A stretch of 40,741 nucleotides of DNA from Streptomycetaceae bacterium (GTDB lineage Bacteria; Actinomycetota; Actinomycetes; Nanopelagicales; Nanopelagicaceae). The translations under genes were made by a program, and so were the position numbers. The DNA lies in contig JAIXPU010000022.1 of the NCBI GenBank assembly GCA_027486075.1, positions 1 to 40,741 of the forward strand, read 5' to 3'. The notes below the pieces were generated by a model. That model saw nothing but the letters and a program-made list of their open reading frames with translations, searched no databases and was not told the DNA's origin. Shown one piece after another: positions 1 through 40,741 of the stretch (position 1 is the first letter of the stretch; each line of letters starts with the position of its first letter).

Positions 1-9
1 CAGTTTCAT
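1..9 (-). CDS. glnB: Probable start of P-II protein (glnB/glnK), cut by window edge
   Basis: Reverse complement of 1-9 is ATG AAA CTG (M-K-L), directly downstream of amt; P-II proteins commonly begin MKL and amt-glnB order is conserved. Only 3 codons visible. Confidence 0.45.
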
Positions 10-11
10 CC

Positions 12-1301
12 TTAGACCCCCTTCGAAGCGCTATTGACGCTTCCTTGTGTGTTATCTGTAAGTTCATAACCTCGCTCAGCATGAACTGCGAGATCGATAC
101 CTGAAACTTCTTCATCCTTTGAGATTCGGAATCCCATGACAAGATCGATGACCTTGGCAATTATCAGAGTCAGAATGAAGGAGTAGCCAAGAACTGCTAC
201 TACGCCAATCGCCTGCTTAACGAGCTGTTCAGTGCCGCCGCCGTTGAGTAGACCTACTTCAACTCCAACGAAACCAATCATCAGCGTTCCGACGATTCCA
301 CCGACGAGGTGTACTGCAACGACATCGAGTGAGTCGTCAAAGCCGAAGCGGAACTTGAGTCCAACAGACATCGCGCAGAGTGCACCGGCAACCACGCCGA
401 TGATAAGAGCGCCGCTCGCTGTGACAGCAGCACATGCTGGAGTAATCGCAACCAACCCTGCAACAACTCCTGATGCTGCGCCCAAGCTGGTTGCATGGCC
501 ATCGCGAAGCTTTTCAACAATGAGCCAGGCCAAGACTGCAGCAACTGTCGCACCGATTGTGTTGAGAAGAGCAAGTCCGGCTGTTCCATTTGATGCCACT
601 GCAGAACCTGCGTTGAAACCAAACCAACCAAACCACAAAAGTGCAGCGCCCAACATAACGAGCGGAAGATTATGTGGTCGCATTGGTGATCGACCAAAAC
701 CGATGCGCTTGCCGAGAACAATTGCTAGCGCCAATCCTGCTGCACCTGCGTTGATGTGAACCGCGGTACCGCCAGCAAAGTCGATTGCGCCTAGATCGTT
801 AGCAATCCATCCGCCGGTTTCGGCCACAAAGTCATCGAAGGCAAATACCCAGTGAGCGACTGGGAAGTAGACAAGAGTTGCCCATACGCCAGCAAATACC
901 ATCCAAGCGCCAAACTTGGCGCGATCTGCAATCGATCCTGAAATTAGCGCAACGGTAATCGCTGCGAATATCCCTTGGAATGCGATAAAGACTGCAGCCG
1001 GAATTGTTCCAATAAGTGCTTCAGAATTATCTAGACCTTTGAGGAAGAGAAATTCGGTGACATCACCGATATATCCATTACCTCCGACTGAATCACCAAA
1101 GACCATTGAAAAGCCAAAGATGATCCAAAGAGTAAAGACGACAGCGAGTGCGCCGAATGACATCATCATCATATTCAGTACGCTCTTGACTCGAACCATG
1201 CCGCCATAAAAGAGTGCAAGGCCTGGAATCATGAGCGTGACCAAGCCAGCGCTCATGAGCATCCAGGCGGTATCACCTGAATTAAGTACAACTTCTTCCA
1301 T
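12..1301 (-). CDS. amt: Ammonium transporter (Amt family)
   Basis: 429 aa, multi-TM, LNSGDTAWMLMSAGLVTLMIPGLALFYGGMVR, FAGGTAVHINAGAAGLA Amt signatures. Confidence 0.97.
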   Translation of the reverse strand: MEEVVLNSGDTAWMLMSAGLVTLMIPGLALFYGGMVRVKSVLNMMMMSFGALAVVFTLWIIFGFSMVFGDSVGGNGYIGDVTEFLFLKGLDNSEALIGTIPAAVFIAFQGIFAAITVALISGSIADRAKFGAWMVFAGVWATLVYFPVAHWVFAFDDFVAETGGWIANDLGAIDFAGGTAVHINAGAAGLALAIVLGKRIGFGRSPMRPHNLPLVMLGAALLWFGWFGFNAGSAVASNGTAGLALLNTIGATVAAVLAWLIVEKLRDGHATSLGAASGVVAGLVAITPACAAVTASGALIIGVVAGALCAMSVGLKFRFGFDDSLDVVAVHLVGGIVGTLMIGFVGVEVGLLNGGGTEQLVKQAIGVVAVLGYSFILTLIIAKVIDLVMGFRISKDEEVSGIDLAVHAERGYELTDNTQGSVNSASKGV

Positions 1302-1452
1302 ATCTATTATTCCATTTCCCGAAATATGCAGAACTCGTCGTTGAGATGGGGCAAAGGTGCCTGTCGGGGATTACAGGCGATAGCGCCACAGGTTAAGAAG
1401 TGGTCACAAAAGGCGCTGCTTTGTTACAAGTGAGTTACGCCCAGGCTGAGGG

Positions 1453-2289
1453 CTAGGCGAGAAGTCCATCGATGTAGCTATCAGGCTCAAAGGCGGCGAA
1501 ATCGCCTTGGCCTTCTCCTGTGCCGATGAATTTGATTGGGATATCGAGAGCGCTCTCTATTGCCAGAGCGACTCCCCCGCGGGCGCTGCCATCGAGCTTT
1601 GTGACGATAAGTCCTGTTACATCAACAGCCTCACTAAAGATCTTTGCTTGGGCCAATCCGTTCTGGCCTGTTGTTCCATCAATCACCAATAGAACTTCAC
1701 TAATCGGAAGCACCTTTTCAACTACCCGTTTAACTTTACCGAGCTCTGCCATCAAATCGTTTTTGTTATGAAGGCGTCCGGCTGTATCAATGATGAGATA
1801 CCCGCTCTTTAGCTCCACAGCACGCTTTGCACTATCGAAGGCAACAGCTGCAGGTTCAGCACCTTCTTTGCCGCTAATAACTTCAACGTTGATGCGCTCT
1901 CCCCACGTTTGCAGTTGAGCAACAGCTGCAGCGCGGAAGGTATCTGCAGCTCCCAAAATCACTGAGTTTCCTGATGACTTAAGAGATGTTGCTAGCTTGG
2001 CAACCGATGTTGTCTTTCCCGTTCCATTGACGCCAACAACCAGAATTACCTTCTGTTCGCCACCTGCTACTAGTCCACGTTCACGCTTTGAAAGTTTAGA
2101 TTTGAGAATCTCTTTGATTGCTCCCTCGGCATCCTCGCCGCGCATCTTCTTGGCAGATTCAAGTAGTTCGGCCACAAGGTTTGGCCCCAAATCAGAGGCA
2201 AGAAGTTCGACCTCAATCTCTTTCCAATCGAGTGCGGATGCAGTCGAAGTGCCACGTACCTTGGCGATTAATCGATTGAAAATGCCCAT
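1453..2289 (-). CDS. ftsY: Signal recognition particle receptor FtsY (NG domain only)
   Basis: VGVNGTGKTTSVAKLA P-loop, DTAGRLHNKNDLMAEL, TKLDGSARGG; adjacent to smc. Confidence 0.96.
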   Translation of the reverse strand: MGIFNRLIAKVRGTSTASALDWKEIEVELLASDLGPNLVAELLESAKKMRGEDAEGAIKEILKSKLSKRERGLVAGGEQKVILVVGVNGTGKTTSVAKLATSLKSSGNSVILGAADTFRAAAVAQLQTWGERINVEVISGKEGAEPAAVAFDSAKRAVELKSGYLIIDTAGRLHNKNDLMAELGKVKRVVEKVLPISEVLLVIDGTTGQNGLAQAKIFSEAVDVTGLIVTKLDGSARGGVALAIESALDIPIKFIGTGEGQGDFAAFEPDSYIDGLLA

Positions 2290-2303
2290 TTTAAATTGAA
2301 GGG

Positions 2304-5300
2304 CTAAGCGGTTTCAGATTCACGCAGACGCTGGGAAATAACTTCAGTGACGCCATCTCCGCGCATCGTTACGCCATACAGAGCATCAGCGATCTCCATC
2401 GTGCGCTTCTGGTGGGTGATGATAATCAGCTGAGAGCTCTCGCGTAACTCTTCGAGAATAGTCAGCAATCGACCTAGGTTCACATCGTCGAGCGCTGCTT
2501 CAACTTCATCGAGCACATAGAACGGGCTTGGGCGTGACTTAAAGATTGCAACCAGCATGGCAACTGCCGTGAGTGACTTTTCTCCACCAGAGAGCAGGGA
2601 TAGACGCTTTACTCTCTTGCCAGGAGGGCGCGCTTCTACATCCACGCCAGTATTGAGTAGGTCATCAGGATTCGTGAGAATCAACTTTCCGTCTCCACCA
2701 GGGAAGAGGCGCGCAAAGATATCTTTGAAGTGCTCTGCAACATCTTCGTAAGCTTCCATGAAGATCTGTTGCACACGATCATCAACTTCCTTGATGATGT
2801 CGAGCAGATCTTTCTTTGTGCGCTTAAGGTCCTCGAGCTGCTCTGCCAAGAACTTCAAGCGCTCTTCTAGCGCGCTATATTCCTCAAGCGCTAGCGGATT
2901 AATCTTTCCAAGAAGAGTCAGAGAACGTTCTGTCGCAGCGAGTCGCTTCTCTTGCTGGTCGCGACGATAAGGAATTAGCTCTGTTGCAACTATCTCGCCT
3001 GACTCAGTTTCGATAAAGGTCGGAACATCCTTATCAGGACCGTATTCACCTATGAGGGTTGGAATATCAATGCCCAATTCTTCAACTGCCTTGGTCTGCA
3101 ACGCTTCGACGCGCATCCGTTGTTCAGCGCGGGCGATCTCATCTCGGTGCACACTTGATGTGAGTTGATCTAACTCTTGAGTTAACTCACGGTTACGTGA
3201 GCGAACTGTGAGAGTCTCGCCTTCTCGCTCAGTGCGATTGGCTTCAAGGCGTGAGCGCTCAGTTGCAGCCTTTGCAATAGAACGTTCGATATGAATAAGC
3301 GCTTCATAAGCAGCCTCTGCGATTGCCTGTGAGATAACAGCTCCTCGTGCACGAGCGCCGCGACGAGAAACTGCTCGCTCTGATGCTTCTCGTTCGGCTC
3401 GCGCAGAATCTTCAAGCGCTTGTGCGCGCGCTGCTATAGAGGCCACTCGCTCTTCAGAGGTGCGTACAGCAAGTCGCGCTTCAACTTCAGCGGTGCGCGC
3501 GCTCGAGACTTGATTGCGAAGTGACTCTGCCTTGGAATGATCTGGCTCTGCGATATCACCGTGATGTTGCAACTGATTCGATGCGATAGAAAGTTCGTTT
3601 TCATCGCGCGCTTTAGCTGAAGTCGCATCGTTAATCGCAGTGGCTAAACGATCTACCTCGGCGGTCGCAGACTTAATGTTCTGACCGGAAACGGCAAGCT
3701 GCTCAGTGAAAGCTGCAATACGGGCATCAGATTCGTTGAGCTTGGCAAGGGCTGCATCAAAATCACTCTGCTTCTTCTCTAAATCGGTTGCAGCAATTGA
3801 AATTTCAAACTTGAGTTGATCACAAGTATGGGTTAGTTCATCAAGCTTCTTCGCCAGGTCAGCGATAAGAGCTTGAATTTCAATAAGAGATGATGAGGAT
3901 GCCGATCCTCCACGTGCACGAGACGAGGTAATGATGTCGCCATCGCGGGTTACAACTGTGATGCCGCGATGCTGGCCCAAGATGTTCTGAGCATCTCGTG
4001 GGTTTTGCGCAACCACAGTTTGTGACAGAAGCGTCGAGAGAAGATCAGATATCTGTGATGAACGGACATGGCTTAATAACGAAGTGAGCCCGGCCGGAGT
4101 TGATGAAGCTGCGCTCTGCCCCGGCTCGTAGACAAGAACATCTGCCTGACCCAAATTTTCGCTACGCAATATAGTCAGTGCGCTGACTGCGGAAGATAAA
4201 TCGCGAACAACAATCGCATCGGCTAATTGTCCAAGAGCTGCTGCAGTTGCTGCTTCCCAGCCCTTGTCAATTTCAATTAGAGATGCAATAGATCCAAGAA
4301 TCGAGACTCCGCGTGAATCACGAAGAAGCGCAGTCGCGCCATCTCGAGAATTTGAAGTCAGCTTCATCGCTTCCAGCTTTGCCTCTACGGAGTTACGTTC
4401 GCGATCAGCTGCGCGCTCGGCATCAACTAAGTCAGCATGCGATTTCTTTGCTTGATCAAGTGCGTTCTTTGCGCTTTCAAAGTGAGAGTCCAATCCGAGC
4501 TCTCCGGCATCGGCGTTGGCAATCTCCAATTCGAACTGCGCATAATCTCGCTTTGCTGCATCGACTCGACTCTGTGCTTCATCGCGCGCTGAAGTTAAAC
4601 GGGAAATCTCTTCGGTAATTGCTTCAAGGCGAGCCGCCAGAGATTTAATGTGCCCTTCTTGGCGAGCAGTGCCTTCTCGTTGATCGGCCAGCGCACGCAG
4701 CGCTGCCGCAATAGTGTCTTCTTCACCCTTCAACGCAGCTTCTGCTGCAACCAAAGAGTTACTTGAACTTACCAACAGGTTCTGCGCCGTCAGTACATCT
4801 GCACGCAGTTGCGCTTCCTCTGCGCGGAGGGTCACCGCTTCCTCTTCTAGAAGTTGTGGGTCACGTCCAGCGCTGCGCGCCTCTTCAGCTTCTTCGGCTA
4901 AGAAGCGTGAACGCTCCTGCGCAAGTGATTGAGTTCCACGGAATTTTTCGCGTAACGCGCTAAGGGAATAGAAGTTCTCTTGCGCCTTGATAAGTAGTGG
5001 GCTCTCGAAGGCAGATTGTGTATCGAGTGATTCTTCGCGTCGTCGCACAGCATCAAGTTCAGTTTCGACAAGAGCCCTACGTTCGCGAAGCGCATTTTCA
5101 TCTGCAACTTCAGCATCAAGGGTCTTTGAGAGTGCGATGTAATCATCGGCGAGCAGACGTAACTTGGCATCACGCAAATCAGCCTGAATAGTCGCTGCCT
5201 TCTTCGCAACTTCAGCCTGTTTGCCGAGAGGACGAAGCTGTCTGCGTAACTCAACGGTGAGATCGTTAATGCGCGCCAAGTTGGCCTGCATTGAATCCAA

Positions 5301-5840
5301 CTTACGAATTGCCTTCTCTTTACGTTTGCGGTGCTTAAGCACTCCTGCTGCTTCTTCGATAAAACCTCTACGCTCTTCAGGCGTTGCCATCAGAATCGCA
5401 TCAAGCTGACCTTGACCAACAATGACGTGCATTTCGCGACCGATACCTGAATCACTCAATAGCTCTTGAATATCTAACAGGCGTGAAGCTTCGCCATTAA
5501 TTTGGTACTCGCTCTGACCATTGCGGAAGAGAATGCGCGAGATAGTGACTTCGGTGTAATCGATCGGAAGGGCGCCATCGGTGTTATCGATAGTGACTGC
5601 AACTTCTGCGCGACCAAGCGGAGCGCGCCCTGAAGTTCCGGCGAAGATGACATCTTCCATCTTGCCACCGCGAAGTGACTTTGCGCCCTGTTCACCCATT
5701 ACCCAGGTGAGGGCATCGACAACGTTTGATTTACCTGAACCGTTAGGGCCGACCACGCAGGTGATGCCTGGTTCAAGACGAAGAGTGGTCGCTGATGCAA
5801 AGGATTTAAATCCTTTAAGGGTGAGCGACTTCAAATACAC
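2304..5840 (-). CDS. smc: Chromosome segregation protein SMC (GTG start)
   Basis: 1178 aa; N-term LKGFKSFASATTLRLEPGITCVVGPNGSGKSNVVDA, C-term LSGGEKSLTAVAMLVAIF...FYVLDEVEAALDD, coiled coils and hinge. Confidence 0.98.
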   Translation of the reverse strand: MYLKSLTLKGFKSFASATTLRLEPGITCVVGPNGSGKSNVVDALTWVMGEQGAKSLRGGKMEDVIFAGTSGRAPLGRAEVAVTIDNTDGALPIDYTEVTISRILFRNGQSEYQINGEASRLLDIQELLSDSGIGREMHVIVGQGQLDAILMATPEERRGFIEEAAGVLKHRKRKEKAIRKLDSMQANLARINDLTVELRRQLRPLGKQAEVAKKAATIQADLRDAKLRLLADDYIALSKTLDAEVADENALRERRALVETELDAVRRREESLDTQSAFESPLLIKAQENFYSLSALREKFRGTQSLAQERSRFLAEEAEEARSAGRDPQLLEEEAVTLRAEEAQLRADVLTAQNLLVSSSNSLVAAEAALKGEEDTIAAALRALADQREGTARQEGHIKSLAARLEAITEEISRLTSARDEAQSRVDAAKRDYAQFELEIANADAGELGLDSHFESAKNALDQAKKSHADLVDAERAADRERNSVEAKLEAMKLTSNSRDGATALLRDSRGVSILGSIASLIEIDKGWEAATAAALGQLADAIVVRDLSSAVSALTILRSENLGQADVLVYEPGQSAASSTPAGLTSLLSHVRSSQISDLLSTLLSQTVVAQNPRDAQNILGQHRGITVVTRDGDIITSSRARGGSASSSSLIEIQALIADLAKKLDELTHTCDQLKFEISIAATDLEKKQSDFDAALAKLNESDARIAAFTEQLAVSGQNIKSATAEVDRLATAINDATSAKARDENELSIASNQLQHHGDIAEPDHSKAESLRNQVSSARTAEVEARLAVRTSEERVASIAARAQALEDSARAEREASERAVSRRGARARGAVISQAIAEAAYEALIHIERSIAKAATERSRLEANRTEREGETLTVRSRNRELTQELDQLTSSVHRDEIARAEQRMRVEALQTKAVEELGIDIPTLIGEYGPDKDVPTFIETESGEIVATELIPYRRDQQEKRLAATERSLTLLGKINPLALEEYSALEERLKFLAEQLEDLKRTKKDLLDIIKEVDDRVQQIFMEAYEDVAEHFKDIFARLFPGGDGKLILTNPDDLLNTGVDVEARPPGKRVKRLSLLSGGEKSLTAVAMLVAIFKSRPSPFYVLDEVEAALDDVNLGRLLTILEELRESSQLIIITHQKRTMEIADALYGVTMRGDGVTEVISQRLRESETA

Positions 5841-5910
5841 GCGGTAAACCTATCGGTAGGTGCGCCATTGGTATAAAAGCGACTCGTATCAAGTTGAACT
5901 TGAGGGTTTA

Positions 5911-6588
5911 CTATATTTCGCTACGTAAAATTTCAAAGGAAGCGCGGGCTGCTGATTGTTCGGCTTCTCGCTTACTTTTACCTGTTCCTTCTGCAATGTG
6001 GCTACCACCGACAACTGCGATAGCGGTAAAACTCTTATCGTGATCAGGACCTGTTTCAGAGACCTGATATTCCAGAGTTCCCTTTCCGAGGGAGGCAACT
6101 AACTCCTGTAACGCTGTCTTTCCATCAAGACCTGCGCCCTTGGCCATTGCACTTTCCAGAGTTTCTTTAATGAGTTTATTGACGACGATTGATGTCTGTG
6201 CAAAACCAGATTCGATGTAGATAGCGCCAATCAGGGCCTCAAGAGCATCTGCGAGAAGTGAGTTCTTATCTCGACCGTTGGTGACTTCTTCGCCTTTACC
6301 CAGGCGGATGTACTGACCTAATTCAAGCGTGCGGGCAATATCTGCAAGCGCACGCATATTGACGATTCCTGAGCGGAGCGGCGATAAACGACTCTCATCT
6401 AAATCTGGGTACTTGATATAGAGCTCTTCAGTAACGATAAGTCCAAGAACTGAGTCACCGAGAAATTCCAGGCGCTCATTGGTTGTGGAAATTCCTGTTT
6501 CATAGGCGAAGGACCTATGGGTAAAAGCCAACTCGAGCAGTTCAGGAGAGAGTTGAACTCCTAATTGCTCAAGAAGTTTTGAGTACAG
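5911..6588 (-). CDS. rnc: Ribonuclease III; N-terminus extended to a proposed CTG start (track ORF begins at internal TTG 6531)
   Basis: AFTHRSFAYE, ERLEFLGDSVLGL motifs and C-terminal dsRBD. Upstream in-frame codons encode LYSKLLEQLGVQLSPELLEL, the expected first helix, with no ATG/GTG/TTG before the in-frame TAG inside rpmF. Confidence 0.93.
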   Translation of the reverse strand: MYSKLLEQLGVQLSPELLELAFTHRSFAYETGISTTNERLEFLGDSVLGLIVTEELYIKYPDLDESRLSPLRSGIVNMRALADIARTLELGQYIRLGKGEEVTNGRDKNSLLADALEALIGAIYIESGFAQTSIVVNKLIKETLESAMAKGAGLDGKTALQELVASLGKGTLEYQVSETGPDHDKSFTAIAVVGGSHIAEGTGKSKREAEQSAARASFEILRSEI

Positions 6589-6589
6589 A

Positions 6590-6763
6590 TCAGACCTCGA
6601 GAACCTGACGGCGGTTATAGGTTCCGCAAGTTGGGCACGCTACGTGGTTGAGCTTTGGCTGCTGGCACTGCCCGCAAGTAGAGATTGCTGCCGCTGTTGT
6701 CTTCCACATGCTGCGACGTGAACGTGTCTTCGAACGAGACATCTTTCGCTTTGGTACTGGCAC
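6590..6763 (-). CDS. rpmF: 50S ribosomal protein L32 (GTG start); absent from ORF track
   Basis: My translation: VPVPKRKMSRSKTRSRRSMWKTTAAAISTCGQCQQPKLNHVACPTCGTYNRRQVLEV*, with CxxC...CxxC zinc-type L32; between DUF177 and rnc. Confidence 0.97.
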   Translation of the reverse strand: MPVPKRKMSRSKTRSRRSMWKTTAAAISTCGQCQQPKLNHVACPTCGTYNRRQVLEV

Positions 6764-6828
6764 GGTAATCGTCCTTAATCTTCAAAGGACCTTAATGGGC
6801 CCTAAATCGCTATGGCGCTAAGTATCGC

Positions 6829-7416
6829 TTATTTCTCTTGATTGCCAAAATCGGCCGGTTTTTCAAGCAGGGAGGCGAGCCCTGACCAACGCGCATCGAC
6901 TACCTCGTGGCTATGGTCATCTGGCAGGGACTCCCATTTTTCGCCGCAATCCGGACAGAGCCCCATGCACTCTTCATCACAGAGCGGGTTGACCGAGAGC
7001 GCCAGAATAATTGCATCGATGATGGGGATCTCCAGATTCATCTGGTCGCCCTCCATCTGCAACTCATCTTCGACATCTAGATCAATATCTTCATCCTCTC
7101 GTCTTTTCTTACGACCCTTTTCATTTGTTGGCTCGTAGCGATAGAGCTCTTGAATCTTCCTATTAATAACTTGCTCAACCGGGTCGAGGCAACGAATGCA
7201 CTCACCGTGTGCGACCGCAAATATCTCAGCGCTCAGAAGAACTCCTTCGGTGACTGATTCCAGACGTACATCGGCTTCAATCACATCGCCTTCTGGAACT
7301 CCGATCAGGGGAACTCCGATACGAACCGGCGCCTCAATATCGAGCTCATACTCCTTCATTTCTCCAGCGCGGCGCGGGAGTTCGTGAGTATTGAGAACAA
7401 ATGGATTGGTAGTCAT
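6829..7416 (-). CDS. DUF177 / YceD family protein
   Basis: 195 aa with C-terminal NPLCDEECMGLCPDCG; directly upstream of rpmF as typical for DUF177. Confidence 0.92.
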   Translation of the reverse strand: MTTNPFVLNTHELPRRAGEMKEYELDIEAPVRIGVPLIGVPEGDVIEADVRLESVTEGVLLSAEIFAVAHGECIRCLDPVEQVINRKIQELYRYEPTNEKGRKKRREDEDIDLDVEDELQMEGDQMNLEIPIIDAIILALSVNPLCDEECMGLCPDCGEKWESLPDDHSHEVVDARWSGLASLLEKPADFGNQEK

Positions 7417-7437
7417 AGGTATGCCCAGAAAGTTGCG

Positions 7438-7926
7438 CTAGTCGTCAGAGTTAAGTTGTGAGAGAACATCCTTATCGTTTGCGCCCTCGAGACGTTCGCG
7501 TCCACGGGCAACTGCTTCCATGGTCTTATTGAGAATTACTTCAAGGGTGGCGAGTCGACCATCGATATACGCCTCTACCTCTTCGCGCTCTTGCGCTGCC
7601 AAATCGCGGGCATCATCAAGGATTCGTTTTGCTTCATCACGAGCTGCCTGAACTATTGAGGTTTGTTCCACCATGCGAGCGACATCTTCGCGCGCAGTTG
7701 CAATCATCGCCTCTGCGCTAGAGCGGCCTTCTTCAATAATCTGATTACGTTGCGTGAGAATTCCTTCGGCCTGTAGGAAATCAGCTGGAAGAACATCGCG
7801 AGCACCCTCGAGGACTTCAAGCATCTCTCCGCGATGTACAACACATGAAGCAGAGAGCGGAACACCGCGGGCTTCTTCGACAATTGCTATCGCTGTATTG
7901 AGCTTCTCAATCGAATCCATGGTCAT
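7438..7926 (-). CDS. DivIVA-like / coiled-coil cell-division-associated hypothetical protein
   Basis: 162 aa, coiled-coil, AEAMIATAREDVARMVEQT; located between coaD and DUF177 as in many actinobacteria. Confidence 0.65.
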   Translation of the reverse strand: MTMDSIEKLNTAIAIVEEARGVPLSASCVVHRGEMLEVLEGARDVLPADFLQAEGILTQRNQIIEEGRSSAEAMIATAREDVARMVEQTSIVQAARDEAKRILDDARDLAAQEREEVEAYIDGRLATLEVILNKTMEAVARGRERLEGANDKDVLSQLNSDD

Positions 7927-8405
7927 CGTGATTCTCCTGCTCGTGCTTTGAGGGCGGTATTGACGTTTGCTGGAACCATAGAAGAGACATCTCCCCCGTA
8001 GTGAGCCAACTCTTTCACAATTGAGGAAGAAAGGAATGAATGTGTGGGAGATGTGGCCATGAACATTGTCTCAACCCCGGACGCTTGGATATGCACTTGC
8101 GCCATTTGAAGCTCGTAATCAAAGTCTGTGACAGCGCGCAGCCCCTTGACGATGGCTTGTACGCCATTCTTCTTGCAATATTCGACCAGAAGTCCGCTGC
8201 CAGAATCAACGCGAACATTGGAAAACTTCTTCACATTCTCGCCAATCATCTGGATTCTCTCTTCAACCGAGAAGAGGCCAGATTTGTTGCGGTTTACGAA
8301 GACCGCGACTATGACTTCATCGAATTGCAGGCTGGCGCGCTCAATAATGTCGAGGTGGCCAAAGGTGATGGGATCAAAGGACCCTGGGCACACAGCGCGT
8401 TTCAT
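7923..8405 (-). CDS. coaD: Phosphopantetheine adenylyltransferase
   Basis: MKRAVCPGSFDPITFGHLDIIERA, SSSIVKELAHYGGDVS. Confidence 0.98.
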   Translation of the reverse strand: MKRAVCPGSFDPITFGHLDIIERASLQFDEVIVAVFVNRNKSGLFSVEERIQMIGENVKKFSNVRVDSGSGLLVEYCKKNGVQAIVKGLRAVTDFDYELQMAQVHIQASGVETMFMATSPTHSFLSSSIVKELAHYGGDVSSMVPANVNTALKARAGESR

Positions 8406-8434
8406 GGTGCAAACGCTAGCAATGAATCCGGCTG

Positions 8435-9025
8435 TTATCCATTCTCACCATCTGTAAGCGTGGGAGCCCCATAAAAAATTGTTGCCTGACCATAGTTTTT
8501 TTCACGAATCGGCGAGAGGCCTTCGGGCCACGAAATTTCTTTGACGCGGCTATTTCGCTCTACTGCAATCAGCCCCTGTTGGTCGATAAATCCACCATCT
8601 CGAAGCAAGATAAGTGATTCGACAACATCGATATCTGAGACATCGTAAGGTGGATCAACATAGATAAAGTGATAGCTCTGTTGCGCTTTATCTTGCAGGA
8701 AGCGATGGACGCTCATCGCATAGAGATGAAAAGTACCTGGGCAATGTGCACTCTTAATGCTCTCGTAATTTGCAGTAATCGCGCGAGCTGCAGCGTCATC
8801 CTTTTCCACTGCGTGGACAAGGGATGCACCGCGCGAGAGCGATTCGAGTGCGATTGCACCAGTGCCTGCATAGAGATCGAGAACACGTAGACCTTCGAAA
8901 TCACCGAATTCTGAAGCCAGAGTTGAGAAGAGCGCCTCGCGAGCGCGATCAGAGGTAGGTCGAGTTGATGATCCAACTGCATCGAGCGGTCGCCCTTTGG
9001 CAAGCCCAGCAATGATTCTCATCAA
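8435..9025 (-). CDS. rsmD: 16S rRNA (guanine(966)-N(2))-methyltransferase RsmD
   Basis: RIIAGLAKGRPL, LDLYAGTGAIALESLSRGA, FIYVDPPYD. Confidence 0.95.
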   Translation of the reverse strand: MMRIIAGLAKGRPLDAVGSSTRPTSDRAREALFSTLASEFGDFEGLRVLDLYAGTGAIALESLSRGASLVHAVEKDDAAARAITANYESIKSAHCPGTFHLYAMSVHRFLQDKAQQSYHFIYVDPPYDVSDIDVVESLILLRDGGFIDQQGLIAVERNSRVKEISWPEGLSPIREKNYGQATIFYGAPTLTDGENG

Positions 9026-11191
9026 TTACGCCTTATCTATAAATTCTGCAGTCGCATCTGCCTGCACTTGCGCAAGTTCTGACGCCAGAAGTGGGTAGTC
9101 CTGCAACCCGGTATCGAGAAGTGTAGATGCATCTTCGCGGGCAGATTCAATGAGCGATTCATCGCGGAGAACGCGCAGAAGACGAAGATGAGATTTACCT
9201 CCAGATTGGCTAGCGCCAAGCACATCGCCTTCACGTCTTTGCTCTAAATCGATTCGCGATAGTTCAAAACCATCAAGTGTTTCAGCTACTGCATCAAGTC
9301 GAACACGTGCAGAGCTTTCAGGAACTGCGCTTGTCACGAGAAGACATAGACCTGGTGAAGTGCCTCGACCAATACGGCCTCGTAGCTGGTGTAGCTGAGA
9401 AACCCCAAAGCGATCGGCATCCATAATCACCATCACCGTAGCGTTAGGAACATCCACTCCCACTTCAATAACGGTCGTTGAGACCAGGACATCAATCTCT
9501 TTGTTGGCGAATGCGCGCATCGTCGCATCTTTCTCTTCCGCCGATAAACGACCATGAAGCGGTGCGACTTTGAGCCCACTCAGCGGTCCACTCTGCAATT
9601 GCGGGCCAAGTTCTTCAACGGAGGCAATCACAGTTGCGGATTCACCCATGAGAAATTCCATATCGGCATCTTCTGAAATTGCTGCAGAGATACGTGGTGC
9701 CACGATGTAAGCCTGGTGTCCTTGGCTTACCTCTTCCTTGATGCGGTTCCATGCGCGCTCTAGATAACCTGGCTTTTCCAGAACAGGAACAACATGTGTT
9801 GTGATGGGCGCTCGACCCAATGGAAGTTCGCGCAGAGTCGATACATCCAAATCTCCAAAGACTGTCATGGCAACTGTGCGCGGGATAGGAGTTGCTGTCA
9901 TCACCAGCAAGTGTGGTGGGTTTACCGCTTTACTCTTGAGTGCATCTCGTTGCTCCACACCAAAGCGATGTTGCTCATCAACAATAATCAGACCCAAATC
10001 TTTAAACTCAACACTCCCACCGAGAAGTGCATGGGTTCCGATAACAATTCCAGCATCCCCTGAGGCCGCCTTTGCTAACGCTTCGCGTCGGGCCGCAGCA
10101 GTTTGTGACCCAGTAATGAGAGTTACTTGTGTTGCCTTCTCTTGCGCACCCAGCATTCCACCTAGAGAAAGTGGGCCGAGAAGCTTTTCGATAGTACGCA
10201 GATGTTGCGCGGCAAGTACTTCAGTAGGTGCAAGAAGCGCTGCCTGTCCACCATTATCAATAACTGTCAGGGCTGCCCGAAGTGCAACGATTGTCTTTCC
10301 GGAACCAACTTCACCTTGCAGTAGACGATGCATAGGGTGAGGCTGAGCGAGATCATCTGCAATCTCGCGCGCAACCGCGACCTGACCAGCCGTTAATTCA
10401 AAAGGCAGCGATGCATCAAAAGCTGCGAGTAAGCCACCATTTTTCACTGGGCGCGCTACTGCATCGAGGCCCTTGAGCTCGCGCCGTCGAGTAAGCAGGA
10501 GCAATTGCAGAAGCAGCGCTTCATCAAAGGTAATTCTCTGCCGTGATTTCTCCGCGCTATCGAGATCTACTGGATTATGTAGCTGTACCAGCGCTTGGTG
10601 CAAAGTGGGATAGCCATACTTAACGCGCACCCAGTCCGGCATAAAATCTGGAACTTCATCGAGTGCGCCTATTGCAAGTTCTATACATTGAGCAATCTTC
10701 CAGGATGGTAACTTCGAGCTAGCCGGATACATGGGCAAGTATTTGCCAGCGAATCCTTCCACTGCTGAGTCGACATCGCCGCCATCAGCAATTAATTCAT
10801 AATCAGGGTGCGCCAATTGACGTTTGCCGTTGAATACGCCTACCTTTCCAGCGAAGAGCCCCTGCTTTCCTACCTTGAGTTCTTTCTCGCGCCACGCCTG
10901 ATTGAAGAAGGTCAGCGATAACTTGGCCGTTCCGTCAGTGACAACTACTTCAAGGATGTTCCCTTTGCGCGCATGCAACCTTCGACTAGTAGCGCTGTAA
11001 ATCTCGGCGAGAATAGTGACCTCATCACCTTCGATGAGTTCAGAGATATTGGAGAGTTCGCCTCGGACTAAATACCTACGGGGATAGTGATGCAGCAGAT
11101 CTGAAATAGTTGTGTAGCCAAATAGTTCACGCAGTACCTTGGTTGTTCTATCGCCCACGACTCCCACTAGTTTCGAGTCGAGGGTAGCCAT
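9026..11191 (-). CDS. recG: ATP-dependent DNA helicase RecG (likely start MATLDSKL at 11191; track ORF extends to 11242)
   Basis: LLQGEVGSGKTIVALRA, DEQHRFGVEQR, LRGRIGRG; wedge domain. Confidence 0.97.
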   Translation of the reverse strand: MATLDSKLVGVVGDRTTKVLRELFGYTTISDLLHHYPRRYLVRGELSNISELIEGDEVTILAEIYSATSRRLHARKGNILEVVVTDGTAKLSLTFFNQAWREKELKVGKQGLFAGKVGVFNGKRQLAHPDYELIADGGDVDSAVEGFAGKYLPMYPASSKLPSWKIAQCIELAIGALDEVPDFMPDWVRVKYGYPTLHQALVQLHNPVDLDSAEKSRQRITFDEALLLQLLLLTRRRELKGLDAVARPVKNGGLLAAFDASLPFELTAGQVAVAREIADDLAQPHPMHRLLQGEVGSGKTIVALRAALTVIDNGGQAALLAPTEVLAAQHLRTIEKLLGPLSLGGMLGAQEKATQVTLITGSQTAAARREALAKAASGDAGIVIGTHALLGGSVEFKDLGLIIVDEQHRFGVEQRDALKSKAVNPPHLLVMTATPIPRTVAMTVFGDLDVSTLRELPLGRAPITTHVVPVLEKPGYLERAWNRIKEEVSQGHQAYIVAPRISAAISEDADMEFLMGESATVIASVEELGPQLQSGPLSGLKVAPLHGRLSAEEKDATMRAFANKEIDVLVSTTVIEVGVDVPNATVMVIMDADRFGVSQLHQLRGRIGRGTSPGLCLLVTSAVPESSARVRLDAVAETLDGFELSRIDLEQRREGDVLGASQSGGKSHLRLLRVLRDESLIESAREDASTLLDTGLQDYPLLASELAQVQADATAEFIDKA

Positions 11192-11334
11192 GCGCCTATT
11201 CTCTCTACTTACGGGTCTAACGCTCGGTAAATCCCGCTGCAATACGCATGGATTCGCTCTATCCGCCCCCCTCTTGCTACCCTTACGCCCTGATTTCGGT
11301 ATGGAATCTTTTTAATCTAGAAGGAGTACCTCTC

Positions 11335-11520
11335 ATGGCATCTTCATGCGACATCTGTGGCAAGGGCCCAAGCTTTGGTAACAACGTTTCACACTCACAG
11401 GTGAAGACACGTCGTCGCTGGAATCCGAATATCCAGCGCGTGAAGACTTTGGTTGCAGGTACTGCAAAGCGTCAGAACGTATGTACTTCATGCCTTAAGG
11501 CTGGAAAAGTCACACGTTAA
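11335..11520 (+). CDS. rpmB: 50S ribosomal protein L28 (zinc-type, CxxC)
   Basis: MASSCDICGKGPSFGNNVSHSQVKTRRRWNPN...CTSCLKAGKVTR; AAGGAG upstream of ATG at 11335. Confidence 0.97.
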   Translation: MASSCDICGKGPSFGNNVSHSQVKTRRRWNPNIQRVKTLVAGTAKRQNVCTSCLKAGKVTR

Positions 11521-11532
11521 TTCGTTAGATAT

Positions 11533-12453
11533 TTACTGAAAATGGCTCCAGGAAACTGGGGCCATTTCCTTTTCTATACCGGTAATTCCTGAGCCTGCAA
11601 CGACTTCGCCGATATGAAGGCCTGGCAAATTCTTTCCTGTGGCAAGAAGAACATGATCTTCTCCTCCACCCAGAATCCATTGCCACACATCAGCGTTGAC
11701 TTCAGTTGCCAAGTTACTGAGCTCGTTGAATTCGCTCGATTGCATGAAAAGAGATTGGTTGAGGGCAAGTGATACCCCAGAGGCAGAGGCCAGTTGCCCA
11801 CCCTGAACCACAAGTGAATCGCTGAGATCGATCATCGCAGAAGCGTTGGCGAAATCAACTGCGTAATCCAGCGTTGGAGCAGAAAATTGCGAGAGCGCCA
11901 TATCTGCAGCTGCAGAGTTAAGTGAAATTTCTTGAGTAAGGAGCTCAAGTCCTGCCGCCGACCAACCGGGAAGAGATGAGAGATAAATGGAGTCGCCAAC
12001 CTGCGCTCCGTTTCGGGTAATCGGTTGAGAGGCTGTACCAACGGCAGTCATGGCTATGACAATCTGAGAAGCGCGCGCAATATCTCCGCCCACAATCACA
12101 GCGCCCGCCAAAGTCGCTTCATGTTGCATGCCCCGCGCCAAATTTTCTATCCAGCTGATCTCTTCACTGCCGGTGAGCGAAACTGCCGCAACCAGATATT
12201 CGCAGCGACCGCCCATCGCTAAAATATCGGCAACATTTGCAGCGGTAATCTTTCGACCAATATCAAAGGGCGAAGACCACTCGGTCTTAAAGTGAACTCC
12301 CTCAACCGCCATATCGGAGCTAATAACCGAGCGTGGTGAAGTTGCAACCACCGCAGCATCATCGCCGATTCCTAGGTGGATTCGTGGATCCTGGCTAGCG
12401 AATATCTTTTGTAACACAGATATAACATCGCTCTCGCTAAATCCCATAGCCAT
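11533..12453 (-). CDS. thiL: Thiamine-monophosphate kinase (likely start MAMGFSESD at 12453)
   Basis: IHLGIGDDAAVV, SSDMAVEGVHF, GGDIARA, WQWILGGGEDHVLLAT. Confidence 0.94.
   Translation of the reverse strand: MAMGFSESDVISVLQKIFASQDPRIHLGIGDDAAVVATSPRSVISSDMAVEGVHFKTEWSSPFDIGRKITAANVADILAMGGRCEYLVAAVSLTGSEEISWIENLARGMQHEATLAGAVIVGGDIARASQIVIAMTAVGTASQPITRNGAQVGDSIYLSSLPGWSAAGLELLTQEISLNSAAADMALSQFSAPTLDYAVDFANASAMIDLSDSLVVQGGQLASASGVSLALNQSLFMQSSEFNELSNLATEVNADVWQWILGGGEDHVLLATGKNLPGLHIGEVVAGSGITGIEKEMAPVSWSHFQ
11540..11567 (+). terminator. Terminator hairpin of rpmB, inside the 3' end of convergent thiL
   Basis: AAATGGC-T-CCAG-GAAA-CTGG-G-GCCATTT then CCTTTTC; 11 WC pairs plus one T.G, GAAA loop. 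Confidence 0.75.
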
Positions 12454-12501
12454 AAGCCTAGGACATGGGATAGCGTTAGGGCGAAGCGAAAGGAAACTCA
12501 T

Positions 12502-12735
12502 ATGTCTGTTCAGGCCTATATCTTGATTCAAACCGAAGTCGGAAAAGCTAACTCTGTTGCGGCTGCTATCAAGGCAATTCCTGGGGTTTCACTCGCTGAA
12601 GGCGTGACCGGTCCTTACGACGTGATCATGCGCGCTGAGGCTCCATCAATGGAAGAGTTTGGTCGCGCAATATTAGGCAAGGTGCAAGCAGTTCCTGGAA
12701 TTACCCGCACTCTGACCTGCCCAGTCACAAATTAA
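12502..12735 (+). CDS. Lrp/AsnC ligand-binding (RAM) domain protein without HTH
   Basis: 77 aa VQAYILIQTEVGKANSVAAAIKAIPGVSLAEGVTGPYDVIMRAEA. Confidence 0.9.
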   Translation: MSVQAYILIQTEVGKANSVAAAIKAIPGVSLAEGVTGPYDVIMRAEAPSMEEFGRAILGKVQAVPGITRTLTCPVTN

Positions 12736-12736
12736 T

Positions 12737-13804
12737 TTAATTACCGAGCGGACCATTTGTACGAGCGAGTGCGCTCTGTAACAAATGTGAGATCACCTCT
12801 GTGTAGCTAACTCCACTTACCGCCCACATCTTTGGAAAGACCGATGTTGAGGTAAATCCAGGCATCGTATTAAGTTCGTTGATGATTACCTGACCTGAAT
12901 TGGTAAGGAAGAAATCAACTCGCGCTAAACCAGAGCATCCCAGCGCTTTAAAAGCAGCAATGGCTGAACTGCGAATCGCCTCTGCGGCCGTTGCGGTGAT
13001 GGGAGCAGGTAGTTCAATATCGGTTGCGCCATCTAGGTATTTAGCTTCAAAGTCGTAGAACTCAAACTTTGAATCAATCACAATCTTGCCCACGATAGAT
13101 GCTTGAGGTTGGCCATCAATTTCAAGGACAGCGCATTCAATTTCAGAGCCGACAATCGCTTTTTCAATCATTATCTTTGGATCAAAAGAAAAAGCATCTA
13201 GGACTGCAGCGGTGAGATCACCTTCGCTCTTTACCTTTGAAGTTCCACGCGATGAGCCGCCTCGAGCGGGCTTCACAAATACCGGATAACCAAGGTCAGA
13301 AACTTCTTTTGCAATTTCAGCTGAGCGGTTCTGCCAATCGCTCTTTTTTACAACTATTCCTGGCGCCGTCGCTATTCCATGGGATGCAAAGATTGGTTTA
13401 GCAAATGATTTATCCATTGCAACCGCTGAAGCTAGAACCCCTGAGCCCACGTAAGGGATGTCAGCAATTTCAAGTAAACCTTGAATGGTTCCATCTTCAC
13501 CGAATGGCCCATGTAAGAGCGGAAAGACGATATCTATGGCGAGGTTTTTTCCACCGGAGGTAAACCCTGCGACATCTGAAACGACTGCTGGCGCAGATTC
13601 AGGAACGGAAGGAAGAGTTTTGCCAGCAATAGTCATTGGATGGTCTTGTGGAATGAGAACCCATTTACCTGATTTAGCAATTCCAATAAGTATCGGATCA
13701 TATTGAGTGCGATCTATTGCACCCAGTACTCCCCCAGCGGAGATACAAGAGATTTCATGCTCGCTACTGCGTCCTCCGCAGATGATTGCAACGCGCTTTT
13801 TCAT
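12737..13804 (-). CDS. ddl: D-alanine--D-alanine ligase
   Basis: ICGGRSSEHEISCISA, PLLHGPFGEDGTIQGLLE, FVKPARGGSSRG, INELNTMPGFT. Confidence 0.97.
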   Translation of the reverse strand: MKKRVAIICGGRSSEHEISCISAGGVLGAIDRTQYDPILIGIAKSGKWVLIPQDHPMTIAGKTLPSVPESAPAVVSDVAGFTSGGKNLAIDIVFPLLHGPFGEDGTIQGLLEIADIPYVGSGVLASAVAMDKSFAKPIFASHGIATAPGIVVKKSDWQNRSAEIAKEVSDLGYPVFVKPARGGSSRGTSKVKSEGDLTAAVLDAFSFDPKIMIEKAIVGSEIECAVLEIDGQPQASIVGKIVIDSKFEFYDFEAKYLDGATDIELPAPITATAAEAIRSSAIAAFKALGCSGLARVDFFLTNSGQVIINELNTMPGFTSTSVFPKMWAVSGVSYTEVISHLLQSALARTNGPLGN

Positions 13805-14802
13805 CGGATGAAATTCTCAGCTTTCGTAGTGATCTCCATGAGCTTCTGCAAGGCCGCAGCTGGGGTCAATTGTTCACTGACAATCTCTCCGACTGCTTCA
13901 ATGACAGGCACTTCTATGCCAACGCGATGAGCAATTTCAGCAACTGCGCCTGCAGATGCCACGCCTTCGACTGTCTTTGCTACCTGTTCACGTGCCTGCG
14001 CCATCGAACCTGTACGTCCCAGGACTTCACCGAATGTGCGATTACGAGAAAGTGGCGAACCGCAACTTGCTACTAAATCACCCATGCCGGCAAGGCCTGC
14101 AGCTGAAAGCGGATCCGAACCGTGCGCTGCGCACAGGCGAGCAACTTCATTAAGTCCGCGGGTAATCAACATAGCTTGGGTATTTTCACCAAAACCCATA
14201 CCGATAGAAATTCCGACAGCCAGAGCGATCACGCTCTTTATCGCACCCGCCAGTTCGCACCCCATCACATCGACTGAGGTATAGACACGATAGTACGGAG
14301 TACGGAAGAGATCTCTCATTTGATCAGCCAACTCTTGCGTTGGCGCAGCTGCGACAGCGCCTGCTGGTTGGCGTAGTACAAGTTCATCAGCGAGGTTGGG
14401 GCCAGTTATGAGTGCAATCGCGTGTGGTCCTAGAACATCTTCGATGACTTCAGTCATACGCATCTGAGTGCTGATTTCAATACCTTTGAGGGTGCTGACG
14501 ATGATTGAATCGCTGGAGAAGAAAGGCTTCCACTCTTGTAAAGTCACGCGAAGCTGCTGCGCCGGAATGGCTAGAACATAGATATGAGAATGCGCAAATG
14601 CTTGCGCTAAATCAGTAGTCGCTTTCAGCGATAGTGGGAGTTCGTGGCTACCCAAGTACTTCTTATTTGTATGCGCTGAGTTAATTTCGGCAATCACATC
14701 TTCGCTACGGCCCCAGAGCAGAACATCATTTCCAGCATCGTTAAGAACTTGCGCCATGGTAGATCCCCAGGCGCCTGCTCCGAAAACGGTGACTGTACTC
14801 AT
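13801..14802 (-). CDS. gpsA: Glycerol-3-phosphate dehydrogenase [NAD(P)+]
   Basis: VFGAGAWGSTMAQVLNDAG, GPNLADE, GMGDLVASCGSPLSRNR. Confidence 0.97.
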   Translation of the reverse strand: MSTVTVFGAGAWGSTMAQVLNDAGNDVLLWGRSEDVIAEINSAHTNKKYLGSHELPLSLKATTDLAQAFAHSHIYVLAIPAQQLRVTLQEWKPFFSSDSIIVSTLKGIEISTQMRMTEVIEDVLGPHAIALITGPNLADELVLRQPAGAVAAAPTQELADQMRDLFRTPYYRVYTSVDVMGCELAGAIKSVIALAVGISIGMGFGENTQAMLITRGLNEVARLCAAHGSDPLSAAGLAGMGDLVASCGSPLSRNRTFGEVLGRTGSMAQAREQVAKTVEGVASAGAVAEIAHRVGIEVPVIEAVGEIVSEQLTPAAALQKLMEITTKAENFIR

Positions 14803-15578
14803 TTCCTCTTCTTCTTGAAATTACCGGTGCGCGGTAAATCAGATGTGTGAGGGTCAAAGATTACTTCAGGGCGCTTCTGCCCACGAATCTCTTCAAGGAG
14901 CGCCGTAATTGCGCGCATGATTTCAGCAGTTGCCTCAATCAGCGCCTGCGGATCTTCAGCCTTGCCTTTCCAACGTGAGAGATCGACCGGCTTTCCGGCG
15001 CGAATCACAATTGTCTTTCGCGGAAAGAGGCTTAACTTCGTTGTGTAGTTAGGGACTATGAGTTGTGAACCCCACTGCGCAATGGGAATAACCGGAGTAT
15101 CGGTTGCAAGCGCGAGCCTGGCGCAACCAGTCTTGGCAATCATCGGCCACAAATCTGGGTCGCGCGTCAGCGTTCCTTCGGGATAGACACCAAGCATGTG
15201 GCCTTTTTCAAGCAAAATCTTTGCATGATCTACTGCCTTCTTAGCATCGGAAGTTTCACGCTCAACTGGAATCTGACCTGCAGCTAACAGAATCTTGCCG
15301 ATAACTGGAACTTTAAAGACCCCGGACTTTCCAAGGTAGCGAGGTGCGCGACCATTGCGGAAGAGGAAGTGGGTAAAGACCAAGACATCTAGGTAGGACA
15401 TGTGATTGCTAGCAACGATTACTCGTCCAGTCGCTGGGATATTTTCTGCGCCTTTCCAATCTCGCTTCATCACAATATTGAAGATAGGAATAAGAACGCC
15501 AGCGCCAAATTTAAAGGCGCGATTGGTGCCGAGCGGATAACCGCTAGGTGGTGCATAAGAGACCTTGAACTGCGCCAT
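14799..15578 (-). CDS. 1-acyl-sn-glycerol-3-phosphate acyltransferase (PlsC-like; start MAQFKVSY at 15578)
   Basis: SNHMSYLDVLVF (acyltransferase HX4D variant SNHxSYLD), YPEGTLTRD; track ORF 15710 runs back over the HU terminator. Confidence 0.93.
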   Translation of the reverse strand: MAQFKVSYAPPSGYPLGTNRAFKFGAGVLIPIFNIVMKRDWKGAENIPATGRVIVASNHMSYLDVLVFTHFLFRNGRAPRYLGKSGVFKVPVIGKILLAAGQIPVERETSDAKKAVDHAKILLEKGHMLGVYPEGTLTRDPDLWPMIAKTGCARLALATDTPVIPIAQWGSQLIVPNYTTKLSLFPRKTIVIRAGKPVDLSRWKGKAEDPQALIEATAEIMRAITALLEEIRGQKRPEVIFDPHTSDLPRTGNFKKKRK

Positions 15579-15596
15579 ATCTAGAATCCTAGCGAT

Positions 15597-15637
15597 AAAA
15601 AAATCAGGGCCCGCTTGTAGCGGACCCTGATTTTTAA
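15597..15637. terminator. Bidirectional rho-independent terminator (HU transcript)
   Basis: AAAAAAATCAGGG-c-CCGC-TTGTA-GCGG-a-CCCTGATTTTT, symmetric A/T tracts. Confidence 0.85.
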
Positions 15638-15648
15638 GAAATGAAGAT

Positions 15649-16110
15649 TTACTTCTTCTTCTTTGCAACCTTCTTAGCTGGCTTGCGCTTTGCAGGAGCC
15701 TTCTTGGCAACCTTCTTCTTAGCTGCTGCCTTCTTCTTAGCAGGAGCCTTCTTCGCAGCCTTCTTCGCTGCTGGCTTTGCTGCTGCCTTTGGAGCAGCCT
15801 TTACCTCTGGCTTTGGAGCTGGGCCGAGCTTACGATCGCCAGCAATTACTTCCTTGAGAGCCTTTGCAGGTAGGAAGCGAGCCTTCTTTGAAGCCTTGAT
15901 CTTGATGGTTTCGCCGGTGAATGGGTTACGTCCCATACGTGCCTTGCGATCAACCTTCTTAAACTTACCGAAATCATTGATCATGACATCGTTGCCTGCT
16001 GACATGTTACGAACGATTGTGTCGAACACGATGTCTACAGCGTGAGCTGCTTCTTTCTTGCTGCCGTTGAAGTGTGGGGCCAACGCAGCGATGAACTGGG
16101 CCTTATTCAT
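15649..16110 (-). CDS. hup: HU-family DNA-binding protein with Lys/Ala/Pro-rich C-terminal tail (HupB-type)
   Basis: MNKAQFIAALAPHFNGSKKEAAHAVDIVFDTI, RNPFTGETIKIKASKKARFLPAKALK, tail AKKAAKKAPAKKKAAAKKK. Confidence 0.95.
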   Translation of the reverse strand: MNKAQFIAALAPHFNGSKKEAAHAVDIVFDTIVRNMSAGNDVMINDFGKFKKVDRKARMGRNPFTGETIKIKASKKARFLPAKALKEVIAGDRKLGPAPKPEVKAAPKAAAKPAAKKAAKKAPAKKKAAAKKKVAKKAPAKRKPAKKVAKKKK

Positions 16111-16186
16111 TCAATTCCCCTTAAGTTTACGCGTAAATAATTAAGCTTTTGCTTAACTGAGTAAAACTTAAACCTATTTAAGGGGT
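16111..16186 (-). promoter_or_regulatory. Structured HU mRNA leader with inverted repeats covering the SD
   Basis: CCCCTTAA 16117-16124 vs TTAAGGGG 16178-16185; TTAAGTTT 16121-16128 vs AAACTTAA 16164-16171; TTAAGC-TTTT-GCTTAA 16141-16156. Confidence 0.55.
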
Positions 16187-16226
16187 GAGAGCGTTATTGG
16201 CGCACGCGTGTCGCACTTTTATATTC

Positions 16227-16250
16227 TGCGAAAATTCGCATTTTTATGCG
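16227..16250 (-). terminator. Possible leuCD terminator / overlapping hairpins
   Basis: TGCGAA-AA-TTCGCA (16227-16240) overlapping CGCAT-TTTT-ATGCG (16237-16250), flanked by A/T runs. Confidence 0.3.
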
Positions 16251-16337
16251 TAAAAAACTCTCATTCTGGAGTTGAGACTTTTACAAGTACTACTCACCCC
16301 GTTGGCAAAAATCAGCGATTTACGCTCATTTTGCGCC

Positions 16338-16937
16338 TTAGATTCGGATAGGAAGTGTCTTTGGCTTATATGCAGGGCGCTTTGCCTCAAAGGCATCTAT
16401 GAAATCAGTCTGTTTCAAGGTTAATCCGATGTCATCAAGACCTTCCATGAGACGCCAACGTGTGTAGTCATCGAGTGCAAAGGCCACTGTGACCTCTGAA
16501 TAAGACACTGTGCGTGAATCTAGGTCGACGGTGATTTCAAGGTTTGGATTGGCTTCAATTGCAACCCAGAGAGATTCAACGCTCTCTTGTGGAAGTACTA
16601 CAGTAAGGAGGCCGCTCTTGAGCGAATTGCCACGGAAGATATCGGCAAAGCGGCTAGAGATAACCACTTTAAATCCGTAATTCTGCAGCGCCCAGACTGC
16701 GTGTTCGCGCGAAGAGCCGGTACCAAATTCTGGGCCGGCAACCAGGATGGTGCCCTTCTTAAATGCTTCTTGGTTAAGAACAAAGTCAGGATCGTTACGC
16801 CAAGCTGAGAAGAGGCCATCTTCAAAACCGCTACGTGTAACGCGCTTGAGGTAGACAGCAGGAATGATCTGGTCGGTATCTACATTGCTGCGACGAAGTG
16901 GAACTCCGCTACCAACATGTTTAATGAATTTTTCCAT
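16338..16937 (-). CDS. leuD: 3-isopropylmalate dehydratase small subunit
   Basis: [39 protein letters not shown]. Confidence 0.97.
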
Positions 16938-16954
16938 GGCTATAAGTTCCTCTC

Positions 16955-18346
16955 TTACAAATCTGCCGGTGATGAAAGTGTGCCGCGGATAGCTGTAGCA
17001 GCAGCTACTAGTGGGCTTACCAAGTGAGTACGCCCGCCCTTACCCTGGCGGCCTTCAAAGTTACGGTTTGAAGTGGAGGCAGAACGCTCACCAACAGCAA
17101 GTTGGTCTGGGTTCATTCCAAGACACATTGAGCAACCAGCGTTACGCCATTCAGCTCCGAAATCTAGGAAGACTTTATCCAGACCTTCCTTCATCGCTTG
17201 CTGGCGCACACGTTCTGAACCTGGAACTACGAGCATGCGAAGTTTTGGAGCAATCTTCTTGCCCTCAATAACGGATGCTGCAGCGCGAAGATCTTCGATA
17301 CGTCCATTGGTGCAAGAGCCCAAAAAGACAGTATCAATCGCTATCTTCTTCAACGGCGTGCCAGCTTCAAGTCCCATGTATTGCAGGGCACGTTCTGCGG
17401 CTCCACGCTCTTCAGCATCTGCGATATCTGCAGGGTTTGGAACCGCCGCATTCAGTGGAAGACCTTGTCCAGGGTTTGTTCCCCAGGTAACAAATGGCTC
17501 TAACTCATCAGCGTCGAGATTGATTTCAACATCAAAGGCCGCGTCAGCATCTGTGTAAAGGCTCTTCCAATATGCAAGAGCTGCATCCCAATCTTCAGGA
17601 GCGTGTGGTTTTCCCTTAATGTAATCGAAAGTTGTTTGGTCAGGTGCGATAAGTCCAGCGCGAGCTCCTGCTTCAATAGACATATTGCAGATGGTCATAC
17701 GGCCTTCCATCGAGAGTGCGCGAATAGCCGACCCGCGATACTCGATGATGTAGCCCTGTCCCCCGCCGGTACCAATCTTGGCGATGATGGCCAAGATGAT
17801 GTCTTTGGCGGTAACGCCTGCTTTCAAAGTTCCTTCAACGTTGATGGCCATTGTCTTCGGGCGGTTTGATGGAAGAGTCTGAGTAGCCAAGACATGCTCT
17901 ACCTCAGAAGTGCCGATACCAAATGCAATAGCACCGAAAGCTCCATGTGTTGAAGTATGTGAATCTCCGCAGACGATTGTCATACCTGGCTGAGTAATTC
18001 CAAGCTGTGGACCCACGACATGTACAACGCCTTGGTCAGCATCTCCTAATGAGTGGATTCGAATTCCAAACTCTTTTGCGTTATTGCGCAGAGTGTCGAT
18101 CTGTAACTTTGAGACAGGATCTGCAATTGGCTTCAAAATATCGATAGTCGGAGTGTTGTGATCTTCTGTAGCAATCGTTAAATCAGGGCGGCGCACCTTT
18201 CGTCCAGCAAGGCGCAGACCATCAAATGCCTGGGCGCTGGTTACTTCATGGATGAGTTGCAAATCGATATAGAGAAGGTCTGGTTCTCCTTCAGCAGATC
18301 GAACGACATGGTCTTCCCAAATCTTCTGCGCTAACGTCTTACCCAT
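16955..18346 (-). CDS. leuC: 3-isopropylmalate dehydratase large subunit (likely start [10 protein letters not shown] at 18346; alternative 18373)
   Basis: [62 protein letters not shown]. Confidence 0.97.
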
Positions 18347-18380
18347 TTCGGTGGTGTACTCCTTCTTGCTCATTCAATTG

Positions 18381-18401
18381 GCATCTCAATAGGTGGGATG
18401 C
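18381..18401. promoter_or_regulatory. Imperfect dyad, candidate IclR-family operator between leuC and iclR
   Basis: GCATCTCA-ATAGG-TGGGATGC (one mismatch in 8-bp arms), immediately upstream of a TAATAT -10-like element. Confidence 0.5.
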
Positions 18402-18407
18402 TAATAT
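18402..18407 (+). promoter_or_regulatory. -10 element TAATAT, likely leaderless iclR transcript
   Basis: TAATAT ends 6 nt before GTG start at 18414. Confidence 0.5.
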
Positions 18408-18413
18408 CACTCC

Positions 18414-19133
18414 GTGGATAAGAAGAATAGCGGAGTTGGCGTATTAGATAAAGCCGTAGCAATTCTGGCAACCCTTGAATCTGGCCCCCACTCCCTCGCG
18501 GAGTTGGTCGCAGCAACAGGTATCGCTCGTCCTACCGCTCACCGCCTGGCGGTTGCACTTGAATTCCATCGCCTGGTAGCCCGCGACCTTAACGGGCGCT
18601 TCATCATCGGGCCTCGCTCAAGTGAGTTGGCCGCAGCTGCTGGCGAAGATCGACTTATCGCAGCAGCAGCTCCAGCGCTGGCAGCGCTGCGTGATGCAAC
18701 TGGTGAATCTGCTCAGCTCTATCGCCGCCAAGGAGATATCCGAATCTGTGTGGCTGTTGCAGAACGGCTCTCAGGTTTACGTGACTCTGTTCCAGTGGGT
18801 GCATCGCTGACGATGCAGGCAGGATCTGCTGCGCAAATTTTAATGGCTTGGGAAGATTCCGAGAAGATTCATCGCGGGTTAAAGAGCGCACGATTTACTG
18901 CAGCCCACCTTGCTGCGGATCGCCGCCGCGGTTGGGCGCAATCAGTGGGTGAACGTGAAGCGGGTGTCGCATCAGTATCTGCCCCAGTTCGTGGACCTAA
19001 TGGGAAGGTAATCGCTGCTGTATCAATTAGCGGACCTATTGAACGTTTAGGGCGCCAACCTGGTCGCTTACATGCCGCCGCTGTTGTCGCAACTGCAGAA
19101 CGATTAACTGAGCACTTAAAGTCTGGAAAGTAA
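18414..19133 (+). CDS. IclR-family transcriptional regulator (LtbR/NdgR-like)
   Basis: GVGVLDKAVAILATLESGPHSLAELVAATGIARPTAHRLAVALE HTH; divergent from leuCD, as for C. glutamicum ltbR and Streptomyces ndgR. Confidence 0.93.
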   Translation: MDKKNSGVGVLDKAVAILATLESGPHSLAELVAATGIARPTAHRLAVALEFHRLVARDLNGRFIIGPRSSELAAAAGEDRLIAAAAPALAALRDATGESAQLYRRQGDIRICVAVAERLSGLRDSVPVGASLTMQAGSAAQILMAWEDSEKIHRGLKSARFTAAHLAADRRRGWAQSVGEREAGVASVSAPVRGPNGKVIAAVSISGPIERLGRQPGRLHAAAVVATAERLTEHLKSGK

Positions 19134-19134
19134 G

Positions 19135-19641
19135 TTAGCTCTTAAGTAGATCGAGTTCTTTTAGTACTCGAGAGATAACTGAAAATCCAAAACCTTTACG
19201 TTGTAAGAGCGATTGAATACGGCGCACTTGTACATCAGGCTCAAGGCGCGACATAGTATTAAATTTCTTAAATGCTAAATCGAAGGCGGCGCGATATTCA
19301 GATTCATCGTCGATGCCATCGAGAGCCTCATCTATCTGCTCTTGGAGAACGCCCTTCTGGCGAAGTTCGCCAGCGATGATTCGTTTAGAGATCTTCTTAT
19401 GGTTGTGGCGAGATGTTGCCCAGGCTGTCGCAAATTCGCGATCATTGATCAACCCTGTCTCTTGGAGACGGAAGATCACCGCTTGGGCAACATCATCTTC
19501 AACGCCACGTGTCTTAAGGTGAGCGAGAAGCTCGCCCTTACTCTTTGCTCGCGTTACTAGCGCATTGAGCGCGATAGCGTGAGCAACTTCGTAAGGGTCA
19601 GAGCCCTCGCCGCGTTCTACCTTGGCAAATTGGAGAGAAAT
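19135..19641 (-). CDS. recX: Regulatory protein RecX, N-terminus extended to a proposed ATT start overlapping the recA stop
   Basis: EVAHAIALNALVTRAKSKGELLAHLKTRGVEDDVAQAVIFRLQETGLINDREFATAW; frame open from 19641 to stop, no ATG/GTG/TTG before GTG at 19479. Confidence 0.9.
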   Translation of the reverse strand: MSLQFAKVERGEGSDPYEVAHAIALNALVTRAKSKGELLAHLKTRGVEDDVAQAVIFRLQETGLINDREFATAWATSRHNHKKISKRIIAGELRQKGVLQEQIDEALDGIDDESEYRAAFDLAFKKFNTMSRLEPDVQVRRIQSLLQRKGFGFSVISRVLKELDLLKS

Positions 19642-20732
19642 TAGAACTCAACCTCTGCTGCTGCTTCATCGATCTCAGCGATAAGCGCTGGATCTACGGC
19701 AACGGGTACAAAGGATTCGCGAATCTTCTTCTCGATCTCGTTGGCAAGATCTGGATTATCGATAAGGAATGCGCGTGAATTCTCTTTACCTTGGCCGAGT
19801 TGGTCAGCTTCGTAGGTGTACCAAGCGCCAGACTTCTTGACGATACCGAGCTCAACGCCCATATCGAGAAGTGAGCCTTCGCGTGAGATACCAATGCCGT
19901 AGATGATGTCGAACTCTGCCTGCTTAAATGGTGGAGCCATCTTATTTTTGACTACCTTGACGCGGGTGCGGTTACCGACTGATTCGGTGCCATCCTTCAG
20001 AGTTTCGATGCGACGGATATCGAGGCGAACAGAGGCATAGAACTTGAGCGCCTTACCGCCTGTTGTTGTTTCAGGGGATCCGAAGAAGACGCCAATCTTT
20101 TCGCGGAGCTGGTTGATAAAGATTGCAGTTGTCTTTGATTGGTGAAGTGCGCCGGTGATCTTACGGAGCGCCTGAGACATGAGACGAGCTTGTAGACCCA
20201 TATGAGAATCGCCCATCTCGCCTTCGATTTCTGCGCGAGGAACAAGAGCTGCAACTGAGTCGACGACAACGAGGTCGAGCGCACCTGAGCGAATCAACAT
20301 ATCCATAATTTCAAGTGCCTGTTCGCCGGTATCTGGCTGTGAGACGAGAAGAGCATCGATATCAACGCCAAGCTTCTTTGCATATTCAGCATCGAATGCA
20401 TGCTCTGCATCGATGAAGGCGCAGATTCCGCCGGCTTTCTGTGCATTTGCAATTGCATGCAAGGTAAGAGTTGTCTTACCTGAGCTTTCAGGTCCATAAA
20501 TTTCAATGATGCGACCACGTGGAAGGCCGCCAATTCCGAGTGCGATATCGAGTGCGATAGAGCCAGTTGGAATAACTTCGATTACCTGTGCCTGACGATC
20601 AGACATCTTCATTACTGAGCCCTTACCAAACTGTCGTTCGATTTGAGCGAGCGCGGTATCTAACGCCTTCTGGCGATCAGATACATTTTTATCTTCAGGC
20701 TTTGCTTTTTCAGTAGCCACTATCTTCTCCAT
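19641..20732 (-). CDS. recA: Recombinase RecA
   Basis: [61 protein letters not shown]. Confidence 0.99.
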
Positions 20733-20918
20733 TTCATTTCGAACGTCTGCGAGCGCAGTCGTTGGTATTCGGCCCAGAAGGTACGGAATATCTCTACGAC
20801 GGCCCTTGGCGTTATAGAGACGCTGTGGGCGACAGGTAGAGCACCGCTCTGGCTGTTCAATCAGTTTCCTGACTCATCGCCTGTGCCTGCGAGCACCTGC
20901 GATGCGGATAAGGGTATC

Positions 20919-20932
20919 CGAACATCTGTTCG
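20919..20932. promoter_or_regulatory. SOS box-like palindrome (LexA site)
   Basis: CGAAC-ATCT-GTTCG, matches the actinobacterial/Gram-positive CGAAC-N4-GTTCG consensus; between divergent recA and yaaA-like genes. Confidence 0.85.
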
Positions 20933-20961
20933 AAAGGTAGCAGGAGCCACTGACAAGTAGG

Positions 20962-21525
20962 GTGTGTCGCGTGTTGATCCTGCTCCCACCCTCTGAGAAG
21001 AAGGCTGAGACGACCAAGCCAACCCCCGCTATCGCTGTCTATCAGGGCGTGCTCTACCAGGCGCTCGGCTGGCCCACGCTCTCGGCGGCGGCCCGCACCC
21101 GCGGTGAAGCTTCGGTGCGAATCATCTCGGCCAAATATGGCGCCATCGCACCTTCAGCGAAGATCGAAAGCTACAAAGCGAAGATCGATAACAAGGCGTT
21201 GAGCGCGCAGGTTGAGCAGCAGCTGCGCCCACTGGCAAAAGGCCTCATTGTGGATTGCCGGTCATCTACCTACAAAACTGTCTGGCGCGCACCGGCTGAA
21301 ATCACCGTTGAAGTTCGCATTTCTACCGTTGTTGATGGGGTGCGCACTGTCATCACCCATATGTCGAAGAAGACTCGAGGGGAAATCACTCGGTGGCTAT
21401 TGCAATCACGAGCCGCGCCAAAGAGCCCTGAAGATCTCTACGCCATCGTCTCTGAAAAATACCCGTGCGCTCTTACTCCATCAGATGGAGTAACGCCCTG
21501 GGTCTTGGAAGTTATCGCCGTTTAA
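20962..21525 (+). CDS. yaaA: YaaA/DUF328 family (peroxide stress) protein; start GTG 20962 or GTG 20971
   Basis: LILLPPSEKKAETTKP start; LSAAARTRGEASVRIISAKYGAIAPS; VDCRSSTYKTVW. Confidence 0.85.
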   Translation: MCRVLILLPPSEKKAETTKPTPAIAVYQGVLYQALGWPTLSAAARTRGEASVRIISAKYGAIAPSAKIESYKAKIDNKALSAQVEQQLRPLAKGLIVDCRSSTYKTVWRAPAEITVEVRISTVVDGVRTVITHMSKKTRGEITRWLLQSRAAPKSPEDLYAIVSEKYPCALTPSDGVTPWVLEVIAV

Positions 21526-22306
21526 GGTGGCTGGCGATAAAGTCAATAGTTAATTGCGGGTAGTTCCACATAATCACATGAGCGCAATTTTCAACCGTTA
21601 TCCACTCTGAATGAACAGGTGCGACCTCTCGCTCTTGCGCAAGAGGGTGCGGCAGAGTTAAGTCGTAATCTCCAAAGACAATCTTGACCGGAACGCTCTG
21701 CGGAATATGCGAAGAAAATTTCTTTCCACGTAACGCTTTCCACATCGGCATGTATCCTGTGGATCTTGCCATCGCCAAAACAGAATCTTTACAGGATTCA
21801 AATGAGAGTTCACGCCATAGATGTGTAATCTTTCTATAGCCCATCGCCTTCAGCGGCGGCAATTGATAGGCCAGCCTTAAGAAATACTGTGCACATTTTG
21901 CCAAGATCCTCGCAAAGAGACTTGGTGGCAGAAGCTGTGTCGGTCCCTCATGCCAGAGCCCAGCAGGTGCAAGGGCAGTAACGCTCTTCACCTTCTCGGG
22001 ATACGCCGCTGCAAGTTCTAGTGCAATCCATCCACCGAGAGAGTTTCCGGCAACATGAAATTCATTTACCTGATGCTCAGTCTCCATCATCTGCGCTATT
22101 GCGTGCGCTAACGAGCGCGGATCAAGTGCTTCATCGCCAAGTGCAGCGCTTCCATGGCCCGGTAGATCAATAGGGTGAATAACAAAGTACTCTTGCAGAC
22201 CATCATGGAGTGATCTCCAAATAGTTCCGGCAGAGCCAAGTCCATGGATTAAGACAAGTGCCGGTTTATCGGACGCAGGCGCAATGACCTCTGTAACTAC
22301 AGGCAT
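21512..22306 (-). CDS. Alpha/beta hydrolase
   Basis: VLIHGLGSAGTIWRSL, DLPGHGSA, VAGNSLGGWIALELAAAYPEKV, catalytic His in ENCAHVIMW. Confidence 0.93.
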   Translation of the reverse strand: MPVVTEVIAPASDKPALVLIHGLGSAGTIWRSLHDGLQEYFVIHPIDLPGHGSAALGDEALDPRSLAHAIAQMMETEHQVNEFHVAGNSLGGWIALELAAAYPEKVKSVTALAPAGLWHEGPTQLLPPSLFARILAKCAQYFLRLAYQLPPLKAMGYRKITHLWRELSFESCKDSVLAMARSTGYMPMWKALRGKKFSSHIPQSVPVKIVFGDYDLTLPHPLAQEREVAPVHSEWITVENCAHVIMWNYPQLTIDFIASHLKRR

Positions 22307-22308
22307 TT

Positions 22309-22509
22309 TTAATATCGGTACTTCTCTGTTTCAGCAGGACATTGCTTGCAAACAGCGCGCCAGATTTCATCAGCTTCACGCCCTGCTTTGAGCGCTTCAT
22401 TCACTGTCAGTGAACCGAGTTCGCTAATGGCGATATCTTCTGAGAAAGATGGCGCCCACGCTTCTCCGAAAGATAGCGACAGGCGTTCGCGAAGGTCAGA
22501 GATGCGCAT
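22309..22509 (-). CDS. DUF3046 family protein
   Basis: MRISDLRERLSLSFGEAWAPSFSEDIAISELGSLTVNEALKAGREADEIWRAVC; family typically near recA in actinobacteria. Confidence 0.85.
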   Translation of the reverse strand: MRISDLRERLSLSFGEAWAPSFSEDIAISELGSLTVNEALKAGREADEIWRAVCKQCPAETEKYRY

Positions 22510-22521
22510 GGACAAAAACTT

Positions 22522-23091
22522 TCAGAAGAGCGTGCGGTCAACCAGCAACTCGGCTTGATCGCGTGATTGCTTAGGTGTAATTGGTTGCATTACTTGGCCC
22601 AAAAGCCAGCGCATCGCCAGCCCGGTCCCAGCTTCTGACTTGGTCGCCTCAAAGATGCAGGTAGCAAGAACAAGATAGAGGGGATTCTGTGCCTGTGACA
22701 TGATCTGAATAAGCAGCTCTTGATCGTGAACGCGCATCGCCTTCAGTGCAGTATCTGCTGAAATCTCTCGTGATAAGAGTTCTAGCGCATCTGCAGGAGT
22801 GCCGGCTCGTTCTGCCGATTCTACAAGTCGCTCAACTTCAGCGGTGATGAGAGCAAGCAGAAGAGCGTTCTTATCTCGGTAATGGTTATACAAAGTCGCG
22901 CGCGAGACTTCTGAGGCATCGGCGATTTCAATCATTGAAATATTTGATGCACCGTGAGCAGCGATGAGGTTCTTAGTAGCCGAAAGAATTGCGCTCTCGG
23001 TGCGGCGATGAATTCCGCCTTGGAGTGAATACTTAGGCTGCGTCGACAACGGAGAGCTTTGCGCTTTCACGAGATTTGATTTCGTGGGCAA
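22522..23091 (-). CDS. TetR-family transcriptional regulator
   Basis: [53 protein letters not shown]. Confidence 0.92.
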
Positions 23092-23299
23092 CGCCAGTCA
23101 TCACTGATGAAAGTGTGAGACCAAGTGCTTCGCAGATTGCATTGAGAAGTTCAGAGGATGCCTCTTTTTGACCACGTTCAACTTCAGAGAGATAGCCAAG
23201 AGATACACGCGCTTCACGCGCTACATCGCGCAGTGTGCGAGATTGTGAGGTGCGCGCATCGCGAAGTGTGTGGCCAACTGCCTCACGTAATAGCGTCAT
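23033..23299 (-). CDS. clgR: XRE-family regulator, ClgR/PopR-like
   Basis: [58 protein letters not shown]; downstream of pgsA/cinA. Confidence 0.88.
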
Positions 23300-23790
23300 T
23301 GCGTACTCCCTTGATTTCTAGAGCTAAGAATACGCGCAAAGTTGCCTATTGCGCTGGATATAGCCCCTGTACGCACGCCTTCACGCCCGCTATCGAGTTG
23401 TAGGTGCAAAGTCTGTGAAATTGGCCCCTTAATGGCAATCCAGACAGTTCCTTCGCGGATTCCCATGTAATCACCGGGGCCGGCTATACCGGTTGTAGCG
23501 ATTGCCCAGGTTGATCCAAATTTTGCAAGAACGCCTGCCGCCATTTCATTAGCGACTTCTTCGCTGACAACGCTGTGCTGATCTATCGTCTTTTGCAATA
23601 CTCCCAAAAAATTAACTTTGACATCAGATGTGTACGAGATCACTCCCCCGAGAAAAACTGAAGATGCACCTGGAATCGTGGTGAGTGCATGTCCTACGCC
23701 ACCAGCTGTAAGTGATTCAGCAACTGCAACTGTCTCGTTGTGCGCTTTGAGGTGATCAATGATTAAACGAGCATGTGCAGTGGTCGGCAT
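23296..23790 (-). CDS. pncC: CinA C-terminal domain protein (NMN amidohydrolase, PncC-like)
   Basis: [52 protein letters not shown]. Confidence 0.93.
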
Positions 23791-23832
23791 GCACCAAAGT
23801 TACTCGTGTATTCCAATCCACGCCAGAGCTGG

Positions 23833-24375
23833 CTAGCGGCTACGCATCCACGCGCGTACATAGTCATATGCAGTCGTAATGGTGAGAATGATTGCGATAG
23901 AGATAAAGCCGACGCGGAACCATTCCAACCAAGACGGGAAGGGAAGGATGAAAAATCCAACGCCAAAGTTCTGCATCAAAGTCTTTATCTTTCCGCCCTT
24001 ACTTGCTGGAATTACGCCACCTTTAATGACCAATAGTCGGAAGATGGTGATCCCGATTTCACGAGTCAAGATAAGAATTGTGATCCACCAAGGAAAGTGA
24101 TCCAGAATGGAAAGTGAAATCATGGCAGCTCCAATGAGCGCCTTATCTGCCACAGGATCTAGGAATGCGCCTAATGGAGTTATTCGGTTAGAGCTGCGCG
24201 CCCATTTACCGTCGACGATATCTGTCATGCCGAGGATAAAGAAGATGCACCATGCGGCAATCTGATAGCTCGGATTTTCTCCGCCATCGAGAAAGAGGGC
24301 ATAGACGCCAAATGGAATGAGGGCAATTCGGGTTACCGTCAAAGTGTTGGGAGTAATAAATGAAGGAAGCTTCAT
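23833..24375 (-). CDS. pgsA: CDP-diacylglycerol--glycerol-3-phosphate 3-phosphatidyltransferase
   Basis: PNTLTVTRIALIPFGVY, DIVDGKWARSSNRITPLGAFLDPVADK (CDP-alcohol phosphotransferase motif, DG-AR-G-D-D). Confidence 0.95.
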   Translation of the reverse strand: MKLPSFITPNTLTVTRIALIPFGVYALFLDGGENPSYQIAAWCIFFILGMTDIVDGKWARSSNRITPLGAFLDPVADKALIGAAMISLSILDHFPWWITILILTREIGITIFRLLVIKGGVIPASKGGKIKTLMQNFGVGFFILPFPSWLEWFRVGFISIAIILTITTAYDYVRAWMRSR

Positions 24376-24380
24376 AAGGT

Positions 24381-25766
24381 CTACCTGCTTACCTCGGCGA
24401 CAAGATCTGCGCCCATCGAATCAACAATTACTGCATCGATATATTCGCCGACCGTAAAATCGGTGCCAATAAATGAGGTTGTTCCATCCACTTCAGGTCC
24501 TTGGTGGGCAGCGCGTCCTTCTTGTAGCTCTTCATCTTCAATCAGAACTCTCACCGTCTCGCCAATTCTTCCGGCGGCACGAATCGAGACCATTTCATCG
24601 GCGAGAGAGGAAAGAGATTCAACGCGTTCACGGATTACTTCATCGGCAACTTTCTCAGCCAGAGTGAGCGCCTCAGTATTATCTTCATCAGAGTATCCAA
24701 AGATTCCCACTGCATCTAATTTTGCAGCTGTGATGAAGTTGGCTAGCTCATCAAAATCGTCCTGCGTCTCCCCCGGGAATCCCACAATAAAGTTAGAGCG
24801 AATTCCCGCCTCAGGCGAGAGCGCTCTTATTTGAGTAATCAGATGTAAGAACTGTTCAGAGCTGCCAAAGCGGCGCATGCGGCGAAGAACTGATGGGCTG
24901 GCATGTTGGAAAGATAAGTCAAAGTAAGGAGCAACTTTCTCGGTTTCGATCATCGCCTGTAGCAAGGAGGGGCGCATCTCTGCTGGTTGTAGATAAGAAA
25001 GGCGTACCCGTTCTATTCCTGGGATCTCGGTGAACTCATGGAAGATCTTCTCCATCAATTTGAGATCTCCGAGATCTTTGCCATATGAAGTTGTATTTTC
25101 GCTGACGAGAAAGAGCTCGCTGACCCCGTTCTGTCCAAGCCATGTTGCCTCTTGCAGAATTTCGGTGGGGCGACGAGAGATAAATGAACCGCGAAAGTAT
25201 GGAATCGCACAGAATGAACAGCGACGGTCGCACCCTGAAGCGATTTTAAGTGGTGCCCATGGCGCGCTTCCTAGGCGTTTGCGAAAGAGCGAACCACCTG
25301 CTCCAACAGCTGATTGAAAGGCATCATCGCGCGCTTGCGCACGTTCTACCGGCGCAATCGGCAATAACGCTCGACGATCTCGAGGCGTATGCGGTGTGTG
25401 TGGATTGCCGCTGACAATAGATTGCAAGCGTGCGGAGATATCTTGATAATCATCAAAACCCAAGATTGCATCTGCCTCAGGAAGGGCTTCTGCCAACTCT
25501 TTTCCGTAACGCTCGGCCATGCATCCAACAGCGACTACCGCTCTTGTGGTGCCGTGCCCTTTGAGCGAATTTGCTTCAAGCAAGGCGTCAACGGAATCTT
25601 TCTTGGCAGATTCAATAAAACCGCATGTATTCACAACGGCAACTTCTGCAGATTCAACGTCTTCAACGAGGGTCCAGCCATCGGCAGCCAAGCGGCCTGC
25701 TAGCTCTTCAGAATCTACTTCGTTACGCGCACAGCCCATTGTGACAATTGCTACTGTGCGAGACAT
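24381..25766 (-). CDS. rimO: Ribosomal protein S12 methylthiotransferase RimO
   Basis: [38 protein letters not shown] radical-SAM motif. Confidence 0.97.
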
Positions 25767-25807
25767 GGGGGCGATGTTACAGGGTTAGCCCGCGCACTTC
25801 ACTTACT

Positions 25808-26539
25808 TCATCGGAAAGTTCGGCGAACCTCTTCATTTTGACCACCTAATGGAGGCAAAAGTTCTCCATCGTGGGTCACATCTAGTCCTGCAGGGTTACT
25901 TAAGTAAACGCTGATTGCTCTATTTCCTTCGAAATTCTTAGTATCACCTTGGAAGAGGGATCCCTTGATTACTCTCGTTCCATCAACAATCACATCAATA
26001 TACGAATTGCCACGAACTGCACTTAGCGTCAGGGTCACTCTTCCACCAGATACTGAGCCGGTTGCCGCTGGTGTAGGTATTGTCGACGGAGATGGCGCAA
26101 CTGACGCTTCAGTTGTTGGGGTGGCAGATGCAGCCGCAACTGGTTGGCTATCTGAACTTTGGTTTGACATCACAATCTGAACTACACCGAAGAGAAATAA
26201 TACTGAGAGCGAAAATGCCGCTGGCACTTTCCAAGAGATTGATTTCTTTTCGACAGGCACCGACATCACATTGTTTTCAACTAGCAAGTCACCGATGGCG
26301 CGGCTTTCTAGCGAGTGCTCTTCGTTATAGAGATTGATAAATACAAGTGGATCCACGCCTACCTTATTGGCGATATTGCGAAGATGGCCTCGCGCATATG
26401 TGTCGCCACCGCAATGAAAAAAATTATTCTCTTCCATCTCGGTCAGTAGACCGATACGAACACTCGTTGATTCAGATAGCTCTTCTATGGAAAGGCGCGC
26501 GGCGATGCGAGCATCGCGAATTACCTGACCTAGAGTCAT
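25808..26539 (-). CDS. RodZ-like helix-turn-helix membrane protein (DUF4115)
   Basis: MTLGQVIRDARIAARLSIEELSESTSVRIGLLTEMEENNFFHCGGDTYARGHLRNIANKVG, single TM, C-terminal DUF4115-like domain. Confidence 0.88.
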   Translation of the reverse strand: MTLGQVIRDARIAARLSIEELSESTSVRIGLLTEMEENNFFHCGGDTYARGHLRNIANKVGVDPLVFINLYNEEHSLESRAIGDLLVENNVMSVPVEKKSISWKVPAAFSLSVLFLFGVVQIVMSNQSSDSQPVAAASATPTTEASVAPSPSTIPTPAATGSVSGGRVTLTLSAVRGNSYIDVIVDGTRVIKGSLFQGDTKNFEGNRAISVYLSNPAGLDVTHDGELLPPLGGQNEEVRRTFR

Positions 26540-26667
26540 ATCTGGCGCCGCCTTAAGTGGGAAAGAGTGGAAGGCAATTCTAACTTTAGCCCTTTTACTT
26601 CTTCTCGTGAAGTCTCCCCCATTTAGGTAAATCACCCCTGAATAGCACCCAACATCTGGGCGACGAG

Positions 26668-28986
26668 TTAGTAATCGCGGAGCGTTGCAAGCACTGAGTC
26701 GAGTTCATCAGGCTTAACCAAGACAACGCGCGCCTTGGAACCTTCCGAAGGACCGACAATGCCTCGGGATTCCATCAGATCCATGAGGCGACCAGCTTTG
26801 GCAAAGCCGACGCGTAGCTTGCGCTGCAACATCGAAGTCGAGCCAAACTGAGTTCCAACAACTAGTTCGACTGCCTGAATCAAAATATCTAGATCATCCC
26901 CAATTTCTTTATCAATATTCTTATTTGATTGAGCAACTTGTGTGACATCTTCACGATAGCGCGGAGAAAGCTGCTTCTTAACATGGTTTGTCACCGCTTC
27001 AATTTCACGTTCTGAAACATAGGCGCCCTGAATGCGAATAGCGCGGCTTGCTCCCATAGGAATGAAGAGACCATCGCCTTGGCCAATCAACTTTTCAGCT
27101 CCTGGGCTATCGAGAATTACTCGGCTATCTGCAAGTGATGAAGTTGCAAAAGATAACCGCGATGGCACATTCGCCTTAATTAAACCGGTTACCACATCTA
27201 CAGATGGGCGTTGCGTTGCCAGAACTAAGTGGATACCGGCAGAACGCGCTAGCTGCGTAATGCGCACAACTGATTCTTCTACTTCACGAGCGGCAATCAT
27301 CATCAAGTCTGCTAACTCATCAATGATGACGAGTAAGTATGGATACGGTTCTACGATCCGATCTGAACCAGGAGGTGCTACAACTTTGCCTGCACGAACT
27401 GCCTTATTGAAATCATCAATATGTCTAAAGCCAAATGTTGCCAGGTCTTCGTAACGTAGGTCCATCTCACGAACTACCCATGTCAACGCATCGGCAGCCT
27501 TCTTGGGATTGGTAATGATGGGTGTAATCAGATGAGGAATTCCTTCGTAGGCGGTGAGTTCAACACGCTTTGGATCAATGAGTACTAAGCGAACATCATC
27601 AGGTGTTGCTCGCATCAAAATCGATGTAATCATCGCATTAATCATCGAAGATTTACCTGCACCTGTTGCACCTGCCACCAAGAGGTGCGGCATCTTCGCT
27701 AGGTTGGCGCACACGTAATTTCCTTCAACATCTTTACCGAGGGCAACCAACATCGGGTGGTGATCTTGGCCAGCCACGCTTGAACGCATGACATCTCCTA
27801 GGGCAACAATCTCGCGATCTGCGTTGGGAATCTCGATACCAACCGCTGATTTACCGGGAATCGGAGAGAGGATTCGCACCTCACTACTTGCAACTGCGTA
27901 AGAGATATTTTTGGAAAGCGCGGTAATGCGCTCAACTTTTACCGCATTGCCAAGTTCGACTTCATAGCGAGTAACTGTTGGACCACGCATGAAGCCAGTG
28001 ACTTGAGCATCAATCTCGAATTGCTTGAAGACTTCTGTGAGAGCTGCAACTACTGAATCATTAACCTTTGACTTAGCCTTCGCCGCTGGCCCTACCTTGA
28101 GTAAATCCTGTGATGGAAGTTCGTACTTAACGTCGCTTGTAAGAAGCAGCTGCTCGGGGCGCTTTGCAGATTGTGGTGCTTCCTTGAGTTGGGCAGCAAG
28201 AGGTGCGCGCGGAATCTCAACTGTGAATTCTTCGTCAAATTCTTGCTCGTCAATCTCTTCCTCTTGATTCCAGGCAACGACCGGTGATTCAAATGGCGGC
28301 GTATCTGAGATCTCAAACTCTTTCTCCTCGCGTACCGGACGCTTAGACCAGAGCCAGATCGAAAGAACCTTGATGCGGATTCCGACTTTAGAAAGAGGCG
28401 TTGCAGTAATCACCAAGATGCCGAAGAAGAAGAGAACAATAAGTAGTGGGTAAGCCAGCAGAGAAGTCATCAGTGCAACAAGTGGCTTTGCTACCCAATA
28501 GCCAATCTGGCCTCCCCCATCACGAATCGCAGTTGCGCCAGTAGGGTTAATAGACCCGAGAGAACCATTGAGTAGATGTGCTAAACCTGTGGAGCTCAAG
28601 ATAAGAAGCAACGTGCCAACAGTGATGCGACCTGTTGCATGGCTATCTTCTGGTTTGCGGAAAAGTCGGACTGCAAAGTAGAGAAGCACTAATGGGGATG
28701 AGAATCCGATGACTCCGAATGCGCCAACAAAGAAGGAGTAGAGATTTCTACTTACTAAGTTATCGGCATGAAACCAGGTTCCGGCAAATGCTGCCAGAGC
28801 GACAAGCAATACAAGGAGCGCGGCTCCATCGCGATGGTGGGCTGGATCTAAATCACGAGCACCACGAGCTACAAATCTGATTGCTGAGCCGAGAGTTTTA
28901 GCAAGAATTCTCCAGAGCCCGCCCAGGGCCTGCGAAACTACCGAGAAGGGCGACCTTCCAGATGTGCGTTTCTTCTTCTTAGCCAC
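26668..28986 (-). CDS. ftsK: DNA translocase FtsK/SpoIIIE (likely GTG start at 28986, [10 protein letters not shown])
   Basis: 4-TM N-terminus, [55 protein letters not shown]-terminal gamma domain. Confidence 0.97.
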
Positions 28987-29036
28987 ACCTTCAATCTTAG
29001 GTGGAGGGTAAATCTCGTTGATGAAGGCGCGCCGAC

Positions 29037-30722
29037 CTACACCTCTACTACTACCGGCACAATCATTGGACGGCGACGATGTTTTTGTCCGACCCAACCA
29101 CCAATGGTGCGACGCACAACTTGTGAAAGCTGATGTGTGCCATTGACGCCTTCAGCAACAGCAGCAGTTAATGCGCGTTCTATCTGTCCGCGCACCTCAT
29201 CAAAGAGCGCTTCATCTTCATTAAATCCACGTGCATGGATATCTGGGCCTGCCACGATCTTTCCTGTTTGAGATTCGATGACGACAATGACTGAGATAAA
29301 TCCTTCTTCGCCAAGGATGCGACGATCCTTCAAAGATGATTCAGTGATGTCACCGATGCTTTGACCATCAACATAGACAAATCCGCAAGGAACAGCGCCA
29401 ACTACTTCAGCAACATGATCAATCAAATCAACGACAATGCCGTTTTCAATAATGAAGGCGTTCTCACGCGGTACTCCCGATTGGATGGCAAGTTCGGCGT
29501 TAGCTTTAAGGTGGCGCCATTCACCATGAACCGGAAGAGCATATTTAGGCTTAACGATGTTGTAGCAGTAGAGAAGCTCGCCCGCAGCAGCATGTCCAGA
29601 TACATGTACCAACGCATTGGCTTTATGAACTACCTTGGCACCATAACGCGTAAGTTCGTTGATGATGCGGTAGACAGAATTTTCATTTCCGGGAATGAGA
29701 GATGAAGCAAGGATGACGGTGTCACCGTCGCCTACGCGAATCTGATGGTCGCCATTTGCCATACGTGAGAGCGCGGCCATCGGTTCACCTTGTGAGCCGG
29801 TACAGATGAGCACAACTCGATCGTCGTAGTTATCGAGTTCACGAGCATCGAAGAGAATTCCAGATGGCACAGTCAGATAGCCCATATCTTCGGCAATTTT
29901 CATATTGCGAATCATCGAGCGGCCAATAAAGGCAACGCGACGTCCATGGAGTGCGGCTGTATCAATGACTTGCTGCACGCGATGCACATGGGATGAAAAT
30001 GACGCGACGATCACTCGTCGCTGTGTAGATGCAATGACCCGATTGAGCGCCGGCATAATTTCGCGCTCTGCCGGAGTAAACCCTGGAATATCAGCGTTGG
30101 TGGAATCAACGAGGAAGAGATCTACGCCTTCATCCCCTAGGCGTGCAAAGGTGCGCAGATCCGTAATGCGTCCATCAAGTGGAAGTTGATCCATCTTAAA
30201 GTCACCCGTATGCAGAACTGTGCCTGCGCGAGTATGGACTGCAACTGCAAGCGCATCGGGAATGGAGTGATTGACTGCAATAAATTCCAGTTCAAAGGGT
30301 CCAACATCTTCTCGATTGCCTTCGCGGACTTCGTGGGTCAGTGGCGATATGCGATGCTCTTTGCATTTTGCTGAAATCAGCGCGATGGTTAATGGAGATC
30401 CATAAATTGGAATATTTCCTCGCTCGCGCAGAAGATACGGAACAGCACCAATATGGTCTTCATGTCCGTGAGTCAGAAAAATTCCAACAACATCGCTTAA
30501 TCGATCGCGGATATAGCTAAAGTCAGGAAGGATCAGATCAATGCCAGGTTGGTTATCTTCTGGAAAGAGAACTCCGCAGTCGATAATCAGAAGCTTGCCC
30601 TGCATCTCGTATACGGTCATGTTGCGACCGATTTCTGAGATTCCACCGAGCGCCACAATACGTAGGCCACCATCTACTAACTTTGATGGTGTTCCTAAGT
30701 TGGGATGTGGGTGTTGTGTCAT
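29037..30722 (-). CDS. rnj: Ribonuclease J
   Basis: [44 protein letters not shown]; start overlaps dapA stop as TAATG. Confidence 0.97.
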
Positions 30723-31618
30723 TAGTTCTTTAGGGTGACGCCACCAGCGATGAGATCTTTACGCAGTTGCTCGATCTGTGCTGGCGTTGCATCAACGAGT
30801 GGCAGACGTGTGGTTCCTCCAGGAAGGCCCATGAGGTTCATCGCTGCCTTGGTCAAAATTGCACCTTGTGTGCGGAATGTTCCGGTGAAGACCGGTAAGA
30901 GTTGCTGATGAATTTCAAGTGCACGAGCGCTATCGCCTGCAAACCAAGCGTTGAGCATATCTTTGAGCTCGCGACCCACTGTGTGGCCGCAGACAGAAAC
31001 GAAGCCAACTGCGCCGACAGATAGGAATGGCAAGTTAAGGATGTCATCTCCTGAATAGACAGGGATTCCACAACGCTTAATCACCCAAGAAGTTGCTGCG
31101 ATATTTCCTTTGGCATCTTTGAGCGCCACAATGTTGTCGACTGTTTCAAAGAGTTTAACGATTGTGTCAGATTCAATTTCAACGCCTGTGCGACCTGGAA
31201 TGTCGTACATCATGATGGGTAGATCCGTGGCGGCTGCTACAGCGCGAAAGTGCGCTTCGATTCCAGCTTGAGGTGGCTTGTTGTAATACGGAGTAACAAT
31301 CAAGATTCCATCTGCGCCAGCATCTTGTGAACGCTTAGCTTGTTCGACTGTATATGAAGTTTCATTATCGCCTGCGCCAGAGAGAACTTTGACTTTACTT
31401 CCGACCACACTCTTGACGACCTTGATGATCTCAAGTTTTTCAGAGGATTTAGTTGTTGGGGCTTCACCGGTAGTTCCGTTGACAGCGATGCCATCGTGTC
31501 CGGTATCAACTAAATGTTGCGCAAGCTTGGCAACGCCATCCCAATCGATAGCCCCATCTTTATCAAAGGGGGTCACCATTGCGGTGATTAGTTGTCCGAA
31601 GGGAGCGTGCGTACTCAT
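30722..31618 (-). CDS. dapA: 4-hydroxy-tetrahydrodipicolinate synthase
   Basis: AVNGTTGEAPTTKSSEK, VLSGAGDNET, YYNKPPQAGIEAHF, MYDIPGRTGVE. Confidence 0.97.
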   Translation of the reverse strand: MSTHAPFGQLITAMVTPFDKDGAIDWDGVAKLAQHLVDTGHDGIAVNGTTGEAPTTKSSEKLEIIKVVKSVVGSKVKVLSGAGDNETSYTVEQAKRSQDAGADGILIVTPYYNKPPQAGIEAHFRAVAAATDLPIMMYDIPGRTGVEIESDTIVKLFETVDNIVALKDAKGNIAATSWVIKRCGIPVYSGDDILNLPFLSVGAVGFVSVCGHTVGRELKDMLNAWFAGDSARALEIHQQLLPVFTGTFRTQGAILTKAAMNLMGLPGGTTRLPLVDATPAQIEQLRKDLIAGGVTLKN

Positions 31619-31634
31619 CTGGGCATCTTATCGC

Positions 31635-32354
31635 TTAAGGCGCGATACGACCAGATTTTTCAAAAGCTCCGTACGTGAGCGGCATCAATTTTGCGAACTC
31701 GGCTTCCATCTTTTCGGCCACCATCTCGATTTCTCGCTGTGGGTAACTAGGAAAGTGCGAACCTTCGCGAGCGGTACGAAGAGAGAGGAAGTTCATGAGT
31801 GCACGCGCATTCATGGTGACATACATAGATGAATATGTTGCAACTGGGAGAACTGCACGTGCTACTTCGCGCGCGACTCCGGCTTCAAGCATCTTTTGAT
31901 AAGAGTCGTAGGCGACGATATATGCATCTTTCATTGCCTTAACAGTTATTTCAAATTGTTCTGGTGTTCCATCTTCAAATGTGTAAGCACCGGTCTTGCC
32001 GACCTGAACTAATTTACGTTCCTTTGATGGGATATAAAAGACTGGCTTGAGTTCGCGATAGCGACCGGACTCTTCATTGTAGGAAGCGATGCGGTGGCGC
32101 ATAAATTCGCGAAAGACAAAGATTGGCGCTGACACAAAGAAGGTCATCGATGTGTGCTCGAAGGGAGAGCCATGTCGCTCGCGCGCCAGATAGTTAATCA
32201 GACCTGCTGAGCGAGCTGGATCTTCGCCGATCTCATCTAGTGATAGTTCACCCGCTGTAGATACGCGCGCTGCCCAAATAACATCGGCATCGCTTGCGCT
32301 TGATTTGATGAGTTCTACAGATACATCGTCTCTAAAGATTACGGTCTCAGACAT
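31635..32354 (-). CDS. thyX: FAD-dependent thymidylate synthase
   Basis: FREFMRHRIASYNEESGRY ThyX motif (RHRxxSxNEES). Confidence 0.98.
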   Translation of the reverse strand: MSETVIFRDDVSVELIKSSASDADVIWAARVSTAGELSLDEIGEDPARSAGLINYLARERHGSPFEHTSMTFFVSAPIFVFREFMRHRIASYNEESGRYRELKPVFYIPSKERKLVQVGKTGAYTFEDGTPEQFEITVKAMKDAYIVAYDSYQKMLEAGVAREVARAVLPVATYSSMYVTMNARALMNFLSLRTAREGSHFPSYPQREIEMVAEKMEAEFAKLMPLTYGAFEKSGRIAP

Positions 32355-32414
32355 GTCCGCACCTTATCTATTAACCCCCCTCCCTCTGATGGATATGTAG
32401 GGCACAATTGCCGC

Positions 32415-33083
32415 GTGTCATCAGTGAACCGCGCCACCGTCACTCAAAGTCTGAGCGTCTCCTTCACTGTTGGGCTCTATGGAACCGCTTTTGGAGCAGC
32501 GGCAGTCGCTGCTGGCTTCTCAATTCTGCAAACCTGTCTTCTCTCACTTCTGACTTTCTCGGGCGCATCACAATTTGCAGTTGTTGGAGTAATGGGCGCA
32601 GGAGGAAGTGCTCTCTCTGGAATTGCAACAGCTTCACTTCTTGGAATTAGAAATGGTCTTTATGGACTTCGCATGGCGCCAGTACTTCAAGTGAAAGGTT
32701 TCAAGCGAGTTGTTGCTGCCCAGATAACGATTGATGAATCAACCGGTGTCGCTATCGGGCAAGAAGAGCGTGGCGTTGATGCCATGAAACAAGGTTTCTG
32801 GTTCACTGGTTTTGGCGTTTACTTCTTTTGGAATCTCTTCACCTTAGCGGGCGCACTTGGCGCACAAGCAATGGGAGATCCCTCTGCATGGGGCCTTGAT
32901 GCAGCTGTTCCTGCAGCATTTCTTGGACTTGTCTGGCCTCGCCTTCATGGAAAATTTGAACGCACCTTAGCTGTTTCAGCGGTTCTTCTTTCGCTCGCTC
33001 TGACCCCATTTGTAGCAGCTGGAATTCCAATTATCGCCACAACACTTCTTGCCGTTGCCTTCGGTTGGAGGGCGCGCCAATGA
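32415..33083 (+). CDS. azlC: AzlC-family branched-chain amino acid exporter subunit
   Basis: YGTAFGAAAVAAGFSILQTCLLSLLTFSGASQFAVVGVMGAG. Confidence 0.94.
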   Translation: MSSVNRATVTQSLSVSFTVGLYGTAFGAAAVAAGFSILQTCLLSLLTFSGASQFAVVGVMGAGGSALSGIATASLLGIRNGLYGLRMAPVLQVKGFKRVVAAQITIDESTGVAIGQEERGVDAMKQGFWFTGFGVYFFWNLFTLAGALGAQAMGDPSAWGLDAAVPAAFLGLVWPRLHGKFERTLAVSAVLLSLALTPFVAAGIPIIATTLLAVAFGWRARQ

Positions 33084-33388
33084 CTGCTCTTTGGATCGGT
33101 GTTATCGGAACCAGTCTCATTGCCTTTGCCCTGAAATACCTTGGGCATAGCGTTCCTGAAAAATATCTGAAGAACGAGCGGATGCTCCGCATCAATACTC
33201 TGATTCCGATTGTGCTCTTAAGCGCTCTCGTTGCAGTTCAAACGGTGGGCGATAAATCAAAGCTTGTCATCGATCAGAGGTTGGCGGGGGTAGCAGTTGC
33301 CTGCATAGCGCTAGCGTTGAAGTCGCCGTACTTTGTTGTAGTTGTATCTGCAGCCGTTACTTCAGCTGCCATCTACAACTTTGGCTAG
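33080..33388 (+). CDS. azlD: AzlD-family protein (start ATG 33080, ATGA overlap with azlC)
   Basis: Short multi-TM: MTALWIGVIGTSLIAFALKYLGHSVPEKYL... directly after azlC. Confidence 0.92.
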   Translation: MTALWIGVIGTSLIAFALKYLGHSVPEKYLKNERMLRINTLIPIVLLSALVAVQTVGDKSKLVIDQRLAGVAVACIALALKSPYFVVVVSAAVTSAAIYNFG

Positions 33389-33397
33389 TTGAAAGAG

Positions 33398-33655
33398 TTA
33401 GATAATTCCTAGCGCTGAAAGCTTCGCCTTTAAATCATTATCTGAAGGTTCAGTCAGATGAGTTCCATCTGAGAAGACGATTACGGGAATTGACTTGGCT
33501 CCCCCATTGATTTCAATAACTTTTTCAGCTGCGGATAGATCAACATCAACATCAACATGGTTGACCTGAATATCTAACTCTTCAAAGACTCGCTTAGAGC
33601 GACGGCAATCTCCGCACCAATCGGCGCCATACATGGTGATATCTGCTTGAGCCAT
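33398..33655 (-). CDS. Glutaredoxin/mycoredoxin-like protein
   Basis: ITMYGADWCGDCRRSKRVFEELDI, GGAKSIPVIVFSDG (CGDC active site). Confidence 0.9.
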   Translation of the reverse strand: MAQADITMYGADWCGDCRRSKRVFEELDIQVNHVDVDVDLSAAEKVIEINGGAKSIPVIVFSDGTHLTEPSDNDLKAKLSALGII

Positions 33656-33667
33656 TTGGGTATCCCC

Positions 33668-35679
<2,012 letters not shown>

Positions 35680-37881
35680 TTATTCAGCTGCTGGCGTTGT
35701 TCCATCTTCGAGAACCGGAACCAATGAGAGCTTGCCCTTTGGATCGATCTCACCGATTTCAACCTGGATCTTGTCGCCAACCTTCATGACATCTTCAAGG
35801 TTTTCAATGCGCTTGCCGCCGTGCATCTTACGAATCTGAGATACATGGAGCAGACCATCTTTACCTGGCATCAATGAAACAAATGCACCGAAGGTTGCAA
35901 GCTTTACGACAGTACCGAGGTAGCGCTCTCCCACTTCTGGCATCTGCGGATTAGCAATCGCGTTGATCTGAGCGCGTGCTGCTTCAGCTGAAGGTCCATC
36001 GGTTGCACCGATGTAGATGGTTCCATCATCTTCAATTGAGATATCTGCGCCAGTTTCATCTTGAATCTGGTTGATGATCTTGCCCTTAGGCCCGATGACT
36101 GCACCAATCTGATCTACTGGAATCTTTACAGAGATGATGCGAGGAGCGTATTGGCTCATCTCATCAGGTGTATCGATTGCTTCATTCATGACATCGAGAA
36201 TCGCAAGACGCGCTTCCTTTGCCTGGTGAAGTGCTCCAGCGAGAACTGATGCAGGAATACCGTCAAGCTTTGTATCAAGCTGTAGGGCGGTAATGAAATC
36301 CTTCGTACCTGCAACCTTAAAGTCCATATCTCCAAATGCATCTTCTGCACCGAGGATATCTGTGAGAGCAACGTATTCAACCTTGCCATCGACATCATCT
36401 GAGATAAGACCCATCGCAATACCTGCAACAGGAGCCTTAAGTGGCACACCTGCTTGGAGCATTGAAAGTGTTGAAGCACAGACAGATCCCATGGACGTTG
36501 ATCCATTTGAACCAAGGGCTTCAGAGACCTGACGGATTGCGTAAGGGAACTCTTCGCGAGTTGGAAGTACTGGAATAAGTGCGCGCTCTGCAAGAGCACC
36601 GTGGCCGATTTCGCGACGCTTTGGTGTACCTACACGACCTGTTTCACCAGTTGAATATGGTGGAAAGTTGTAGTTGTGCATGTAGCGCTTTGATGTTTCA
36701 GGGCTCATGGTGTCGAGCTGCTGCTCCATCTTGAGCATATTAAGAGTGGTAACTCCTAGAATCTGAGTCTCACCACGTTCGAAGATTGCTGAACCATGAA
36801 CGCGAGGAATAACCTCGACTTCAGCAGAGAGCGCACGAATATCGCGAAGTCCACGACCATCGATACGAATCTTGTCGCGAAGTACGCGCTGGCGAACTAG
36901 CTTCTTTGTCAGTGAGCGAAATGCTGCAGGGACTTCCTTTTCGCGGCCTTCGAAGGCTGCTGAAACGGATTCCTTTGTTACAGCTGAGATTTCGTCAATC
37001 TTAGTTTCACGCTCTTGCTTACCTGAGATTGTGAGCGCCTTAGCAAGGTCATCCTTGGCAGCCTTTTCAACTGCAGCGAATACATCGTCCTGGTAATCAA
37101 GGAACACTGGGAAATCTGCAGTTGGCTTTGCGGCGACTGCTGCAAGCTTTGACTGCGCTTCGCAGAGAATGCGAATAAATGGCTTAGCCGCATCAAGTCC
37201 CTGTGAAACGATCTCTTCTGTAGGAGCCTTAGCGCCGTCAGCAATAAGACCAATTGTGCGAGTTGTTGCTTCTGCTTCAACCATCATGATTGCAACATCG
37301 TCAGCTGTTACGCGACCTGCTACGACCATATCGAATACAGCGTTTTCTACCTGTGAATGGTTAGGGAATGCCACCCATTGACCATCGATAAGTGCAACGC
37401 GCACTCCACCAATTGGGCCAGAGAATGGGAGTCCAGCAAGCTGTGTTGACATTGAAGCTGCGTTAATTGCGATGACGTCATACATGTGGTCTGGATCCAG
37501 AGCCATCACTGTGACGACAATCTGAACTTCATTACGAAGTCCCTTAATAAATGATGGACGCAATGGACGGTCAATCAGACGGCAGGTAAGGATTGCCTCT
37601 TCTGATGGACGGCCTTCGCGACGGAAGAATGAACCAGGAATCTTGCCGATGGCGTACATCTTCTCTTCCACATCAACTGTGAGTGGGAAGAAGTCGAATT
37701 GATCCTTAGGTGTCTTTGATGCTGTAGTTGCTGAGAAGATCATTGTTTGATCATCTAGATACACAGCTGCAGCTCCTGCTGCTTGCTTTGCGAGGCGTCC
37801 TGTTTCGAACTTAATCTCGCGCTTTCCGAACTTCCCGTTATCGATAACGGCTACTGCTGTCTTTACGTCTTGACCCTCCAT
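35680..37881 (-). CDS. pnp: Polynucleotide phosphorylase (start [10 protein letters not shown] at 37881)
   Basis: Two RNase PH domains, KH ([29 protein letters not shown]), S1 ([29 protein letters not shown]); GGAGG SD upstream of 37881. Confidence 0.98.
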
Positions 37882-37908
37882 GGGTCCTCCTTTGATTCGT
37901 GTTTGCAA

Positions 37909-38040
37909 TTCCAAGGCACGATTAAGAGACCTTGGAGCGGTAACTACACGCGAGGCGAAACAAATGAATCTTCGATCGAAGTTCACAGATGCTTACATCT
38001 GGAAACCACTACCGAGGACCAGATGTCACCCGGCGTGTAA
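37909..38040 (-). promoter_or_regulatory. Structured rpsO-pnp intergenic RNA
   Basis: TACACGC 37945-37951/GCGTGTA 38033-38039; CTTCGATCGAAG 37970-37981; ACATCTGG 37995-38002/CCAGATGT 38019-38026; CCAAGG 37911-37916/CCTTGG 37930-37935. Confidence 0.55.
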
Positions 38041-38047
38041 TTTTTAA

Positions 38048-38317
38048 TTAGCGGCGAATACCGAGCTTTTCGATAATTACGCGATAACGGCTGATATCTG
38101 TCTTTGCGAGGTACTGAAGAATTCGGCGACGCTGACCTACGAGCAACAAGAGACCACGACGGTTGTGGTGGTCATGCGGGTTGGTCTGTAGGTGAGTTGT
38201 GATGTCTTCGATGCGACGTGACAATAAAGCGACCTGAGCTTCAGGGCTTCCTGTATCAGTAGCTGATGATCCGTACTTTGCAATGATTTCTTTCTTTACT
38301 TCTGGTGTTAACGCCAT
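38048..38317 (-). CDS. rpsO: 30S ribosomal protein S15
   Basis: [72 protein letters not shown]. Confidence 0.98.
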
Positions 38318-38334
38318 TTTCATTTCTCATTTCT

Positions 38335-38387
38335 TGTGACGAATCACAGTTACTGTTCAAGAGGCTTCCCGGTTTGATTCACGGGAA
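38335..38387 (-). promoter_or_regulatory. rpsO leader hairpins
   Basis: TGTGA-CGAA-TCACA (38335-38348) and TTCCCG-N10-CGGGAA (38366-38387). Confidence 0.35.
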
Positions 38388-38459
38388 ATCACTTTCTCGT
38401 TGGACAGCCCCAAGTTTACCTGTGGGGTGTGGATAAGCGAAATTGAGCCCTAAGTGAGG

Positions 38460-39365
38460 CTATTTTTCAGTTAATTCGCGGGCTTGGTCGCAATCTTTCT
38501 TCATCTGGACCAATAACTCATCCAAGCTATCAAATTTCAACGTTGGCCTTAAGTACCAGCCGAACTCAATAGAAGCGTTCTTGTCATAGAGATCAAGTCC
38601 TTCTTGGTCGAGTGCATATGCCTCAACTTGGCGACCACGGGCTCCTTCAAAAGTTGGATTAGTGCCAATAGAAATTGCAGCTGGCCAGAAGTTGATTCCA
38701 ACTGTCAGCCAACCAGCGTAAACACCATCTGCTGGAATTGTCTGTCCCTCGATCTTTCCAAGATTTGCAGTGGGATAACCGATTTCGCGACCGCGTTTTT
38801 CACCGTGCACAACAACTCCATCAAGGCGATGAGGACGAGATAAAAGAGAGCGAGCTTCCTCAACTTTTCCTTCAACAACAAGCGACCGAATGCGAGATGA
38901 GGAGATCACTGCAGAATCAGCTTTCAACTCCTGCACATCGACTGTGAAATTGTGCTCTTGCCCTGACTTAATGAGCGATTCAATGTTTCCTGCTGCCTTG
39001 TGGCCATAGGTAAAGTTTTTACCGACGATGACGGTGCTGGCATGAAGCTGTGCGACTAGAACAGATGCGACAAAGTCTTCTGGCGACATAGCTGCGAACT
39101 TCTCATTAAATTTGAGAACTGCAACCTGGTCAGCGTTATGAATCTTGAGCAGTTCTACGCGATCTGCCAGCGTAGTCAGCGCAGTTGGCACCTTGGTTGG
39201 CGCAAAGATTGTTGTTGGATGTGGGTCGAATGTCAGCGCGATGATTGAGCGGCCTGCCGCAATCTCTTTGGCACGGTTGAGTAGAACCTGGTGTCCTTTA
39301 TGGACGCCATCAAAGGTTCCGATAACTACGACGCTGGTATCGCTCATAAGCAAATCTTGCCTCAC
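38460..39365 (-). CDS. ribF: Bifunctional riboflavin kinase/FAD synthetase
   Basis: VVVIGTFDGVHKGHQVLL, ALTFDPHPTTIFAP, HGEKRGREIGYPTANL; start 39365 or 39347. Confidence 0.97.
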   Translation of the reverse strand: MRQDLLMSDTSVVVIGTFDGVHKGHQVLLNRAKEIAAGRSIIALTFDPHPTTIFAPTKVPTALTTLADRVELLKIHNADQVAVLKFNEKFAAMSPEDFVASVLVAQLHASTVIVGKNFTYGHKAAGNIESLIKSGQEHNFTVDVQELKADSAVISSSRIRSLVVEGKVEEARSLLSRPHRLDGVVVHGEKRGREIGYPTANLGKIEGQTIPADGVYAGWLTVGINFWPAAISIGTNPTFEGARGRQVEAYALDQEGLDLYDKNASIEFGWYLRPTLKFDSLDELLVQMKKDCDQARELTEK

Positions 39366-40241
39366 CTAGTTCGCAGCCGCAAAGACAGCGATGGGTTTGG
39401 CTTTATCTCCTTCATCTTTTAAGAGCGCGATAAGTCGATTATCTGGAGACATCGCGGCGTTGATAACGGTATTTCCATTCTCTTTGAGCGGACGGCCAAA
39501 GGAGAGCTCTTGCACTTCTTCTAAAGTCAGTTCACGAGGAGTGAACGTAGTGCGAGCAACTTCAGCGAGATCTAAGGTTTTGAACTTCTGGGCTTTGAGA
39601 TCTTCAAAAGTAGTAGCCCCAACTTCTGTAAATCCGGCGACGCGGGTGCGGCGTAGCGCAGATAGATGTCCACCAACTCCTAACGCATCACCTAAATCGC
39701 GCGCGATTGCTCTGATAAATGTTCCAGCAGAACAGGTGACTTCAATGTCGACTTCGGTGGTCTTCTCAAGATGACGGATGGCGCGAATATCTAATTGAGT
39801 AATGGTTACTTCGCGCGCTGCCAATTCAAACTTCTCGCCAGCACGGACTCGGTCATAAGCACGCTCTCCCCCAACTTTGACAGCTGAGACAGAAGATGGG
39901 CGTTGGGCGATAGTGCCAATCATGTGCGAGAGAATCTTCTCGATATCCGCATCCGAAACAGCAGATGCATCGGCAGATGAAATCTCTTCACCTTCACTAT
40001 CGTCGGTCACGGTAGCGGCTCCAAGAACCACTGTTGCCTGATAAGCCTTATCGCCATCTGTGATGTACTGCAGCAAGCGAGTGCCGTTACCGAAACCAAG
40101 AACTAGAACACCGGTTGCCATGGGATCTAACGTTCCGGCATGTCCAACTTTGCGAGTACCAAGCGCCTTGCGAGCCACAGCAACAACATCGTGGCTGGTC
40201 ATTCCCCCAGCCTTATCTACAACTAGGAATCCATCGCTCAT
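39366..40241 (-). CDS. truB: tRNA pseudouridine(55) synthase
   Basis: FLVVDKAGGMTSHDVV, KVGHAGTLDPMATGVLVLGFGNGTRL. Confidence 0.98.
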   Translation of the reverse strand: MSDGFLVVDKAGGMTSHDVVAVARKALGTRKVGHAGTLDPMATGVLVLGFGNGTRLLQYITDGDKAYQATVVLGAATVTDDSEGEEISSADASAVSDADIEKILSHMIGTIAQRPSSVSAVKVGGERAYDRVRAGEKFELAAREVTITQLDIRAIRHLEKTTEVDIEVTCSAGTFIRAIARDLGDALGVGGHLSALRRTRVAGFTEVGATTFEDLKAQKFKTLDLAEVARTTFTPRELTLEEVQELSFGRPLKENGNTVINAAMSPDNRLIALLKDEGDKAKPIAVFAAAN

Positions 40242-40681
40242 TAGTTATTGAATTTATCTTCGACTACACGGGCTGGCTTATAGGGATCTTCAACAACTGG
40301 CTTGGCATTTTCCCGAGCCTTAGCAACTTCAGCATCTAACTCGTGAACTCTCGCTAGCAGTGAATCGAGCGCCTTGGCTGATTCAGGTAGACCATCCAGA
40401 ATGAATTCAAGCGATGGAGTAATGCGGGTTCCGAGATCTTTACCGACTGCGCTTCGCAGAACGCCTTTAGCGGATTCTAGAGCTGCGGCAGTTGCTGCGC
40501 GTTCATCATCTCCACCAAGAACTGTGTAGAAGATTGAAGCGCTCTGCAGATCGCCAGTAACTCGCGCATCGGTAACAGTAACAAAGCCAAGACGTGGATC
40601 TTTGATCTTTGTCTCAAGCAGTTGTGCCACTACTACCTTGATGCGGTCTGCAACCTTCTGGCTGCGATGTGAATTTGCCAC
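40241..40681 (-). CDS. rbfA: Ribosome-binding factor A (GTG start)
   Basis: [51 protein letters not shown]. Confidence 0.97.
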
Positions 40682-40701
40682 GGTGATATCCGAAATCTGC
40701 G

Positions 40702-40741
40702 CTAAGCGCGCTTCTTTTCGCGCATCTCGTAGACCTGAATG
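40702..40741 (-). CDS. infB: C-terminal end of translation initiation factor IF-2 (partial)
   Basis: Reverse complement reads ...[12 protein letters not shown], like the IF-2 C-terminal ...YEMRE...; infB normally precedes rbfA. Confidence 0.65.

Follow-up and report, generated by a model that had tools for sequence, protein, structure and literature searches.

The leader of the HU (hup) mRNA in the stretch of actinomycete DNA analysed here (40,741 nucleotides; hereafter the window) very probably contains a real structured RNA, which in our judgement is probably a cis-regulatory element that Actinomycetes conserve specifically at hup. The core of the element is a short hairpin just upstream of the Shine-Dalgarno (SD) sequence, preceded at a fixed spacing by a single-stranded motif, and it seems likely to affect either the translation of hup or the stability of its mRNA. 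A preliminary description of this DNA had proposed that three nested inverted repeats on the SD control translation. That the leader is a structured RNA under selection, placed on the ribosome-binding site, is upheld here; masking of the SD by the 8-bp outer stem did not prove to be a conserved feature.

The hup locus and the fold of its leader

The window is part of a genome of 1.13 Mb in 153 contigs. Its HU protein is 97% identical over 103 residues to that of an uncultured Candidatus Planktophila, the nearest named genome record. The gene order is leuC-leuD-hup-acyltransferase-gpsA-ddl, where gpsA and ddl are names that we presume from the translations and general knowledge. The features of the hup locus are as follows (positions in the window, all on the minus strand):

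15649-16110 (-): HU (hup) coding sequence, 153 amino acids with a lysine-rich tail; Bac_DNA_binding (HU) protein by Pfam (PF00216, E 5.5e-27)
16110-16108 (-): HU start codon ATG
16117-16122 (-): Shine-Dalgarno AAGGGG, 6 nt 5' of the ATG, kept in all family members seen
16124-16129 (-): closing stem P1, 3' arm TAAACT of the window lineage, pairs with 16174-16169 (fold; arm co-variation)
16126-16137 (-): TTTACGCGTAAA, a perfect DNA palindrome that forms the 3' side of P1 in most family members
16139-16158 (-): core hairpin P2, AGTTAAGC-AAAA-GCTTAATT (fold, covariation, match to covariance model R1)
16161-16175 (-): AGGTTTAAGTTTTAC, 5' of the hairpin; site of the class-wide single-stranded motif TAnCGT / TAAGTT and 5' side of P1
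16169-16174 (-): closing stem P1, 5' arm GGTTTA (fold; arm co-variation in the genus)
16179-16185 (-): outer 5' arm CCCCTTA, pairs with 16123-16117 TAAGGGG, a lineage-specific masking of the SD (fold)
16182-16189 (-): CTCACCCC element, conserved in the genus, whose CCCC is that of the outer 5' arm (genus comparison)
16208-16214 (-): GCGACAC element at about -105, kept across many actinomycete families

The leader quoted in the preliminary description is exactly the minus strand from 16185 to 16108, and the three inverted repeats named there are all present: CCCCTTAA/TTAAGGGG, GGTTTA/TAAACT (the 3' arm of which adjoins the outer-stem arm) and AGTTAAGC-AAAA-GCTTAATT. RNAfold, named there as a check, found this leader more stable than shuffled sequence, at -21.1 kcal/mol where dinucleotide shuffles averaged -11.3 (sd 3.1), which gives z -3.2, and 3 of 200 shuffles equalled it; with flanks, z was -2.7 and 1 of 200 shuffles was as good. 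A sigma-70 promoter scan gave no match on the minus strand, and a terminator scan, which sought a G+C-rich hairpin with a U run, found none at P2 on that strand.

Several neighbouring features were noted. A terminator-like CTCTCAA...TTGAGAG-T6 follows leuD (16251-16279, -) and is kept in relatives, its stem being weaker in the window copy. A gene for an IclR-family regulator (18414-19133, +) lies divergent from leuC, an arrangement that we take to be that of leucine regulators such as LtbR. The sequence GCGACAC(AA) is found 103-114 nt 5' of the hup start in many actinomycete families (16208-16214, -; class leaders L222-L278), usually followed after 23-28 nt by GGTnnTTGTG; this fixed pair may be a promoter, a regulator site or the first part of the leader. 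A coevolving first stem formed by the upstream GCGACACAA...TTGTG was considered and found unsupported (p=0.88).

Conservation of the hairpin and its confinement to hup

HU matches in 296 genomes of the window's family (Nanopelagicaceae-like; the genus is close to Ca. Planktophila) yielded 148 distinct leaders, which were compared with about 95 HU leaders from other Actinomycetes. The family has a near-universal core of GCGTAA-A/G-TTT, about 8 free bases, a GTTAAGC-NNNN-GCTTAAC hairpin, and then ATTTACGCGTAAATAAGGGG and the start codon. The nested TTAAGC-AAAA-GCTTAA hairpin of the preliminary description thus turned out to be the conserved core, with covariation both in the family and across the class. 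Its sequence varies among family leaders with the pairs preserved: in an alignment of 44 leaders, two-sided changes were present in 5 of 7 hairpin pairs, and 94% of the paired cells could pair vs 15-45% when the alignment was slid.

The closing stem P1 varies in the same 44 leaders only by wobble pairs (GC to GU, AU to GU), which fits an RNA in the mRNA sense. Because P1 hardly varies, a tree-aware scan restricted to the family showed no covariation in it. The register of its partner is shifted in the window's own subgroup; in a register-free test within the genus, P1 arms matched better within lineage types than when swapped (-10.2 vs -9.1 kcal/mol, p=0.004, by a permutation that ignores kinship). 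Judged by sequence comparison, P1 is an addition in the window's family, where this stem, with an asymmetric bulge of 9-12 nt, places the hairpin right beside the SD.

Across the class, 40 hup leaders that were selected in other actinomycete families by the HU protein only have a hairpin in the corresponding position, with C/T-C/T-T-A-n-C-G-T or T-A-A-G-T-T before it. What is conserved in the class is a short hairpin 25-45 nt 5' of the start codon (5-9 bp, in most cases with a loop of four bases, shortly before the SD) with a T-A-n-C/G-G/T-T motif at a fixed spacing before it; the motif-hairpin distance is 11-15 bases in both family and class elements. The energy of the hairpin in the 40 leaders had a mean z of -1.7 against shuffles and was below zero in 37. 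Two-sided, pair-preserving changes affected 7 of 7 stem pairs in an alignment of 31 leaders from 19 families, whose covariation score was 0.53 vs 0.28 for shuffled and at most 0.14 for slid alignments. A tree-aware null, computed with a script modelled on R-scape over 1653 column pairs, put four hairpin pairs among the top five (ranks 1, 2, 4 and 5). With only the pairs of the structure counted, the two strongest had E values of about 3e-4 and 1e-3, and over all 1653 column pairs no pair reached E<0.05 (best 0.078). The two arms of the hairpin matched at -8.5 kcal/mol within species vs -5.8 kcal/mol when swapped between families (p<0.0003).

A sequence profile built without the window's family gave no match to the leaders of that family, so common descent with the class element rests on the layout, the TAAGTT forms and intermediate genera. 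The possibility that the class motif acts as an anti-SD was not adopted, since its complementarity to the SD was no better than in its own shuffles (mean z -0.26), though matched pairs slightly exceeded swapped ones (p=0.02).

Covariance models were built from the 44 aligned family leaders (R1) and from the class set (R2); the family was included in the training of R2 and R3. In 225 of the 296 genomes of the family, R1 had a single match, which lay at hup; it had only one in the window's own genome, and the window's leader scores 42.5 bits; the window's own leader was found genome-wide by R1 and not by R2 or R3. At the thresholds used, R2 matched in 43 of 197 class genomes, and the best eight non-training matches outside the family all lay directly upstream of hup (8/8). 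R3 gave 111 matches from 395 class genomes at the thresholds used, many of them from one large genus (f19/g19) that was already in training and hence not independent lineages. Among 40 newly inspected R3 matches, 37 were directly upstream of hup (the hup of L344 was read by eye); all 33 inspected matches with E<0.04 precede hup, and three that do not had E values of 0.044 to 0.072. As R2 and R3 match in these fractions of the genomes only, divergent or absent versions are common. A search of the phylum outside Actinomycetes returned one new match only, which was not before hup.

At the window hup leader, Rfam 15 had no family at gathering score and nothing meaningful up to E 10, and no match up to E 0.5 was obtained in 18 related loci. 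With Rfam as the reference for known motifs, we found no description in the literature consulted of an actinobacterial hup leader or of HU autoregulation through such an element.

The element might instead stabilise the hup mRNA or mark a processing site (for RNase III, J or E), sustaining high expression without ligand sensing. HU is abundant, hairpins at the 5' end are known in general as a common protection of mRNA, and outside the window's genus the SD is masked no more than by chance, all of which would suit such a role. So would a finding in S. aureus (PMC3386247), where hu mRNA was recovered with RNase III mutants and has a higher stability when RNase III is missing. A plain stabiliser has no need of a conserved single-stranded motif at a fixed spacing from the hairpin, and it would be expected at other highly expressed genes, yet the model matches are essentially confined to hup; we regard this alternative as unlikely, though it is the strongest of those weighed here.

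The outer stem and the palindrome

The 8-bp stem CCCCTTAA:TTAAGGGG was found in the window and in one close pair of leaders (L003, L004); 7-bp versions occur in L038 and L040, and six other genus members have a different 8-bp version. From its distribution in the sequences compared, this SD-masking stem appears to be almost restricted to the closest relatives of the window. Most members of the genus retain CCC(C) opposite GGG(G). No co-variation of the extension beyond these bases was seen across the genus (p=0.34). The outer CCCC arm is missing from most other genera and present in genus g57. The predicted median opening of the SD was below that of shuffles in 75% of the genus leaders and not consistently so in most other genera. 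The outer stem was accordingly rejected as a conserved element: the covariation among relatives on which the preliminary description had staked its reading is present for the inner hairpin and absent for the outer stem.

The same data bear on whether the leader is an RNA thermometer or a simple switch that masks the SD through CCCCTTAA:TTAAGGGG. Such a device could draw on the retained CCC(C), on the low SD opening in the genus and on the extreme rarity of SD opening that is predicted with the CCCC arm. In the energy model, the full leader keeps its SD closed over the whole range of 4 to 37 °C, with P(SD open) at about 1e-10 to 1e-7 (below 2e-7); once the CCCC arm is removed, this probability becomes about 1e-5 at 4 °C and reaches 0.014 at 37 °C. 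The stem thus does not melt at any temperature computed between 4 and 37 °C, which speaks against the temperature-sensitive control suggested in the preliminary description; neither an opening of the SD on warming nor a masking stem kept in relatives was found. Together with the absence of co-variation in the extension, the restricted distribution of the arm and a possible other cause for the conservation of CCCC (see below), this makes a thermometer or simple switch the least probable reading considered, and a very improbable one.

If transcription starts upstream of 16185, masking of the SD in the window lineage is predicted to be near-complete; the CCCC arm, by our reading a later elaboration, could mask the SD completely in this lineage. 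HU is too abundant for an SD that is permanently closed: some factor may open it, transcription may proceed without this fold forming, or the transcript may begin downstream. In the genus, CTCACCCC co-occurs with GGGGTGAG, about 110 bases apart (both in 58 leaders, neither in 14, discordant in 9), and the conservation of CTCACCCC may therefore have another reason. The two sequences (16182-16189 and 16293-16300, -) make up an inverted repeat that encloses the leuD terminator and the presumed hup promoter region. In an RNA reading through from leuD into hup, the upstream GGGGTGAG could pair with the CCCC arm and so release the SD.

The repeats might also be sites in the DNA, in which case a regulator of hup transcription would bind TTTACGCGTAAA as its operator, and the hairpin would be a second palindromic site. 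TTTACGCGTAAA is a perfect palindrome, it has a near copy, TTTACGCATAAA, upstream of hup (16254-16243, -) that is conserved in the family, and its five exact loci in 1.13 Mb exceed chance by a rough estimate. The other exact copies are mostly intragenic, with one intergenic, and do not make up a regulon; leaders outside the family lack the palindrome and have the hairpin. The sequence of the hairpin drifts freely with pairing kept, some of the changes in pairs are G-U wobbles consistent with the mRNA strand, and several members of the genus have a broken palindrome (AAGCGTAAAAC) yet keep a P1 partner. DNA sites are therefore improbable as the explanation. A regulon based on the palindrome was rejected, since the same site was not found before several genes of the window's genome. 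The intergenic copy of TTTACGCGTAAA (L293, 1501-1512) lies between CACCCC and TATCACCC, before an open reading frame on another contig of the same genome, and resembles pieces of the hup leader.

Known systems and the supply of HU

As a mechanism for the conserved cis-regulatory RNA, we infer that a factor would bind the motif and the hairpin and thereby alter the access of ribosomes to hup, as in the leaders of ribosomal proteins. HU prefers bent, bulged and nicked nucleic acids and binds some RNAs. Because the element is confined to hup and HU favours such nucleic acids, our guess is that this factor may be HU itself; that HU is the ligand of its own leader is offered tentatively. We are equally cautious about the wider proposal of a class-wide autogenous RNA operator, in which HU would bind the motif-plus-hairpin in its own leader and set its own translation.

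The hup element shares with autogenous leaders a conserved structure near the SD of one gene and its confinement to that gene. Autogenous ribosomal-protein leaders, among them the actinobacterial L17 and L31 candidates, likewise have a small structured 5' leader beside the SD, serve the gene of one nucleic-acid-binding protein only and are conserved class-wide (PMC7247131). In contrast to these, hup encodes a nucleoid protein, and its leader has no known ligand and no mimicry of an rRNA site; the motifs of that study (PMC7247131) were not found at hup. Actino-pnp RNA (RF01688) is also an actinomycete-specific cis-regulatory leader of a housekeeping gene, but it differs in gene (pnp), sequence and fold and does not match the hup leader; a copy is present in the window at 37964-38023 (-) with 60.6 bits. 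RNA thermometers (ROSE, fourU) resemble the window lineage in that the SD is base-paired in the 5' leader, whereas the hup stem is predicted to be too stable to melt, lacks fourU or ROSE features and masks the SD in a lineage-specific manner. The hupA mRNA of Salmonella is reportedly controlled in trans by the ProQ-dependent sRNA RaiZ, which, like our reading of the hup leader, would be a post-transcriptional control of HU mRNA at the ribosome-binding site; RaiZ differs in being a trans-acting sRNA of Enterobacteria, and its system is not known to include a conserved cis element of the hup-leader kind.

Of the repeats in the window's leader, the most visible one, the outer stem, is the layer with the least conservation, and the oldest is the inner hairpin. 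HU is among the most abundant bacterial proteins and, in Actinomycetes, a nucleoid protein that is essential or important; to our knowledge, little is known of how its amount is matched to DNA. A small leader RNA that is confined to hup, is not in Rfam and is conserved in actinomycetes as different as streamlined lake bacteria and the mycobacterial and large-genome families provides a mutable target for HU dosage. If HU does act on its own leader as an autogenous operator, the supply of a nucleoid protein would track free DNA sites, as that of ribosomal proteins tracks rRNA.
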